Source of the DNA: an uncultured Flavobacteriaceae bacterium | GTDB taxonomy: Bacteria > Bacteroidota > Bacteroidia > Flavobacteriales > Flavobacteriaceae | Assembly: GCA_947494715.1 (NCBI GenBank) | Contig: CANLWG010000001.1 | Span: 744,001-808,000, forward strand | DNA: 64,000 nt | Direction: 5' to 3' | Part shown: piece after piece, positions 1 to 64,000 of the stretch | Layout: every line of letters begins with the position of its first letter | How positions within the stretch are numbered: position 1 is the first letter of the stretch | Notes under the pieces: generated by a model | What the model was told of the DNA's origin: nothing | The model's input: the letters and a program-made list of their open reading frames with translations, nothing else | Databases searched by the model: none | Translations under genes and position numbers: made by a program

Positions 1-1
1 A

Positions 2-388
2 GGAGATCATACTGAAATTTTTTTGGCCGAAACCAATCCAGCCCTTGAATTGCGGGCAGTATTGGAGGAAACCTGCTATGATTGCCATAGTAACAACACG
101 ATATATCCCTGGTACAATAATATTGCCCCGATTTCATTTTGGTTGGCCAATCATGTGAAGGATGGCAAAAAGCATTTGAATTTTTCGGAATGGGATAGTT
201 ATTCCGTTAAAAAGAAGGACCACAAACTTGAAGAGGTCATAGAAATGATCGAGGATGGTGAAATGCCCCTAAAAGAATACACCTGGACCCACGAAAATGC
301 AAGATTGACCAGCGAACAGCGTGAAGCTATAGTTGCTTGGGCCAAAAAAACTAGGTCATTGTATCAATTAAACGGGATACCGCAATAG
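2..388 (+). CDS. Haem-binding domain protein, 5' end cut off by the window
   Basis: The frame is open from base 2 with no start in view, so the true N-terminus lies upstream. The visible 128 residues contain one c-type haem motif (CYDCHS), followed by YPWYNNIAPISFWL and a C-terminal amphipathic region ending in AIVAWAKKTR. This matches the Bacteroidota haem-binding domain family (Haem_bd), small membrane-anchored or periplasmic proteins thought to carry one covalent haem. The expected N-terminal signal or anchor would be in the missing part. The 3' end overlaps the converging sirtuin gene by 38 bp. Function beyond haem binding is unknown. Confidence 0.8.
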   Translation, partial: GDHTEIFLAETNPALELRAVLEETCYDCHSNNTIYPWYNNIAPISFWLANHVKDGKKHLNFSEWDSYSVKKKDHKLEEVIEMIEDGEMPLKEYTWTHENARLTSEQREAIVAWAKKTRSLYQLNGIPQ

Positions 389-1046
389 GTACACCGATCG
401 ATGCTCGTTCTGCTAAAACGATTAGATTTTCATGATTGTCCGATTCCAAGTTAGGCCTTGGATCAATAAAGTAAATAGGTATTCCACCAGGTGCGTACTG
501 CATTAATCCAGCTGCTGGATATACTTGCATAGAAGTTCCAATAATAAGTAGTGCATCGGCTTCCTGAGTGATTTCGATAGCTTTTTCTATCATAGGAACC
601 TGTTCTCCAAACCATACAATATGGGGACGCAATTGATAGCCATCCTCACAAACCTCACCCCAATTCAAATCCTTTTTCCAATCTAGAATCAGGTTTTGGT
701 TTCCCGTACTTCGTACTTTGAATAATTCACCATGTAAATGCACCACATGGGAGCTTCCCGCCCTTTCATGCAAATCGTCTATATTCTGGGTAATAATGGT
801 TGTGCTAAAATGTGCCTCTAAATTCGCCAGTGCTATATGTGCCTCATTGGGGGACACCTCTAAGAGTTGTCTCCGTCTTTGGTTGTAGAAGTCCAATACC
901 AATTCTGGGTTGTTGGCAAAACCCTGAGGGGATGCCACTTCCATAACATCATGCCCTTCCCATAGGCCATCGGCGTCACGGAATGTTTTGATGCCGCTTT
1001 CGGCACTTACACCTGCCCCGGTCAAGACGATTACTTTTTTCTTCAT
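351..1046 (-). CDS. cobB: Sir2-family NAD-dependent protein deacylase
   Basis: The protein has 231 residues from the ATG at 1046; an in-frame upstream extension to 1106 lacks family similarity and overlaps the next gene. It removes acyl groups from lysines using NAD. Visible motifs are the NAD-binding GAGVSAESGI (10-19), TQNIDDLHERAG (86-97), the catalytic HG pair (His105) and GTSMQVYPAAG. Tyr54 and Arg57 in FYNQRR match the Tyr-x-x-Arg signature of class III sirtuins, which prefer acidic acyl groups such as succinyl. The two CxxC zinc pairs usual in the family are absent; only one Cys remains before LRPHIVWFGE. The gene converges on the haem-binding gene. Confidence 0.9.
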   Translation of the reverse strand: MKKKVIVLTGAGVSAESGIKTFRDADGLWEGHDVMEVASPQGFANNPELVLDFYNQRRRQLLEVSPNEAHIALANLEAHFSTTIITQNIDDLHERAGSSHVVHLHGELFKVRSTGNQNLILDWKKDLNWGEVCEDGYQLRPHIVWFGEQVPMIEKAIEITQEADALLIIGTSMQVYPAAGLMQYAPGGIPIYFIDPRPNLESDNHENLIVLAERASIGVPIAVSRLIDTMT

Positions 1047-1081
1047 AGTTCTAAAAATAAGGTTTTTATTATATTCGGCAT

Positions 1082-1732
1082 ATGACAGACCAGGAACTTT
1101 TGACATACTTGGAAGGGTTTATCAGTCCTGAGCGCAAAGAACGGTTTTTGGAAATTTTGGAAAAGCGAACAAAATATCTTACCGTTGCGATTGAGGATAT
1201 ATTCCAGTTCCATAATACAAGTGCTATAATCCGTAGTTGTGAGGTTTTTGGGATACAAGATGCCCATGTAATTGAAAATCGTTTTGGAAAGCGATTGGAC
1301 AAGAATATTGCCATGGGCGCGCAGCAATGGGTAGATGTACATCGTTATGACAATTCCAAGGATTGTTTGGCAAAGTTAAGGGGGGACGGATACCAAATTA
1401 TTGCCACAACGCCCCATATTGATTCCTGTTTATTGGAAGATTTTCAAATGAATACTAAACTGGCGCTCTTCTTCGGTACCGAAAAGGAAGGGCTAAGCGG
1501 TGAGGCTATGCAGGCGGCAGATGGGTTTTTAAAGATACCCATGGTCGGATTTACCGAAAGTTTAAATGTGTCGGTATCTGCCGCCATAATACTTCAAGAA
1601 CTTACCAAAAAGTTAAGAAAATCAAAGGTTTCCTGGCAGCTGACCGAAAAGGAAAAATTTGAAAAACGACTGGATTGGACCAAAAAATCCATTAAAAGTG
1701 TGGAGGAAATATTAAAAAGATACCATAGCTAG
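1082..1732 (+). CDS. trmH: TrmH-family (SpoU) tRNA 2'-O-methyltransferase
   Basis: A 216-residue SPOUT methyltransferase. The three SpoU motifs are present: HNTSAIIRSCEVFG (44-57, with the catalytic Asn45/Arg51 pair), FFGTEKEGLS, and IPMVGFTESLNVSVSAA near residue 160, which forms the knotted SAM-binding site. Length and the N-terminal RTKYLTVAIED segment fit TrmH, which methylates the 2'-O of G18 in tRNA. Another rRNA or tRNA target cannot be excluded. It is divergent from the sirtuin, with about 35 bp between starts. Confidence 0.88.
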   Translation: MTDQELLTYLEGFISPERKERFLEILEKRTKYLTVAIEDIFQFHNTSAIIRSCEVFGIQDAHVIENRFGKRLDKNIAMGAQQWVDVHRYDNSKDCLAKLRGDGYQIIATTPHIDSCLLEDFQMNTKLALFFGTEKEGLSGEAMQAADGFLKIPMVGFTESLNVSVSAAIILQELTKKLRKSKVSWQLTEKEKFEKRLDWTKKSIKSVEEILKRYHS

Positions 1733-1782
1733 AATTGATTTTTTTCTTACATTGTTCCAATAACTAACTAATTACTAAGCAA

Positions 1783-2310
1783 ATGACTATAGTACTTTAC
1801 ATTCTAGCGGGAATCATTTTATTACTTTTAGTATTAATATTATTGGCACCAAAGACCTATGATGTTTCCAGATCAATTGAAATCTCCAAGCCGAAAGGAG
1901 AAGTTTTTGAATACCTGAAATCGTTGAAAAAAATGGATGAATGGTCTCCATGGGCAAAGAAAGACCCCAATATGGAGAAGAAATTCACAGGAACGGATGG
2001 AGAAGTGGGAGCAACGAGTTATTGGAACGGCAACAAGGATGTGGGAGAAGGAGAGCAGGAAATCACTAAAATTATTGAAGGTGAACGTGTAGAGTCCGAG
2101 CTACGTTTTTTAAAACCATGGAAATCCACTTCGGATTGTTACACCGAGGTGAAGGAAGATGAAAATGGACAAACTAAGGTGACATGGGGCTTTTCTGGTA
2201 AAAATAAGTTCCCTATGAGCATTATGATGTTGTTCATGAGCATGGATAAAATGGTAGGGAAGGATTTTGAGGAGGGGCTTGCAAGCCTTAAGTCAAACCT
2301 TGAAAAATGA
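1783..2310 (+). CDS. SRPBCC (polyketide cyclase-like) membrane-anchored protein
   Basis: The protein has 175 residues. Residues 2-22 are a single hydrophobic helix, followed by a START/Bet v1-like domain recognisable by SRSIEISKPKGEVFEYLKSLKKMDEWSPWAKKD and the C-terminal helix FEEGLASLKSNL. The family binds hydrophobic ligands in a deep pocket, and the ligand is unknown here. Its stop overlaps the start of the next gene as ATGA, so the two are probably translationally coupled. Confidence 0.82.
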   Translation: MTIVLYILAGIILLLLVLILLAPKTYDVSRSIEISKPKGEVFEYLKSLKKMDEWSPWAKKDPNMEKKFTGTDGEVGATSYWNGNKDVGEGEQEITKIIEGERVESELRFLKPWKSTSDCYTEVKEDENGQTKVTWGFSGKNKFPMSIMMLFMSMDKMVGKDFEEGLASLKSNLEK

Positions 2311-2693
2311 GAGGTATGGATTACAATATGGTAGGGTGGTTTGAAATACCCGTGACGAATATGGAACGGGCCAAAAAATTTTATGAAACTGTTTTTGATA
2401 TTACAATTTCCGTTCATGATTTGGATGGTTTTATAATGGGATGGTTTCCCGATGCACCTAATAAACCTGGCGCTACAGGTTCATTGGTCCAACATGAGAT
2501 GTATAATGCTAGCCCAACACATGGACCATTAATCTATTTTTCGAGCAAGGATGTTGCTGTGGAACTGGCTAGGGTAGAAGGGGTAGGAGGTACGATCATA
2601 AAGGAGAAGACAGAAATTGGGGACGGTCATGGCTTTATGGCCCTTATAAAGGACACTGAAAACAATAGAATTGCCCTTCATTCCAGAAGCTGA
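2307..2693 (+). CDS. VOC-superfamily (glyoxalase-like) protein
   Basis: The protein has 128 residues with the two betaalphabetabetabeta modules of the vicinal oxygen chelate fold: VGWFEIPVTNMERAKKFYETVF at the start and a second module ending GFMALIKDTENNRIALHS. The EIPV...ERAKKFYE signature is that of the small single-domain subgroup. The substrate is unknown. The start at 2307 overlaps the upstream stop by 4 bp; an internal ATG at 2316 is an alternative. Co-directional and coupled with the SRPBCC gene. Confidence 0.85.
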   Translation: MRGMDYNMVGWFEIPVTNMERAKKFYETVFDITISVHDLDGFIMGWFPDAPNKPGATGSLVQHEMYNASPTHGPLIYFSSKDVAVELARVEGVGGTIIKEKTEIGDGHGFMALIKDTENNRIALHSRS

Positions 2694-2696
2694 ACA

Positions 2697-3509
2697 TCAT
2701 ACATAAAATATACTGGCTTCCGCCCTTGCACCAAAACGTATTGGCAATACTGTTGTTCCAATTCCCTTGGATACATACATGTTAGATGTGTTGTTGGCAT
2801 ACCAGCCCTTAACATAATCTCCACTACCATATGGTGTAAAGACTGGGGTTCCGAAAATTGTAACTTGTCCTCCATGGGTATGTCCAGCTAAAATTAAAGG
2901 TTTAGAATTTAAAGCAAATTCAGTTTGGTCAATTTCTTTTTTATAGGCCGGGCAATGATTAAGGATGATGGTAGTAAGTGACGGATCAACATTTTCTGAG
3001 GATTTATTGATATCAGGAGTGCCAAGAGTAAAATCGTCGATTCCGAGGATATTGACTTTTCTACCCTTTAAATGCAAAACATAGGATTCATTTATTAAGA
3101 GTGTCCCATTGTGCTCCATATAGGTTTGTCTTAAAAGATCCAGATCTACGTGTCCGGAGTATTCCTTGTTTCCTAAGATGGCAATTTTTTGAATCTTATG
3201 GTCGATTAAGTGAAGAAAATCGTTTAAAAGTACTATTCGCTTTGTACGAGTTATTGCGTCTCCAGTAATGAATAGAACATCGGGCATTTCGGTATTTATT
3301 CGCTTTGCCAATGATTTATGAACGGATTTTAGTTCCCGTAAATGCAGATCACTCAATTGAATCGCTTTTATTTTATCCGTTCTTCCATTGGCTATGTCAA
3401 AACTATTCCATTCTATCACATATTTTTCAAACCATACAACATCTATAACCATTAAACCTATGGTGGCTAATATTATTTTTTTGATAAAATGTCTTCTTCC
3501 AAATTTCAT
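2697..3509 (-). CDS. Calcineurin-like metallophosphoesterase with altered GNH motif
   Basis: The start is placed at the ATG at 3509, giving 270 residues beginning MKFGRRHFIKK, a twin-arginine-like signal followed by a hydrophobic segment; the frame extends to 3551. Metal-binding motifs SDLHL, GD (FITGDA), NHCP and GHTHGGQ are present, which points to a membrane-proximal or exported phosphoesterase of the YkuE/YaeI type. The usual GNH(D/E) motif reads GNKEY, so the catalytic His is replaced by Lys. The gene ends 4 bp from the convergent VOC gene. Confidence 0.85.
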   Translation of the reverse strand: MKFGRRHFIKKIILATIGLMVIDVVWFEKYVIEWNSFDIANGRTDKIKAIQLSDLHLRELKSVHKSLAKRINTEMPDVLFITGDAITRTKRIVLLNDFLHLIDHKIQKIAILGNKEYSGHVDLDLLRQTYMEHNGTLLINESYVLHLKGRKVNILGIDDFTLGTPDINKSSENVDPSLTTIILNHCPAYKKEIDQTEFALNSKPLILAGHTHGGQVTIFGTPVFTPYGSGDYVKGWYANNTSNMYVSKGIGTTVLPIRFGARAEASIFYV

Positions 3510-3701
3510 ATAATGAATAATGGTTGGGATGCAATTAATTTGGATGTCCAATATCCAATTTAAGGGAAGTGCTACAATTTTGTTTCTTTAAATCGTCCAA
3601 AGATTGTCCATAATATCCAATTAGGATAATCAATAGGTTGTGAAGATTTAATATTTAGCAAAACTAAGCGAAATGATTGGCCTATTGTTTGGCTTGGAAA
3701 A

Positions 3702-5402
3702 TTAATTTTGTAGAAGCTCCAATAATGCAATATCATGGTTATTCTCCAAAATCACTTTTCCGTTTTGAACTTCAACCTCTGTTCCGGAGTAGGTATCGTA
3801 AAGTTTGGTGCCGTCGCCAAAAAAGCCTTTGACCCAAAGTGATTTCTTCCCTTTGGGTAAGTCCAACCCTATTACAACCTTGTCCTTAAAATCCCCATCA
3901 ACATAGGTTCTGCTAAAAACATATGGTTTTTTGCCCAATCTTTTATGTTTTCCCGCTCCAACTGCTGGGTGATCCCGTCTAAATTTTCCTAATCTTTGCC
4001 AATGCGCCAAAACACTTTGGGTTGTGGACAAACTATCTAATTCTTCCCAGTTCATAAACGAACGTAAGGTAGCATCCCCAATGGTGCCTTCAATGATAAG
4101 GCTTCTTGCAGTTTCGTCTCCGTAATATATTTGAGATGCACCCGGAGTAAGTAAAAGTACATTGGCTGCCTTTATTGGATCTTTTCTTTCCATATCATAA
4201 GGTTCCCCGTCATCATGGGAGGTGAGGTAGTTTACCACGCTCTTATTCCTTAGTTTGGTATGCAAAAGGCTGCTATACTTTTTAAAAATAGTTTCATAGT
4301 CTTTTAGGGCATCCTTCTTTAACTCAAAGTTGATAAGACTTTTAAAACCATAATCATAAAAATCTACTTTCCTGTCTCCGAAATCGAACTCCCTTCCACC
4401 TGAGATGCCATAGTTGTAAACTTCACCAACCATATAAAAGGGTGTATCATCTAAAATATCGTCCGGATGTTTTTTCCTCCAAGTGTCAAAGGCATGTGCA
4501 GCCTCCTTGTACAGATCGGCCCAAGCATTTTCGTTTACATGCTTCACTGTATCCACCCTATATCCATCAATTCCCAAATCGTGTATATAATCTGTAAGCC
4601 ATTTTATGATATAAAATCTTGGAGCTCTTGGATATCCGGTACGTTCAAAAAACAATTGCAATTCATCCAATTCCTGACTCAATCTTCCTTCTTCTTTCCA
4701 TTTCGCAAGAAGAGCATCCGGGAGTTCTACAGGTTCATCGGATTCCGTTCGTATATCAGGTAAGTTATCCACCAACGTGCAGGCTGTGGTATTCTCGTAC
4801 GTGGTAAATTCGCAGGTAGGATCTGTGCGTATCCATTCCTCTGGCCAAACTGGATCTTTTGGGGTGACCGGCCCTGTATGGTTCAAAACAACATCCATCA
4901 AAACTCGGATTCCCCTTTTATGTGCGGTTTTGACCAAATTCTCCAAATCCTCTTTTGTCCCGAAATTAGGGTCAAGAGCGGTCCAATCCTTTGCCCAATA
5001 CCCATGATACCCATAGGTGTTACCGGTACTTTCATCTGTGGCACCATGAATTTGCTCAACCACTGGAGTGAACCAAATAGCGTTTATACCCAATTCAGAG
5101 AAATAGCCTTCCTCTATTTTTTTGGTTATTCCCTCAAGATCTCCACCCATAAAACCCCTTAACGTACCTGTGGAATCGGTTCTTCCTAAATTTATGTCGT
5201 TTTTGAGGTTTCCGTTATGGAAACGGTCAGTCAGTAAAAAATAGATATTGGCACCTTCCCACACAAAGGGTTTTTCATTGCTGGGTTCGGGGAGGGAATC
5301 TCTCATAACGATAGCCTCTTGAGCGGATTCTTTTTTTTCGTTTTTACAGGCAAAAAAAATGGGGAGCACGATGATAGCAATAAGCAGTTTTCTCATGGGC
5401 AT
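3702..5402 (-). CDS. GH13 alpha-amylase family lipoprotein
   Basis: A lipoprotein of 566 residues: a short signal ending FFAC with lipidated Cys19. The GH13 (beta/alpha)8 barrel shows region I DVVLNHTG (Asp170), region II GYRVDTVKH (nucleophile Asp284), region III MVGEVYN (acid/base Glu327) and region IV TSHDD (Asp397). A C-terminal beta domain follows LLTPGASQIYYGDE. It should cleave alpha-1,4 glucans at the cell surface or in the periplasm. ATGs at 5402 and 5396 are both possible starts, with TTG at 5405 less likely. No sus-type transporter is next to it; the downstream gene is a separate CarboxypepD_reg protein. Confidence 0.92.
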   Translation of the reverse strand: MPMRKLLIAIIVLPIFFACKNEKKESAQEAIVMRDSLPEPSNEKPFVWEGANIYFLLTDRFHNGNLKNDINLGRTDSTGTLRGFMGGDLEGITKKIEEGYFSELGINAIWFTPVVEQIHGATDESTGNTYGYHGYWAKDWTALDPNFGTKEDLENLVKTAHKRGIRVLMDVVLNHTGPVTPKDPVWPEEWIRTDPTCEFTTYENTTACTLVDNLPDIRTESDEPVELPDALLAKWKEEGRLSQELDELQLFFERTGYPRAPRFYIIKWLTDYIHDLGIDGYRVDTVKHVNENAWADLYKEAAHAFDTWRKKHPDDILDDTPFYMVGEVYNYGISGGREFDFGDRKVDFYDYGFKSLINFELKKDALKDYETIFKKYSSLLHTKLRNKSVVNYLTSHDDGEPYDMERKDPIKAANVLLLTPGASQIYYGDETARSLIIEGTIGDATLRSFMNWEELDSLSTTQSVLAHWQRLGKFRRDHPAVGAGKHKRLGKKPYVFSRTYVDGDFKDKVVIGLDLPKGKKSLWVKGFFGDGTKLYDTYSGTEVEVQNGKVILENNHDIALLELLQN

Positions 5403-5447
5403 CAATTTTGTCTAAAGCTATAAAATGCAGTGGGGAAATCAAAAAAA

Positions 5448-6230
5448 TTATTTTTTTCTGTTCAAGACCTTGAATTCCTCATAACAGCTGCTTATGGCAT
5501 CCAATATCTGAAGATCGTTTGCTGTTCTTATAAAAGATTTGGAATAATTACAGTTATTAAGGATATCCTCAATATCTACCTTCTCCAATTGTAGAAATTC
5601 CCTCAAGGTTTCCCTATCGAATTTGGAGGCCAAAAGATTGCGTATTTCATCGTCCTCTTTCATCTTTCGTAATTTCCGCATCTGATTCGGTTTTTTACCA
5701 AAGAGGTTTCGGAGTAAATCGGCTGGATTCAATATAGCACCCAATACTTTGGTAACGGCGCTAGGGTTTTTATTGCCCGCTTCATAACTTACGGAAAGCC
5801 CCGATATACTATATTGATACGCATTGTTTATAGGAAGGTTTTTTACATCAATTTCCAAATAACCCGTAAGTTGGTAAGGTCTAACAATGACTTCCTCCAA
5901 TGCATAGGCTAGCTCGGTAAGTGTAATTTTGGTGTCCTTGAACTTGAACATGTCATTTGTTACCCGGATTTTCTGTGATTTGAAACCTAAAAACGAAAAA
6001 TAGAGGGTATCGTTAACAGCCGCAGTTATGGAAAATTTACCATTTTCATTGGTTATGGTACCTAGAACCTGGTTGAGATTAACCACATGTACACTTTCCA
6101 TGGGGACACTGGTCTGTGCATTAATGACCGTTGCGGATATTTTACCATCTTCCAACGGTTCTTCATCTTCTTGGGAAATCCCCATAAAGCTCAGAAAGAC
6201 AAAGAAGATGAATATTTGATATTTCCTCAT
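5448..6230 (-). CDS. Secreted CarboxypepD_reg-like domain protein
   Basis: The protein has 260 residues with a signal peptide (MRKYQIFIFFVFLSFMGISQ). Residues 30-110 form a carboxypeptidase-regulatory-like beta sandwich (ISATVINAQTSVPMESVHVVN...GKFSITAAVNDTLYFSFLGFKSQ), the module that also opens many TonB-dependent receptors. The C-terminal half is charged and helical (KKPNQMRKLRKMKEDDEIRNLL) and ends in a conserved-looking NCNYSKSFIRTANDLQILDAI segment. Such stand-alone proteins are common in Flavobacteriaceae and have no assigned role. The tandem order with the helicase gene suggests independent transcription, because a terminator lies between them. Confidence 0.8.
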   Translation of the reverse strand: MRKYQIFIFFVFLSFMGISQEDEEPLEDGKISATVINAQTSVPMESVHVVNLNQVLGTITNENGKFSITAAVNDTLYFSFLGFKSQKIRVTNDMFKFKDTKITLTELAYALEEVIVRPYQLTGYLEIDVKNLPINNAYQYSISGLSVSYEAGNKNPSAVTKVLGAILNPADLLRNLFGKKPNQMRKLRKMKEDDEIRNLLASKFDRETLREFLQLEKVDIEDILNNCNYSKSFIRTANDLQILDAISSCYEEFKVLNRKK

Positions 6231-6270
6231 TAACCTTAAAATTCCAAAATAAAGCTACGAAACAAAACAA

Positions 6271-6294
6271 AAAAATACGCCTAGGCGTATTTTT
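6271..6294 (-). terminator. Palindromic terminator of the DEAD-box helicase gene
   Basis: A perfect 24-bp palindrome centred on CCTAGG (arms AAAAATACGCCT and AGGCGTATTTTT) lies 15 bp after the helicase stop codon. In the direction of transcription (minus strand) the GC core is followed by a run of T, as expected of an intrinsic terminator. The symmetry would allow it to act on the opposite strand as well. Confidence 0.75.
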
Positions 6295-6308
6295 TAATAT
6301 ACAATTAA

Positions 6309-8078
6309 CTAAAAGAAATCACTTTTCCTCTTTTTGCTTCGTCTTTTACCTGAATAAGTCGCCTGACCTTGGCCGCGATCCTTTTTCTTGCCCCGTCCAC
6401 GGTCTCTATCTCTATCTCTCCTTCGACCTTTATCTTTGCCACCTCGGCTTCCGCGCCCACCTTCAGGGTTATTGGACACTTCAACATTCACAAACCGTCC
6501 ATCCACCTTCAAATCGGTAAAAGTAGATAGTACTTTTTCGGAAACACCGGTATCTGTATTAAAAAAGGAAAAACTTTCTTTTACATCTACCTTATAAACG
6601 TCTTCTTTGTCAAGGCCAACGGTATCACGTAAAAAATCTTTTAAGGACATCCAATCGTATCCATCCCTTTCGCCGACATTTATGAAATAACGAACTGATC
6701 CATTTGAGGAAAAGGAAGCGTCTTGATCCCTACCTTTTCTTCTTTCACCCATATCGGATGAGTTCAAGTCTTTAGTCTTGTTATAGTAATTGGAAAAACG
6801 CGTAAACTCTACAGAGACCATTTTCTTTATGAGTTCTTCCCTATCTATGCCATTGAGGACGTCATATATTGCTGGGAGATAATTTTCTACGTCCTTGTTG
6901 ATTTCCGTGTTCTTTATCTTACTGGCCAAATGATATAGTTGTATTTCGCAAATTTCCATACCTGTTGGAATCTTTTTGGAAATAAACCCCTGTTTTATCT
7001 TTTTCTCAATGGCGTTTATCTTCCGCATTTCGCTACGGGTAATAATGACCATGGAAATACCGGATTTTCCTGCTCTTCCGGTTCGTCCACTACGATGGGT
7101 GTAGGTTTCGATTTCGTCAGGAAGTTGGTAATTGATTACATGGGTGATATCATCTACATCTATGCCTCTGGCAGCCACATCCGTGGCCACGAGCATTTGG
7201 ATCTGTTTCTTTCGGAAGGCGCTCATCACCAGGTCCCGTTGATTTTGGCTAAGATCCCCATGCAATGCACCCGCATTATAACCGTCTTCTATTAATTTTT
7301 CAGCTACTCTTTGGGTATCCCTTTTGGTTCTGCAGAAAACGACTGAAAATATATCTGGAATGGCATCGGCCAATCGTTTTAAGGCCGGGTAACGGTCCCT
7401 TCCACCAACCACATAATATTCATGCTGTACCGTATCCACTCCGGAATTTTTAGCGCCAACAGTTATTTCCTGCGGGTGATGCATAAACCTTTTGGCAATC
7501 TGGGCCACTTCTTTTGGCATCGTCGCTGAAAACAACCATGTGGATTTTTCCTTGGGTGTATTGGAAAGGATATCCTTTATATCCTCATAAAAACCCATAT
7601 TCAGCATTTCATCGGCCTCATCCAGGATACAATAATCAATTTTTGAAATATCCACCAGACCTCGGCCTATCATGTCTTTCATTCTACCGGGTGTTGCCAC
7701 AACAATTTGAGCCCCGCGTTTAACTTGCCTGGCCTGATCGGTAATGCTCGCCCCTCCATAGATTGCAACTGTATTTATACTTTTTTCGTATTTAGAATAC
7801 GATTGCATTTCATTGGTTATCTGCAAACAGAGTTCTCGGGTAGGGGACAGAATGAGTCCTTGGGTAGTTCTACTTTCTTTGTCGATTTTTTGTATCAAGG
7901 GAAAACCGAATGCTGCGGTCTTTCCTGTTCCGGTCTGGGCCAAAGCTACCAAATCGGTCTCTCCTTCCAATAAAATAGGGATTGCTTTTTCCTGTACTTC
8001 CGAAGGGATCTCGAAGCCCATATCGGAAACGGCATTCAATAGGGACTGTTGCAGCCCCAATGCTTCAAATGTTGTCAT
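6309..8078 (-). CDS. deaD: DEAD-box RNA helicase with DbpA-like RNA-binding domain
   Basis: The protein has 589 residues. Helicase motifs in order are the Q motif near residue 29, AQTGTGKT (47-54), PTREL, DEAD, SAT, and HRSGRTGRAGKSG. After the RecA-like domains comes a DbpA/CsdA-type RRM-like domain (VRYFINVGERDGYDWMSLKDFLRDTVG...KESFSFFNTD) and a basic Arg/Gly/Lys-rich tail. This architecture is that of CsdA/DeaD helicases in ribosome assembly and cold adaptation. The leader upstream of the ATG is about 110 nt and can fold (see separate entry), which suits the post-transcriptional control known for cold-shock helicases. The gene symbol is by family likeness. Confidence 0.93.
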   Translation of the reverse strand: MTTFEALGLQQSLLNAVSDMGFEIPSEVQEKAIPILLEGETDLVALAQTGTGKTAAFGFPLIQKIDKESRTTQGLILSPTRELCLQITNEMQSYSKYEKSINTVAIYGGASITDQARQVKRGAQIVVATPGRMKDMIGRGLVDISKIDYCILDEADEMLNMGFYEDIKDILSNTPKEKSTWLFSATMPKEVAQIAKRFMHHPQEITVGAKNSGVDTVQHEYYVVGGRDRYPALKRLADAIPDIFSVVFCRTKRDTQRVAEKLIEDGYNAGALHGDLSQNQRDLVMSAFRKKQIQMLVATDVAARGIDVDDITHVINYQLPDEIETYTHRSGRTGRAGKSGISMVIITRSEMRKINAIEKKIKQGFISKKIPTGMEICEIQLYHLASKIKNTEINKDVENYLPAIYDVLNGIDREELIKKMVSVEFTRFSNYYNKTKDLNSSDMGERRKGRDQDASFSSNGSVRYFINVGERDGYDWMSLKDFLRDTVGLDKEDVYKVDVKESFSFFNTDTGVSEKVLSTFTDLKVDGRFVNVEVSNNPEGGRGSRGGKDKGRRRDRDRDRGRGKKKDRGQGQATYSGKRRSKKRKSDFF

Positions 8079-8195
8079 AATGTGTCTTTACTTAATCGCA
8101 AATATGTGTGTTGCATAGAGCGATTATCGTATATAACCCATTGGACTCAGCGCAACACCTGCCATACCGGCGGCGTTAATTAAGCGGCAAAGATA
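8079..8195 (-). promoter_or_regulatory. Promoter -7 box and long, foldable leader of the helicase gene
   Basis: On the minus strand a TATCTTTG box (8188-8195) fits the Bacteroidota -7 consensus TAnnTTTG and would give a leader of roughly 100 nt. The leader contains a 7-bp helix (8108-8114 pairing with 8152-8158, GTGTTGC/GCAACAC) enclosing a small CGAT/ATCG hairpin. No good -33 TTG was found at the usual distance, so the promoter call is tentative. Confidence 0.4.
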
Positions 8196-8321
8196 CAGTT
8201 ATTTATTAATATGGGGAGAGCTGTGAAATGCCTTTGAAGTTAGTAGAAGCTAATTCAGGCCCTCAACAGTTGTGGTATTGTTCCGGGTACCGCAAATACC
8301 TTTATGATATTCTAGTGTGTC

Positions 8322-8912
8322 CTATTCTGTAGTATTGTTTATCTTTTTTAGATAATCCACCAATTTCCGGACGGCTTTTCCTCTATGTCCAATTTTGTTT
8401 TTTACCGATAGAGGAAGCTCCGCAAAGGTTTTGTCAAAATTTACAGGTTTAAAAACAGGATCATAACCGAAACCTTGTTCACCTTTTTTTTCATGTATGA
8501 TTTCGCCTTCTACTTTTCCAGTAAATAGCTGTTGTTCTCCTTCTAGGAATAAGGCGATAACGGTTTTGAACCGTGCCGAACGGTTTGGTTTTTTCTTCAT
8601 TTCCGAAAGAAGCCTGGCCATATTTTCATCGGCATTTTTATGCACTCCGGCATATCGGGCAGAGTATACTCCAGGTGCTCCACCTAGAGCATCTACAATA
8701 AGTCCTGTGTCGTCCGCAAAACAGGGGTATCCATAATTGCGAACAACGTATTGTGCTTTTAGTAAGGCATTTTCCTCAAGGGTCTGTCCTGTTTCTGGAA
8801 TTTCTTCAACACAGTCTATGTCCGTAAGGGACAAAAGGTCAATATGTTTTGGTAGTAAATGAAGTACTTCTTTTATTTTATTTGGATTGTGTGTGGCAAA
8901 TACTATTCGCAT
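8322..8912 (-). CDS. rdgB: RdgB/HAM1 non-canonical purine NTP pyrophosphatase
   Basis: The protein has 196 residues from the ATG at 8912, since MRIVFATHNPNKIKEV is the canonical N-terminus; the frame runs on to 9023 without similarity. It hydrolyses dITP, XTP and ITP to monophosphates and so keeps deaminated purines out of DNA. Signature parts are the THNPNKIKE nucleotide loop, CFADDTGLIVDALGGAPGVYSARYAG and GFGYDPVFKP near residue 150, then the C-terminal KNKIGHRGKAVRKL. Length is normal. It is divergent from the methyltransferase-like gene, 43 bp apart. Confidence 0.95.
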   Translation of the reverse strand: MRIVFATHNPNKIKEVLHLLPKHIDLLSLTDIDCVEEIPETGQTLEENALLKAQYVVRNYGYPCFADDTGLIVDALGGAPGVYSARYAGVHKNADENMARLLSEMKKKPNRSARFKTVIALFLEGEQQLFTGKVEGEIIHEKKGEQGFGYDPVFKPVNFDKTFAELPLSVKNKIGHRGKAVRKLVDYLKKINNTTE

Positions 8913-8955
8913 AAGTCCAAAAATACTAATTTTAGCCATCTGAAAAATATATTCC

Positions 8956-9408
8956 GTGAAGTTGAAAGTACCGCCTGTTCTTGTCTTTTTGTCCTTTGGG
9001 CTGTTGATGTATTTCGTGACCAAATTTCTGACTTTTGGTTATTTTGATTTTTTCGGACGCGAGTATTTGATAAGTTTCCTATTGGGTATGGCCATTGTTA
9101 TTACAGTTTTGGCTTTATTCCAATTTTATCGTGCAAAAACCACTGTGGATCCCTCGAATCCCGAAAAGGCTTCGGCCTTGGTAGTAACCGGACTCTACAA
9201 ATACTCTAGAAATCCCATGTATTTGGCCATGTTATTGCTGCTTTTGGCTTTGGGTCTACTTTTGGGCAATGCTTTTAATACTTTGGTCGCTGCAGGATTT
9301 GTGGCCTATATGAACCGATTTCAAATTATACCCGAGGAGCAGGCATTGCTCAAGATTTTTGGAAAGGAATATAGCCGTTACTGTATCAATGTGCGGCGAT
9401 GGTTCTGA
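8956..9408 (+). CDS. Isoprenylcysteine/phospholipid methyltransferase-like membrane protein
   Basis: The protein has 150 residues with four hydrophobic segments. The C-terminal signature TGLYKYSRNPMYLAMLLLLLA followed by IIPEEQALLKIFGKEYSRYCINVRRW is the SAM-binding region of the ICMT/PEMT family of integral membrane methyltransferases. The substrate is unknown. The start used is GTG at 8956; no ATG is available upstream of the first membrane segment. Confidence 0.85.
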   Translation: MKLKVPPVLVFLSFGLLMYFVTKFLTFGYFDFFGREYLISFLLGMAIVITVLALFQFYRAKTTVDPSNPEKASALVVTGLYKYSRNPMYLAMLLLLLALGLLLGNAFNTLVAAGFVAYMNRFQIIPEEQALLKIFGKEYSRYCINVRRWF

Positions 9409-9419
9409 TATAATCGATA

Positions 9420-9518
9420 TCGCTTATAATATTTGTATATAAGCTTTTTTGCTTATAACGTCAAATATTAGCAAATTTACTTATATTTGCATATATTAGC
9501 GTTTTAGCTTATACATAT
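9420..9518 (+). promoter_or_regulatory. GCTTATA-repeat control region of the satD operon
   Basis: This AT-rich stretch carries GCTTATA at 9422-9428, its reverse complement TATAAGC at 9438-9444 (together an inverted repeat with a 9-bp spacer), and further direct copies at 9451-9457 and 9507-9513. A TATATTTG box at 9482-9489 fits the TAnnTTTG promoter consensus and lies between the last two copies. The arrangement suggests an operator, plausibly for the HTH of the SatD protein encoded immediately downstream. This is inference from repeat placement only. Confidence 0.5.
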
Positions 9519-10130
9519 ATGATTGCAATAATCACTGGAGATATCATAAATTCAGAGGAGCATGAAACCTCAAAGTGGATGGGTGTTCTAAAAGATTACC
9601 TACTTCAGTTGGGCAAGTCCCCCTACGACTGGGAAATCTACAGAGGTGATGAGTTTCAGTTAAGGGTCCCGGAAGAACGGGCATTGGAAATATCCATACA
9701 TATAAAGGCCTTGATTAAATCAATTAAGAACCTTGATGTTCGTATGGGCATAGGCTTAGGTACTGAGACGTTTACCAGCAATCGGGTAAGTGAATCCAAT
9801 GGGCCGGCATATCAACGTTCGGGTAGAACTTTTGAATCGCTTAAGGAAGATAAAACGAATTTAACCATTGCCGCTGGCCATGAATTTTACGATCGTACGT
9901 TGAACTTAATGCTGAAACTAGCTTTGGATTTCATGGATGACTGGAGTACGGTTTCGGCAGAAATCGTGGCTTTGGCCTTGCAAAACCCACAGGCTTCGCA
10001 GCAAGAAACAGCCAAGCAGCTTAATATTCAACAATCTGCGGTAAGCCAACGTCAAAAAAGGGCAAGATTGGATTTGGTGTACGAACTTTTGGAATATTAT
10101 GCCCAAACCGTAAAGGAGCTACGACTATGA
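9519..10130 (+). CDS. SatD-family protein: cyclase-like N-terminus plus C-terminal HTH
   Basis: The protein has 203 residues and belongs, by overall pattern, to the SatD family, whose biochemical role is not known to me. Read by eye, residues 1-145 follow the order of a class III nucleotide cyclase domain: ITGDIINS with Asp8, YRGDEFQL (41-48) with Asp44, RMGIGLGTE (75-83), and GPAYQRSGRTFESL (95-108) with Arg103, in the places where cyclases have F-D-I-x-G-S, G-D-E/G-F, R-I-G-I-H-T-G-E and G-P-x-V-N-x-A-A-R-L. The cyclase Asn is Gln99 here. Residues about 150-185 (QASQQETAKQLNIQQSAVSQRQKRARLD) are a helix-turn-helix. The stop overlaps the start of the DUF3307 gene by 4 bp. Confidence 0.75.
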   Translation: MIAIITGDIINSEEHETSKWMGVLKDYLLQLGKSPYDWEIYRGDEFQLRVPEERALEISIHIKALIKSIKNLDVRMGIGLGTETFTSNRVSESNGPAYQRSGRTFESLKEDKTNLTIAAGHEFYDRTLNLMLKLALDFMDDWSTVSAEIVALALQNPQASQQETAKQLNIQQSAVSQRQKRARLDLVYELLEYYAQTVKELRL

Positions 10131-10825
10131 TTCTTTTTATAAAATTGGTATTGGCCCATTTAATAGGGGATTTTTTATTGCAGCCCAATAGGTGGGTGAT
10201 TCATAAGGAGGTAAACAAAGTGACTTCTAAATACCTTTATTTTCATGTATTGGTTCATTTTGTCGTTACCATGTTATTGTTATGGAATTTTCAGTATTGG
10301 AAACTTGTATTGGCCATTGTTATATCCCATTATTTCATCGATTTGGCTAAGTTGTACGCCAACCCCTTTTTTAAACTAAAGAGCATTCCTTTTTTCATTG
10401 ATCAGGCATTTCACATTCTAGTTCTGTATATATGTGCCTATTCCGGAAATTTAATCGGGCAAACCATTTTCTTATTGGAAAAGATAGACTGGGCCTTACT
10501 CACCGCCATCGTGTTCGTAAGCTATCCGGCTGCCATTATCATGGGCAAATTGCTGGAAGGAATGTCGGATAGGATTGAACTGGATCACAAATCCCTTCCC
10601 GGTGCAGGTAAATATATCGGTATTATAGAACGATTGTTTGTGTTAGCATTCATTATTTTAGGACGATGGGAGGTCATTGGTTTATTGATAACTGCAAAGT
10701 CTGTTTTTCGTTTTAACGATTTAAAGGAAAGCAATAGTCGAAAACTTACCGAGTATATCTTGATAGGCACCTTATTGAGTTTCGGTATTGCCATAGTAAC
10801 GGGAATTATTTATACAAAATTTTAG
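10127..10825 (+). CDS. DUF3307 multi-pass membrane protein
   Basis: The protein has 232 residues with about six or seven membrane segments. It opens with the DUF3307 signature AHLIGDFLLQP. Four polar pairs spaced i,i+4 fall on successive N-terminal hydrophobic segments: His11/Asp15, His40/His44, His68/Asp72 and Asp92/His96. Such a pattern is what a metal site inside the membrane would look like, as in intramembrane hydrolases, although no activity is known to me for this family. The ATGA overlap with satD means the two are cotranslated, and the pairing of SatD with DUF3307 is frequent in Bacteroidota. Confidence 0.8.
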   Translation: MILFIKLVLAHLIGDFLLQPNRWVIHKEVNKVTSKYLYFHVLVHFVVTMLLLWNFQYWKLVLAIVISHYFIDLAKLYANPFFKLKSIPFFIDQAFHILVLYICAYSGNLIGQTIFLLEKIDWALLTAIVFVSYPAAIIMGKLLEGMSDRIELDHKSLPGAGKYIGIIERLFVLAFIILGRWEVIGLLITAKSVFRFNDLKESNSRKLTEYILIGTLLSFGIAIVTGIIYTKF

Positions 10826-10829
10826 AATT

Positions 10830-11990
10830 ATGAAAAGAATACTACTTGCTCTACTTGCTATTTTTATTTTGTCCTGTGCTGAGAAGAAGAAGGAAACAAA
10901 AGCAGAGCCAACAAAACAAAAAATAGCCCAACGATGGTCCACAGAAAAAGCTTGGGCCTGGTACGACCAACAACCTTGGTTGGTTGGAGCCAATTTTAAT
11001 CCAAGCACTTCCATAAACCAGTTGGAATTCTGGCAGGAGGACACCTTTGACCCCGAGACCATCAATCGCGAGCTGAAGTGGTCCGCGGACTTGGGAATGA
11101 ACCTGCATAGAGTATATCTACATAATCTATTATGGGAACAGGATTCCATTGGGTTTTTAAAACGACTCGATGATTATTTAAGAATAGCCGATTCATATGG
11201 GATTAAGACGATGTTTGTACTCTTGGACGATGTTTGGCACCCTATTCCTAAATTGGGCAAACAGCCCGAACCGGTTCCACATGTACACAATTCCGGTTGG
11301 GTACAGGCACCTGGGGCCGAGATATTGGGCGATACCACAAGACATGATGAACTGAAAGGCTATATAAAAGGCGTTACCAGGCATTTTGCAACGGATGAAA
11401 GGGTCTTGGTTTGGGATGTGTACAACGAACCCGATAATGTGGCCGGACAGCCAGGTAGGGATTCTTTGGAAGTGAAGAATAAGCATGACTACTCCTTGGC
11501 ACTTTTAAAAAAGGTATTTCAATGGACTAGGGAGGTAAACCCAAAACAACCGTTGACAACAGGAATATGGAGAGGCAATATTGATCATTGGGGTCACTTG
11601 GACAGTTTGCCTGTCATAGATCGATATATGATAGAAAATTCGGATGTGGTATCTTTTCATGCCTATGATGGCGATATGGATAATGTTCAAAAAAAAATAG
11701 ATCAATTGAAGAATTATAAAAGACCACTTCTGTGTACGGAATATGTAGCAAGGGGAACCGGCAATACTTTTGAAAATGTGATGCCCATCTTAAAGGAAAA
11801 TAAAATAGTGGCCATAAATTGGGGTTTTGTCTCAGGAAAAAGCAATACTATTTATCCCTGGAAGAGCTGGGATTCAACCTTTACAACAGAACCCAAAATA
11901 TGGCATCATGACATTTTACGGCAAGATGGCACACCATTTTCCCAAAAAGAAGTTGAATTCATTAAAGCTATTGTTGGCGTCGAAAATTGA
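10830..11990 (+). CDS. GH5-like cellulase/mannanase-type lipoprotein
   Basis: The protein has 386 residues; the signal ends ILSC with lipidated Cys16. The rest is a TIM barrel of the clan A type: LHRVYLHNLLWEQD, VWDVYNEPDN with acid/base Glu200 after strand 4, and LCTEYVARG with nucleophile Glu304 after strand 7. The enzyme should cleave a beta-linked polysaccharide or glycoside at the cell surface. The exact GH family and substrate cannot be read from sequence. It begins 4 bp after the DUF3307 stop but looks functionally unrelated to that pair. It ends 14 bp from a convergent VOC gene. Confidence 0.85.
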   Translation: MKRILLALLAIFILSCAEKKKETKAEPTKQKIAQRWSTEKAWAWYDQQPWLVGANFNPSTSINQLEFWQEDTFDPETINRELKWSADLGMNLHRVYLHNLLWEQDSIGFLKRLDDYLRIADSYGIKTMFVLLDDVWHPIPKLGKQPEPVPHVHNSGWVQAPGAEILGDTTRHDELKGYIKGVTRHFATDERVLVWDVYNEPDNVAGQPGRDSLEVKNKHDYSLALLKKVFQWTREVNPKQPLTTGIWRGNIDHWGHLDSLPVIDRYMIENSDVVSFHAYDGDMDNVQKKIDQLKNYKRPLLCTEYVARGTGNTFENVMPILKENKIVAINWGFVSGKSNTIYPWKSWDSTFTTEPKIWHHDILRQDGTPFSQKEVEFIKAIVGVEN

Positions 11991-12004
11991 GAAACGATCT
12001 GTTA

Positions 12005-12391
12005 TCAATTTTCATAATCCAAAATTTGTTTTTCAAATTTTTTAGAATCTTTGAATTCACATAAATTGCCATCTGGGTCGTGGAATTTTGCAATAGTACC
12101 CCATGAATGTTCCTGATAATCCACTTGAATATTTTGACTTTCAAGTCGCTTGGCCAAAGATTTGACATTTTGGACATTCATCCGTAAGCAGGTTTTTACT
12201 CTGTTATCCATATTTTCTGTGCCTACATATTCGTCATCCACTTCAACCATTAAGTACGAACCGCCAAACTCAAAACAAGTGAGTTGTTCTTTTTCAAAAA
12301 GCTTTGGCAAACCGAGAATACCCTCATAGAAATTTATGCACTGTTCATACTTAATTGTAAATAGAATAATCCCCGTCCTATCAAATTCCAT
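12005..12391 (-). CDS. VOC-superfamily (glyoxalase/bleomycin-resistance-like) protein
   Basis: The protein has 128 residues: IILFTIKYEQCINFYEGILGLPKLF in the first half and VDYQEHSWGTIAKFHDPDGNLCEFKDSKKF in the second, the typical DPDGN metal/ligand turn of the VOC fold. Glu in NLCEF is a candidate metal ligand. The substrate is not predictable. It lies alone between the GH5-like and GH3 genes. Confidence 0.85.
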   Translation of the reverse strand: MEFDRTGIILFTIKYEQCINFYEGILGLPKLFEKEQLTCFEFGGSYLMVEVDDEYVGTENMDNRVKTCLRMNVQNVKSLAKRLESQNIQVDYQEHSWGTIAKFHDPDGNLCEFKDSKKFEKQILDYEN

Positions 12392-12445
12392 AATGGTCGT
12401 TTGGAAATGAATAACTGATTTCCTTTCTAAATATATTGCTAAAAA

Positions 12446-14404
12446 TCAATAACTCAAACCATGTCCAAAAGGATATAAGGGATTTTTGGAATCATAAGGC
12501 ACATCTTCTTTCTGGTTCTTTACGGCCTGCCATGAAGAGGGCAGTTCAAACGGAAGTTTGCCTTGAGGCTTTTTCTTCCCAAATAAAATATCGGCCAAGA
12601 CTTCATCACTCGTACCGAATTCGGCCAGTAGGGCATTACTATTTTCTGCTATTTCCGTTAGTATAGCAGGGCGTTCCAAATTGGCTACTACTACAGATGG
12701 TTTTTGGGAGATTAGGTCTAGGATTTCCTTTTTCTCTTCGTCCGTATAATACAATCGTCCTTGGTGAAAAAAGCTTTCCAGGAAGTATTCGTTTCGTTCA
12801 TCAAACGGAGTACGTATCCGAGTGAGAATAACATCGGCATCTTCCGGGTCGTTTACTAGGGTTCCATATGTATTGAGCACCTCTGGGGTCAACATGCCCT
12901 CGGCATATATTTTTGTTCCTTCCTTTAAAGGCAACAGTTCCTTGTTTTTGAGTAGAACGGTTGCCTTGCTTTGCGCAATGAGCCCTTTCCTGCGAAACTC
13001 CTCCTTACCGGCAACCTCACTTGCCTTTTTCTCATTTACATAGGGGTTGTCAAAAAGCCCCAAACGAAACTTGTCCCGTATAATGCGCTTTACGGATACA
13101 TCCAACCTACTTTCCGGAATAAGACCTTCATTTACCAATTCAACGATTAATTCGGGTATGTTTTCACCCCCAAATTGGTCGCAACCCGCATCCAACACTT
13201 TTTTTACCCGTTGTTTGATAGTTAAATCCTCCACGCCCCAGGCACGACCCTCACCTAATTTGGAATCGGTGATAATGTTCCAATCCGTACATACCACACC
13301 TTCAAAGTTTAAAGAATCCCTAAGTAACCCTGTGATTACATCTTTGTTGAAACCAAAAGCTACATTCTCACTGGTCTGGTCTACTGGAATTCCATAATAC
13401 GGCATAATTTGGGCTGTATTGGCCTTAAAGGCGCCCTCGGTAAAGGGGACGACATGGTAGTCAAAATTATTGCCCGGATATACCTGTTCCTTTCCATAAG
13501 GGAAGTGAGGGTCTTCACCATCTTTTTGCGGACCTCCTCCCGAAAAATGTTTGGTCATGCAAGCCACACCATTTTTGTCCAAGGAATCACCTTGAAACCC
13601 TAAAACATAGGCTTTGGTCATTATTGCCGATAAATGGGCATCTTCCCCAAAAGTACCGTTAGATCTTCCCCAACGTGGTTCCGTGGCCAGATCGGCCATT
13701 GGATGCAAAGCCACCCGAATACCTACGGCATTGTATTCTTGACGAGCAATATCACCAAATTCCCTTACCAATATCGTATCTCTTGTTGCCGCTAACCCCA
13801 AGGAACTAGGCCATTGTGAAAAGGACGGAGTGTATAGCGAAGCACCTGGATTATTTTCAGTACCATGTCTTGGATCCGTTGCAATGGTAATGGGAATGCC
13901 AAGCCGTGTGCGCTCGGCCATTTTTTGAATAGTATTATTGTATTTGGCCATTTTATCCGCCTCCAAAGAAGCCAGAATATTAAAACTGTTCATTTTCTTT
14001 CTGGCAATCATCTCTGAATTTGAGGGTAAAACCAGCGACATGATAAGATTAAGAGGTTCAGTGGACAGGATTGGGGTTTCCATAGGCTCACCATCGGGAG
14101 TGGTACCGATCATGGTGATGAACATAGAACCCGCTTTTTCTCCCAAATTCATCTGGGAAACCAAATCATTTACCCGTTCCTCCAAATCTGCAGCAGGATT
14201 TTCATAGGCATCCAACTTTCCATTTTTGTTCAAATCCCTAAAAGTGATACCATTTTCCATTAACGTTGGGGCTTCGTCTCCTAATAAGGCCATATTGTTC
14301 TTAGATGTATTGGACATATTTATATATATGACCAAAACTGCTATCAGTATAAGGGCGATGATTGAAAACAAGACATATTTCAGGATTTTGAAGAATTTTT
14401 TCAT
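12446..14404 (-). CDS. GH3 beta-glycosidase, membrane-anchored
   Basis: The protein has 652 residues from the ATG at 14404; the longer frame to 14473 runs through the operator region and is not used. Residues 8-28 are a membrane anchor. DLNKNGKLDAYE (57-68) resembles an EF-hand or dockerin-type calcium loop. The GH3 N-terminal barrel is recognisable by ITIATDPRHG, HPMADLATEPRWGRSNGTFGEDAHL, CMTKHFSGGGPQKDGED and the nucleophile region VVCTDWNI. The C-terminal domain (KNKELLPLKEG... to YPFGHGLSY) is complete. It probably acts on beta-glucosides or beta-xylosides. It is divergent from the Nudix regulator with two shared operators. Confidence 0.93.
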   Translation of the reverse strand: MKKFFKILKYVLFSIIALILIAVLVIYINMSNTSKNNMALLGDEAPTLMENGITFRDLNKNGKLDAYENPAADLEERVNDLVSQMNLGEKAGSMFITMIGTTPDGEPMETPILSTEPLNLIMSLVLPSNSEMIARKKMNSFNILASLEADKMAKYNNTIQKMAERTRLGIPITIATDPRHGTENNPGASLYTPSFSQWPSSLGLAATRDTILVREFGDIARQEYNAVGIRVALHPMADLATEPRWGRSNGTFGEDAHLSAIMTKAYVLGFQGDSLDKNGVACMTKHFSGGGPQKDGEDPHFPYGKEQVYPGNNFDYHVVPFTEGAFKANTAQIMPYYGIPVDQTSENVAFGFNKDVITGLLRDSLNFEGVVCTDWNIITDSKLGEGRAWGVEDLTIKQRVKKVLDAGCDQFGGENIPELIVELVNEGLIPESRLDVSVKRIIRDKFRLGLFDNPYVNEKKASEVAGKEEFRRKGLIAQSKATVLLKNKELLPLKEGTKIYAEGMLTPEVLNTYGTLVNDPEDADVILTRIRTPFDERNEYFLESFFHQGRLYYTDEEKKEILDLISQKPSVVVANLERPAILTEIAENSNALLAEFGTSDEVLADILFGKKKPQGKLPFELPSSWQAVKNQKEDVPYDSKNPLYPFGHGLSY

Positions 14405-14414
14405 CTCTATTCTT

Positions 14415-14435
14415 ATTTTGTTATTCTGACACAAT
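14415..14435 (+). promoter_or_regulatory. Operator copy 1 in the GH3/Nudix-regulator divergent promoter
   Basis: This 21-bp site has the form ATTTTG-N9-CACAAT, an imperfect inverted repeat. The 9-bp spacer TTATTCTGA closely matches the spacer of the second copy 39 bp away. It lies 11 bp upstream of the GH3 start codon, so binding here would cover the GH3 promoter or leader. Confidence 0.6.
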
Positions 14436-14453
14436 ATTAGTGAAAAAAGAATT

Positions 14454-14474
14454 ATTGTGCTATTTTGACACAAT
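14454..14474 (+). promoter_or_regulatory. Operator copy 2 in the GH3/Nudix-regulator divergent promoter
   Basis: This is ATTGTG-N9-CACAAT, a perfect inverted repeat of 6-bp arms (8-bp arms if flanking T and A are counted) with spacer CTATTTTGA. It lies just upstream of a TACATTTG -7 box (14482-14489) and 20 bp before the regulator start codon. The Nudix-HTH protein encoded next to it is the obvious candidate ligand. Confidence 0.65.
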
Positions 14475-14493
14475 AAAAATTTACATTTGCTCC

Positions 14494-15285
14494 ATGAATC
14501 AAAAATTGAATGAACATGTTGCCCAATTAGTAAATGATTGCCTGCCCGGAAACTCTATCGATTGTGTTATTTTAGGATATGAAAATCAACAATTGAAGAT
14601 TTTGCTGTTGCAATGGAAGAATAAAGATGTATTATGGTCCCTTCCAGGAGGGTTTATTCTAAAAGAGGAGGATATGGATGAGGCCGCTCACCGTATCCTT
14701 GAGGAACGAACAGGTTTGAAATCCATTTTTTTGAATCAATTTTATACGTTTGGAAGCAAAGAACGCTCACAAATGAATGGAGTTATACAGGCAAAACGGA
14801 CCCGAGAGATGCTTAGGGAACTGGAAATTGATAATCCCAGCTTTGTCCGTTGGATACAGGGTAGATTTATTACAACTGGTTATTTTGCGCTCACCGATAT
14901 TAGAAAGACCTATCCCCAACCTGATTTTCTCAGTGAAAAATGTGAGTGGAAAGCTCTTGATGATTTACCCGAATTGATTTTGGATCATGGACAAATTATT
15001 GAAAAAGCTCTGGAGCATCTTCGGATTCAACTAAATTATTTGCCTATTGGCCTTTCTTTGCTTCCCGAAAAATTCACCATGCAGGATATTCAAAAACTAT
15101 ATGAAGCCTTATTGCAGAAAAAATTGGAGCGCAGTAATTTTCAACGAAAAATGCTGAGTTTGGGAATTTTTATCCGCTTGGAGAAGCAATTGACCGGTGC
15201 CGCCAACAAAGCGCCCTACCTATACCGTTTTGATAAGGCCAAATACAACGAGTTGGTAAGTAAAGGTATTGGGTTTTCTTATTAA
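14494..15285 (+). CDS. NrtR-like Nudix-HTH transcriptional regulator of sugar use
   Basis: The protein has 263 residues from the ATG at 14494 (MNQKLNEHV). The N-terminal half is a Nudix fold (IDCVILGYENQQLKILLLQWK...WSLPGGFILKEEDMDEAAHRILEERTGL). Its Nudix box is degenerate: ILEERTGL stands where REVxEExGU is expected, as in regulators that sense a ligand and do not hydrolyse one. The C-terminal third is a winged helix (FTMQDIQKLYEALLQKKLERSNFQRKMLSLGIF). In Bacteroidota such proteins control sugar catabolism, so the divergent GH3 gene is the likely target. A TACATTTG -7 box sits only 4 bp before the ATG, so the mRNA may be almost leaderless. Confidence 0.85.
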   Translation: MNQKLNEHVAQLVNDCLPGNSIDCVILGYENQQLKILLLQWKNKDVLWSLPGGFILKEEDMDEAAHRILEERTGLKSIFLNQFYTFGSKERSQMNGVIQAKRTREMLRELEIDNPSFVRWIQGRFITTGYFALTDIRKTYPQPDFLSEKCEWKALDDLPELILDHGQIIEKALEHLRIQLNYLPIGLSLLPEKFTMQDIQKLYEALLQKKLERSNFQRKMLSLGIFIRLEKQLTGAANKAPYLYRFDKAKYNELVSKGIGFSY

Positions 15286-15453
15286 GTAGGTAAAGTAAAA
15301 CTTTCGTTCCAATTATGCCGATTGGTTTTATGGATGAGCAAAGAATTCAATAAAAGAGGTGTTTTAAAAAGTGAATGCGGTAACGGAATTATACAAAACT
15401 AGGCGCAATTTGTTTTATTTTCCGGTTCTTCCCAACGGGACAAAATTAATCTT

Positions 15454-15461
15454 TATTTTTG
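15454..15461 (+). promoter_or_regulatory. Probable -7 promoter box of serBA
   Basis: TATTTTTG fits the Bacteroidota TAnnTTTG -7 consensus and lies 27 bp before the ATG. No TTG was found at the -33 position, so the call rests on one element. Confidence 0.4.
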
Positions 15462-15488
15462 CCTTTTGATTTATTTAAAAGTTTTTGA

Positions 15489-17372
15489 ATGGGCCGAAAA
15501 TACGTTTTCGATTTTGATAGTACCCTGACTAGGGTAGAGGCATTGGATGTCCTGGCCGAAATGACTTTACAAGGAAGGTCGGATCGGGAGGAAATCGTCA
15601 ACAAGATTCAGGAAATCACCAATTTGGGAATAGATGGGGATATTTCCTTTACAGAGTCCTTGGAACGTCGTATTAAACTTCTAAATGCAAAAAAGGACGA
15701 CCTAGAAGGGTTGGTGGTAGAACTTCGTCAAAAAATCTCTAAATCCATAGCATCAAATAAAGAGTTTTTTAAAAAGTTTTCAGACGATATTTATGTCATT
15801 TCCTGTGGTTTTAAGGAATTTATAGACCCCATAGTTGCAGAATACAATATCCCATCTGATCGGGTATATGCCAACACCTTTAAATTTGATGAATCTGGAA
15901 GTATCATCGGTTTTGATGAAACCAATGTGCTGTCCTCCCACAACGGAAAAATAGAATGTCTAAAGGAACTGGATTTAGATGGAGAGGTACAGGTTATCGG
16001 TGATGGATATAGCGATTATGTAATGCGGGAAGCCGGAATAGCCCATAAGTTTTTTGCTTACACGGAGAATGTACATCGGGAAAAAGCGGCGAATAATGCC
16101 GATCATATTGCACCGAACTTGGATGAATTTTTATTTGTTAACGATTTGCCCAGGAATATATCCTATCCCAAAAACCGCATTAAGATTCTATTGCTAGAGA
16201 ATGTTCATCCAGCTGCTTTCGATAACCTTTCTGAGGATGGTTTTTCTGTCGAGTTGGTAAAACATAGCCTCGGCGAAGAGGAATTAATGGAAAAAATAAA
16301 AGGTGTCCATGTACTTGGAATCCGTTCCAAGACCCAGGTCACAAAACGGGTTCTGGATGCGGCCAATAAATTGTTGGTCGTTGGTGCCTTCTGTATAGGG
16401 ACAAAGCAAATAGAATTGGATTATGCCAAAAAAAAGGGAGTAGTCGTCTTCAATGCACCCTATAGCAACACGCGCTCTGTTGTAGAATTGGCCATAGGCG
16501 AAATTATTATGCTGATGCGAAATGTATTTCCGCGTAGTACGGAGATACATAAAGGCCAATGGAACAAGACCGCAGTAAATTCTAGGGAGGTCCGAGGAAA
16601 GAATTTAGGTATTGTTGGGTACGGGAATATCGGTAAGCAGTTGTCCGTTTTGGCCGAGGCCATTGGTATGCGGGTGTACTATTATGATATAGAGGATAAG
16701 CTTGCCTTGGGCAATGCGATTAAATGTGATACGCTGGAAGACCTTTTGAATGTTTCCGATGTGGTTACGGTACATATTGATGACAACCAGGCGAACAAAA
16801 ACTTTATTGGTGAGCGTGAAATTAATCAAATGCGGGACGGTGCCATGCTCATTAACCTTTCTCGTGGATTTGTCATTGATATTGCTGCACTTACCGAAGC
16901 ACTTAAGAGCGGAAAGTTGGCAGGTGCGGCGGTAGATGTGTATCCCGAAGAGCCAAGGAGCAATGGCGAATTCAAGACGGACTTGCAAGGACTTGAAAAT
17001 GTAATTCTAACTCCCCACGTAGGAGGTAGTACAGAAGAGGCCCAACGGGACATTGCCGATTTTGTACCCAATAAAATCATGGATTACATCAACTCGGGTA
17101 ATAGCGTGGATGCGGTCAACTTCCCTAATATTCGTTTGCCAAAGCAGAACAAAGCACACCGTTTTTTGCATATACATAAAAATGTTCCCGGTATTATGGC
17201 CCATATCAATGAAGTTTTGGCCAAGTACGAAATGAATATTGTAGGACAATACCTTTCTACGGATAGTGAGGTGGGTTATGTAATTACGGATTTGGACAAG
17301 GAGTACAATAAAGATGTGATGAAAGCCCTACGGAAGGTAGAACATACCATTAAATTTAGAGTATTGTATTGA
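15489..17372 (+). CDS. serA: Fused phosphoserine phosphatase-3-phosphoglycerate dehydrogenase (SerB-SerA)
   Basis: The protein has 627 residues. Residues 1-220 are a SerB-type HAD phosphatase: DFDSTLT (8-14, nucleophile Asp8 and acid Asp10), SCGFKEF near 105, and GDGYSDY (171-177). Residues 230-545 are a D-2-hydroxyacid dehydrogenase: Rossmann motif VGYGNIGKQ (376-384), NLSRGFVID with the catalytic Arg, AAVDVYPEEP, and HVGGSTEEAQ with the catalytic His. Residues 550-627 are an ACT domain. One chain therefore carries steps 1 and 3 of serine synthesis from 3-phosphoglycerate; the SerC aminotransferase is not in this window. The phosphatase residues look intact, so both activities are plausible. 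Confidence 0.93.
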   Translation: MGRKYVFDFDSTLTRVEALDVLAEMTLQGRSDREEIVNKIQEITNLGIDGDISFTESLERRIKLLNAKKDDLEGLVVELRQKISKSIASNKEFFKKFSDDIYVISCGFKEFIDPIVAEYNIPSDRVYANTFKFDESGSIIGFDETNVLSSHNGKIECLKELDLDGEVQVIGDGYSDYVMREAGIAHKFFAYTENVHREKAANNADHIAPNLDEFLFVNDLPRNISYPKNRIKILLLENVHPAAFDNLSEDGFSVELVKHSLGEEELMEKIKGVHVLGIRSKTQVTKRVLDAANKLLVVGAFCIGTKQIELDYAKKKGVVVFNAPYSNTRSVVELAIGEIIMLMRNVFPRSTEIHKGQWNKTAVNSREVRGKNLGIVGYGNIGKQLSVLAEAIGMRVYYYDIEDKLALGNAIKCDTLEDLLNVSDVVTVHIDDNQANKNFIGEREINQMRDGAMLINLSRGFVIDIAALTEALKSGKLAGAAVDVYPEEPRSNGEFKTDLQGLENVILTPHVGGSTEEAQRDIADFVPNKIMDYINSGNSVDAVNFPNIRLPKQNKAHRFLHIHKNVPGIMAHINEVLAKYEMNIVGQYLSTDSEVGYVITDLDKEYNKDVMKALRKVEHTIKFRVLY

Positions 17373-17381
17373 AAAAAGCGC

Positions 17382-17855
17382 CTACCTGTGATGATATGGC
17401 TCGTTCCTTAAAATTGTAAAAGCACGGTATATCTGTTCAATAAAGAACAAGCGCACCATTTGATGTGAAAATGTCATTTTGGAAAGACTGATGCTCCTGT
17501 GGGCTCTTTGATATAGGGCATCGCTAAAACCATAAGGCCCGCCAACCACAAAAACCAATTGTTTAATGCCGGAGTTCATTTTTTTTTGTAGGAATTCCGA
17601 GAATTCAATCGAAGTGTAGGTTTTCCCCTTTTCATCCAATAAAACCAAAACGTCCGTGGAGCTTAATTTTTTAAGAATTGCCTCGCCTTCTTTTTCCTTT
17701 TGTTGTGATTCTGATAGATTTTGGGCGTTCTTTATATCAGCGACAAATTGCAATTCGAATTTTACATAATGCTTCAACCTATCTTCATAATTGGAAATTA
17801 GTTGAAGTAGTTGTTTACTGTCAGTTTTTCCGACGACAAGTAGCTTAATTTTCAC
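17382..17855 (-). CDS. rlmH: 23S rRNA pseudouridine-1915 N3-methyltransferase RlmH
   Basis: The protein has 157 residues, the normal length. It is a SPOUT methyltransferase with the SAM-binding knot signature FVVGGPYGFSDALYQRAHRSISLSKMTFSHQMVRLFFIEQIYRAF near the C-terminus and VLLDEKGKTYTSIEFSEFL in the middle. It methylates pseudouridine 1915 in helix 69 of 23S rRNA on assembled 70S ribosomes. It converges on serBA with 9 bp between stops. Confidence 0.96.
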   Translation of the reverse strand: MKIKLLVVGKTDSKQLLQLISNYEDRLKHYVKFELQFVADIKNAQNLSESQQKEKEGEAILKKLSSTDVLVLLDEKGKTYTSIEFSEFLQKKMNSGIKQLVFVVGGPYGFSDALYQRAHRSISLSKMTFSHQMVRLFFIEQIYRAFTILRNEPYHHR

Positions 17856-17973
17856 GATGCAAATTTAATGGGAACAAACTGAAAGTTTGGCTTAAAATTC
17901 ATTAATCCGTTGGAATTTAAATCGAGGACCCAAAAAACATTTTACTAATTTTATCCGAATCAAATTTTCCTTA

Positions 17974-18831
17974 ATGATTTCAGAAGAACAGTTTCAAAAA
18001 GAGTTGGAAATTATTATCCGGAACGCGATTCGAGAAGATGTGGGCGATGGTGACCATAGTTCATTGGCCTGTATTCCAAATTCGGCTAGAGGCAAAGCCA
18101 AACTTTTGATCAAGGACGATGGTGTTTTGGCCGGTGTGGATTTTGCCAAACAGGTTTTTTCCTTTGTGGATGCGTCAATGGAAGTAGAAATCTTGATACA
18201 GGACGGGTCTCCGGTAAAATATGGAGATATTGCATTTTACGTTTCGGGAAGCTCGCAGAGCATTTTAAAAGCAGAACGATTGGTACTCAATGCAATGCAG
18301 CGTATGAGTGCTATAGCTACTAAAACAAAGTCCTATGTTCGTTTGTTGGAAGGCACCAAGACCAAAATTTTGGATACACGAAAGACCACTCCCGGCATCC
18401 GTGCTCTTGAAAAATGGGCCGTAAAAATAGGGGGAGGAGAGAATCACAGATTTGCGTTATATGATATGATCATGCTCAAGGACAATCATATAGATTTTGC
18501 CGGAGGTATTCCCCAGGCAATTCAAAAGACCCAAGCCTATTTAAAAGAAACGGGCAGGCATTTAAAAATCATTGTGGAGGCCAGAAATTTGAAAGAAGTA
18601 AACCAAATTTTGGAATCCGGGGGAGTGTATCGAATTTTGTTGGACAACTTTAATTATGGAGATACGCGAACAGCAGTTTCTACCATTGGAGATACTTGCC
18701 TGACCGAATCTTCAGGGGGAATAAATGAAAATACCATTCGCAAATATGCCGAATGCGGGGTCGATTATATTTCTTCGGGAGCCTTGACCCATTCGGTACA
18801 TAACATGGATTTAAGCCTAAAAGCAGTATAG
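17974..18831 (+). CDS. nadC: Nicotinate-nucleotide pyrophosphorylase (carboxylating)
   Basis: The protein has 285 residues. It makes nicotinate mononucleotide from quinolinate and PRPP in de novo NAD synthesis. Diagnostic parts are REDVGDGDHSS near the N-terminus, AERLVLNAMQRMSAIATKT, LDTRKTTPGIRALEKWAVKIGGGENHRFALYDMIMLKDNHI (residues 130-172) and VDYISSGALTHSV at the end. The stop is directly followed by the ATG of the YihY gene, so the two probably share a transcript. Confidence 0.96.
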   Translation: MISEEQFQKELEIIIRNAIREDVGDGDHSSLACIPNSARGKAKLLIKDDGVLAGVDFAKQVFSFVDASMEVEILIQDGSPVKYGDIAFYVSGSSQSILKAERLVLNAMQRMSAIATKTKSYVRLLEGTKTKILDTRKTTPGIRALEKWAVKIGGGENHRFALYDMIMLKDNHIDFAGGIPQAIQKTQAYLKETGRHLKIIVEARNLKEVNQILESGGVYRILLDNFNYGDTRTAVSTIGDTCLTESSGGINENTIRKYAECGVDYISSGALTHSVHNMDLSLKAV

Positions 18832-19806
18832 ATGTCGTTGGAAATTGAGGAAAAAATCGAGAAAATCCCAATAGTCAATAAACTGGCGGCTCTTTTAAAA
18901 CGTATAAAGCTCCCGGCATTTGAGGGACTTTCCCTGTATGATCTTATAGAAATGTACATCGTGGGTATATTTCAAGGGGCGCTTTCTTCCCGAGCCAGTG
19001 CCATCGCCTTCAGTTTGTTTATGGCCCTGTTTCCCCTTTTGATTTTTATGGTAACGCTTGTACCTTTTTTGGTGTCCTATCTCAGTTTGGGAAATGCCGA
19101 TTTTGATACCGAGTTCCTATCTTTTCTGGAATCTTTTCTTCCCACGGCCACCGGGGAGTACTTTGGGGAGATTTATCAACAGATAAAGGATCAAAAACGT
19201 GGCGGGCTGCTGTCCTCCGCTTTTTTGATTTCTATTTTTTTAATGGCCAACGGGGTAAACTCGATTTTTGGAGGGTTTGAAAATTCATATCATGTGGATC
19301 TTACCCGTAACTTCATCAGGCAATATGGGTATGCCTTGATGGTGGGGTTAATTTTATCTATTCTGATAATAGTCGGTTTTGTGGCATTTGTCTATTTTGA
19401 AGTTTATGTTTTGGGCTATCTTAACGAGTTTGCCGCTAGGACTGGAGGTTATGTTTTAGGGGAGGACGATATTATCGGGGTTCAGATTGCCAAATTTTTG
19501 TTTTTTATCATTTTGTCTTATTTAACCGTTGCCATACTGTATTATTTCGGCACGGCCGAAGGAAAAAAAGCCCGGTTCTTCTCAGCAGGTGCCCTTATGA
19601 CTACCTTATTGTTTATTTTAACCTCTTACTTATTTGGAGTTTATGTTGAAAAATTTGCCCGATATAACGAATTATACGGGGCTTTAGGCGGATTGTTGAT
19701 TTTAATGGTATATATATGGTTAAATTCCAATATATTGCTACTTGGCTTTGAACTGAACGCCTCTTTGAATTCCCTAAGAAAAAACTATGAAAAGAATGGT
19801 ACTTAG
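18832..19806 (+). CDS. YihY/virulence factor BrkB family membrane protein
   Basis: The protein has 324 residues with six membrane segments after a cytoplasmic N-terminus. The SSRASAIAFSLFMALFPLLIF signature and the C-terminal ALGGLLILMVYIWLNSNILLLGFELNA are typical of the YihY family, once misnamed RNase BN. Function is unknown; transport has been proposed. The start abuts the nadC stop, and the 3' end overlaps the next gene by 20 bp. Confidence 0.92.
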   Translation: MSLEIEEKIEKIPIVNKLAALLKRIKLPAFEGLSLYDLIEMYIVGIFQGALSSRASAIAFSLFMALFPLLIFMVTLVPFLVSYLSLGNADFDTEFLSFLESFLPTATGEYFGEIYQQIKDQKRGGLLSSAFLISIFLMANGVNSIFGGFENSYHVDLTRNFIRQYGYALMVGLILSILIIVGFVAFVYFEVYVLGYLNEFAARTGGYVLGEDDIIGVQIAKFLFFIILSYLTVAILYYFGTAEGKKARFFSAGALMTTLLFILTSYLFGVYVEKFARYNELYGALGGLLILMVYIWLNSNILLLGFELNASLNSLRKNYEKNGT

Positions 19807-20233
19807 AAGACTCTTTATTGTGGGCATTTGCTTGTTTTCTGGCTATGTGGCAAGTTCCCAAAGCGTCTTCGGGAAATGGAAGACCATCGATGATAGAACG
19901 GGAAAGCCCAAGGCCGTTATCGATATTTATGAAAAGGACGGATTAATGCATGGAAAAATTGTCCGGATTTTGGAAGAAGGCAAGGAAGATGCCCTTTGCC
20001 TAAAGTGTGACGGCGAACGAAAGGACAAACCCATCGTAGGAATGAAAATCATAAATAGCCTTAAGAAGAATACGAATGGGGAATGGAAAGGCAAGACCTT
20101 GTTCGATCCGGAACAAGGAATGACGTTTAGGTGTAAAATTTGGTTGAATCCGAAAAATGGGGACGAACTAAAGGTACGTGGCTATTTGGCATTTTTATAC
20201 CGAACACAGACTTGGATAAGGGTTGAAGGATAG
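19787..20233 (+). CDS. Secreted DUF2147 protein
   Basis: The protein has 148 residues with a signal peptide (LRRLFIVGICLFSGYVASSQS). The mature part SVFGKWKTIDDRTGKPKAVIDIYEKDGLMHGKIVRIL, a Cys pair in LCLKCDGE, PIVGMKIINSLKK and WLNPKNGDELKVRGYLAFLYRTQTWIRV match DUF2147, a small periplasmic beta-rich family often near metabolic genes. ATGs at 19787 and 19796 are both possible starts. It overlaps the YihY gene by 20 bp. Confidence 0.87.
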   Translation: MKRMVLRRLFIVGICLFSGYVASSQSVFGKWKTIDDRTGKPKAVIDIYEKDGLMHGKIVRILEEGKEDALCLKCDGERKDKPIVGMKIINSLKKNTNGEWKGKTLFDPEQGMTFRCKIWLNPKNGDELKVRGYLAFLYRTQTWIRVEG

Positions 20234-20247
20234 AAGGCAATGGTACT

Positions 20248-22704
20248 ATGCAACACTTCATCAACGTAGTTTTACCTATCCCCCTAGAAAAACTTTTTAC
20301 ATATCGAATCTCTCGAGCCGAAGCTGAATGGCTGACGCCTGGAATCCGGGTGGCGGTGCCTTTCGGAAAATCCAAGATATATACCGCAATGGTATACGAG
20401 ATTCATACCACCCCTCCCGAAGTCTATGACGCCAAGGAAATCCATGAAGTTTTAGATCAACGGCCCATCGTAAACCCAATACAGCTGAAACATTGGAAAT
20501 GGATTGCTTCGTATTATATGTGTACGTTGGGTAAGGTTTTTAGAACTGCCGTACCCAGTGCATTTTTATTGGAGAGCGAAACATTGGTTTTAAAAAATAA
20601 GGATGCCCAAGTAAATGAGAATGATCTTAGGGATGACGAGTTTTTGGTATTTGAGGCATTGCAGCATCAATCCTCTTTAAAGGTAAATGAAGTAGCGACT
20701 ATTGTTGATCGAAAAAGCGTACTACCCATTTTAAACCGCCTGTTGAAGAAAAGAGTTATCCTTCTAAAGGAAGAGATTTATGAACAGTACAGGCCCAAGT
20801 TGGTTCGCTATGTAAAACTTGGTAAGGAATATCTTTCCGAGGAAAAACTAGAAGACTTATTGACTTCGCTTACCCGAGCACCTAAACAAAGCCAGGTAGT
20901 ACTTTCCTTGTTCCAACTTCAGGCCAATAAAAAAGAGCCTATAAAAGTTACCGATTTGGAAAAGGCCAGCAATAGCTCCAAAGCGGTTATTAAGGCCTTG
21001 ATGGAAAAAGGAGTTTTGGAAGAGTATTTTGTAAGGACAGATCGCATAGTCTATGAAGGGAATGATGAGAATTCAGAACTGAAATTATTAAATCCAGACC
21101 AAAAAAGTGCTTTGGACGATATTTTGCAAAGCTTTGAAGAACAAAAAATTACTTTACTACAGGGTGTCACATCATCGGGCAAGACCGAAGTTTACGTAAA
21201 ATTGATAGAACGCTGTATCAATTCAGGAAAACAGGCCTTGTACCTTTTACCGGAAATTGCGCTAACCACACAGCTCATAACAAGACTAAGGGATTATTTC
21301 GGTGAAAAAGTATCTGTTTATCATTCTAAATACAGTTTACATGAACGGGTAGAGGTCTGGAATAATGTATTGTCCATGAAAACAAAGGCCCAAATTATAA
21401 TTGGTGCACGGTCGGCATTGTTTCTACCCTATTCGGACTTGGGCTTGATTATAGTAGATGAGGAACATGAAAGCTCCTTTAAGCAATTTGATCCGGCGCC
21501 GAGATATCATGCTAGGGATACCGCCATAGTATTGGGAAACCTTCATGAAGCCAATGTTCTTTTGGGTTCTGCAACACCTAGTATTGAAAGTTTTTATAAT
21601 GTGCAGACCCATAAATACGGTTATGCCAATATTAATAGGCGTTTTGGTAATGTCCTTATGCCCGATATTGAATTGGTGGATTTAAAGGAGCAAACCCGTA
21701 AACGAAAAATGAAAGGACATTTTTCGGAACGTCTTTTGGAGGAAATTACCGAAACCCTGGATGCCCATGAGCAGATTATCATTTTCCAAAATAGAAGGGG
21801 TTATGCCCCAATTGTGGAATGTACCACATGTGGACACTCCCCACAGTGCCCCAATTGTGATGTAAGTCTAACCTACCATCAATTCAGGAAACAATTGCGC
21901 TGTCATTATTGCAGTCATCATATGGTACTACAGCAAACGTGCTTGGCCTGTGGTAGTCCTACTTTGGATACTAAGGGTTTTGGCACCGAACAAATACAAG
22001 AAGAACTTCAAAAATTGTTTCCCAGCGCTAAAACTGCGCGTATGGATTTGGATACTACTCGTGGAAAACATGGTTATGAAAAAATAATTACGGCATTTGA
22101 ACAACAGGAAATCGATATTCTCGTGGGTACCCAAATGCTGACCAAGGGATTGGATTTCAGAAACGTAAACCTAGTGGGAATCATGAATGCGGATTCACTG
22201 CTTAATTTTCCGGATTATAGGGCACATGAAAGGGCTTATCAGCTTATGACCCAAGTGGCCGGTAGGGCAGGACGTACCAAGAAAAGGGGTAAAGTCATTA
22301 TTCAGAGCTATAATCCTTATCACCAAATCTTAAAACAAGTATCTACCAATGACTATATGGGTATGTACTCCGAACAAATTTATGAACGGCAATTGTATAA
22401 ATATCCCCCGATAAACAGAATAATCAGAATCACGTTTAAGCACAAAAATTTCAATGTCCTGAACGAAGCGGCCGAATGGTTTGCAAAATCTCTTAGAAAT
22501 GTATTTGGAGAAAGTGTATTGGGACCGGAATATCCGCCGGTAGCCCGTATCCGAAATCAATATCTAAAAAACGTTTTGATAAAAATAAATAGGGACTGGG
22601 CGCTTACTCAGACTAAAGACGGCATTAAAAAAATAGAAAGGTCGTTCAATGCTATTTCTCAGTACAGAGGCGTTCGCGTAATCTACAATGTGGATCATAT
22701 TTAA
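20248..22704 (+). CDS. priA: Primosomal protein N', replication restart helicase PriA
   Basis: The protein has 818 residues. An N-terminal 3'-DNA-binding domain (FINVVLPIPLEKLFTYRIS) and winged helix are followed by the helicase core: GVTSSGKTEVYVKL (Walker A), VDEEHESSFKQ (DEEH box) and GSATPSIES. Two zinc sites follow with eight cysteines (CTTCGHSPQCPNC and CHYC...CLACG). The C-terminal motifs are GTQMLTKGLDFRNV and QVAGRAGRTKKRGKV. It restarts stalled replication forks by unwinding and loading DnaB. All key residues look intact. Confidence 0.97.
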   Translation: MQHFINVVLPIPLEKLFTYRISRAEAEWLTPGIRVAVPFGKSKIYTAMVYEIHTTPPEVYDAKEIHEVLDQRPIVNPIQLKHWKWIASYYMCTLGKVFRTAVPSAFLLESETLVLKNKDAQVNENDLRDDEFLVFEALQHQSSLKVNEVATIVDRKSVLPILNRLLKKRVILLKEEIYEQYRPKLVRYVKLGKEYLSEEKLEDLLTSLTRAPKQSQVVLSLFQLQANKKEPIKVTDLEKASNSSKAVIKALMEKGVLEEYFVRTDRIVYEGNDENSELKLLNPDQKSALDDILQSFEEQKITLLQGVTSSGKTEVYVKLIERCINSGKQALYLLPEIALTTQLITRLRDYFGEKVSVYHSKYSLHERVEVWNNVLSMKTKAQIIIGARSALFLPYSDLGLIIVDEEHESSFKQFDPAPRYHARDTAIVLGNLHEANVLLGSATPSIESFYNVQTHKYGYANINRRFGNVLMPDIELVDLKEQTRKRKMKGHFSERLLEEITETLDAHEQIIIFQNRRGYAPIVECTTCGHSPQCPNCDVSLTYHQFRKQLRCHYCSHHMVLQQTCLACGSPTLDTKGFGTEQIQEELQKLFPSAKTARMDLDTTRGKHGYEKIITAFEQQEIDILVGTQMLTKGLDFRNVNLVGIMNADSLLNFPDYRAHERAYQLMTQVAGRAGRTKKRGKVIIQSYNPYHQILKQVSTNDYMGMYSEQIYERQLYKYPPINRIIRITFKHKNFNVLNEAAEWFAKSLRNVFGESVLGPEYPPVARIRNQYLKNVLIKINRDWALTQTKDGIKKIERSFNAISQYRGVRVIYNVDHI

Positions 22705-22791
22705 TGAACCACCGAAAACTTTGGTTACCGGGCCTCGATTTTAATGTATAAATATGATGTAAATTCTACTAGAAATCCTGTGTAAAAGTAA

Positions 22792-22825
22792 AAACCGGCG
22801 CTTCTTATATGAGAAGCGCCGGTTT
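22792..22825. terminator. Bidirectional terminator between priA and the LytTR regulator
   Basis: A perfect 14-bp stem (AAACCGGCGCTTCT pairing with its complement) with a 6-nt loop TATATG lies between two converging genes, about 90 bp after priA and 25 bp after the regulator stop. The outer A/T tracts give a short T run on each strand. Confidence 0.8.
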
Positions 22826-22850
22826 CATATATTGTAATGAAGTAGAAGTG

Positions 22851-23543
22851 CTAGACGTTGCTCAACGCTTCGGCCAGTTCTGTCTTCTTGTTTCGGCTCA
22901 ATGGAATGGATCTGCCGCTTACTTCAACATTTTTGCTATTGAACTTTTCCACTTTTTCCAAATTAACAATATAGGACTTGTGGATTCGCAGGAATTTTTC
23001 CTGAGGTAATTGTTTTTCAAAGGACTTCATTGTTGATAAAATTACGATATTGGCCTCATCCGTTACCAATTTTATGTAATCTCCCAATGCCTCTATCCAT
23101 TTAATATCGTTAAGAACCACCTTTCTCTTTTTGAGGTTACTCTTTACGAAAATATGCTCCTCATCCTCGTTTACCCTATGCATCTGCTCATACTTGGATA
23201 CAGCCCGTCTTACGGAAGCATCAAAACGTGCCATGGTAATGGGCTTATGCAAATAATCCGTGACGTCATAGTCAAAGGCCTTAAGGGCATAATCCGGTTT
23301 TCCGGTAATCAAAATTACTTGAGGACTGTTTTCAAGGGATTCGAGTAAGTCAAATCCATTGATGATCGGCATTTCAACATCAAGGAAAATTAAGTCGATC
23401 TCATTATTCTTAATGCCATTTTTAGCCTCTATCGCATTGCTATATTCGGCAACCATTGCAAGATTTGGGTGGTTGTTGACTAGCTTGGCGACTGCCATTC
23501 GCTGCATCGACGAATCGTCAACAATAATGCTTCTTAATTTCAT
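22851..23543 (-). CDS. LytTR-family two-component response regulator
   Basis: The protein has 230 residues. The receiver domain (1-120) has acidic pocket Asp9/Asp10, phosphoacceptor Asp55 in IFLDVEMP, a Thr in ILITGKP and Lys in YLHKPI. A LytTR DNA-binding domain follows from about 130 (FVKSNLKKRKVVLNDIKWIEALGDYIKLVTDE...FLRIHKSYIVNLEKVEKFNSKNVEVSGRSIPLSR). No sensor kinase lies in the adjacent genes, so its partner must be elsewhere. Targets are unknown. Confidence 0.95.
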   Translation of the reverse strand: MKLRSIIVDDSSMQRMAVAKLVNNHPNLAMVAEYSNAIEAKNGIKNNEIDLIFLDVEMPIINGFDLLESLENSPQVILITGKPDYALKAFDYDVTDYLHKPITMARFDASVRRAVSKYEQMHRVNEDEEHIFVKSNLKKRKVVLNDIKWIEALGDYIKLVTDEANIVILSTMKSFEKQLPQEKFLRIHKSYIVNLEKVEKFNSKNVEVSGRSIPLSRNKKTELAEALSNV

Positions 23544-23719
23544 AAAGGTTGATTTGTGGGGTTAAATCATCGACAAATTACTGAAAAAACACGTTCAACT
23601 GCAATAAAAGTTGTAAACATTGTACGGAATCCTGTGTAATTGGCAATGACCATAGTTTAAGATTTGGTTAAGTTCAATTTTAACGATTGTTAGTCTATAA
23701 CGAAGATTTTTTCGTTTTC

Positions 23720-23750
23720 TTGTGAAGTGTGCTAAATATTCTTATTTTTG
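23720..23750 (+). promoter_or_regulatory. Promoter of the rpsF-rpsR-rplI operon
   Basis: TTG at 23720-23722 and TATTTTTG at 23743-23750 are separated by 20 bp, matching the Bacteroidota -33/-7 consensus (TTG, then TAnnTTTG). The ATG of rpsF follows 24 bp later. Confidence 0.65.
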
Positions 23751-23774
23751 CGCTCCTAAAAAATATACATTCAT

Positions 23775-24113
23775 ATGAACCATTACGAAACTGTTTTCAT
23801 TTTAAATCCCGTTTTATCTGATACTCAGATAGAGGAAACAGTTAAGAAATTTGAGGATTTCTTAATTAAGAATGGCGCCAAAATGGTCTCCAAGGAAAAC
23901 TGGGGACTCAAAAAATTGGCCTATGCCATACAAAACAAAAAAAGTGGCTTTTATCATTTGTTCGAATTTACTGCGCCGGGTGAAGTTATAGGCCCATACG
24001 AGCAAGAGTTTAGAAGGGACGAACGCATTATGCGTTTTCTTACGGTGAGATTGGATAAGCACGCCATTGAATGGGCGGAAAAAAGAAGAACAAGGTTAAA
24101 AGCTAAAGCGTAA
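23775..24113 (+). CDS. rpsF: 30S ribosomal protein S6
   Basis: The protein has 112 residues, starting [30 protein letters not shown], the S6 hallmark, with [24 protein letters not shown] and [17 protein letters not shown] in the second half. S6 binds S18 and the central domain of 16S rRNA. It is first in the rpsF-rpsR-rplI operon; 5 bp separate it from rpsR. Confidence 0.98.
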
Positions 24114-24118
24114 AGAAC

Positions 24119-24415
24119 ATGGCAACATTACAACAACAGGCAAAAGGAAAAAAAGATGGGGAAATCAGGTATTTGACCCCTTTGAACATTGAGACCAATA
24201 CCAAGAAAAAGTATTGTAGGTTCAAAAAGTCCGGCATTAAATATATTGATTATAAGGATGCGGATTTTTTGATGAAATTGGTAAACGAGCAAGGGAAATT
24301 ACTTCCTAGGAGGCTTACCGGCACTTCTTTGAAATATCAACGAAAGGTAGCGCAAGCTGTAAAACGTGCCCGTCATTTGGCTTTAATGCCATATGTGGGC
24401 GATTTGTTAAAATAA
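24119..24415 (+). CDS. rpsR: 30S ribosomal protein S18
   Basis: The protein has 98 residues. [62 protein letters not shown] is the S18 core, the heterodimer partner of S6 in the small subunit platform. The N-terminal Lys/Gln-rich tail is typical of Bacteroidota. The spacing within the operon indicates co-translation with rpsF and rplI. Confidence 0.98.
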
Positions 24416-24428
24416 AAAGAGACCGAAG

Positions 24429-24881
24429 ATGGAAGTTATATTAAAGCAAGATGTGGAACACTTGGGTTTCAAGGACGATTTGGTAAGCGTAAAAAATGGT
24501 TACGGTAGAAATTACCTTATTCCTAATGGATTGGCTACCATGGCGACCCCTTCTGCCAAAAAGGTTTTGGAAGAGACCTTAAGACAACGGGCGCACAAAG
24601 AAAAATCTATTGTGGACGCTGCCAATAAGACAGCAGAAGCATTGAAAGGACTTGAACTTAAAATACCCGCTAAAACGGGTGACGGAGATAAGCTGTTTGG
24701 TTCTATTACCACCATTGACCTAGCTGCAGCTTTTCAAAAAGAAGGTCATGAGATAGATAAAAAATACATTGCCATACAGGGAGGCTCCGTAAAACGTACC
24801 GGGCCCTATAATGCACAAGTTAGATTACACCGTGAGGTTGTGGTAGACTTCGCTTTTGAGGTAATCGCCGAGCAAAAGTAA
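24429..24881 (+). CDS. rplI: 50S ribosomal protein L9
   Basis: The protein has 150 residues. The N-terminal rRNA-binding domain MEVILKQDVEHLGFKDDLVSVKNGYGRNYLIPNGLA is followed by the long connecting helix and the C-terminal domain LFGSITTIDLAAAFQKEGHEIDKKYI. It is last in the ribosomal operon and is followed by an intrinsic terminator. Confidence 0.98.
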   Translation: MEVILKQDVEHLGFKDDLVSVKNGYGRNYLIPNGLATMATPSAKKVLEETLRQRAHKEKSIVDAANKTAEALKGLELKIPAKTGDGDKLFGSITTIDLAAAFQKEGHEIDKKYIAIQGGSVKRTGPYNAQVRLHREVVVDFAFEVIAEQK

Positions 24882-24902
24882 AGGTCGAAAAACAAAAATA
24901 AC

Positions 24903-24934
24903 AAGCCTTTCAGTACCTACTGAAAGGCTTTTTT
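24903..24934 (+). terminator. Terminator of the rpsF-rpsR-rplI operon
   Basis: A 12-13 bp stem (AAGCCTTTCAGT and its complement) with a tiny loop ends in TTTTT, 22 bp after the rplI stop. It has the standard rho-independent form. Confidence 0.85.
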
Positions 24935-24949
24935 ATGATATGACAAATC

Positions 24950-25417
24950 ATGAAGTATTCTAGACTTACCAGGCAGCAATTGGAAGGGCTGCATAAGGAA
25001 TTTATCAACTTTCTGGCAACTCAGTCCATTACTTCCGATGAATGGAAAACCTTGAAAGAACAAAAACCTGAAGTTGCCGAAGAAGAGTTGGATGTTTTTA
25101 GTGACCTTATTTGGGAAGGCGTTTTGACCAAGGTAGGGTATTTGGAAAATATTTCGGAGCAACATATGCATCTATTTCATTGTACTGAAAAGGAGATGAA
25201 ACTAATTTCCGTAAAGCTTATGAATCCGGAGGCGGATTTAACCACTAAAGAGGGGTTCAACTGGTTTAAGAAGAACTGGCAATCGGATTTTGTAGAGTAT
25301 CTCACAGCTTCCAAGGCCTATTCCGAAGATAAGGGCTTGGATAAATTTAATCTGATAAGACAGGGGGCCGTCATCACCAAAGGCGAACTATACCAATGGT
25401 TTGAAAAAGTAATATAA
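24950..25417 (+). CDS. DUF6495-like conserved flavobacterial protein
   Basis: The protein has 155 residues, soluble, with no signal peptide or membrane segment. MKYSRLTRQQLEGLHKEFINFLATQSITSDEWKTLKEQKPE at the start and FNLIRQGAVITKGELYQWFEKVI at the end match what I recall as DUF6495, found in Flavobacteriia with no known function. It is acidic and mostly helical. It starts just past the rplI terminator and so should have its own promoter. Confidence 0.65.
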   Translation: MKYSRLTRQQLEGLHKEFINFLATQSITSDEWKTLKEQKPEVAEEELDVFSDLIWEGVLTKVGYLENISEQHMHLFHCTEKEMKLISVKLMNPEADLTTKEGFNWFKKNWQSDFVEYLTASKAYSEDKGLDKFNLIRQGAVITKGELYQWFEKVI

Positions 25418-25507
25418 GTTCCTTAACCCAAAACGAAAGACTCTTAGTTATTCCAATAGCGTTGCCTGAAAAGATGGTCCGCAAGATTTTCCCAACAATT
25501 CCAGAAC

Positions 25508-25537
25508 TTGATAACAAGCCGTAAAGAATTATATTTG
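25508..25537 (+). promoter_or_regulatory. Promoter of hisS
   Basis: TTG at 25508-25510 and TATATTTG at 25530-25537 with a 19-bp spacer match the Bacteroidota consensus. Transcription would begin around 25545, leaving a leader of roughly 55 nt before the ATG at 25601. Confidence 0.65.
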
Positions 25538-25600
25538 TCCAGATTTCAAAATGTGGCTACTTGAGCTATGCCGAAGGAATAGTCGCAATAAAAATTTACA

Positions 25601-26977
25601 ATGGCACAAAAACCAAGTATACCTAAGGGCACAAGGGATTTCTCACCTGCCGAGGTCAATAAACGCAATTACATTTTTGATACTATCAAAAAACACTTTC
25701 AGATCTTTGGTTTTCAGCCCATCGAGACGCCATCCTTTGAAAACTCCGAGACCTTAATGGGCAAATACGGGGACGAGGGCGACCGCCTCATTTTTAAAAT
25801 TTTGAATTCTGGGGATTTTCTAAGTAAGGTCGATGACGTCACCTATAGTTCCAAGAATTCAGGTTCGTTGACCCCAAAAATCACTGAAAAGGCTCTCCGC
25901 TATGATTTGACCGTTCCTTTTGCGCGCTATGTGGTCATGCACCAGAATGAAATCGACTTTCCTTTTAAACGCTATCAAATACAACCTGTTTGGCGCGCAG
26001 ACCGGCCCCAAAAAGGGCGTTTCCGTGAGTTTTACCAATGTGATGCCGATGTAGTCGGGGCAAATTCACTTTTACAGGAAGTGGAACTGATACAATTGTA
26101 CGATGCCATTTTTACTGACTTAAAATTGGAAGGTGTTCATATAAAATTGAACAATAGAAAAGTCTTGGCGGGCATTGCCGAAATCATAGGGGCAAAACAC
26201 CTATTGGTAAATTTCACCGTTGCTCTTGATAAGTTGGATAAAATAGGTGAAGAAGGGGTTAAGAAGGAAATGTTGGAAAAGGGTATTTCCGAAGAATCCA
26301 TTGCCAAGGCCGCTCCCTTGTTCTCGCTTTCAGGAAGTACTGGAGAACAACTAACCATGCTTAAAGAATTATTGCAGGATTCCGAAGAGGGTTTAGAGGG
26401 TATCCGAGAGTTACAATTTGTAATGGATACGGTTAAAGAAATTGGTTTGCAATCTGCACAACTTTCATTGGATGTCACCCTCGCCCGCGGACTCAATTAC
26501 TATACCGGTACTATTTTGGAAGTAAGTGCTCCAGAGGGAGTGAAAATGGGCTCTATAGGTGGTGGCGGTAGATATGATGACCTTACCGGAATTTTTGGTT
26601 TAAAGAATGTGAGCGGCGTAGGGATTTCCTTTGGACTGGATCGTATTTATTTGGTATTGGAGGAATTGGGTCTTTTTCCCAAAACCTTGGAACAGTCCAT
26701 AGAAGTACTCTGTCTTAATTTTGGGGAGGAAGAAGCATTGGCTTCCTTAAAGTTGATTAACACACTTCGAAAACTAGGAGTTAAAGCTGATTTATATCCT
26801 ACCGATGCCAAAATCCAAAAGCAGTTTAAATATGCCAATAACCGAAATGTACCCTATGTTATCTTGCTCGGCGAAAAAGAACTTGTGGAAAACGCTTTTG
26901 TGGTGAAGAATATGGCCAATGGGGAGCAGAAAACTTTTTCTATTGATTCTATAGAAGATTTTATTGCCTCGCTATAG
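25601..26977 (+). CDS. hisS: Histidyl-tRNA synthetase
   Basis: The protein has 458 residues, class II synthetase. Motif 1 lies near ETPSFENSETLMGKYG. Motif 2 is seen in IQPVWRADRPQKGRFREFYQCDADVVG. The histidine-specific motifs are LARGLNYYTGTILE and the motif 3 region IGGGGRYDDLTGIFG...VGISFGLDRI. A C-terminal anticodon-binding domain runs from about 365. The 3' end overlaps the converging Nudix gene by 6 bp. Confidence 0.97.
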   Translation: MAQKPSIPKGTRDFSPAEVNKRNYIFDTIKKHFQIFGFQPIETPSFENSETLMGKYGDEGDRLIFKILNSGDFLSKVDDVTYSSKNSGSLTPKITEKALRYDLTVPFARYVVMHQNEIDFPFKRYQIQPVWRADRPQKGRFREFYQCDADVVGANSLLQEVELIQLYDAIFTDLKLEGVHIKLNNRKVLAGIAEIIGAKHLLVNFTVALDKLDKIGEEGVKKEMLEKGISEESIAKAAPLFSLSGSTGEQLTMLKELLQDSEEGLEGIRELQFVMDTVKEIGLQSAQLSLDVTLARGLNYYTGTILEVSAPEGVKMGSIGGGGRYDDLTGIFGLKNVSGVGISFGLDRIYLVLEELGLFPKTLEQSIEVLCLNFGEEEALASLKLINTLRKLGVKADLYPTDAKIQKQFKYANNRNVPYVILLGEKELVENAFVVKNMANGEQKTFSIDSIEDFIASL

Positions 26978-27520
26978 TCTTTTCCGTATTTCCTTTACTA
27001 TTATTTGGTAATAGTCGATTTCGTAAGTTACATATTTCTTTACATTCGCCAGGTCCCAAGTTTCCTCGGAAAATTGAATTAGTGGAATCAAATCCAAACG
27101 TTCAACTTCACTTTCCTGTTTTTGAAGGTTTTCCAAGGGAAGCTTCAACTCACATAAAAAGGTGTGATGGAATTCACGATCGACCAAATCCTCACGATGT
27201 TTATGGACCGATTTAAAAACACCTATCTTCTCCAGATCCATTTTGGAAACTGAAAGCCCTATTTCTTCCTCCACTTCACGGATTGCCGAGACCTCAATAT
27301 CTTCCCCGGCACCAATGTGCCCAGCCACGGAAACATCCCAGTGTAAGGGATGGGTATCCTTGTCCTTGCCGCGTTGTTGTACAAGAACCTTTCCATCTTT
27401 GGTGTACAACCAAACGTGAATGGTTGGGTGAAACCATCCCTTGGCATGGGCCAAGGACTTCATCGCCGTCTTTCCCGTTTGGTTACCCATGTCATCCAGA
27501 ATGTCAATAAGCTCATCCAT
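26972..27520 (-). CDS. Nudix hydrolase
   Basis: The protein has 182 residues. A perfect Nudix box (G-x5-E-x7-REVEEEIGL) runs from GHIGAGE to EEEIGL around residues 72-94, so pyrophosphohydrolase chemistry is expected. The N-terminal MDELIDILDDMGNQTGKTAMKSLAHAKGWFHPTIHVWLYTKDGKVLVQQRGKDKDTHPLHWD resembles the isopentenyl-diphosphate isomerase-like/YfcD branch of the superfamily. The substrate is not predictable. It overlaps the 3' end of hisS by 6 bp. Confidence 0.9.
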   Translation of the reverse strand: MDELIDILDDMGNQTGKTAMKSLAHAKGWFHPTIHVWLYTKDGKVLVQQRGKDKDTHPLHWDVSVAGHIGAGEDIEVSAIREVEEEIGLSVSKMDLEKIGVFKSVHKHREDLVDREFHHTFLCELKLPLENLQKQESEVERLDLIPLIQFSEETWDLANVKKYVTYEIDYYQIIVKEIRKRL

Positions 27521-27568
27521 GTTATGCTACAAAATATGGCTCCCTTTTAGGGAAGGGTTGGAACATGT

Positions 27569-28657
27569 TTACTCAAAATAGCTAAATGCTTCTCCACTCT
27601 CAATATTCAGAACAGTTTCATAAATCAGGCGGATTACATTCTCTACATCATCCCGGTGAACGGTTTCCACCGTAGTATGCATATACCGAAGGGGCAATGA
27701 AATCAAAGCGGACGCCACACCACCGTTACTATAGGCAAAGGCATCCGTATCCGTCCCTGTGGATCTTGAAGCTGCCAAACGCTGAAAGGGGATTTTATTC
27801 TTTTCCGCCGTTTCGATAATACGTTCCCGGAGTTTGTTCTGCACGGCCGGTGCATAGGAAATTACCGGCCCAGCTCCGATTTCGGTATGGCCTTGCGTCT
27901 TTTTGTCGATCATGGGGGTAGTAGTGTCATGACATACGTCCGTAATGATAGCCACATTGGGTTGTATGGTCTGGGTAATCATTTCGGCTCCTCGAAGCCC
28001 TATTTCCTCCTGAACGGCATTTGTTATATAGAGTCCAAAAGGCAATTTCTTCTTGTTTTCATGGAGTAAACGGGCTACCTCTGCCACCATAAACCCGCCG
28101 GCCCGATTGTCTATGGCACGGCAAACGAATTTATCTTTGTTTAGAATGTGGAACTCATCGGGATACGTAATCACACAACCTACATGAACCCCCATTTTCT
28201 CTACTTCTTCTTTGTCCTTGGCCCCAATATCTATAAAAATATTATCCAGTTTTGGAGGTTGTTCCTTGCTTTTGTCCCGAGTGTGGATGGCAGGCCATCC
28301 AAAAATGCCTTTTACCATGCCATTTTTAATATGGATGTTTACCCATTTGGAAGGGGCAATCTGGTGGTCGCTTCCCCCATTCCGAATGACGTATAAGAGG
28401 CCATCATCCGTAATGTAGTTTACATACCACGAAATCTCATCGGAATGCCCTTCAATGACCACTTTGTATTCGGCATCGGGATTTATGACCCCAACAGCTG
28501 ACCCATAAGTGTCCGTAATGAAAGTATCTACATAGGGTTTTAGATAATCCATCCATAGTTTTTGTCCTTCCCATTCATATCCCGTGGGCGCGGCATTGTT
28601 TAGATATTTTTCAAAAAAATCAAGGGACTTTTTGGTCAATATTTTTTTTTCGCTCAT
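27569..28657 (-). CDS. M42-family metallopeptidase (glutamyl aminopeptidase type)
   Basis: The protein has 362 residues from the ATG at 28657 (MSEKKILTKKSL); the upstream in-frame extension to 28687 is unlikely. Binuclear metal ligands are visible as GHSDEIS, AIDNRAGG, QEEIGLRGAEM and TDVCHD. Members form large tetrahedral dodecamers in the cytoplasm that trim peptides. It is divergent from the DUF4294 gene. Confidence 0.93.
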   Translation of the reverse strand: MSEKKILTKKSLDFFEKYLNNAAPTGYEWEGQKLWMDYLKPYVDTFITDTYGSAVGVINPDAEYKVVIEGHSDEISWYVNYITDDGLLYVIRNGGSDHQIAPSKWVNIHIKNGMVKGIFGWPAIHTRDKSKEQPPKLDNIFIDIGAKDKEEVEKMGVHVGCVITYPDEFHILNKDKFVCRAIDNRAGGFMVAEVARLLHENKKKLPFGLYITNAVQEEIGLRGAEMITQTIQPNVAIITDVCHDTTTPMIDKKTQGHTEIGAGPVISYAPAVQNKLRERIIETAEKNKIPFQRLAASRSTGTDTDAFAYSNGGVASALISLPLRYMHTTVETVHRDDVENVIRLIYETVLNIESGEAFSYFE

Positions 28658-28727
28658 GTAATCTTTGTTTGAATGCAAACTTAGCAATATTCACTTTTAA
28701 TTAATAATACGGGCAATTATTTATCGT

Positions 28728-28735
28728 TAATTTTG
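28728..28735 (+). promoter_or_regulatory. Possible -7 box of the DUF4294 gene
   Basis: TAATTTTG fits TAnnTTTG, 25 bp before the start codon. No -33 TTG is seen at the right distance. Confidence 0.35.
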
Positions 28736-28760
28736 GCGAGGCTTTTACCAAACTGAGTAT

Positions 28761-29453
28761 ATGAAAGAAAAACTTCTTTTGGCCCTGTTTTCTTTGGTCC
28801 TTATTTCTGCCAATGCACAAATAAAGGAGAAGGCCTTGGATTCGGTTGCTGAAAAATTGATTATCATCGAAGGCGATTCCCTGTTGCAGAGCTCTATAGC
28901 CTTGGATGAGGTTTATATATTTAGCAAGCTCAAATTCGGTTCCTACAAAGAAAAACTCCGCTACTATATATTGAGGCGCAAAACGCTTAAAGTTTACCCT
29001 TATGCCAAATTGGCGGCGGAACGCCTTGTAGAACTAAACGATAGTCTTTCAAAGATCAAAAAAAAGAGGAAGAGAAAAAAGTACACAAAGAAAGTCCAAA
29101 AGTATATTGAAGGGGAATTTTCCGAAGAGCTCAAAAAACTAACACGTACGGAAGGACAAATATTGGTAAAGCTTATCTATCGCCAGACCGGAAAGACTGC
29201 TTTTAACCTGGTAAAGCAACTCCGAAGTGGATGGCGTGCTTTTTGGTACCAAACCACGGCTAAATTATTCAAGATCAGTATCAAGGAGGAATTTCACCCT
29301 GACATGATACATGAAGATTATTTGATCGAGGATATTTTACAACGCGCCTTTGCCTCGTACCGACTGGAACGGCAAGAATCGGTTTTAGATTACGACTACG
29401 CCGCGTTGAATAACAAGTGGAATAACACGACGGATAAGCAAAAGAAAGATTAG
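28761..29453 (+). CDS. Secreted DUF4294 protein
   Basis: The protein has 230 residues with a signal peptide (MKEKLLLALFSLVLISANA). The core SKLKFGSYKEKLRYYILRRKTLKVYPYAKLAAERLVELNDSL, a Lys/Arg-rich stretch (KIKKKRKRKKYTKKVQKYIEGEF) and LTRTEGQILVKLIYRQTGKTAFNLVKQLRSGWRAFWYQTTAKLF match DUF4294, a Bacteroidota envelope family of unknown function. It is often beside the M42 peptidase gene in flavobacteria, as here. Confidence 0.85.
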   Translation: MKEKLLLALFSLVLISANAQIKEKALDSVAEKLIIIEGDSLLQSSIALDEVYIFSKLKFGSYKEKLRYYILRRKTLKVYPYAKLAAERLVELNDSLSKIKKKRKRKKYTKKVQKYIEGEFSEELKKLTRTEGQILVKLIYRQTGKTAFNLVKQLRSGWRAFWYQTTAKLFKISIKEEFHPDMIHEDYLIEDILQRAFASYRLERQESVLDYDYAALNNKWNNTTDKQKKD

Positions 29454-29485
29454 ATTTTTTTTTGGACACTATAATTCCTGACCTA

Positions 29486-29722
29486 CTAATTATCCTGAAC
29501 CTTTTTGTTGAACAATGCATCCACAAATAATTTAATGCTGTAGAACCCTAACGAAACGGCTGTTATGGCAAGGATCAGACCTAAAATCAAGACAGGCCAA
29601 AACCAAGGGTGTTCCTGATTTTTAAATGCTTGAAATAGCACCACCGGAGCAGTGAACATCAGGATGATAGTATAGAAAAGAAACTTTACCCCCTTGATAA
29701 TCATTTTTTTATCCGTTTCCAT
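29486..29722 (-). CDS. DUF6095-like small membrane protein
   Basis: The protein has 78 residues from the ATG at 29722 (METDKKMIIKGVK). Two membrane helices flank a short loop FKNQEHPWFWPVL. The pattern matches the small flavobacterial family I recall as DUF6095. Function is unknown. It is divergent from the glycerate kinase gene. Confidence 0.7.
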   Translation of the reverse strand: METDKKMIIKGVKFLFYTIILMFTAPVVLFQAFKNQEHPWFWPVLILGLILAITAVSLGFYSIKLFVDALFNKKVQDN

Positions 29723-29790
29723 TGTTGATGATAAAATCAATAACCAAATGTAAGGAATATGGCCTATATTTAGATATCCAAGGCGCTATT

Positions 29791-30921
29791 ATGAACATAC
29801 TTATTATTCCGGATAAATTTAAAGGTTCCCTTGCGGCCAAGGAGGTGATTGCGGCAATTTCAAATGGTATCAAAAAAGTAATGCCGGATGCAAATTTATA
29901 TCCCGTACTGGCATCGGACGGTGGCGATGGCTTTCTAAATGCCGTATCCGAAAACTTGGATTGCAAGGTGATTACCACGAATACCGTTGACCCACCCGGT
30001 AGGAAAATAAAGGCCGACTATCTTTTAAACCGCGCGGATCGTATTGCATACATTGAATTGGCCAAATCCTCGGGCTTGGAACTTTTGGAGGTTCACGAGC
30101 GCAGTGCCATGACAACTTCTACGTATGGTACTGGGCTTCAAATTATGGATGCCATTACGAAGGGTGCTACTTCCATTTATGTTGGTTTAGGCGGTAGTGC
30201 TACCAATGATGGAGGTACTGGAATAGCCCAGGCACTGGGGTATCGGTTTTTGGATGGTTTAGGAAATGATTTAGAGCCTAATGGTGAAAACTTATCAAAA
30301 ATTAGGGCCATTAAAAGTGAGGAAGCGGTTCAAAACTTAGAGGGTGTTTCCTTTTATGCCGTAAACGATGTGGACAACCCGCTCTTTGGAGAAACGGGAG
30401 CTGCCCATATTTATGCAAGACAAAAAGGAGCGAACGATACGGAGATCGATATATTGGATATGGGATTACGTAACCTGGATGCTATGGTACAGGACAATTT
30501 GCAAAAGAATGTGGCACAGAATCCCGGTGCGGGGGCAGCTGGTGGAACGGCCTATGGTCTACAAGCTTTTCTGAATGCCGAATTTAACTCAGGAATTGAT
30601 TTTATGTTGAAACTGGCCCATGTTGAAGAACTACTCCAAAAAGAAAAAATAGATTATATCGTTACGGGCGAAGGAAAGTTCGATGATCAGACCCTGCATG
30701 GCAAATTAATTAAAGGAGTTGTGGATTTGGGTAAAAGCAATAAAGTTCCGGTGGTAGTGGTCTGTGGACAATCAGAGGTTGCGGCCGAAAAATTGGCCTC
30801 ATTGGATATTGCGGCAATCTTGGAAATAAAGGATGGATCTAAGCCCTTACAATACAATATGGAAAATGCAGCAGCCTTAACGGAAAAAGCCGTCTCTACT
30901 TTTTTTTGGAAACTTGATTGA
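29791..30921 (+). CDS. Glycerate kinase
   Basis: The protein has 376 residues from the ATG at 29791 (MNILIIPDKFKGSLAAKEVIAAI), the family N-terminus. SDGGDGFLNAV, the VGLGGSATNDGGTGIAQALGY glycine-rich region, NPGAGAAGGTAYGLQAFL and VTGEGKFDDQTLHGKL are all family markers of the GarK/GlxK type. It phosphorylates D-glycerate to 2- or 3-phosphoglycerate and feeds lower glycolysis. No glyoxylate or tartronate genes are adjacent. Confidence 0.95.
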   Translation: MNILIIPDKFKGSLAAKEVIAAISNGIKKVMPDANLYPVLASDGGDGFLNAVSENLDCKVITTNTVDPPGRKIKADYLLNRADRIAYIELAKSSGLELLEVHERSAMTTSTYGTGLQIMDAITKGATSIYVGLGGSATNDGGTGIAQALGYRFLDGLGNDLEPNGENLSKIRAIKSEEAVQNLEGVSFYAVNDVDNPLFGETGAAHIYARQKGANDTEIDILDMGLRNLDAMVQDNLQKNVAQNPGAGAAGGTAYGLQAFLNAEFNSGIDFMLKLAHVEELLQKEKIDYIVTGEGKFDDQTLHGKLIKGVVDLGKSNKVPVVVVCGQSEVAAEKLASLDIAAILEIKDGSKPLQYNMENAAALTEKAVSTFFWKLD

Positions 30922-30965
30922 GGCTTAAGAAAATTGAAACGGAAAAACTTAGAAAATATTGATGT

Positions 30966-31859
30966 TTACTCTATGATTAACGATGAGCTAAAAGTTTGGC
31001 TCACGGCAAAATAACCTAAGGGAAATCCCTCCCTGACATTTTCGGGATCTATACCCTCTACCTCTTCCAAAGAATCGATGTTCTCAAAATCGATATCATC
31101 GATATCTACCCCTGTAATATTAATGATGTTGCCCCGAACAGTGGCCGTAGGAGTCTGAAAAGGACCTTGGTCCCCGCCACTTTGCACAATGAGTTGGTTC
31201 ATGTAATTGTAAAACCCGATATCCACTCCTATTAGACTTATTTGCAATTCCTGTCCTTCATCCAGGCCATCATCATAAAAGTAGGAGAACTCAAATCGTT
31301 GGCCAGGGTAAAAGAGGTCCTCCGTGACGAGGTATTCATCAAAATCAAGATCAAAGAGATAAAAATCCTGTCTGTCCGGAGCATCTACAAAAGAGATTAC
31401 TATTTCGGTTTCATCCCCGCTAAAAAGAGTTTGGTCACCTTGGGACAGTTGTTCTATAGGAACGGCGGGAATATAATTCGTGAGGGCGGCATAGTTTTGG
31501 TCCTCATGGGTTATGGATAGTAACAACCGACCTGAAGTAAAAAATGAGGTGCTCTCCTGCGCTTCATATACTCCGGGACTTATCTGGGTCAGTGTTACAA
31601 AGCTTGGAATCCCTGAGCCATTAGGCTGATCCAAGTTTACAATAGTAATGTTCTGCAGATCAGCAGGCGGAATATCTTCAAAAAAAGAACTGGTCAGGCC
31701 CGCATTTACACGAACCCGGGTAATCGGGTTATTTTCGTCTATTCGTATAAAGGCATCAACAAAAAGACGCGAATCCACTTCAGGAAGATCTACTTCTACG
31801 ACATCTTCACATCCAACAAAAACTAGGAAGACCAACCAAAGAAACCCAATTTTTTTCAT
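30966..31859 (-). CDS. DUF4249 outer-membrane lipoprotein
   Basis: The protein has 297 residues; the signal ends VFVGC with the lipidated Cys17. The mature part (EDVVEVDLPEVDSRLFVDAFIRIDENNPITRVRVNAGL) is the DUF4249 beta-sandwich. In Bacteroidota these lipoproteins are encoded directly downstream of TonB-dependent receptors and probably act as the substrate-binding partner, as SusD does for SusC. It starts 4 bp after the receptor stop codon, so the two are one operon. The transported substrate is unknown. Confidence 0.9.
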   Translation of the reverse strand: MKKIGFLWLVFLVFVGCEDVVEVDLPEVDSRLFVDAFIRIDENNPITRVRVNAGLTSSFFEDIPPADLQNITIVNLDQPNGSGIPSFVTLTQISPGVYEAQESTSFFTSGRLLLSITHEDQNYAALTNYIPAVPIEQLSQGDQTLFSGDETEIVISFVDAPDRQDFYLFDLDFDEYLVTEDLFYPGQRFEFSYFYDDGLDEGQELQISLIGVDIGFYNYMNQLIVQSGGDQGPFQTPTATVRGNIINITGVDIDDIDFENIDSLEEVEGIDPENVREGFPLGYFAVSQTFSSSLIIE

Positions 31860-31863
31860 CGTC

Positions 31864-34239
31864 TTAAAATTTAAAATTATAGGTCACCGCAGGTACCACA
31901 CCGAATATGGAAGTACGTATTGCTTCATTAACGCCAGTATCCACATTTCTTTGGAAATTTATGGATGCGGCATTTCTTCTATTGTATACGTTGTAAATGC
32001 TGAAGACCCATTCGCCCTTCACTTTTCTGTTCCTGTTTTTACGTGGGGTAAGGGTGGCGGAAAGGTCCAATCGATTATAGGATGGTAGACGTTCTGCATT
32101 CCTGAGACCGTAAAAGGGCACTGTAAGGCCTTGGAACTCAAATTGTCCAATAGGATAATTGGTGGGCTGACCGGTTTGATATACAAAATTGGTGTTGAAG
32201 CTCCACTTTTCATTCAATTTATAACTTCCAAAAAAGGATAGGTCGTGTGTCTTATCAAAAGGGGTTCTGTACCAATCCCCATTGTTGATACCGGTTTCTT
32301 CTGGCGTCCTTCCCGGGGTACGCTGTTCCGATTTGGAAAGCGTATAGGCCAGCCAGCCCTGAAAGTCACCTTCATTCTTTCGCAATAGGAACTCAAGACC
32401 ATATGCCCTTGCCGTACCGTTCAAGATTACTTGTTCTATGGCATCGTTGGCAATAAGATCGGCACCGTCAATATAGTCTATACGATTTTGTATATCCTTA
32501 TAAAATGCCTCCATTTCCAATGCATATTCCCCTCCGTTTATATTCCTAAAAAACCCCAAGGCATATTGATCTAACAATTGTGGTTTTACAAATGGTCCGC
32601 TCGGGGTCCAGACGTCCAATGGGGTAGGGGAGCTGGTATTGGACAGAAGGTGCAGATACTGTGCCAAGCGCGTATAGCTGGCCTTTATAGAGCTGTTTCT
32701 GTTTAAGGTATAAGCCAATGAAAAACGTGGCTCAAAATTGTTGAAAGTAGCCAAACTACTACCTCTCCCCGGATCAGTGATATCTATCGGAACGGCTTCT
32801 TGATAGATTAATGAAAGGGGGTTAAAAAATACAGGATTATCATCCTCATATACAAATAGTTCGTCCTGACCCAAACGAATAAAATTACTGAAGCGAAATC
32901 CGTAACCAAGGCTAAGGTTTTCGGTTACCTGGTGTTCAAAGTCTACATAGGCTGCAAATTCGTTGGCATACTTCTCCGTCAATTGATTTTCTACGATTCC
33001 AGAAGTAGTATTACTGGGTTCTATTTTTCCAGGATTAAATCGATAGTAGATATTGTTAACCCCATAATTGATCTGTAATTTATCGCTGATGTAATGTTTA
33101 AAATCATATTTGATGTTGAAATTCTGAATACCCGAATTCCAATTGAAGCCAACGAAATCAAGTTTAAGACCATAATAGTAATCCGAATAGATAAGCGAGA
33201 GGTTGGAGAAGAGTTTGTCCGAGAATAGATGGTTCCACCTTAAATTACCCACTGAATTACCATAGGTATTTACAAAGTTATCACTGATTCCGAAAACATC
33301 CCTGCCAAAATATCCTGATAGGTACAAATTGTTCCTTTCATTAAGCTTAAAATTGATTTTGGTGTTCAGATCATAGAAATAGGCCGTATTGTCAATATCA
33401 AATAACGGCAGGAAAAGATGTGCGTAGGAAGCCCGGCCACCGATAAGAAATGCGGCCTTGTCCTTTATTATGGGAGCCTCTACGAGCAGACGACTGGCCA
33501 CGGCCCCTATACCACCATTTACTTTAAGTTCCTTGCTGTTACCCTCTTTCTGGAAGATATCCAGTACGGAAGATACCCTGCCACCATATCTTGCCGGAAT
33601 TCCTCCTTTATATAGCTTAATATCCTTAATGGCATCCGGATTGAAGACGGAGAAAAAACCAAAGAGATGCGAGGAGTTAAAAATAATAGCCTCGTCCAAT
33701 AAAATTAGATTCTGATCTACAGCTCCGCCTCGGACATTAAAGCCTGATGCCCCCTCGCCGGCATTGGTCACTCCAGGGAGCAGAAGAATGGATTTAATTA
33801 CATCGGCCTCCCCAAGAATCACGGGTATTTTTTTAATGGTTCCCACAGATAAGGTGTTTACACTCATCTGAGGTTTTTTTATGTCCAGTTTTTCCGCATT
33901 TTCGGTTACAACAACCTCTTCCAATTGCTCCATTTCCTCCACCATTTGGAAATTGAACTTCTGGTTTTCGGACAGTGCAATTTTTGTAACGATATCCTGA
34001 AAGCCTAAATAACTTACCAGAATGTCATATTCGCCTTGAGGAAGGGTAATGGAATAGAAACCGTATTCATTTGTAGTGACACCGGTTCCCAGTTCGGGAA
34101 CCACTATGGTTACCCCGATCAGGGTCTCATTGCTGGACGCTTCCGAGATGGTACCGCTTAAGGTAAATTTTTGTTGTGCATACGTAAAAAGGGAAAAACA
34201 GAAAAGAACAATCAAAAGCGTTCCCGAAAGTCGATTCAT
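31864..34239 (-). CDS. TonB-dependent outer-membrane receptor with CarboxypepD_reg domain
   Basis: The protein has 791 residues. A signal peptide (LLIVLFCFSLFTYAQQ) is followed by a carboxypeptidase-like regulatory domain (22-105: FTLSGTISEASSNETLIGVTIVVPELG). The plug domain contains PVILGEADVIKSILLLPGVTNAGEGASGFNVRGGAVDQNLILLDEAIIF. A beta barrel extends to a C-terminal aromatic residue (VTYNFKF). It takes up a large or scarce ligand across the outer membrane using TonB energy. The partner lipoprotein follows immediately. A duplicated 31-bp element lies upstream of the start. Confidence 0.95.
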   Translation of the reverse strand: MNRLSGTLLIVLFCFSLFTYAQQKFTLSGTISEASSNETLIGVTIVVPELGTGVTTNEYGFYSITLPQGEYDILVSYLGFQDIVTKIALSENQKFNFQMVEEMEQLEEVVVTENAEKLDIKKPQMSVNTLSVGTIKKIPVILGEADVIKSILLLPGVTNAGEGASGFNVRGGAVDQNLILLDEAIIFNSSHLFGFFSVFNPDAIKDIKLYKGGIPARYGGRVSSVLDIFQKEGNSKELKVNGGIGAVASRLLVEAPIIKDKAAFLIGGRASYAHLFLPLFDIDNTAYFYDLNTKINFKLNERNNLYLSGYFGRDVFGISDNFVNTYGNSVGNLRWNHLFSDKLFSNLSLIYSDYYYGLKLDFVGFNWNSGIQNFNIKYDFKHYISDKLQINYGVNNIYYRFNPGKIEPSNTTSGIVENQLTEKYANEFAAYVDFEHQVTENLSLGYGFRFSNFIRLGQDELFVYEDDNPVFFNPLSLIYQEAVPIDITDPGRGSSLATFNNFEPRFSLAYTLNRNSSIKASYTRLAQYLHLLSNTSSPTPLDVWTPSGPFVKPQLLDQYALGFFRNINGGEYALEMEAFYKDIQNRIDYIDGADLIANDAIEQVILNGTARAYGLEFLLRKNEGDFQGWLAYTLSKSEQRTPGRTPEETGINNGDWYRTPFDKTHDLSFFGSYKLNEKWSFNTNFVYQTGQPTNYPIGQFEFQGLTVPFYGLRNAERLPSYNRLDLSATLTPRKNRNRKVKGEWVFSIYNVYNRRNAASINFQRNVDTGVNEAIRTSIFGVVPAVTYNFKF

Positions 34240-34288
34240 TCAGTCAATTTTTGCTGAAAAGTAAAGAGAAAAAAAGCCACCGGGAAAA

Positions 34289-34372
34289 TGTTAACATTTC
34301 TTTAGATGAAAAATCTACGATCCTTGTTCGATTAAGGAGAGTGTTAACATTTCTTTAGATAAAAATCTACGA
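34289..34372 (-). repeat. Duplicated 31-bp element in the TonB-receptor promoter region
   Basis: Two nearly identical copies (34289-34320 and 34342-34372, differing by one inserted base) begin TGTTAACATTTCTTTAGAT on the plus strand and end in AATCTACGA, with 53 bp from one start to the next. They lie 50-130 bp upstream of the receptor start on its coding-strand side, between it and the icd gene. The period of about five helical turns would place both copies on one face of the DNA, which suits a dimeric activator or repressor. Confidence 0.6.
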
Positions 34373-34410
34373 GCCCTGGGTCTTTCGATCCAAAAATCCT
34401 AATATGCATT

Positions 34411-36630
<2,220 letters not shown>

Positions 36631-36658
36631 CTATACTCTCGGTTTGTATTAAGCGGAG

Positions 36659-36666
36659 CAAATATA
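36659..36666 (-). promoter_or_regulatory. -7 promoter box of icd
   Basis: CAAATATA on the plus strand is TATATTTG on the coding strand, a perfect TAnnTTTG match 29 bp upstream of the ATG. A -33 TTG was not found at the expected distance. Confidence 0.45.
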
Positions 36667-36771
36667 CAATTTTATACATGCCTAGCGGGTAGCATAATTT
36701 GATTTATCAATGAGCAATTGGAACAAAGGTCGAGAGGTATATTTGGCCGATGGAATCCTATAAAAAGAACA

Positions 36772-36809
36772 AAAGCCATATCATTGTACGGATACATTGA
36801 TATGGCTTT
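36772..36809 (-). terminator. Hairpin, probable terminator for minus-strand transcription
   Basis: AAAGCCATATCA pairs with its complement at 36798-36809, with a further 4 bp inside, and a CGGA loop. On the minus strand the stem is followed by TTTTG and then TTCTTTTTA. It may stop transcripts that run through the long gap from rplS, or one starting within it. Confidence 0.55.
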
Positions 36810-37282
36810 CTAGAAACAGTTAGCAAACCTTGTGTTTTGTATTTACAACAAAACCGCAGCCATTGACTGCATTTGCATCACTGTTCATACGTTTGAAACA
36901 TCTTTTGTCCTTAATTATTAAACCAAGCAACTACTCAATGTTCCTTCTTGTTATCTTAATGGACTTAATCTTAGATACACAGCCGAAGCTTTGCATTTAA
37001 CGTAAAGAACATCCACATAAAATTTGCCAAAAACGACAGCCCTTGGCTTTTATGCTCGCCTAATTAAAAAACTGGAAGCAATTTACATTGCAACTCAAAA
37101 TTTCAATATAGCTAAACAACAATATAAAGAACGCAGACTCTATAGCGATTTAAAATCATATTTCTCCAAATATTTCCTTTAAATCACACTTCAATATACC
37201 ATAAATATCCGTAATGGCAAAAATTTGTAAGAAATTAAAAATCAACATGATATGAACCATTACTATTAACAATTGTTCATAA

Positions 37283-37324
37283 ATACAAATCCCTATCTAT
37301 ATGTGAATAGATAGGGATTTGTAT
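37283..37324 (-). terminator. Terminator of rplS
   Basis: An 18-bp perfect stem with a 6-nt loop (ATGTGA) lies 20 bp after the rplS stop codon. A/T tracts flank it on both sides. Confidence 0.8.
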
Positions 37325-37343
37325 AAAAACTATTTTTAAAGCT

Positions 37344-37694
37344 CTATGACCGAACTTCTTTTATCCTTGCTTTTTTACCGGTAAGGCCTCTGAAATAAAA
37401 GATTCGTGCCCTACGTACCTTGCCCTTTTTGTTGATTTCAACTTTTTGTAGGGCGGGCATGTTAATTGGAAATATTCGCTCCACACCTACGGTACCGGAC
37501 ATTTTACGAATGGTGAAAGTCTCGGTCGCTCCGGAACCCCTTCTCTGTATTACAACGCCTCTAAAGAACTGGGTACGTGTCTTTTCGCCCTCTTTTATTT
37601 CATAATACACCGTGATGGTATCTCCCGCGGAGAATTCCGGGAATTCATTTTTAGGAACAAACTCGTTTTCAACAAAATTAATTAGTGACTCCAT
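37344..37694 (-). CDS. rplS: 50S ribosomal protein L19
   Basis: The protein has 116 residues. FSAGDTITVYYEIKEGEKTRTQFFRGVVIQRRGSGATETFTIRKMSGTVGVERIFPINMPALQKVEINKKGKVRRARIFYFRGLTGKKARIKE is an unmistakable L19, located at the 30S-50S interface. It lies downstream of trmD in the same direction, the conserved order, with about 145 bp between them that may hold its own promoter. Confidence 0.98.
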   Translation of the reverse strand: MESLINFVENEFVPKNEFPEFSAGDTITVYYEIKEGEKTRTQFFRGVVIQRRGSGATETFTIRKMSGTVGVERIFPINMPALQKVEINKKGKVRRARIFYFRGLTGKKARIKEVRS

Positions 37695-37839
37695 CGTCTC
37701 ATATTTATCGTCTTATTTAAATCAACGTTCACGATTTTCGTCAGAGGTTAATTTAACAGTGTGCAAAAATAGTCCATAAATTAGAAACTACAAGCTATTC
37801 TTTATAAATTTTGATATTGGGTCGGCAACCTTTAGGGTG

Positions 37840-38514
37840 TCATTCCAAGAGGTCTGGCCTAAGGTTTTCCGTTCTTTTTAAGGCCTCTTCTTCCCTCCAA
37901 CGCTCAATTTTGGGAAAGTTACCGCTCAAGAGGACTTCTGGGACCTTCATTCCCTTGTACTCGGATGGTCTGGTATATACCGGTGGAGCCAAAAGATTGT
38001 CCTGAAAGGTATCCGTAAGAGCGGAAGTTTCATTGTTGAGTACACCGGGAATCAATCGGATGATGGTATCACATAAAACGGCAGCTCCCAATTCTCCACC
38101 GGACAATACATAATCCCCTATGGAAATCTCTCTGGTGATCATGGTATCCCTTACCCTTTGATCAACTCCCTTATAATGGCCACATAGCACGATAACATTT
38201 TTTAGCAGGGAAAGTCCATTGGCCATTTTTTGGTTCAATGTTTCGCCATCGGGTGTCATATAGATAACTTCGTCATATTTGCGATCCGACTTAAGGGCAG
38301 AGATACATCGGTCTATGGGCTCGATCATTAATACCATTCCCGCGCCTCCACCAAATTGGTAGTCGTCTACTTGGTTGTAGCTATGGTCCGTGTAATCCCT
38401 TAGATTATGAAAATGTACTTCTACCAGTCCTTTCTCTATAGCTCTTTTTAAGATAGATGCCTCAAAAGGACTACGAAGTAGTTCTGGTAGAACGGTAATG
38501 ATATCGATACGCAT
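37840..38514 (-). CDS. trmD: tRNA (guanine37-N1)-methyltransferase TrmD
   Basis: The protein has 224 residues, a SPOUT-fold enzyme that makes m1G37 in tRNA and prevents frameshifting. [99 protein letters not shown] and the C-terminal [36 protein letters not shown] are all present. It is probably co-transcribed with the GNAT gene upstream (20 bp apart). Confidence 0.97.
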
Positions 38515-38534
38515 TGGGAAACAATTTTATGAAT

Positions 38535-38990
38535 TCATTCCGGAGTCCAAAAGTAGTGAAACCAGCGCGAATCCTTTTTCCAACCCAACCGCTCATATAA
38601 CTTTTGAGCGGGATTATCCGTTTCCGTTTCCAGGGCTAGCCCTTTATAACCTATTTTCACACAGTGTTCTTTTGCCTTTTGCAAAAGAGCCTCACCGACC
38701 CCCTTTTTTCTAAATGCCTTATCTACATATAAATCATTGAGAATAAAAACAGGCTGTAGGGAAGCAGAGGAAAATGTGGTATACAATTGAGTAAAGCCAA
38801 CAGGTTTTTCCTGATACAATGCTAGAAATAGTACAGATTCGTTACGATCAAATCTTTCTTCAAGAAATTTGCGGGCTGCTTTAGTGTCGGACTCCTTGCC
38901 ATAAAATACCCGGTAACCATCAAATAAAGGAACAATTGCAGATATATGGGTCTTATTGGCCTTAAGGATGGAAACCATTGGACTGTTCAT
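38535..38990 (-). CDS. GNAT-family N-acetyltransferase
   Basis: The protein has 151 residues. The acetyl-CoA loop is seen in VDKAFRKKGVGEALLQKAKEHC (around 95-116), followed by GYKGLALETETDNPAQKLYERLGWKK. The substrate is unknown. Met1 (38990) and Met5 (38978) are both possible starts. It lies between the coiled-coil envelope gene and trmD in one direction. Confidence 0.88.
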   Translation of the reverse strand: MNSPMVSILKANKTHISAIVPLFDGYRVFYGKESDTKAARKFLEERFDRNESVLFLALYQEKPVGFTQLYTTFSSASLQPVFILNDLYVDKAFRKKGVGEALLQKAKEHCVKIGYKGLALETETDNPAQKLYERLGWKKDSRWFHYFWTPE

Positions 38991-39024
38991 AAAAGCCTCA
39001 ACACAAGGATATTTGGCCTCTACC

Positions 39025-39648
39025 TTATTTGGATTTTTTGTACTTGTTTATTTCGTCCTGTAACTGCCTACTGATTCGTTGCTCCCGCTCCAAGGCCCTC
39101 CTTCTGTGATCTTCATACTCCGTCTCCAGCTCGGAAAGGTTTTGCTTGGCCTCTTGGGTAAGAATATTACTTTTCCGGAACCTATAGATGAATAACAACA
39201 ACAAAAGCAAAAGCCCCAGGATTACCGTCCACAAAATGAAATTATAGGTTCCTTTGGAAACTTGGATGCCCAAAAATGACATACTATCCTTTTCTTCCGA
39301 AACACTGGTAAGGTTGCTAGTGGTTTCTTCCAATTTTTTGTTCAAAGATGCAATGGTGGTCTCATGTCCAGAGATGGTGGCCCTAAGTTCATTGGCCCTT
39401 TTATTATATGAGTCTAGGGTGTCCAGGACATTTTTACGAAGTTTATCCAAAGAAATAACACGCACTACCTCATAGCGTTTACCATCTGCACGGTAATTTC
39501 CGGATTTTTTATATACAAACTCAAATTGATCGTTTATTGGTCCTTTGTCCAAGGACAATTCCGGTTGAGCGCTTGGCTGTTCTTGTGCAAATTGTAGGTG
39601 AAATGCAAATAAGGCCATGACGGTGAATAGTATCTTAAAACTTTTCAT
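39025..39648 (-). CDS. Envelope coiled-coil protein with signal peptide and one membrane helix
   Basis: The protein has 207 residues. A signal peptide (MKSFKILFTVMALFAFHLQFAQ) precedes a short domain (FEFVYKKSGNYRADGKRYEVVRVISLDKLRKNVLDTLDSYNKRANEL). A coiled coil (about 85-125), one membrane helix (FILWTVILGLLLLLLLFIYRF) and a charged cytoplasmic coiled tail follow. Relatives in flavobacteria are often labelled tRNA (guanine-N1)-methyltransferase in databases, which looks like an error copied from the neighbouring trmD; nothing in this sequence resembles a methyltransferase. Function is unknown. Confidence 0.8.
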   Translation of the reverse strand: MKSFKILFTVMALFAFHLQFAQEQPSAQPELSLDKGPINDQFEFVYKKSGNYRADGKRYEVVRVISLDKLRKNVLDTLDSYNKRANELRATISGHETTIASLNKKLEETTSNLTSVSEEKDSMSFLGIQVSKGTYNFILWTVILGLLLLLLLFIYRFRKSNILTQEAKQNLSELETEYEDHRRRALEREQRISRQLQDEINKYKKSK

Positions 39649-39805
39649 TTTTAAGTAATTCTTAAGTAATGTTAAATTAATGATTTAGAGTGGGACTAAA
39701 GTAACCCAATATTATTAATTAAGAAAAAAATTCGATGATTAGGTAAGGTTTGTACGGAATTTCCCCTGCTCTGGCAGGATGTTATAACTTATATTGGAAT
39801 CTTGG

Positions 39806-41254
39806 CTAATAGTAGGTATACCTTTTTACCTTGGTAATGTATTTGGCCAGCCGTATAATTTGGTGTGCATATCCATACTCATTGTCATACCAGATATACA
39901 ATACAATGTTTTTTCCATTTCCGGAAACTATGGTTGCATTGCTGTCATAAATAGCAGGGGCAGAAGTTCCTACAATATCCGAACATACCATTTCCTTGTT
40001 TAGGGAATACTTAATTTGCTCTACCAAATCTCCCTCTAACGCATACTTCTTCACTATTGTATTTATGCCGTCCAAAGAGGCCCTGTTCTTTACCTCTAGA
40101 TTTAAAATGGCAAGCGAACCATTAGGGATCGGAACTCGTATGGCATTGGAAGTAAGTTTGCCTTTTAAGTAGGGTAGGACCTTTGCAGCGGCCAGCTCTG
40201 CCCCAGTTTCTGTAATGGCCATATTCATGGCTTCGGCCCTTCTATGACCATATTTTCCATGTATATTATCCACCAGGTTTTGGTCATTGGTACAGGCATG
40301 AATGGTTTCCAAGTGCCCTTTTTTAATGCCTAATGAGTCCTCTATTACCTTAAGAATAGGCGTTATTGCGTTAGTGGTACAAGAAGCGGCGGAATAAATG
40401 TTGGTATAATCCGGGTCATAATCGTGATGATTGACCCCGTGTACTATGTTTGGTACTTCCTTTCCCGGGGCAGTGAGCAAAACTTTGCTCGCCCCTTTGG
40501 ATTTCAAGTGCCGACTAAGTTCACGTTGGCAACGGAATGCAACCGTATTGTCTATGATCAAAGCATTGGAAATCCCATATTTGGTATAGTCCACATCTTC
40601 CGGTTTCTGTGCTTGGATGAAATATACCGGTGTTCCATTTACTATAAGGAGATTATTTTCCAGATCGGTGTCCACCGTACCCATAAACCTTCCGTATACA
40701 GAATCCATACACAGTAGATTGGCCCTTTTTTCCAATGTCTCGGCATTTAGCTCTTCCTCTATAACAACAGCCCTCAATTTTAACTGGTCACCTTTTCCGG
40801 TCTTTGCCATAAACTCTCGAGCAAGGAGCCTTCCGATTCTTTCAAAACCATAGAGAACGACATCTTTGGGCCGTACGCGCTTACTTTTCCTGGCTCCCTT
40901 CAATTTGTCTATAACAAAGGCCTTTATATCGTTAAAGTTATTTTCGTCAGAATGATACTCGTAGGTAAGTTTACCTAGATCCAACTTGGAGGGAGGTAAT
41001 TTTAAATCATTTATGGCCCTTAGAATCTCTAAAGAATCAAAAATCGAAATTGGTTTTTGTACAAATTCACCAGCATATTCATGCAAATGAATTATGTCAC
41101 TTACATTTTTATCGATGATTTGATTTTTGAACAAAACCACCTCAATGGCCTTATCGTACCACAAATCACTTATGATTTTAATGAATTCGGTGGTGGCCTT
41201 TCTTCTATCGGCTTGAAATGCCAATTCTTTTTCGTAAGATTTCGTATGTTCCAT
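39806..41254 (-). CDS. gap: Glyceraldehyde-3-phosphate dehydrogenase, long form
   Basis: The protein has 482 residues from the ATG at 41254 (MEHTKSYEKEL); a longer frame to 41356 overlaps the HtrA terminator. The catalytic part begins with VVLYGFERIGRLLAREF, contains SAASCTTNAITPILKVIEDSLGIKKGHLETIHACTNDQN with the active Cys, and ends with WYDNEYGYAHQIIRLAKYI. It has an N-terminal helical extension of about 130 residues absent from standard 330-residue GAPDH. This long form occurs in Bacteroidota and some Proteobacteria and is thought to work in gluconeogenesis or as a second isozyme. No other glycolytic gene is adjacent. Confidence 0.92.
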   Translation of the reverse strand: MEHTKSYEKELAFQADRRKATTEFIKIISDLWYDKAIEVVLFKNQIIDKNVSDIIHLHEYAGEFVQKPISIFDSLEILRAINDLKLPPSKLDLGKLTYEYHSDENNFNDIKAFVIDKLKGARKSKRVRPKDVVLYGFERIGRLLAREFMAKTGKGDQLKLRAVVIEEELNAETLEKRANLLCMDSVYGRFMGTVDTDLENNLLIVNGTPVYFIQAQKPEDVDYTKYGISNALIIDNTVAFRCQRELSRHLKSKGASKVLLTAPGKEVPNIVHGVNHHDYDPDYTNIYSAASCTTNAITPILKVIEDSLGIKKGHLETIHACTNDQNLVDNIHGKYGHRRAEAMNMAITETGAELAAAKVLPYLKGKLTSNAIRVPIPNGSLAILNLEVKNRASLDGINTIVKKYALEGDLVEQIKYSLNKEMVCSDIVGTSAPAIYDSNATIVSGNGKNIVLYIWYDNEYGYAHQIIRLAKYITKVKRYTYY

Positions 41255-41338
41255 CCGGGGGTGTTTTGAACATATATGATGTATATATCCCACAAAAATA
41301 CTGATTTCCAACGTCGTAGTAAATGGAAAATGCAATAA

Positions 41339-41367
41339 AAAAAACGCCCTTTTCATGGGCGTTTTTT
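41339..41367 (-). terminator. Terminator of the HtrA protease gene
   Basis: AAAAAACGCCC pairs with GGGCGTTTTTT around a 7-nt loop, 14 bp after the protease stop codon; the T run follows the stem on the minus strand and, by symmetry, on the plus strand. Confidence 0.85.
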
Positions 41368-41380
41368 AATCGATACTATT

Positions 41381-42781
41381 TTATTGAAAGATGAGCCGTT
41401 CCCTTTCCCCATCCTCGTTGAGCATGGTGATGCTTGTTTTGCCGTATCTACTAATGGCACCAAATAGGATTCGAGCCTCTTGTATGTCATTAATTTCCTC
41501 ACCGTCTACGGCAAGCAATACCTTACCATACAATCCATATCCACGGTAGGTTTCAGGGACCCCAACAATTTTTACGCCCTTTTTGGTCTTAAACCTTTTT
41601 CTATCTTTATCATCAAGGTTTTTTACCACAAATCCCATAACGGGAACTACCAAGGTCTGTCTTTCCTTGAGCAAAACCTCTACCTGTAGGGTCTCTCCAT
41701 CACGATCAACGGTGACTTCGACTTTATCACCTGGTCTTTTGGTAGAAATGTAACCGCTTAAATCAGGTAATTTATGCACTTGGATATTATCGATCTGTTT
41801 TACGATATCCCCGCGCTGTAAACCTGCTTCGTCCGCACCCATTCCTTCTTCAATACCATCAATGTAAACCCCATCAATATCTTTTATTCCTTTCTCAACG
41901 CCATATGGCGTGTTTGATCGAATGGGGTTGATGCCCAATAAACCTTTCTGTACATTACCATATTCCATTATATCTTCGACGACTTTTTTGGCAATATTGC
42001 TAGGAACCGCAAAGGAATATCCCACATAGGAACCTGTCTGTGAGGTTATTGCTGTATTTATGCCGATAAGGTCCCCGTTGGTATTTACCAATGCCCCACC
42101 ACTATTCCCGGGGTTTACCGCGGCATCCGTTTGAATAAAGGATTGATCCGCTTTTCCCAATGCCCGGGCCTTTGCACTTACAATTCCGGCAGTAACTGTA
42201 GAGGTAAGGTTAAAGGGATTGCCCACGGCCAAAACCCATTCCCCGATTTTGGTATCGTTAGAGTCCCCAAAGGCCAAATATGGTAGGGAACGGTCCGCGT
42301 CGATTTTTATCAAGGCAATGTCAGAGTTGGGATCGGCGCCGATAAGCTCTGCATCGTACGTTTTATTATTATTTAGGGTAATCTGCAATTCATTTGCATT
42401 TTTAATCACATGATTGTTGGTAACAATATAACCGTCCGGAGTAATAATGACTCCTGACCCTGAACCTACTTGTGCTTTTTGAGTACCCCCCGATCCGTAG
42501 AAGAAATCGAACAAACTGCTAGGCCCCCTGCTTAAGGACAAGTTCTTCACGTGCACCACTGCATTTACCGTATTTTCTGCGGCAATAGTGAAATCTACTT
42601 CGTTGATACCGGAACCTCTGGCAGATGTTGGTGTATAACTTGTACTTGTAGCAAAAACCGGTGTTTCATTATTTTCGGAGACCACTGCGTAGTTAGTCTT
42701 TTCAAAAAACAGCTTATAGGTACCTAGGGTAATGAACCCTGCAAAAATGGCAACCAATAAAGAACTTCCTATTTTTTTCAT
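41381..42781 (-). CDS. HtrA/Deg-family periplasmic serine protease
   Basis: The protein has 466 residues from the ATG at 42781 (MKKIGSSLLVAIFAGF, membrane anchor or signal). The trypsin-like domain has the triad His124 (NNHVI), Asp154 (NSDIALIKI) and Ser227 (GNSGGALVN). Two PDZ domains follow, the first from about 285 (LGINPIRSNTPYGVEKGIKDIDGVYIDGI...GLQRGDIVKQID) and the second near the C-terminus. It degrades or refolds damaged envelope proteins. The upstream frame to 42844 is discarded. It is divergent from dapF. Confidence 0.95.
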   Translation of the reverse strand: MKKIGSSLLVAIFAGFITLGTYKLFFEKTNYAVVSENNETPVFATSTSYTPTSARGSGINEVDFTIAAENTVNAVVHVKNLSLSRGPSSLFDFFYGSGGTQKAQVGSGSGVIITPDGYIVTNNHVIKNANELQITLNNNKTYDAELIGADPNSDIALIKIDADRSLPYLAFGDSNDTKIGEWVLAVGNPFNLTSTVTAGIVSAKARALGKADQSFIQTDAAVNPGNSGGALVNTNGDLIGINTAITSQTGSYVGYSFAVPSNIAKKVVEDIMEYGNVQKGLLGINPIRSNTPYGVEKGIKDIDGVYIDGIEEGMGADEAGLQRGDIVKQIDNIQVHKLPDLSGYISTKRPGDKVEVTVDRDGETLQVEVLLKERQTLVVPVMGFVVKNLDDKDRKRFKTKKGVKIVGVPETYRGYGLYGKVLLAVDGEEINDIQEARILFGAISRYGKTSITMLNEDGERERLIFQ

Positions 42782-42892
42782 ACGTAATTTTTCTAAAAAT
42801 TTTAAAATACGGCATAAAATTAACAGAATTTCAAATGCATTCATATCCGTTTAACGACTTTTTAACTCCCAAAATTTGCTTAAATAAAGTCC

Positions 42893-42900
42893 TATCTTTG
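42893..42900 (+). promoter_or_regulatory. -7 promoter box of the dapF operon
   Basis: TATCTTTG fits TAnnTTTG exactly and lies 16 bp before the dapF ATG. The nearest TTG (42876-42878) is closer than usual. Confidence 0.45.
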
Positions 42901-42916
42901 TACTGCAAATAGTAGC

Positions 42917-43693
42917 ATGAAACTTACTTTTTATAAATATCAGGGAACCGGGAACGATTTTGTGATGATTGATAATCGCCAGAAAACTTTCCCAAAAAAG
43001 GATTCTAATTTGGTATCTTCTTTATGTGATAGAAGATTCGGGATAGGTGCGGACGGACTTATTTTATTGGAAGGGGATCAGGATTTCGGTTTTGGAATGG
43101 TGTATTATAATGCCGATGGAAACGAGGGTAGCTTATGTGGCAATGGCGGAAGATGTTTTGTAACCTTTGCGAAACATTTGGGCCTAATCGATGATAAAAT
43201 GATTTTCATGGCAGCGGACGGTGTTCATGAGGCGAGTATTACAAAGGATATCGTGAGCCTAAAAATGCAGGATGTATTGGACATAAGGCAAAAGCCAAAT
43301 GCTATTTTCTTGGATACGGGATCTCCCCACCATGTGCAATTGGTTCAAGGGTTATCCGATTTTCAGGTGTACAAGGAAGGGGCCAGATTGCGCTATGGGA
43401 TTTATGGAAAACCCGGAAGTAATATCAATTTTGTGGAACCCTCGGAGAACGGCTCTTTTGCTGTAAGAACCTACGAAAGGGGCGTTGAGGATGAGACACT
43501 ATCCTGTGGTACTGGAGTTACCGCTGTAGCTCTAGCTTTACACAGTATTGGGAGATTGCGGCGCAATGAGGCAAACATACAAACTCAAGGAGGAGAACTT
43601 AAAGTGACCTTTAACATCAATGACGGGAAGTATACCGATGTTCATCTTATTGGTCCTGCCAAACTGGTTTATAAAGGTGAAATTGAATGTTGA
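42917..43693 (+). CDS. dapF: Diaminopimelate epimerase
   Basis: The protein has 258 residues. The two catalytic cysteines are Cys74 in SLCGNGGR and Cys197 in LSCGTGVTAVA; FYKYQGTGNDFVMIDN opens the protein. It interconverts LL- and meso-diaminopimelate for peptidoglycan and lysine. It is first in an operon with an acetyltransferase and MltG; its stop overlaps the next start by 7 bp. Confidence 0.97.
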   Translation: MKLTFYKYQGTGNDFVMIDNRQKTFPKKDSNLVSSLCDRRFGIGADGLILLEGDQDFGFGMVYYNADGNEGSLCGNGGRCFVTFAKHLGLIDDKMIFMAADGVHEASITKDIVSLKMQDVLDIRQKPNAIFLDTGSPHHVQLVQGLSDFQVYKEGARLRYGIYGKPGSNINFVEPSENGSFAVRTYERGVEDETLSCGTGVTAVALALHSIGRLRRNEANIQTQGGELKVTFNINDGKYTDVHLIGPAKLVYKGEIEC

Positions 43694-44208
43694 ACCTAAA
43701 GGGAAAACATATCTATTTGCGGGCCCTGGAACCTGAGGATTTGGAATTCTTGTACCAATTGGAAAATAATCCGGAAGTATGGGAAATCAGCGGGACCACA
43801 GCTCCATATTCCAAACATGTTTTAAAACAATATTTGGAAAACACCCATCGTGATATTTATGATGTAAAGCAATTGCGTTTGTGTATATGCAATACAAAGG
43901 ATATTGTTATTGGTTTAGTGGATTTATTTGACTTTGACCCCAAAAATAGAAGAGCTGGTATCGGGATTATCTTGGTAGAGGGGGAGCGAGACAAAGGTGT
44001 TGGTGCCGAAACCCTACTGCTTATATGCGACTATGCATTTTCCGTTTTGGATGTAAGACAACTGTATGCCAACGTAACCCTCGATAATGAAAAGAGTTTA
44101 TATCTATTTCGCAAATTGGGGTTTGAACAGGTAGGAGTCAAGAAGGACTGGATTTTTTTCAACGGACATTATAAAGATGAAGTTTTATTTCAAAAGATAA
44201 ATACGTAA
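43687..44208 (+). CDS. GNAT acetyltransferase of the RimJ/SpeG type
   Basis: The protein has 173 residues. HIYLRALEPEDLEFLYQLENNPEVWEISGTTAPYSKHVLKQYL and AGIGIILVEGERDKGVGAETLLLICDYAFSVLDVRQLYANVTLDNEKSLYLFRKLGFEQVGVKKDW match RimL/SpeG-like enzymes, which acetylate protein N-termini or polyamines. Overlaps with dapF (7 bp) and mltG (1 bp) imply coupled translation. The conserved link with dapF and mltG hints at an envelope role, but this is inference. Confidence 0.88.
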   Translation: MLNLKGKHIYLRALEPEDLEFLYQLENNPEVWEISGTTAPYSKHVLKQYLENTHRDIYDVKQLRLCICNTKDIVIGLVDLFDFDPKNRRAGIGIILVEGERDKGVGAETLLLICDYAFSVLDVRQLYANVTLDNEKSLYLFRKLGFEQVGVKKDWIFFNGHYKDEVLFQKINT

Positions 44209-45251
44209 TGTACATTAAAAAGATTTTGCTGGCTATCGTATTGATAGGGCTCGTCGTGGGAGGGATGTTCGCCTACAAGGTATATAGTGCCATTTTCTCT
44301 CCAAACACCTCTTTTACCAATGATGAGGCCTTTGTGTATATAAAATCCGATGCCTCCTTTGAGGAAGTAAAGGAGACTTTGGATCCTTTATTGAAAGACA
44401 TGGGGTCTTTTGGACAGATTGCCAAAAGAAAAGGATATGCCGCCAGTATTAAAGGAGGAAAATATGCTATCAAAAAGGGAATGAACAACAATGAAATCAT
44501 TAACTCCTTGCGTAGTGCCAATATACCTGTAAAGGTTTCCTTTAACAATCAGGAAACTTTGGAAGATTTGGCCGGTAGGGTGGCCTCACAAATTGAAGCG
44601 GACAGTATTTCGTTGGTACAAGCTTTTCGGAATGGGGAATTTTTGAAATCCAACGATTTTGATGATGACTCCAAACTGAGCATGTATATCCCGAATAGTT
44701 ATGAGTTTTTTTGGAATACCCCTGCTGAAGGATTCCGAGAACGGATGTTAAAGGAGTACAATCGGTTTTGGAACGCGGGACGTTTGGAAAAGGCGGAGGA
44801 ATTGGGGCTTTCCCCAAAGGAAGTAGTGACTTTGGCCTCCATTGTACACAAGGAGTCCGCCAAGATTGATGAAAGGCCCAAGGTAGCGGGATTATATCTG
44901 AACAGACTACGCAAAAATATGCGTTTACAAGCTGATCCCACGGTAATCTTTGCCATGAAGAAGCATGCCGGAGATTTCGATATGGTCATTAAACGGGTGT
45001 TGTACAAGGATTTGGAATTGGATTCGCCCTACAACACCTATAAGTATGCCGGTCTGCCGCCCGGTCCCATAACCATGCCGGATATTTCGGCAATTGAGGC
45101 CGTCCTAAACCCGGAAAGACACGACTACTATTATTTTGTGGCCAACGTGGAGAATTTTGGCTATCATAAATTTGCCGAGACTTTGGCGCAACATAACCGA
45201 AATAAGGTGCAGTATATCCGCTGGATCAATGCTCAAAAAATTAACAGATAG
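44208..45251 (+). CDS. mltG: Endolytic murein transglycosylase MltG
   Basis: The protein has 347 residues. Residues 4-24 are a membrane anchor. The YceG/MltG catalytic region reads VVTLASIVHKESAKIDERPKVAGLYLNRLRKNMRLQADPTVIFA, with the catalytic Glu in HKES, followed by SPYNTYKYAGLPPGPITMPDISAIEAVLNPERHDYYYFVAN. It cuts nascent glycan strands and sets their length. It is the last gene of the dapF operon. Confidence 0.96.
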   Translation: MYIKKILLAIVLIGLVVGGMFAYKVYSAIFSPNTSFTNDEAFVYIKSDASFEEVKETLDPLLKDMGSFGQIAKRKGYAASIKGGKYAIKKGMNNNEIINSLRSANIPVKVSFNNQETLEDLAGRVASQIEADSISLVQAFRNGEFLKSNDFDDDSKLSMYIPNSYEFFWNTPAEGFRERMLKEYNRFWNAGRLEKAEELGLSPKEVVTLASIVHKESAKIDERPKVAGLYLNRLRKNMRLQADPTVIFAMKKHAGDFDMVIKRVLYKDLELDSPYNTYKYAGLPPGPITMPDISAIEAVLNPERHDYYYFVANVENFGYHKFAETLAQHNRNKVQYIRWINAQKINR

Positions 45252-45334
45252 GCCGCTAATCCAATTTTTAAGACATGTTAACTAAAATTGGATATTTTTA
45301 ACAAAGTCTTGGAAAACAACCATGAAATGGGATT

Positions 45335-45342
45335 TATCTTTG
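45335..45342 (+). promoter_or_regulatory. Possible -7 box of the lysozyme-like gene
   Basis: TATCTTTG fits TAnnTTTG and lies about 54 bp before the ATG at 45397. A TTG at 45309-45311 is 23 bp upstream, slightly longer than the usual spacer. Confidence 0.4.
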
Positions 45343-45396
45343 TCCAGTGAAATTTAAGCAAGCCGTTTTGGCTGTAAGTCTTAAGAAAATCATGGT

Positions 45397-46026
45397 ATGA
45401 AAAGAGGTATAATCTTTTTTTGTCCCCTGATCTTACTTTTTATTTTAACGAGTTTTGGGAATAAGGCCTCAACGGTGAAAGTTCCGGAAACCCTTAAAGT
45501 AAACGAACCTACTAAAGTTTTGTTCCCCAAAAACAAAACTGCTATTACCGCGGCTATGGTCGCACCTCCCTTTTTGGGGAGCTCCTACATTGGCTTTAAG
45601 GAGGCCTTGGCCTTTAAAGAGTCACAAGGAAACTACTTTACGACCAATACCTTGGGATATTTGGGAAAATATCAGTTTGGTATTGGAACGCTACAACTTA
45701 TGGGAGTGTACAGTGCCACACGTTTTCTGAACGACCCCATTCTACAGGAAAAAGTGTTCTATACCAATATGGCCAGGAACAAATGGATTCTTAGAAGGGA
45801 TATAAAGCGGTTTGTAGGGAAACGGATTCGAGGAGTAGAGATTACCGAATCGGGAATGTTGGCAGCAGCGCATTTAGCTGGACCCGGTAATGTGAAGAAG
45901 TATCTTAGATCATACGGGCGAGTTGACGTGGCGGATGAATACGGTACAAACATAGCCCACTACATCAGAAAATTCTCGGGCTATGATGTTTCCTATGTTA
46001 CTTCAAAACGTAACCCGAAAGTCTAA
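45397..46026 (+). CDS. Secreted lysozyme-like (SLT-fold) peptidoglycan enzyme
   Basis: The protein has 209 residues with a signal peptide (MKRGIIFFCPLILLFILTSFG). The core IGFKEALAFKESQGNYFTTNTLGYLGKYQFGIGTLQLMG has the Glu-Ser and YQFG features of lytic transglycosylases; the Glu in FKESQGNY is the candidate catalytic acid. MLAAAHLAGPGNVKKYLRSYG resembles the AAHLAG part of SLT lysozyme folds. Relatives are often called peptidoglycan-binding LysM proteins, though no LysM is visible. It follows MltG, which also acts on peptidoglycan. Confidence 0.75.
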   Translation: MKRGIIFFCPLILLFILTSFGNKASTVKVPETLKVNEPTKVLFPKNKTAITAAMVAPPFLGSSYIGFKEALAFKESQGNYFTTNTLGYLGKYQFGIGTLQLMGVYSATRFLNDPILQEKVFYTNMARNKWILRRDIKRFVGKRIRGVEITESGMLAAAHLAGPGNVKKYLRSYGRVDVADEYGTNIAHYIRKFSGYDVSYVTSKRNPKV

Positions 46027-46056
46027 CAATATTAGTTATATATGAAAATGGGTAGG

Positions 46057-46087
46057 TCCGGTCGGAAACGACCGGATTTATTTTTTT
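46057..46087 (+). terminator. Terminator of the lysozyme-like gene
   Basis: TCCGGTCG pairs with CGACCGGA around a GAAA tetraloop and is followed by TTTATTTTTTT. It lies 30 bp after the stop and reaches the 3' end of the converging methyltransferase gene. Confidence 0.85.
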
Positions 46088-46799
46088 ATCCCTGTATAAT
46101 AAATATGGTAGGTCTTTTATGCAATTCCACGATGTTGTTTTTCCAATCCCGAATGGACCGTGTAAGGATAAACTCGGTAGGAAGCGTAATATCCGATGCA
46201 ATGCAAAGCTTGGTGTTTATGGACAGGGATCTTAAAAGTTCACCAAACAATTTATCGTTTCGATAAGGGGTTTCAATAAATATTTGGGACTGTTGTTTCT
46301 CAATGGATAATCGCTCCAACCGTTTTATCTCTTTCTTTCGTTCGGAAGCATCTATGGGCAGATAACCGTTAAAGGCGAAATTCTGGCCGTTTAGACCGCT
46401 GGCCATCATAGCCAATAGTATGGAAGATGGGCCTACCAGGGGAATAACCTGAATGTTTTTTTCATGGGCGATCCGGACCACCTCGGCCCCTGGATCCGCT
46501 ATTCCTGGACACCCCGCTTCGGAGAGGACGCCTACGTCAAGACCTTCGAGACAAGGCAAAAGAAAACTGGGAATCTCTTGAGGTTCCGTGTACTTATTTA
46601 GCACGTGCATCTTCAAATTGGGCTGGGACTTTCTAGGGCTTATTTTTTTTATGAAACGTCGGGCGGACTTTTCGTTCTCCACCACATAATGATCAATATC
46701 CTCTATCGCTCGTTTTATGGAAATGGGCAATACCTCAAGGGGGGCAATATCCCCAAGGGTAGATGGAATCAAATATAATTTGCCTTGGGCCTTGGCCAT
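46086..46799 (-). CDS. Tetrapyrrole-methylase-fold SAM methyltransferase (RsmI-like)
   Basis: The protein has 237 residues. GKLYLIPSTLGD, VGVLSEAGCPGIADPGAEVVRIAHEKNIQVIPLVGPSSILLAMMASGLNGQNFAFNGYLP and IFIETPYRNDKLFGELLRSL follow the RsmI branch of the fold, which 2'-O-methylates C1402 of 16S rRNA. The N-terminus differs from true RsmI, so this may be the second, RsmI-like paralogue typical of Bacteroidota. It lies 18 bp downstream of the phosphatase gene in the dnaA cluster. Confidence 0.85.
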   Translation of the reverse strand: MAKAQGKLYLIPSTLGDIAPLEVLPISIKRAIEDIDHYVVENEKSARRFIKKISPRKSQPNLKMHVLNKYTEPQEIPSFLLPCLEGLDVGVLSEAGCPGIADPGAEVVRIAHEKNIQVIPLVGPSSILLAMMASGLNGQNFAFNGYLPIDASERKKEIKRLERLSIEKQQSQIFIETPYRNDKLFGELLRSLSINTKLCIASDITLPTEFILTRSIRDWKNNIVELHKRPTIFIIQG

Positions 46800-46817
46800 T
46801 TGTAGCTAGGGTTGGTT

Positions 46818-47267
46818 TTATAGTTTTTTGGCAATTTCGGAACAGGCCTTGTCAATAAGATGGAACACTTTTTCAAAACCGTCCCCGGAGCCATAATAGG
46901 GATCTGGAACCTCCAGAATTTCAGATTCCACCTCCTCTAACAGCATTTTTACTTTTCTGGTCTGGTCTTCATTTCGCGCCAATGAGAGTACATTTCGGTA
47001 ATTACTTCGATCCATGGTATAAATGATGTCAAAATCATCAAAATCCTTGAAGGAGAATTGTCTACATCGCTGATGGGAAATGTCTATTCCATATTTTCTA
47101 CTTACCGCAATACTGCGTTCGTCCGGCTGGTTACCTATATGATAACTTCCCGTACCCGCGGAGTCTACAACAATTTCTTCGGGATTCACTTTGCTTTGTA
47201 AAATACCTTCGGCCAATGGCGACCTACAAATATTTCCCAGGCAGACCATTAATATCCTTGTGGCCAT
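46818..47267 (-). CDS. Low-molecular-weight protein tyrosine phosphatase
   Basis: The protein has 149 residues. The P-loop CLGNICRS (Cys9 nucleophile, Arg15) is at the N-terminus, and the acid Asp is in VPDPYYGSGDGF near residue 122. It removes phosphate from tyrosines, in many bacteria on capsule or exopolysaccharide regulators. Six bp separate it from the dnaA stop. Confidence 0.95.
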   Translation of the reverse strand: MATRILMVCLGNICRSPLAEGILQSKVNPEEIVVDSAGTGSYHIGNQPDERSIAVSRKYGIDISHQRCRQFSFKDFDDFDIIYTMDRSNYRNVLSLARNEDQTRKVKMLLEEVESEILEVPDPYYGSGDGFEKVFHLIDKACSEIAKKL

Positions 47268-47273
47268 AAACGG

Positions 47274-48698
47274 TCAGGAAAGCTTTTTGGTTAGGTCATC
47301 TATATATTTACGGAACTGTTTGTCCGTTTCAGCAAGGTTGTCCACGGTCTTACAAGCATGCAATACCGTAGCATGATCACGTTTCCCAATTTGGGAACCG
47401 ATACTGGCCAAAGAAGCCTTGGTGAATTTTTTGGCAAAGAACATGGCCAATTGCCTCGCCTGAACAATATGCCTTTTTCGGGTTTTGGATTGTAACGTGG
47501 CAACATCCATCTCAAAATAGTCGGATACCACTTTTTGGATGTAATCTATGGAAACTTCCCGCTTGGTGTTCTTCACGAATTTTTCCACCACCTGTTGGGC
47601 AAGCTCCAAGGTCACTTCCTTTTTGTTGAAGGAAGACTGGGCGATCAACGATATTATGGCCCCTTCCAGTTCCCGGATATTGGTCTTTATATGTTTGGCC
47701 ACATAATCCACGATATCATCGGGCATTTCTACCCCATCCCGGTACAATTTGTTCTTAAGGATGGATATCCGTGTCTCATAATCCGGATTCTGTAATTCCG
47801 CGGAGAGTCCCCACTTAAAACGCGATAACAAACGCTGTTCAATATCCTGCATATCTACAGGGGCCTTATCCGAAGTAAGGACTACCTGCTTTCCATTTTG
47901 ATGCAAATGGTTGAAGATATGGAAGAACACATCCTGTGTACCCGATTTTCCGGATAGGAACTGTACATCATCTATAATCAGGACATCGATCAACTGATAA
48001 AAATGGATAAAGTCGTTCCGTGTATTCTTTTTTACGGATTCAATATATTGTTGTGTAAATTTTTCAGCAGAAATGTAGAGTACCGTACGTTCTGGATATT
48101 TGTCCTTGATCTCTACCCCAATGGCATGCGCCAAATGTGTCTTTCCTAAACCAACGCCACCAAATACCAAAAGTGGATTAAAGGAGGTACCACCTGGTTT
48201 ATTGGCCACGGCCATACCTGCCGAACGGGCCAAACGGTTGGAGTCCCCTTCTAAAAAATTATCAAAATTATAGTTGGGATTAAGTTGCGATTCTATTTTT
48301 ATATTCCGGATTCCAGGAATGACAAAAGGATTCCGTAATTCCGGATTTTTGGATTTGATCGGAACATCCATTTCCTGGGACCCTACATGGCTTCTATTGG
48401 AACTAGGTATCTTTTCGGTAAAAGGCTCCCGGTTCCCATAGGTATTTTCCATACGTATGATGTAGACCAATTTGGCCGTTTCTCCCAATTCTTTGGTAAG
48501 GGCCACTTTTAGGAGCTTTACATAATGTTCCTCTAACCATTCGTAGAAAAATTTGCTAGGAACCTGAATGCTCAGGGCGTTATCTGCTAATTTGACCGGC
48601 TTTATCGGTTCGAACCAAGTTTTGAATGCCTGCGGTTGGATATTATCTTCGATAAAGGCCAAACAATTGTTCCATACGGAATTAGCAGTAACACTCAT
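47274..48698 (-). CDS. dnaA: Chromosomal replication initiator DnaA
   Basis: The protein has 474 residues. Domain I is MSVTANSVWNNCLAFIEDNIQPQAFKTWFEPIKPV. The AAA+ domain has Walker A GGVGLGKTHLAHAIG (180-194) and Walker B DVLIIDDVQFLSGK. The C-terminal DNA-binding signature is GKRDHATVLHACKTVDNL. It binds DnaA boxes and opens oriC. The 207-bp gap upstream has only one near-match to a DnaA box (TTATCCAAA at 48864-48872), so an adjacent origin is not supported. It leads a run with the phosphatase and methyltransferase. Confidence 0.98.
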   Translation of the reverse strand: MSVTANSVWNNCLAFIEDNIQPQAFKTWFEPIKPVKLADNALSIQVPSKFFYEWLEEHYVKLLKVALTKELGETAKLVYIIRMENTYGNREPFTEKIPSSNRSHVGSQEMDVPIKSKNPELRNPFVIPGIRNIKIESQLNPNYNFDNFLEGDSNRLARSAGMAVANKPGGTSFNPLLVFGGVGLGKTHLAHAIGVEIKDKYPERTVLYISAEKFTQQYIESVKKNTRNDFIHFYQLIDVLIIDDVQFLSGKSGTQDVFFHIFNHLHQNGKQVVLTSDKAPVDMQDIEQRLLSRFKWGLSAELQNPDYETRISILKNKLYRDGVEMPDDIVDYVAKHIKTNIRELEGAIISLIAQSSFNKKEVTLELAQQVVEKFVKNTKREVSIDYIQKVVSDYFEMDVATLQSKTRKRHIVQARQLAMFFAKKFTKASLASIGSQIGKRDHATVLHACKTVDNLAETDKQFRKYIDDLTKKLS

Positions 48699-48905
48699 TT
48701 CTAAGTTTATCTTATTTTGTTGGTTAGTGACTTCGCTAGTATATCGAAAATTGGCCGGAGCGAACCATACTTTCTGAGTGGGACAAATATGTGAACAATA
48801 ATCCTAAAAAAAAAATCAATGCCTATTGAATTTACCCTTTTTTTTTCGCATGTTCCGAGCTATTTATCCAAAGCTTTTAAATATATACTTTTTAGTTGAA
48901 AAAAT

Positions 48906-49307
48906 ATGGATTTTAACGAAATTTCTTTTCGGGTTCGTTACGGCGAAACAGATCAAATGGGAATCGTATATCACGGGAATTACCCGCAATATTTGGAGAT
49001 GGGAAGGATTGAGTGGCTGCGGGCCCTAGGGATTTCCTACAAGTCCATGGAAGAAAATGGAATATTGCTGCCCGTAATTTCCCTGCAGATCAACTTTAAA
49101 AAATCAGCGGTCTATGACGACCTGATTACGGTAAAAACCATACTCAAAAAAACACCTATGGTCAGGATTGAATTCGACTATGTTATTTACCGGAATTCCA
49201 ATGAGATTTTGGCCACTGCGAACACCGTTTTGGCCTTTATGAACAAGGACACCAAACGTCCCTTAAGATGCCCGGATTACATCTTGGAAAAGTTAGGGAA
49301 GGATTAA
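48906..49307 (+). CDS. YbgC/4HBT-family acyl-CoA thioesterase
   Basis: The protein has 133 residues of hot-dog fold. FRVRYGETDQMGIVYHGNYPQYLEMGRIEWLRALG contains the catalytic Asp (ETDQMG) and the YHGNY active-site segment. Members hydrolyse short-chain or 4-hydroxybenzoyl-CoA esters. It is divergent from dnaA; its 3' end overlaps the yigZ stop by 4 bp. Confidence 0.93.
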   Translation: MDFNEISFRVRYGETDQMGIVYHGNYPQYLEMGRIEWLRALGISYKSMEENGILLPVISLQINFKKSAVYDDLITVKTILKKTPMVRIEFDYVIYRNSNEILATANTVLAFMNKDTKRPLRCPDYILEKLGKD

Positions 49308-49918
49308 TCTATTTTTTTTGTCACAAGCCCTTGGATTCGCCCCAAGATTTCTTGTGTTTTTTCGGTCTCCGTTTTGTTTAATTGTACAACAACGCTGCAA
49401 TGCATTTCCAGGGTTTGAGAGATTACCTCTAATTTTTGACGCTTTATTGTCCGCATAACTCGATCTAACCCGTGGTAATCAAATGTAAGCTCCAAACGTA
49501 CTTTTAATCTTTTTTCCGCAATAGTCGAAGCTTCCAGGACCATCTTTGCCGTAGTCCTGTACGCATGGATAAGCCCACCGACACCCAACTTGGTACCCCC
49601 AAAAAATCGGACTACCGCTACCAATACATTGGTAATTTCAAAGGACTGTATCTGCCCATGTATGGGCATTCCTGCTGAATTTCTGGGTTCTCCGTCATCA
49701 TTTGCACGATATTGAACATTTTCAGTTCCCAATTGCCAAGCATAGCAAACATGATTGGCCTTGGGATGCCTTTTCCGTAATTCTTCGATAAGAGGTTTTA
49801 TGCCCTCTACCTTATTTATTGGAAAGGCATATCCATAGAACTTACTTTTTTTATCCGTAAAGAGTACTTCTTCGGAAGGGCGGGCTAGGGTTTTGTAATG
49901 GTCGGACTTGTGTTCCAT
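49304..49918 (-). CDS. yigZ: YigZ/IMPACT-family protein
   Basis: The protein has 204 residues from the ATG at 49918 (MEHKSDHYKTLARPSEEV). The IMPACT domain is seen in KSKFYGYAFPINKVEGIKPLIEELRKRHPKANHVCYAW and NDDGEPRNSAGMPIHGQIQSFEITNVLVAVVRFFGGTKLGVGGLIHAYRTTA. The family is linked to translation and stress, but the biochemical role is uncertain. The ATG shares one base with the stop of the transporter gene, and the 3' end overlaps the thioesterase gene. Confidence 0.93.
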   Translation of the reverse strand: MEHKSDHYKTLARPSEEVLFTDKKSKFYGYAFPINKVEGIKPLIEELRKRHPKANHVCYAWQLGTENVQYRANDDGEPRNSAGMPIHGQIQSFEITNVLVAVVRFFGGTKLGVGGLIHAYRTTAKMVLEASTIAEKRLKVRLELTFDYHGLDRVMRTIKRQKLEVISQTLEMHCSVVVQLNKTETEKTQEILGRIQGLVTKKID

Positions 49919-50781
49919 CAAAATAGGGCCACCAAAATAATACTGATTACCGCTAGGGCAATTCCACCCCAATTCCTTGGACTGATGTGCTCCTTAAAAA
50001 GTGCAATGCCCAAAAGTGTGGAAAACATAACTATGGCTACATTATTGATCGTAAATACCGCCGCACTGCTAAGACTTGGATGTTGTAGGGCGTGTAACAA
50101 ATAATAAATAGAGAAATAATTGGGTACGCCAAGCGCAATACCGCCCAGGATATTTTTAAACCCGAGTTTTAGTGGTTCCTTAATACTTTTTGAGATTAAA
50201 AGTAGCAGACCTACCGTTGCCGCCGCCCCAAAGACGGTAGCCGAGAATAAGGGAAATTCGTCTGCCTTGATATGGGCTTCCTGAACATATTTAAGACTGG
50301 TGTCTATAATGCCCGAACCTAAAAAGACCAATACTGGCAACCAGAGGGAAGATCTTCCTAAAGTCATCGATTTTCCTTTTACCGAAGCAAAATATACGGC
50401 CCCAAGGGCCATTACAATGCCCACAACTTGCAATGGACTTAGTTGTTCCCTATAAACAAGCACACCAAAAAGTACCGGAACCACCAAGGACATTTTTGTG
50501 GCCACCGATGCTACAGATACCCCTACACGTTGGGCGGTTGCCGCCATAAGATTGAATACCACAATAAAAAGACATCCCAATAATAAAGTACCCCAAAACC
50601 ACGATTTTTGTGGAACCTCGTTTAGGGTAACCTCGCCCTGGTAAAAAAGAACCCCTACCACAAAGGCAACCATATAGTTTACGATGATGGCATAAAGGGT
50701 ATTTATCTTATATACCGAGAAAAGTTTGAAGATTACAAAAATAAGACTGGAAAAAAGTACACTAAGTGCTAGATAGAGCAT
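49918..50781 (-). CDS. EamA/DMT-family transporter
   Basis: The protein has 287 residues with ten predicted membrane helices in two EamA repeats (YLALSVLFSSLIFVIFKLF... and SLWLPVLVFLGSGIIDTSLKYVQ...). The family exports or imports small metabolites; the substrate is unknown. It overlaps the HAD gene by 20 bp at its 5' end and abuts yigZ, within the run ribD-HAD-EamA-yigZ. Confidence 0.9.
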   Translation of the reverse strand: MLYLALSVLFSSLIFVIFKLFSVYKINTLYAIIVNYMVAFVVGVLFYQGEVTLNEVPQKSWFWGTLLLGCLFIVVFNLMAATAQRVGVSVASVATKMSLVVPVLFGVLVYREQLSPLQVVGIVMALGAVYFASVKGKSMTLGRSSLWLPVLVFLGSGIIDTSLKYVQEAHIKADEFPLFSATVFGAAATVGLLLLISKSIKEPLKLGFKNILGGIALGVPNYFSIYYLLHALQHPSLSSAAVFTINNVAIVMFSTLLGIALFKEHISPRNWGGIALAVISIILVALF

Positions 50782-51385
50782 CTTGTAGTTTGCTTTTTAA
50801 TTGGAGGATATCCTCTTGCCCCACCTTTAAATTCCAGGTGTGAATACCCAGCTTTTCAGCAGCTTCGGTGTTTTCCAGGGTATCGTCCACAAAAAATGTC
50901 TCTTTCGCTAATAAATCGTTTTCCTCAAGGACGAACTGGAAAATCTCCGCATTGGGTTTTCTAAGGTGTATTTCATGGGAAAGGTAGAATTGCTCAAAGG
51001 AATTCTTGAACCGAAGGTATTTTTGTGTTCCCATTATCCGCTCCACATAAGGAATATGTAGGGCATTGGTATTGCTTAGAAGGAAAAGTCGATATTGGTT
51101 TTCTTGGGCGAGTGCTTCAATAAACTCCAATCGTTCGTCTGGAAAATCGAGCAGCATTGCGTTCCAAACGGCTTTTATTTGAACCGCCGAAGCCCTTGGA
51201 TAGGCGGATTGCAGTTGGTTAATAAACTCCTCGGAACTTATGCTACCTACTTCATAGTTTTCGTTCAGGGCCATCAATTCTCGGGTAAGGCCATTGCCGC
51301 CCCATTTGGGTATTTCCCTAAAAATAACTTCTTTATCCAGATTGATAAAAACGTCTCCAAAGTCTAAAATAATGTTCTTAATCAT
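50762..51385 (-). CDS. HAD-family hydrolase (YihX-like)
   Basis: The protein has 207 residues from the ATG at 51385; the in-frame upstream extension lies inside ribD and is ignored. HAD motif I is ILDFGDVFINLD, motif II FLLSNTN, motif III around LRKPNAEIF and motif IV TFFVDDTLEN. The Asp at the usual +2 position is replaced by Gly, as in the YihX/epoxide-hydrolase-like branch (DLGNV type). It probably dephosphorylates a sugar phosphate. It overlaps ribD by 8 bp and EamA by 20 bp. Confidence 0.9.
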   Translation of the reverse strand: MIKNIILDFGDVFINLDKEVIFREIPKWGGNGLTRELMALNENYEVGSISSEEFINQLQSAYPRASAVQIKAVWNAMLLDFPDERLEFIEALAQENQYRLFLLSNTNALHIPYVERIMGTQKYLRFKNSFEQFYLSHEIHLRKPNAEIFQFVLEENDLLAKETFFVDDTLENTEAAEKLGIHTWNLKVGQEDILQLKSKLQDALSST

Positions 51386-52469
51386 TTTGATAGGTGTGTA
51401 AAGTGTCCGTAATAATAGATTCGGTTTGTAAAAGGCTCCCTGAAAATTTTGGAGCCGCAATCCCACTTTTAAATGTTCGGGTTCCTGTAAATACCTGGGC
51501 CTCGTCCCAAAGATTGGAATCGATAAAGGCTTGAAGTGTTTGTGCACCCCCTTCAACTAAAACACTTAAAATCTGATGTTTATGAAGGATATTACATATT
51601 TGTTTTACCAAGTCGGCCGAAAAATCAATAACCTCATATGCTATTCCCTTTTGATATCGAGAAGTGTCCGAAACCGAGGTAAGGATAATTGTAGGAATAC
51701 TTCCGTCCAGGACATGGAAATCCTTTTTGATTCTCAGGTTCCGGTCCAAGACTACTCGTAATGGGGACTTGCCTTGCCAATGCCGTACATCCAACTTGGG
51801 GTTATCTTCCAAAACAGTACGGGTACCCACCAAAATGGCCTGTTCCTCACTGCGCCACTGATGAACCCTTTGTCGCGAATGCGTATTGGTAATCCAAAAA
51901 GGTTCCGGATCCTCATTTCGAACCGATTTATCCGGGGCAATGAATCCATCCAAGGTTTGGGCCCATTTTAGAATGATATACGGCCTTGCCTTTTCATGAA
52001 AGGTCAAGAAACGTTTGTGATGCTTTCTACAGGCCTCTTCGAGTATACCAACAAGTACCTTGCAGCCGGCATCCCGTAATCGTTCAACACCCCTACCGGA
52101 AACCTTGTCGTGAGGATCTAAAATACCAACAACCACCTTGGGGATAGTATGTTTGATGATCAAATCGGCACAAGGCGGGGTCTTTCCAAAATGAGAACAA
52201 GGTTCCAAAGTAACATATACTATAGCTTCCCTTAAAAGTGATTTATCTCGTACTGCTTCAATAGCATTCACCTCGGCATGGGGTCCGCCGTACGGACTGG
52301 TAAAACCTTCGCCGATAATCTTGTTCTTATGTACAATAACACAGCCTACCATAGGGTTGGGGGCCGTGGTGCCCAAGCCGTTTTTTGCCAGTTGAATACA
52401 GCGTTGCATATAGCGTTCATGGGTAGCCGCATTTGTCTTTTGGGATATATCCTTTTGCTGTATCTTCAC
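51378..52469 (-). CDS. ribD: Bifunctional riboflavin biosynthesis protein RibD
   Basis: About 363 residues from a GTG at 52469 (VKIQQKDISQ); ATG at 52409 (MQRCIQLAKNG) is an alternative, and the frame is open to 52523. The N-terminal deaminase domain has HAEVNAIEAV and PCSHFGKTPPCADLI zinc ligands. The C-terminal reductase domain begins ARPYIILKWAQTLDGFIAPDK and includes LVEGGAQTLQAFI. It converts the diamino-pyrimidine phosphate to the ribitylamino form for riboflavin. It heads the overlapping run with HAD, EamA and yigZ, and is divergent from the acetyltransferase. Confidence 0.95.
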   Translation of the reverse strand: MKIQQKDISQKTNAATHERYMQRCIQLAKNGLGTTAPNPMVGCVIVHKNKIIGEGFTSPYGGPHAEVNAIEAVRDKSLLREAIVYVTLEPCSHFGKTPPCADLIIKHTIPKVVVGILDPHDKVSGRGVERLRDAGCKVLVGILEEACRKHHKRFLTFHEKARPYIILKWAQTLDGFIAPDKSVRNEDPEPFWITNTHSRQRVHQWRSEEQAILVGTRTVLEDNPKLDVRHWQGKSPLRVVLDRNLRIKKDFHVLDGSIPTIILTSVSDTSRYQKGIAYEVIDFSADLVKQICNILHKHQILSVLVEGGAQTLQAFIDSNLWDEAQVFTGTRTFKSGIAAPKFSGSLLQTESIITDTLHTYQND

Positions 52470-52510
52470 TTCGCAAAAATAGAACTTTAAAACAGACCGA
52501 TTTAAAAAAT

Positions 52511-52999
52511 ATGGAAACCGCAATCATTCGGGAAATCCAAAAAGGGGACAATGCGGAAGTGGCTCGCGTTGTCCGTGAGATTTTAACGGAAATGGGTGTG
52601 CCCAAGGTAGGAACGGCCTATGCGGATGCGGCCCTGGACCGTATGTACGAAACTTATGATGTACCTAGGGCCACTTATTTTGTAATAGAGGATCAGGGAC
52701 GGATTATCGGATGTGCCGGGATTGCCCAATTGGAAAATTACCAGGGCAATGTATGCGAGCTGCAAAAAATGTACCTGTTTGGAGATGCCCGGGGAAGGGG
52801 ATTGGGTGCTAAGTTGATGGAGGTGTGTTTGGAACGGGCCAAGGATTTTGGTTTTGAATACTGTTATTTGGAAACCATGCCCTATATGAAGGCAGCCCAA
52901 AAACTTTATCAAAAAGCAGGATTTGAATATATTGATGCGCCCATGGGCGATACGGGACATTATTCCTGTCCGGTTTGGATGCTAAAAAGTATTCAGTAG
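52511..52999 (+). CDS. GNAT-family N-acetyltransferase
   Basis: The protein has 162 residues from the ATG at 52511 (METAIIREIQKGDN). The acetyl-CoA loop reads LQKMYLFGDARGRGLGAKLMEVCLERAKDFGFEYCYLETMPYMKAAQKLYQKAGFEY. Related proteins occur beside prmC in many flavobacteria. The stop codon TAG lies inside the first unit of a short CAGT repeat array that follows. Confidence 0.9.
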   Translation: METAIIREIQKGDNAEVARVVREILTEMGVPKVGTAYADAALDRMYETYDVPRATYFVIEDQGRIIGCAGIAQLENYQGNVCELQKMYLFGDARGRGLGAKLMEVCLERAKDFGFEYCYLETMPYMKAAQKLYQKAGFEYIDAPMGDTGHYSCPVWMLKSIQ

Positions 53000-53033
53000 G
53001 CAGTAGCAGTGGACAGTAGCAGTACGCAGCTTC
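52994..53033 (+). repeat. CAGT repeat array between the GNAT gene and prmC
   Basis: CAGT recurs at 52994, 53001, 53007, 53014 and 53020, with CAGC at 53027, so spacing alternates 7, 6, 7, 6, 7 bp (a 13-bp period). The first unit contains the stop codon of the upstream gene. The rest of the gap up to prmC (53045-53100) looks like further degenerate repeats of the same general kind (AACTTTGAACTGAAAACCGCC and onward). Confidence 0.65.
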
Positions 53034-53100
53034 CGTTAGGAATCCTTGTGAAACTTTGAACTGAAAACCGCCATTGGATACCGCCAATTGAATTTGACAG

Positions 53101-53970
53101 ATGTTATTAAAGGAAATTAAGAACATTTTTCACAAGGAACTGGATATCATCTATCCCAAGGAAGAGGTGGATAGCTTTTTTTACCTACTTATAGAACACT
53201 ATTTAGGATTGGAACGTTTTGTACTGGCCCTGCAACCTAACTTTATGATTTCCAAGCAGGAGGAACAACCTTTGTTTGAAGCCTTGAGCGAGTTACGGCT
53301 GCAAAAACCCGTCCAACATATCATGGGGAAGGCCCATTTTATGGATTTGGAACTGACGGTCAATGCGCATGTATTGATTCCACGACCGGAAACCGAGGAA
53401 CTGGTACGATGGATTCTAGCAGAAATACGAGGTACGAAAAAAGAAGTACGAAATAAAAAAGAAAAATTGCGAATCCTGGATATTGGAACGGGCAGTGGTT
53501 GTATTGCCCTAGCCCTAGCCAAAAACTACCCCGATGCCCAGGTGTACGCTTTGGATAATTCGGAGAAAGCCCTGGAAGTCGCCAAACACAATGCAGAACA
53601 AAACGAAGTAGGGGTCACTTTTATACAAGCCGATATCCTGAATTTGGACACTCTTGATAAGTCCTTCGATGTTATTGTCTCCAATCCGCCTTATGTGCGA
53701 GAATTAGAGAAAAAGGAAATGAAGGTCAATGTAAAGGATTATGAGCCTAAGGAAGCCCTGTTCGTTCCGGACAACGACCCGCTGCTGTTTTATAGACATA
53801 TTGCCCATTTTGCGAAAAATAACTTGAAGAAAGGGGGAAGTCTATATCTTGAAGTAAATCAGTATCTGGCCCAAGAGACAAAACAACTTTTGGAAGACCA
53901 AAATTTTACGGATATTGAACTCCGAAAGGATTTATTTGGGAACGATCGAATGCTGAGGGGGAAGACGTGA
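53101..53970 (+). CDS. prmC: Release factor glutamine methyltransferase PrmC
   Basis: The protein has 289 residues. It methylates the Gln of the GGQ motif in RF1 and RF2. An N-terminal helical domain is followed by HFMDLELTVNAHVLIPRPETEELVRWILAEI, then a lysine-rich linker, the SAM motif LRILDIGTGSGCIALALAKNYP, and the catalytic NPPY in VSNPPYVRE near residue 198. Linker residues 108-121 (EIRGTKKEVRNKKE) are encoded by six in-phase heptamers (53422-53463) of the same kind as the array that follows the gene. The stop TGA lies within the first unit of that array. Confidence 0.95.
   Translation: MLLKEIKNIFHKELDIIYPKEEVDSFFYLLIEHYLGLERFVLALQPNFMISKQEEQPLFEALSELRLQKPVQHIMGKAHFMDLELTVNAHVLIPRPETEELVRWILAEIRGTKKEVRNKKEKLRILDIGTGSGCIALALAKNYPDAQVYALDNSEKALEVAKHNAEQNEVGVTFIQADILNLDTLDKSFDVIVSNPPYVRELEKKEMKVNVKDYEPKEALFVPDNDPLLFYRHIAHFAKNNLKKGGSLYLEVNQYLAQETKQLLEDQNFTDIELRKDLFGNDRMLRGKT
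53422..53463 (+). repeat. In-frame heptamer array inside prmC
   Basis: Six consecutive 7-mers (GAAATAC, GAGGTAC, GAAAAAA, GAAGTAC, GAAATAA, AAAAGAA) make up 42 bp, i.e. 14 codons. GAAGTAC recurs unchanged in the downstream intergenic array (54034-54040). The encoded residues lie between the two PrmC domains, where added length should be tolerated. Confidence 0.6.
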
Positions 53971-54082
53971 GACGTGAGGTGTAAGAGGCAAGAAGTAAGA
54001 CGTGAGGTGTAAGAGGTAAGAAGTAAGAGGTGAGAAGTACGAGGTATGAAGTAGAAAGTGGGAAGTAAAAAGTGAAAAGTAA
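53964..54082 (+). repeat. Array of 17 phase-locked heptamers after prmC
   Basis: Seventeen successive 7-bp units without a break follow a GAAGTAA-like pattern with G at position 4 in all units and T at position 5 in all but one (examples GACGTGA, GGTGTAA, GAGGTAA, GAAGTAC, AAAGTGA). The first unit overlaps the last codons and the TGA stop of prmC. No open frame, terminator or promoter is seen inside. Confidence 0.8.
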
Positions 54083-54166
54083 GGTTTTTACAATGAGCAA
54101 TTAATAATGGGCAACAATCATCTAACAAAAAGACTAAAGATTAAGAAAGGATACTTTTATTTACTT

Positions 54167-54208
54167 AAACCTTAAACCTTAAACCTTAAACCTTAAACCT
54201 TAAACCTG
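54167..54208 (+). repeat. Heptamer tract: five AAACCTT plus one AAACCTG
   Basis: Six successive units with only the last base of the last unit changed. It is the most regular tract in the window, and its unit length is the same as in the flanking degenerate arrays. Confidence 0.85.
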
Positions 54209-54218
54209 ACAACCAGCA

Positions 54219-54267
54219 TGTCACCCTGAGCGCAGTCGAAGGGCAATCAAAGCGCAGTCGAAGGGCA
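54219..54267 (+). repeat. Short interspersed element with tandem AGCGCAGTCGAAGGGCA
   Basis: The element starts TGTCACCCTG and contains the 17-bp motif AGCGCAGTCGAAGGGCA twice (54229-54245 and 54251-54267, period 22). From memory, sequence of this type (CCCTGAGCGCAGTCGAAGGG) is scattered in intergenic DNA of many Bacteroidota; this was not searched. Confidence 0.6.
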
Positions 54268-54311
54268 TCTAATTATCAGACAGACATCAGAGAAAGGACG
54301 AAAAGACAAAA

Positions 54312-54346
54312 GAAGTAAAAGGTAAGAAGTGAAAATTACAAAGTAG
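54312..54346 (+). repeat. Short array of five GAAGTAA-type heptamers
   Basis: Units GAAGTAA, AAGGTAA, GAAGTGA, AAATTAC and AAAGTAG are in phase with each other and belong to the same pattern as the array after prmC, about 230 bp away. Confidence 0.6.
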
Positions 54347-54382
54347 AACCTGGTATGGGAGAATTGAAAATAATACTTCAAG

Positions 54383-56429
<2,047 letters not shown>

Positions 56430-56490
56430 GGTTATTTTTAACTGGTGAATCTGTCACACTGAATTCTAGCAATTATAGCTATTGGTACAT

Positions 56491-57027
56491 TTATTTCCAC
56501 TCCCAATTCAATTCATTTACATATTCGGCTCCCAGTCCTATTACTCTTTGTTTAAATTCAGTTTTGTTTTCAACTGCCTCTTTTGGAATAATCAGGGATA
56601 AATCGGTTGTTAATTTGATAAAGAAATGATTTTTGGTTTCGATCAACTCTTTGAGTTCTGCTCCATTAATTTTGCTTTCAGAAGTAAAATCTTTGGTTGA
56701 GAGCGAGTTTTCCTCAAAATTAATTTCCACAGGTTTATTGATTCGATTTTTATAGTTTTCCTCTACATGCTTCTGGAAATGTTTTTTAAATCTCCATTTG
56801 GAATAGATTGGATAAAGAAAAAACCATGAAACCGCGATTCCTACGAAAATAAGAGCAAGAGTAGAATTCTCGTTTTTGTTATAAATATAAAGTCCAAATA
56901 CGAGATAAATTAAAGGCAATAAAACCCGTGATCGAAATCGCTTTTTGGTATGCAATTTAGATTTTGAAGAAGAGTATAGTTGATACTCCAAAAAATCCGA
57001 ACTTGAAAGTCGATAATTCAGTTTCAT
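56491..57027 (-). CDS. YcxB-like membrane protein
   Basis: The protein has 178 residues. An N-terminal segment (LSSSDFLEYQLYSSSKSKLHTKKRFRSRVL) is followed by two membrane helices (LLPLIYLVFGLYIYN and ALIFVGIAVSWFFLYPIYS), then a soluble domain with HFFIKLTTDLSLIIPKEAV, which is the YcxB/PH-like pattern. Function is unknown. Codon use is richer in A and T than in ligA, like the next gene. Confidence 0.75.
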   Translation of the reverse strand: MKLNYRLSSSDFLEYQLYSSSKSKLHTKKRFRSRVLLPLIYLVFGLYIYNKNENSTLALIFVGIAVSWFFLYPIYSKWRFKKHFQKHVEENYKNRINKPVEINFEENSLSTKDFTSESKINGAELKELIETKNHFFIKLTTDLSLIIPKEAVENKTEFKQRVIGLGAEYVNELNWEWK

Positions 57028-57126
57028 TTTAAAATGACCGTTTGGCTTTTATATTCAGCTATTTGGTTAATTCTTTTACTCCCCCATGCAAATGTGTACT
57101 TTTAGGCGAGTTGGTGTGGCAAAAAC

Positions 57127-57176
57127 CAAACCTGCCTGAGGTTTGAGGGTGCTCTTAACTTTCTTTGTTAGTTAAG
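57127..57176 (-). terminator. Two small hairpins at the 3' end of the PIN-domain gene
   Basis: CAAACCT/AGGTTTG (57127-57145) and CTTAACT/AGTTAAG (57154-57176) are adjacent stem-loops; the second includes the stop codon of the PIN gene. On the minus strand the first stem is followed by GG and then TTTTT, so it may terminate that gene. Confidence 0.45.
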
Positions 57177-58203
57177 GTGTATCAATCCATAGAGCTGTTT
57201 CCTCCGGAAAATACCCTTCGCAATTTACTATTTTCATGTTTTCAATAGTTAAATATAAAGTGGAACCAAATTCGATTTCTCTTTGAATAAATTTTTCTTT
57301 TATGGTGACAAACTCGATTTCTGTGGTACCATTCAAAAGCACATGTATTTTATATTTATTCGGTTCCAAAGATTCATAGATGTAAAAGTTAGAGATTTCG
57401 TTATAAAATCTCGCGTAAATAGGCCCCCATACATGTAATTCATCTTCACTTAATTCATTTGCATGATAGTACTCGTAAAAAAAATGTGGATCTATAACAT
57501 CAATTGCAGTTTCAGCATTTTTCTGAATTTGCTCCCAATCTAAATTTTCAATAATCCATTTCTTGTCTATCGAGTTAACATTTATAGCAATTAGCTTGTT
57601 GAATTCTCCCAGATTAGGATAAAAATAAAAAGTAGAACGAGTTTCCCTAATTTCATTCATTAAATCTGGATGTAAATCATCTTTGTTTTCATTTGCAAAG
57701 TCTCGTGCATTAGAAGTAATAAAGGAAACTTTATAGTCACTTATACTTGTTTTTAAAAAGTTCAAGACTGTTAGCCAAAGAAGAGCATCTCTGAATTCTT
57801 CTCCCTTTTGGGATATTGGCTTTACCCTTTTTATTGATCTCCGTACTATTTCTGGAAGGAAAGAATTTTTATAGTCAAGTTCAATTAAAGAAGGCTCTAA
57901 TTTAGATTTTAGATATTGTTCATATTTCCTTACACTATCCTCAATATCAATGGTGTCATTAATGCTTATTAATTCGTTCGCTAATAGAATTCCATTTAAA
58001 TGGTTCTTTGATTTATTTAGATTAGAAAGCCTTTCATTTAATTCTTTTTCATAAAGCGAAATTAACTCTTGAAAGACAATTGATGGTATTGCAAGAGATG
58101 AAGAGGTCTTTTCTATAAACTCAAGCAAGATTCTAGAGGGATTAGATTTAAAAAGAAAATCACTTCTAATAATGTTTGTATCTAAAACTATCAGGTGTTG
58201 CAT
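57172..58203 (-). CDS. PIN-domain (DUF4935-like) predicted ribonuclease
   Basis: The protein has 343 residues. The N-terminal half has PIN-fold landmarks: VLDTNIIRSDF (first acidic residue Asp8), SIVFQELIS (Glu), GEEFRDALLWLTVLNFL (Asp) and SFITSNARDFANEN (Asp). This suits a metal-dependent ribonuclease of the DUF4935 type. The C-terminal 150 residues are unrecognised, mostly beta. No small antitoxin gene sits beside it, so it is not an obvious VapBC pair. It is AT-rich relative to neighbours, which hints at acquisition by transfer. A role in defence is possible but unproven. Confidence 0.75.
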   Translation of the reverse strand: MQHLIVLDTNIIRSDFLFKSNPSRILLEFIEKTSSSLAIPSIVFQELISLYEKELNERLSNLNKSKNHLNGILLANELISINDTIDIEDSVRKYEQYLKSKLEPSLIELDYKNSFLPEIVRRSIKRVKPISQKGEEFRDALLWLTVLNFLKTSISDYKVSFITSNARDFANENKDDLHPDLMNEIRETRSTFYFYPNLGEFNKLIAINVNSIDKKWIIENLDWEQIQKNAETAIDVIDPHFFYEYYHANELSEDELHVWGPIYARFYNEISNFYIYESLEPNKYKIHVLLNGTTEIEFVTIKEKFIQREIEFGSTLYLTIENMKIVNCEGYFPEETALWIDTP

Positions 58204-58310
58204 TTGCAGTTTGACTTTATAGTCGACATTGGAATAAAAAGAACAATGCTGTTCATTTACAGTTTATATACTCTAAAATTCCTACAAAATTTTCTTGAAA
58301 TCAAGTAGGG

Positions 58311-59549
58311 CTATCCGAAACTGTAAAAAGTTTTTAACCGCTTTGCTACAAAATGCGTACTTAGCAGAAGTACAAGTACAAATAGATATGCTGTAAAGTA
58401 ATTGTTTTCGCCAAGCCCTAATTTTTTATACACCTGAAAGCAAAAGAGATAATTAAATAGGGTAAGTCCTAAAAAGACAAGTATATACCTAGGGTTTTTT
58501 GCAAGTTGGGAATAGGTGACCCGGTGGGTCACAAGACGCAATTCTCTCCCAAAAAGTTGGGAAAAGACGGGCCAAAGAAAGAAAAGGGGCAACGCAAAGA
58601 GTCGGGATTCCCGGGCAAAGGAAGTCAGGAACACCAAAGGAGTATTCAAGGCCACGGTCAACAAAAAGGCATGGAGCCATTTTTTGTCAAAGGTGGCCAC
58701 TGTTTTTCTTTTCAAGAGCACATAGGTCAGATAAAGAAAAGGCCCCAAGCTTAGGAACAGGGAGGTCAGGGATTCTATCGTATTTTTGGTGTTTTCAAAA
58801 TTCTCCAGGAAACAGCCAAAACGGGAGCTCATTTCGTTTTGGGTCGCGCCCCATAAGTCGTTCGTTTCCAAATAATAACCAATAAAAAGCCCATAGAGCA
58901 GTACGGGTGAAAATAGTACGGCATACCGCTTTAGATGGGTATGCGATGGTTTCTTTTCATTTGGTATTCCGGGACAAAAAAAGAAGAGGGCCGGAATCAA
59001 CAGGACCGAGGTTTCCCGAGTAATCAAAGACAAGGTAAAAAAGAGTACATAGAGTAGCCATTGCCGCTGGACAACCGCCCATAACGCCAACAGAATTAGG
59101 CAATACTGTAAAGGCTCATCATAACTAAAGACCGGTGGAAAAAAGCTAAACAGCACCGAAAAGCTTAGAAAATAGGCCACCATATTCCCCAACCCCTGTT
59201 TTTGGCTTGCATACAATGCCCTGGACAAGGTATAAAGGAGAACCCCACTCAGGAACAGCAAAAAGAAATTGACCCAGACAAAGGCCTTGCCCAAAGGGAT
59301 GTCGAAAACTTGTGCGGTGGTTTCAATGAGCATACTCGTTAAGGGTCGTCGGGCAAAGGGGGCAAATTCCTGGTGGTATCGGATCTGGGATTTGAGAAAG
59401 ACCAGGGAAAGTCGGTCATTGTTCTCGTTCAACATACTGTCCACATTCGGGGTCATATGGATTTGGTAAATGAAGAGCGTAAACAGGAGGGACAACACCC
59501 AAGGCAGGCCCTTGGAAAACTGGGGTGGTATGGTTACTTTTGGGAACAA
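58311..59549 (-). CDS. Multi-pass membrane protein, GT-C-like
   Basis: The protein has 412 residues with about ten or eleven membrane helices. The start is TTG at 59549: an in-frame TAG lies two codons upstream and there is no ATG before the first helix. The order of a short N-terminus, a periplasmic loop with FARRPLTSML, and a helix ending SLITRETSVLLIPALFF resembles GT-C glycosyltransferases that use lipid-linked sugars, though no clear DxD motif is seen (SYDEP is the nearest). It stands alone. Confidence 0.6.
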   Translation of the reverse strand: MFPKVTIPPQFSKGLPWVLSLLFTLFIYQIHMTPNVDSMLNENNDRLSLVFLKSQIRYHQEFAPFARRPLTSMLIETTAQVFDIPLGKAFVWVNFFLLFLSGVLLYTLSRALYASQKQGLGNMVAYFLSFSVLFSFFPPVFSYDEPLQYCLILLALWAVVQRQWLLYVLFFTLSLITRETSVLLIPALFFFCPGIPNEKKPSHTHLKRYAVLFSPVLLYGLFIGYYLETNDLWGATQNEMSSRFGCFLENFENTKNTIESLTSLFLSLGPFLYLTYVLLKRKTVATFDKKWLHAFLLTVALNTPLVFLTSFARESRLFALPLFFLWPVFSQLFGRELRLVTHRVTYSQLAKNPRYILVFLGLTLFNYLFCFQVYKKLGLGENNYFTAYLFVLVLLLSTHFVAKRLKTFYSFG

Positions 59550-59617
59550 CCGCTACGATTTTGTTCCCGTGAAAATAGGCATTTTGGGAATGGCAATCAC
59601 GTGCAAACGGAAAACGC

Positions 59618-59923
59618 ATGGCAAAACCCAAGGATTACAATGATTTTTTGACCACCCTAACGCAAGCACAACCCGATTCCGATTGGCCAGAGTCTCTCAA
59701 GGCCCTTTGGTACGATGCCAAAGGCGATTGGGGCACTTCGCATGATATCGCCCAGGAAATGCATACGGATATGGGCAGTTGGATCCATGGCTATCTCCAC
59801 CGCAAGGAGGGCGATGAGTGGAACGCCGGGTATTGGTACCGTAGGGCCGGGAGACCTTTTCCTGAAGTAAGTTTGGAGGAAGAGCTTAAAGGGATTGTTG
59901 CGTTTGTAATCCAGGAACAGTAA
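59618..59923 (+). CDS. Small conserved hypothetical protein
   Basis: The protein has 101 residues, acidic and Trp-rich. DYNDFLTTLTQAQPDSDWPESLKALWYDAKGDWGTSHDIAQEMHTDMGSWIHGYLHRKEGDEWNAGYWYRRAGRPFPEVSLEEELKGIVAFVI reads like a known conserved bacterial family, with a WxxAHxxxQ-like helical core and a LHRKEGDxWNAxYWYRRA signature. I do not know a function. It is divergent from the membrane protein gene and is followed by the repeat element. Confidence 0.75.
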   Translation: MAKPKDYNDFLTTLTQAQPDSDWPESLKALWYDAKGDWGTSHDIAQEMHTDMGSWIHGYLHRKEGDEWNAGYWYRRAGRPFPEVSLEEELKGIVAFVIQEQ

Positions 59924-59933
59924 GCATATGAAG

Positions 59934-59987
59934 TCCTTTCCCTGATAGGGGAAGGTGTCACGCCGAGGGTGTGACGGAAGGGGTGAT
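59934..59987 (+). repeat. 54-nt double-hairpin repeat, copy 1
   Basis: The unit holds two stem-loops: CCTTTCCCTGATAGGGGAAGG and GTCACGC...GTGTGAC, then GGAAGGGGTGAT. It begins 11 bp after the stop of the preceding gene. A second copy lies at 60280-60333 in the same orientation. Confidence 0.75.
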
Positions 59988-60088
59988 TTGCAGCTAGGTG
60001 AGGGTAATTGCTTTGCACCCGCCAAGAAATAGAAGCTGGTATATCTTTTCTTTTTTGCATCGCCCAAAAAAGAAAGAAAAAACGCTAG

Positions 60089-60230
60089 GCTTATTTTCAG
60101 TTTCTAGAAATCGTACCTGTTTCCAAGGCCGCACCGCCCAGACCGCTTTTGTTTTACAAAATGCTCTTTGGCCGGTTTCCATCTGCTCATTTGAAAACAG
60201 TTTGATTTCCAACGAAACTGAAAAGTAGGC
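60089..60230. mobile_element. Candidate MITE-like element between the two double-hairpin repeats
   Basis: TTTTCAGTTTC (60094-60104) is the exact inverse of GAAACTGAAAA (60214-60224), and the match extends imperfectly outward (GGCTTA against GTAGGCC), so about 140 bp are bounded by terminal inverted repeats of 11-17 bp. No transposase frame is inside. No clear target duplication was recognised. Confidence 0.4.
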
Positions 60231-60279
60231 CGTGGGGTTACTTCTATCTATCCTTGGTCCAAAAACGGCACATATTTGT

Positions 60280-60333
60280 TCCTTCCCCTGTCAGGGGAAG
60301 GTGTCATGCTGGGGGCGTGACGGAAGGGGCGAT
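60280..60333 (+). repeat. 54-nt double-hairpin repeat, copy 2
   Basis: This has the same layout as copy 1: CCTTCCCCTGTCAGGGGAAGG is a perfect 9-bp stem with a 3-nt loop, then GTCATGC pairs with GCGTGAC, then GGAAGGGGCGAT. It ends 3 bp before the stop codon of the NIPSNAP gene. Base changes against copy 1 keep pairing in the second stem through G-T wobble. Confidence 0.75.
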
Positions 60334-60336
60334 GCC

Positions 60337-61104
60337 CTAATAATCCGAATATTCCGTAGGGTAGAGAAGCCGGGTGTCATTTCGGGAAACGGTATTCTGA
60401 TATTTGGGGATTACCTTTAATTTTTCCCATTCCGGCGATCCAAAAAAGGCCTCCCAATTGGCATCGCGGGTTTCCATGTCGGTATGGGTGGTCATATACA
60501 TCAAATTGGGCGTATTGGCCCCAGAGAGTACTTCGGCATAAAATACGGCATTGAAATCCAACCGGTCAAAAAGTTTTACTTCGCCGCCTGCATTGAACAT
60601 ATTAACCTTTTTCCGATATAGGTTCTCGGTGGCGGCTTCGTAGCTGCGCAGTTCGTAGATACGGTTTTCTCGAGGGCCATCCAATTTTGAGGGTTCCATT
60701 TGCGGCATATCCACAAAAGCCTTCATGAAAATGGATTCTATACGTTTATAGGGCGGTTTATCATGTGGTGCTTCCAAATAGGCTTTCCCTGCTTCCTGAT
60801 GGACTTTGTCCGAGGCCAAGGTATTGTCCAACAATCCAAATTCAACAATCGATTTGAATGGAACCAATACATAAGTCTGCTTGGGCGTTCCCTCATCCGT
60901 GGGATGAGGCTTAAAGACGCCCACATTTTCAATGCCCAAACGTTTTAGGGTAGGCAAGAAGGCATTTTTTAGATAATTGTCTGTGGTTTGTTGCTGTGCC
61001 TCCGTTTCAAAGGAATAGATTTTAAGTTGATAGTATTCCCGAGCCTGGGCATTTAGGGAAAGGCAACAGATAAGGGTAATAACAAAAAGGCCTATTTTTT
61101 TCAT
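60337..61104 (-). CDS. Secreted NIPSNAP-family protein
   Basis: The protein has 255 residues with a signal peptide (MKKIGLFVITLICCLSLNAQA). Two NIPSNAP (dimeric alpha-beta barrel) modules are seen: YYQLKIYSFETEAQQQTTDNYLKNAFLPTLKRLGIENVGVFKP and NRIYELRSYEAATENLYRKKVNMFNAGGEVKLFDRLDFNAVFYAEVLSG...LMYMTTHTDMETRDANWEAFFGSPEW. Its function is unknown; related proteins occur near sugar catabolism genes. It overlaps the next upstream gene by 4 bp, so it belongs to a three-gene run. Confidence 0.9.
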   Translation of the reverse strand: MKKIGLFVITLICCLSLNAQAREYYQLKIYSFETEAQQQTTDNYLKNAFLPTLKRLGIENVGVFKPHPTDEGTPKQTYVLVPFKSIVEFGLLDNTLASDKVHQEAGKAYLEAPHDKPPYKRIESIFMKAFVDMPQMEPSKLDGPRENRIYELRSYEAATENLYRKKVNMFNAGGEVKLFDRLDFNAVFYAEVLSGANTPNLMYMTTHTDMETRDANWEAFFGSPEWEKLKVIPKYQNTVSRNDTRLLYPTEYSDY

Positions 61105-61574
61105 TGGTTTTGGTTTTTCCTGAAAGATACATTTTTTTTAAAACAGACGCTATTTTCCATGGCTTCATAGGGTTCGTAATTGGGAATTACCGTATATCCG
61201 TTCTTTTTATAGAGTGCAATGGCCTCGGGTTGCCGTTTTCCCGTTTCTAAAATACAACGGGAATACTCCAATTCGGCGGCCCATTGTTCCAACTCTTGTA
61301 GTATGGCACTTCCCATTCCCGTTCCACGGGCCTCCGGGATGACATACATACGTTTCACCTCCATGATACCCTTTTTGAATTCCTTGACGCCCCCACAACC
61401 CACGGGCACTCCTTCGGAATAAGTGATTATGGCATGACGAATATCCGTTATACCATTGAATTGGTGATAAAAGGCATGATCTTCTCCATCCCTCACGGCC
61501 AGGTCTGCATCGAGTAGGGCTACAAGCTGAATAAAGTCGGGATGGGTGGAGTCCGTTCTCTTAAACGTTATCAT
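61101..61574 (-). CDS. GNAT-family N-acetyltransferase
   Basis: The protein has 157 residues. ITDIRHAIITYSEGVPVGCGGVKEFKKGIMEVKRMYVIPEARGTGMGSAILQELEQWAAELEYSRCILETGKRQPEAIALYKKNGYTVIPNYEPYE contains the acetyl-CoA loop ARGTGMG. The substrate is unknown. It overlaps both neighbours by 4 bp and sits in the middle of the run PH-domain gene, GNAT, NIPSNAP. Confidence 0.9.
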   Translation of the reverse strand: MITFKRTDSTHPDFIQLVALLDADLAVRDGEDHAFYHQFNGITDIRHAIITYSEGVPVGCGGVKEFKKGIMEVKRMYVIPEARGTGMGSAILQELEQWAAELEYSRCILETGKRQPEAIALYKKNGYTVIPNYEPYEAMENSVCFKKNVSFRKNQNQ

Positions 61575-62116
61575 TTTGTGCTGTCTTTTCGTATATCCTT
61601 TAAAATATCTCGGATTTCGCCAAGTACTTTGAGGGTTTCTTTTTGGGTGTCTTCTCTTTCTCGATGTTCGGGCCTCTTGTTTTCGTTGATAAGCAGTTCC
61701 CTTTGATGCAGTACCTGCTTTTTAAAATCCGATGCGCTAACGATTCCGATCAATTTCATGTCACTGCCTTTGGGATTACTGTTCCCGGCAGTCTCTATTT
61801 TTAGGATCCGAAGGTCAAGATATTTCAGTAAGGGGTTTTCGATAAAGGTAAGGTCTTGTATGTTTTCCAAAGGAATGGTTTTTTCCACCTTGAACAACAC
61901 CCCTTTTTTAAACTCCAAATGTTTTTGGGTCAACGAACATTTTAGATTTTCGTAATACCGCTTGGATATAAACTGCCCCAAACCCAAGAACCAGGGTAGG
62001 AGCAAAGGGATTCCGGCAACGGAAATGGTAAGGAGAAAAGCGACCGTGAGCAAGATATAAGTCTTGATCTTTGGATTGAAGGTGGCTTCCTGTATTTTGG
62101 TAGTGGTCGGTATCAT
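61571..62116 (-). CDS. Bacterial PH-domain (YdbT/DUF304-like) membrane protein
   Basis: The protein has 181 residues. One long hydrophobic region (TYILLTVAFLLTISVAGIPLLLPWFLGLGQFI) precedes a bacterial PH domain (YENLKCSLTQKHLEFKKGVLFKVEKTIPLENIQDLTFIENPLLKYLDLRILKIETAG), then a charged helical tail (LINENKRPEHREREDTQKETLKVLGEIRDILKDIRKDS). Membrane-associated, role unknown. First of the three-gene run. Confidence 0.85.
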   Translation of the reverse strand: MIPTTTKIQEATFNPKIKTYILLTVAFLLTISVAGIPLLLPWFLGLGQFISKRYYENLKCSLTQKHLEFKKGVLFKVEKTIPLENIQDLTFIENPLLKYLDLRILKIETAGNSNPKGSDMKLIGIVSASDFKKQVLHQRELLINENKRPEHREREDTQKETLKVLGEIRDILKDIRKDSTK

Positions 62117-62134
62117 AATAGGTAGTTTTTATAC

Positions 62135-63043
62135 TTAAACTTTTATGGAAACTCCCTGCCCGTTTACATTTTTCAAAGTGTCAAAGTAAAAATCGATACG
62201 GCCTAAATTAATACCAAAACAACCCGCTTGGTTTACCATCACGTTATTACCATTCTGGTTTTTGACTATGGTAGGCCTTTCCAAAAAGGTATGCGTATGC
62301 CCGCCAATGACCAAATCGGTATGTCGGGTAGAAGCGGCCAGTTTCAAATCATTGGGTTTACCTTCAGCTTTATAGGTATATCCCAAGTGTGATAAGCAGA
62401 TAACCAAATTGCACTGCTCATCCACCTTTAAAATCCGTTCGCTATCCAATGCCATTTCATACGGATCCAGGTATTGTGTCTCTTTATAGAGTTTTTTGGT
62501 AACCAATCCCTCCAATTGAATCCCTAGGCCATATACCCCGATTTTAATCCCGTCCACCGTATAGATTTCATAGGGTTTTACATGCCCGTCCATAAGGGTA
62601 TTGCTAAAATTGTAGTTGGCCGAAAGAAGCTTAAAACTGGCATTGGGGAGTTGCGCGAACAAACCTTCGATACCATTATCAAAATCATGGTTCCCGATAG
62701 TGGCCGCATCATAGTTAAGTATGCTCATGAGCTTGAATTCCAGTTCGCCCCCGTAAAAATTAAAATAGGGGGTTCCCTGAAAAATATCGCCCGCATCGAA
62801 CAACAGTGTATTCGGGTTTTCTTTACGGATACGCTCTACCAAAGTTGCCCTTCTTGCTACCCCACCCAGATTTGGATAGTCCGAGTGGCTTCTGGGAAAG
62901 GGCTCTATATGACTATGCACATCATTGGTATGAAGAATGGTGATGTGCTTTTGTCGAGAAGAACATGAACCAAAGGGAAGTGCTCCCAAACTCAGAAGTG
63001 CGGAGGACGCAGTAGTCTTTGTTATAAAGTTTCTTCGGTTCAT
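62135..63043 (-). CDS. 5'-nucleotidase-type metallophosphatase (N-terminal half protein)
   Basis: The protein has 302 residues. A Tat signal (RRNFITKTTASSALLSLGALPFGSCSS) is followed by the UshA-type catalytic domain: TILHTNDVHSHIEP, LLFDAGDIFQGTPYFNF, ATIGNHDFDNG and IGGHTHTFLE. The C-terminal substrate-binding domain of ordinary 5'-nucleotidases is missing and is instead encoded by the next gene upstream (63195-63959). The two products probably act together on periplasmic nucleotides. Confidence 0.93.
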   Translation of the reverse strand: MNRRNFITKTTASSALLSLGALPFGSCSSRQKHITILHTNDVHSHIEPFPRSHSDYPNLGGVARRATLVERIRKENPNTLLFDAGDIFQGTPYFNFYGGELEFKLMSILNYDAATIGNHDFDNGIEGLFAQLPNASFKLLSANYNFSNTLMDGHVKPYEIYTVDGIKIGVYGLGIQLEGLVTKKLYKETQYLDPYEMALDSERILKVDEQCNLVICLSHLGYTYKAEGKPNDLKLAASTRHTDLVIGGHTHTFLERPTIVKNQNGNNVMVNQAGCFGINLGRIDFYFDTLKNVNGQGVSIKV

Positions 63044-63050
63044 TTTTAAA

Positions 63051-63200
63051 ATTCAAATCTCAAATCCCAAGTGGATGTCCAAATTTTTGTCTTCTTTAGT
63101 GTTTTGGAATTTGTCTTCTGTCATTTATCCTTCATCCTTCGTTTTTTGGAATTTGTTATTTGTATTTTGTCATTTGGAATTTGCACTCGAGCTTTCATTT
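63051..63200. repeat. Heptamer array between the two 5'-nucleotidase genes
   Basis: From 63103 the plus strand reads as about 14 successive 7-mers of the type TTTGNNN (TTTGGAA, TTTGTCT, TTTGTTA, TTTGTAT, TTTGTCA, TTTGCAC and variants). The left end (63051-63071) has the inverse form NNNCAAA (ATTCAAA, TCTCAAA, TCCCAAG). Nothing else is recognised in the gap. The array touches the stop codon of the gene at 63195. Confidence 0.75.
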
Positions 63201-63959
63201 TAACTGTATAAATCGGTCATCGGTTTTTGGATGTAACGTATCCACTTTTCCAAAATAGTCGATTAGCATATTGCGGATTTTGTAATCCGTTTCAAAGACT
63301 TCAAGAGCCTCCTTAAAAAATATCATATTATCCCCACCGGAAACCAGATAGCTGGAAGTGGCAATATAATAGATACGCTTATCATCAATAGGCTTTCCTT
63401 GGATCGTGGCCGATTTAAGACTTCCATCCCGGTTGAGGACAACTTGCATCCCGGAAATAGGATGCGCTCGTTTCCTTAACACCAAATAGGAAACCAAATC
63501 ACGAACCGATGTGCCTTGGAGCGCTACGACCGTAACCGTATTTTCAAAAGGCATTACTTCATAGGCATTTCTGGCCGATACCTTCCCCTTGGAAAGGATA
63601 GACCGGATACCTCCGTGGTTGAACAAAACAAAATCGATGTCCTTGCCGGTGCGTGATTTAAAAATGGGCTGGGTTTCGGATAGCATAATATCTGCCAACA
63701 AATTTCCGGCCGTAGTATTGTATTCGCCATCCCCTTTCGATATTTTTTTTGGGGCATAGGCCAAGGTGCTATCCAACACCTGATTCAACCGTTTGCTATA
63801 TGGATGAAGAAAGACTTCTACGGAATCGGATGAAATCAAGGAACCATCAATTTGTATTTGAGTAGCCGCTATTTTTGATAGTGAGGGCGGCTTTTGCCTA
63901 CAGGAAAACAAACAGCCAAGTGTTACAAATACAACAAAATGTTTGATTCTTAAAACCAT
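63195..63959 (-). CDS. 5'-nucleotidase C-terminal domain lipoprotein
   Basis: The protein has 254 residues; the signal ends LFSC with lipidated Cys20. KISKGDGEYNTTAGNLLADIMLSETQ, DIDFVLFNHGGIRSILSKGKVSARNAYEVMPFENTVTVVALQGTSVRDLV and YYIATSSYLVSGGDNMIFF are the 5_nucleotid_C domain that holds the nucleotide base. It works with the downstream metallophosphatase, from which it is separated by the heptamer array. The order C-terminal part first, N-terminal part second is common in Bacteroidota. Confidence 0.93.
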   Translation of the reverse strand: MVLRIKHFVVFVTLGCLFSCRQKPPSLSKIAATQIQIDGSLISSDSVEVFLHPYSKRLNQVLDSTLAYAPKKISKGDGEYNTTAGNLLADIMLSETQPIFKSRTGKDIDFVLFNHGGIRSILSKGKVSARNAYEVMPFENTVTVVALQGTSVRDLVSYLVLRKRAHPISGMQVVLNRDGSLKSATIQGKPIDDKRIYYIATSSYLVSGGDNMIFFKEALEVFETDYKIRNMLIDYFGKVDTLHPKTDDRFIQLK

Positions 63960-64000
63960 AAACCTTTCTATCTTAGCAAATGGATATGCGTGGATATTCT

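Follow-up and report, generated by a model that had tools for sequence, protein, structure and literature searches.

Class III nucleotide cyclases (PF00211) have in common with SatD the palm fold predicted for it, a pair of Asp residues, the RxGIG strand and a helix after Gly95, which in most SatD homologues carries an Arg at position 102 or 103 (SatD numbering), and the motifs D-I-x-x-S and G-D-x-F are also common to both. SatD differs from them in lacking the class III Asn (found in 0 of 92 homologues) and in being joined directly to a helix-turn-helix (HTH). GGDEF diguanylate cyclases (PF00990) have the GDEF hairpin and the palm fold in common with SatD, with a near-equal profile score and with DgcB as the first-ranked Foldseek match, whereas the SatD residue at the place of the first GGDEF Gly (position 42) is never Gly, 87 of the 92 homologues having Arg or Leu there. 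Mycobacterial cyclase–HTH fusions of the Rv0386 type likewise combine a cyclase-type domain and an HTH in one chain; these proteins are much larger than SatD and include an ATPase part, and we know of no phased palindromes or membrane partner in that type.

The Panoptes pair OptS/OptE (mCpol plus a membrane effector) is likewise a two-gene operon encoding a minimal palm protein and a membrane protein. According to the excerpts available of PMC12657218, OptE alone stops colony formation, and growth is restored by wild-type OptS but not by catalytically dead OptS; the palm protein is needed to survive its partner, and the same logic is proposed here for the SatD pair. The SatD pair differs in possessing an HTH and palindromes, an HTH of OptS not being mentioned in those excerpts, and in its second protein, since OptE has an S-2TM-beta domain whereas the SatD partner analysed here matched only DUF3307 in Pfam. 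By its Pfam matches SatD did not fall into the mCpol family: PF18182 (mCpol) was absent from the Pfam matches of this SatD, from its own genome and from the 25 families shown for 32 members.

SatD itself has so far been a name without a mechanism in the literature searched (open-access PMC). In the excerpts available it is named only as an acid-tolerance or essential gene, and no fold, partner or operator is given there (PMC10326533, PMC11323703); no paper on SatD as a cyclase was found among the papers listed by the search. In S. pyogenes, satD appeared essential in the transposon studies published so far (emm1, emm28 and emm49) and yet accessory, being present in 178 of 249 genomes and absent from 71 (excerpts of PMC11323703). 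The puzzle of an essential yet accessory gene gains concrete tests from the locus described below, namely a palm fold with an invariant Asp pair, a conserved palindrome step and a membrane module for which Pfam has no family. This locus lies in a 64,000-nucleotide stretch of DNA from an uncultured Flavobacteriaceae bacterium (the window).

A predicted palm domain joined to a helix-turn-helix

The satD gene and the parts of its product are located as follows.

9519 to 10130, forward strand: satD, encoding 203 aa with a palm domain followed by an HTH at the C-terminus (PF16264; AlphaFold2 model; Foldseek)
9519 to 9953, forward strand: palm (nucleotidyl-cyclase-type) domain, residues 1–145 (model; hhalign to class III and GGDEF profiles)
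9540 to 9542, forward strand: Asp8, predicted metal ligand 1 (92 of 92 homologues)
9648 to 9650, forward strand: Asp44 in GDEFQ, predicted metal ligand 2 (92 of 92 homologues)
9825 to 9827, forward strand: Arg103, which may be the transition-state Arg (kept at this position in 56 of 92 homologues; 86 of 92 have an Arg at either 102 or 103)
9954 to 10076, forward strand: HTH, residues 146–186 (Sigma70_r4 and HTH_24 matches; modelled helices)

The window SatD matched PF16264 with 42.9 bits (cut-off 29), residues 2–186 corresponding to model positions 2–199 of 211 (Pfam). A sequence-only reading had taken the protein for a minimal class III cyclase joined to an HTH, and the motifs on which it drew were present in the order and at the residues that it gave: ITGDIINS (Asp8), YRGDEFQL (Asp44), RMGIGLGTE (Arg75) and GPAYQRSGRTFESL (Gly95, Gln99, Arg103). 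The AlphaFold2 model of SatD (51 sequences, comprising the window and 50 close relatives) had a pLDDT of 95.5 and a pTM of 0.92. Its palm elements were strand 2–10, helix 17–31, strands 38–41 and 45–51, helix 52–67, strand 73–81, helix 96–111 and strand 115–118, followed by a helix at 122–139. The HTH was modelled as helices 144–155, 161–168 and 172–181, and SatD scored just below the cut-offs of Sigma70_r4 and HTH_24.

DgcB ranked first when the model was compared with the PDB using Foldseek (E 8.7e-5) and was the sole match with E <0.001; the next rows were class III cyclases, GGDEF proteins, GTP cyclohydrolase III, Cas10/Cmr2 and cUMP synthases. Judging from their titles, the best 50 matches (930 had E up to 10) are all palm cyclases or polymerases or proteins carrying such a domain. 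TM-scores were modest (0.27–0.44 by query length). The Foldseek viral library gave no match with E <0.001 for the SatD model, its first row being a diguanylate cyclase (E 0.011). Solved relatives of SatD were also sought by sequence and rejected: the best matches fell in the HTH, and those to the palm part were 14-3-3, thiamine-enzyme and mutase chains with E 0.037 or worse, which were taken as chance.

The palm superfamily is described, in the excerpt available of PMC2904730, as an RRM-like palm in which strand 1 ends with an Asp and the hairpin of strands 2 and 3 holds an acidic residue. In the model, Asp8 lies within strand 1 and Asp44 in the strand 2/3 hairpin, and SatD is accordingly predicted to belong to this palm/nucleotidyl-cyclase superfamily, with both Asp placed as in that description. 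The sequence-only reading had named structure prediction with fold comparison as its check and the lack of a palm as its refutation; a palm fold was found, and the AlphaFold2 model and Foldseek together support the fold, the two Asp at the places that a palm requires and the joined HTH.

Conservation was assessed in an alignment of 92 homologues, made up of the window protein, 50 close-relative loci, 30 distant homologues (15–24 % identity to the window protein) and 11 plasmid loci. Asp8, Ser12, Gly43, Asp44 and Gly95 were identical in all 92 sequences; the conservation of the Asp pair equals the best in the SatD family, and both Asp of the class III two-Asp criterion are thus present throughout as predicted metal ligands. 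Glu45 was found in 84, Phe46 and Gln47 in 89 each, Arg at position 75 in 78 (His in the other 14) and a basic residue at position 109 in 86 (Lys 81, Arg 5). Position 103 was occupied by R in 56, E in 16, K in 13 and other residues in 7. The sequence-only reading had staked its case on Asp8, Asp44 and Arg103 being conserved, of which the two Asp held without exception and Arg103 at its exact position did not; as 86 of the 92 have an Arg at one or other of positions 102 and 103, an arginine on the helix after Gly95 may still be of importance.

Residues 1–145 were also compared with class III and GGDEF profiles by hhalign, as the same reading had suggested, and both matched above controls. With 48 of the 92 rows in the SatD profile (most close relatives left out), the scores were 36.4 for class III (probability 75 %) and 35.6 for GGDEF (probability 76 %), while none of 14 unrelated neighbour-gene families exceeded 20.3. 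When 37 rows were used in an earlier run, the scores were 32.5 and 26.8, respectively, with modest probabilities (53 and 23 %), and 60 column-shuffled SatD profiles in that run reached at most 25.3 for class III and 18.3 for GGDEF; a comparison of the class III profile with the GGDEF profile scored 25.6. The class III alignment of the 37-row run paired Asp8, Gly43-Asp44 and RMGIGLG with class III motifs and ended before Gly95, leaving the Arg helix unaligned.

Membership of class III, as the sequence-only reading had worded it, was rejected: the transition-state Asn was found in 0 of 92 homologues (position 99 being Gln in 41, His in 15, Thr in 15, Lys in 6, Ala and Val in 4 each, Ile and Tyr in 3 each and Arg in 1), and the GGDEF profile was resembled as much as the class III profile. 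Membership of the GGDEF family was rejected as well, the first Gly never being present at position 42 (R 57, L 30, K 2, T 2 and A 1), with the GDEF part largely kept. Because the class III and GGDEF scores are nearly equal, SatD looks like a separate palm family about equally distant from both.

Phased palindromes upstream of satD

The sequence-only reading had reported the cyclase-like domain and left unmentioned both the membrane partner and a set of phased palindromes directly upstream of the gene.

9409 to 9428, strandless: palindrome copy 1, degenerate, TATAATCGATATCGCTTATA
9438 to 9457, strandless: palindrome copy 2, perfect 7-bp arms, TATAAGCTTTTTTGCTTATA
9466 to 9485, strandless: palindrome copy 3, TATTAGCAAATTTACTTATA
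9494 to 9513, strandless: palindrome copy 4, TATTAGCGTTTTAGCTTATA, ending 5 nt before the satD ATG

These four 20-bp palindromes precede satD at steps of 29, 28 and 28 bp. The palindrome pattern had 10 matches on both strands of the window, eight of them in the array, and none of 100 shuffles reached 10. Every perfect copy in the window's own genome sits at the satD array. With up to one mismatch allowed, 11 matches were found in this genome, comprising seven in the array and four at three other places, compared with seven for a backwards control pattern; a wider SatD regulon was therefore not seen in the own genome.

Among the 50 close relatives, 46 retained at least two copies, with a step of 28 or 29 bp in 44 and of 56 bp in two. 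The window-type palindrome sequence was not found in L021, L048, L049 and L050, of which the last three possess another palindrome at steps of 28. The SatD of L021 has the window's recognition helix; no phased palindromes and no PEMT neighbour were found at that locus.

The best palindrome pair was then sought in 34 further loci (L021, L048–L050 and L052–L081), a set that includes near-identical loci of one genus, which is answered by the thinned counts given below. It was spaced at 28 or 29 bp in 26 of these and at 56–58 bp in four; the 28/29 step had been derived from the window and its close relatives, and the 56–58 class was added after viewing the same 34 loci. The two classes together were reached by 14.6 % of 680 shuffles and by four of 41 other ORFs of those loci. 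The same scan placed the pair at 28 or 29 bp in nine of the 11 plasmid loci (shuffles 3.8 %), or seven of nine independent loci given two near-identical pairs, the upstream DNA of these loci being first inspected in the scan itself and their start codons being hand-picked. The two that failed the 28/29 test were the Fusobacterium and Salinivibrio plasmid loci.

After thinning to below 70 % identity, 37 of 50 loci had the pair at 28 or 29 bp and eight more at 56–58 bp; below 50 % identity the counts were 19 of 24 and two (shuffles 5.0 and 6.7 %), and below 40 % they were 13 of 15 and none. Shuffles across the thinned sets gave 4–5 % at 28/29 and 6–8 % at 56–58. When the 92 loci were taken together, 28 or 29 bp accounted for 136 of the 194 steps between adjacent copies, and three copies were the commonest number (42 loci). 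Six of the 92 fell under the pair-scan threshold (L021, L025, L061, L078, L147 and L150), although L025 had three copies at 28 bp by motif scan. The palindrome bases vary by lineage (TATTAGC/GCTTATA, TGTTTCA/TGATACA, TAGCC/GGCTA and GTTCGCC/GGCGAAC), while the step is constant and the 28–29 bp spacing is kept from Flavobacteria to haloarchaea.

Similarity between HTHs was correlated with similarity between palindromes when taken simply (r 0.31, p 0.0005), but beyond palm similarity the partial r was 0.03 (p 0.22), in a set of 44 loci selected for having a pair at the expected steps with a score of at least 24. Since HTH similarity adds nothing beyond palm similarity, the link from HTH to site is drawn from position and generality, which make SatD the candidate binder of the palindromes. 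The constant step is read as a geometry that may be set by SatD–SatD contacts. At the short locus L056, five palindromes at 28 bp steps stand ahead of a SatD of 142 residues that ends before the HTH.

The membrane partner and a possible mechanism

The gene that follows satD encodes a membrane protein whose C-terminal part recurs after SatD.

10127 to 10825, forward strand: partner gene, encoding a membrane protein of 232 aa (predicted all-helical) and sharing its first 4 bp with the end of satD
10133 to 10444, forward strand: DUF3307 (PF11750) part of the partner, residues 3–106 (Pfam); not universal, absent from stand-alone partners
10601 to 10822, forward strand: universal SatD-partner membrane module, residues 159–232 (GxxER..K..R..Y-LIG-LxS)

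DUF3307 was the sole Pfam match of the window partner above cut-off and is misleading as a name for it, since the common part is the C-terminal module of about 74 residues (G-x-x-E-R, K, R, Y-x-LIG-x-L-x-S). This module is often a stand-alone protein of about 104–115 aa and is elsewhere joined to differing N-terminal membrane parts, DUF3307 in some loci and another in L052–L062. Searches with 34 members of the module gave nothing better than E 0.002 in Pfam or than E 0.005 in NCBIfam; no S-2TM-beta domain was recognised in the window partner (Pfam), and no nucleotide-binding domain was recognised in the module. The partner model was less certain than that of SatD (pLDDT 82.7, pTM 0.65), with 10-residue means of 62–85 over the module part (residues 161–232) and of 49 at 151–160. 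No known fold was matched (Foldseek best E 1.5). The DUF3307 part (residues 2–105) matched the phage membrane protein family phrog_2470 (E 3e-12).

In 80 of 81 loci, counting that of the window, a partner gene followed satD in the same orientation; the short locus L056 had none, and the partner of L061 was in two pieces. The module also followed SatD in all 11 plasmid loci (E ≤2.6e-18). Of 296 genomes of the phylum, 105 had the module and 109 had SatD, identified with a profile from this work; 102 genomes had both, three the module only and seven SatD only. Four of these seven (G076, G091, G257 and G283) had weak partial SatD matches, and in G116 SatD was cut before the HTH. SatD lay within 1.2 kb upstream on the same strand for 111 of the 119 module matches in these genomes. 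The pairing of SatD and membrane module is near-obligate. In L074, from a genome of the window's phylum, and L146, on a haloarchaeal plasmid, the SatD hairpin reads KG[TI]DE and the partners have E-N for E-R in the module.

The reading favoured here, with moderate confidence, is that SatD is a nucleotide-gated autoregulator on a phased DNA array that restrains a possibly harmful membrane protein. A gene that can be lacked but not lost is typically the antidote or repressor of a harmful partner. The essential yet accessory satD of S. pyogenes would fit a gene restraining something harmful, and the nucleotide-gated autoregulator is favoured because of this suggestion of restraint and because Panoptes is the nearest worked example. 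The N-terminal palm would bind a metal-nucleotide at Asp8/Asp44, and the HTH would bind the palindrome array directly 5' of its own start codon; binding would repress or tune the satD–partner operon and so keep the membrane protein in check. One SatD dimer would occupy each palindrome, with the palms of adjacent dimers touching and the nucleotide perhaps at the palm–palm interface, as in cyclases, and the geometry of the dimer contacts would fix the 28–29 bp step while the bases drift. A shift in the nucleotide pool would loosen the array, and the partner would rise. We infer all four components of this scheme, namely that SatD is the binder, that a nucleotide is bound, that binding is cooperative and that the partner is harmful. 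In keeping with the caution of the sequence-only reading, SatD may sense a nucleotide and not make one. If the favoured reading is true, prokaryotic signalling would gain a transcription array under nucleotide control and perhaps also a new membrane effector held under restraint.

A bolder version is speculative and rather doubtful. SatD and the module would form a nucleotide-signalling pair not described before, common to bacteria and archaea. In it, a palm enzyme would assemble into a polymer on its own phased operator array, with nucleotide between the touching palms, and would be synthase or sensor, repressor and antidote of a harmful membrane protein in one; a drain of nucleotide (acid stress, phage) would then open the array and free the partner.

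The main rival, unlikely but to be taken seriously, holds that SatD is an active synthase whose cyclic mono- or dinucleotide is bound by the partner, keeping it off (Panoptes-like) or switching it on (Pycsar/CBASS-like), and that the HTH and palindromes only set the dose. The two invariant catalytic-type Asp, the basic residues at 109 and at 102 or 103 (each in 86 of 92 homologues), the active synthases among the matched folds and the layout of a palm protein beside a membrane protein would all suit an enzyme, and the growth rescue of OptE by OptS (excerpts of PMC12657218) would match the essential yet accessory satD. The missing class III Asn and the missing GG of GGDEF argue against a synthase, as do the module's lack of a recognised nucleotide-binding domain and the result of PADLOC, in which none of four proteins matched a model; a known anti-phage defence system was rejected on the same result.

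That the palm is a dimerisation scaffold only, and SatD an ordinary autorepressor acting without nucleotide, is improbable. Palindromes and an HTH alone would account for autoregulation, and the residues at the class III Asn and Arg places are variable, but the invariance of Asp8, Ser12, Gly43, Asp44 and Gly95 down to 15 % identity is hard to explain without a metal-phosphate ligand. A true class III cyclase cut to its core is very improbable, the paired motifs and the Arg at 102 or 103 being outweighed by an alignment that leaves the Arg helix outside, by the absence of the Asn and by the equally good GGDEF match with 48 rows.

Distribution and genomic setting

The closest relatives of the window SatD in the 50-locus set (genome_contigs) were from Ulvibacterium (96 and 91 % identity), followed by Pricia, Pseudozobellia and Pelagihabitans (73–74 %) and, below these, mostly by Maribacter and Arenibacter. 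Relatives of the window's PEMT and RdgB neighbours were present in 45 of the 50 close-relative loci, so the pair appears to have been largely inherited in place in those loci. Across the phylum the pair is patchy. PF16264 found SatD in 66 of the 296 genomes (60 over cut-off) compared with 109 for the profile made here, four of them weak partial matches, and the SatD family is under-annotated in the window's phylum. In the window's own genome (G000), class III cyclases were matched four times and GGDEF not at all.

No relative of the window SatD was found in viral_contigs or phages, and none of the SatD of L053 in phages; a phage or viral origin of SatD was rejected on these results. SatD pairs were found on large plasmids of Vibrio, Halorientalis, Haloplanus, Sphingomonas, Agrobacterium, Natronosalvus, Fusobacterium, Segatella, Pseudoalteromonas (two) and Salinivibrio, and the Vibrio lentus and Agrobacterium plasmid records are typed as conjugative. 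Some of the plasmid flanks (L142–L152) carry conflict-type genes, such as an Rpn nuclease in L142 and a nucleotidyltransferase plus HEPN in L145, and some of the plasmid copies of SatD are annotated merely as hypothetical protein.
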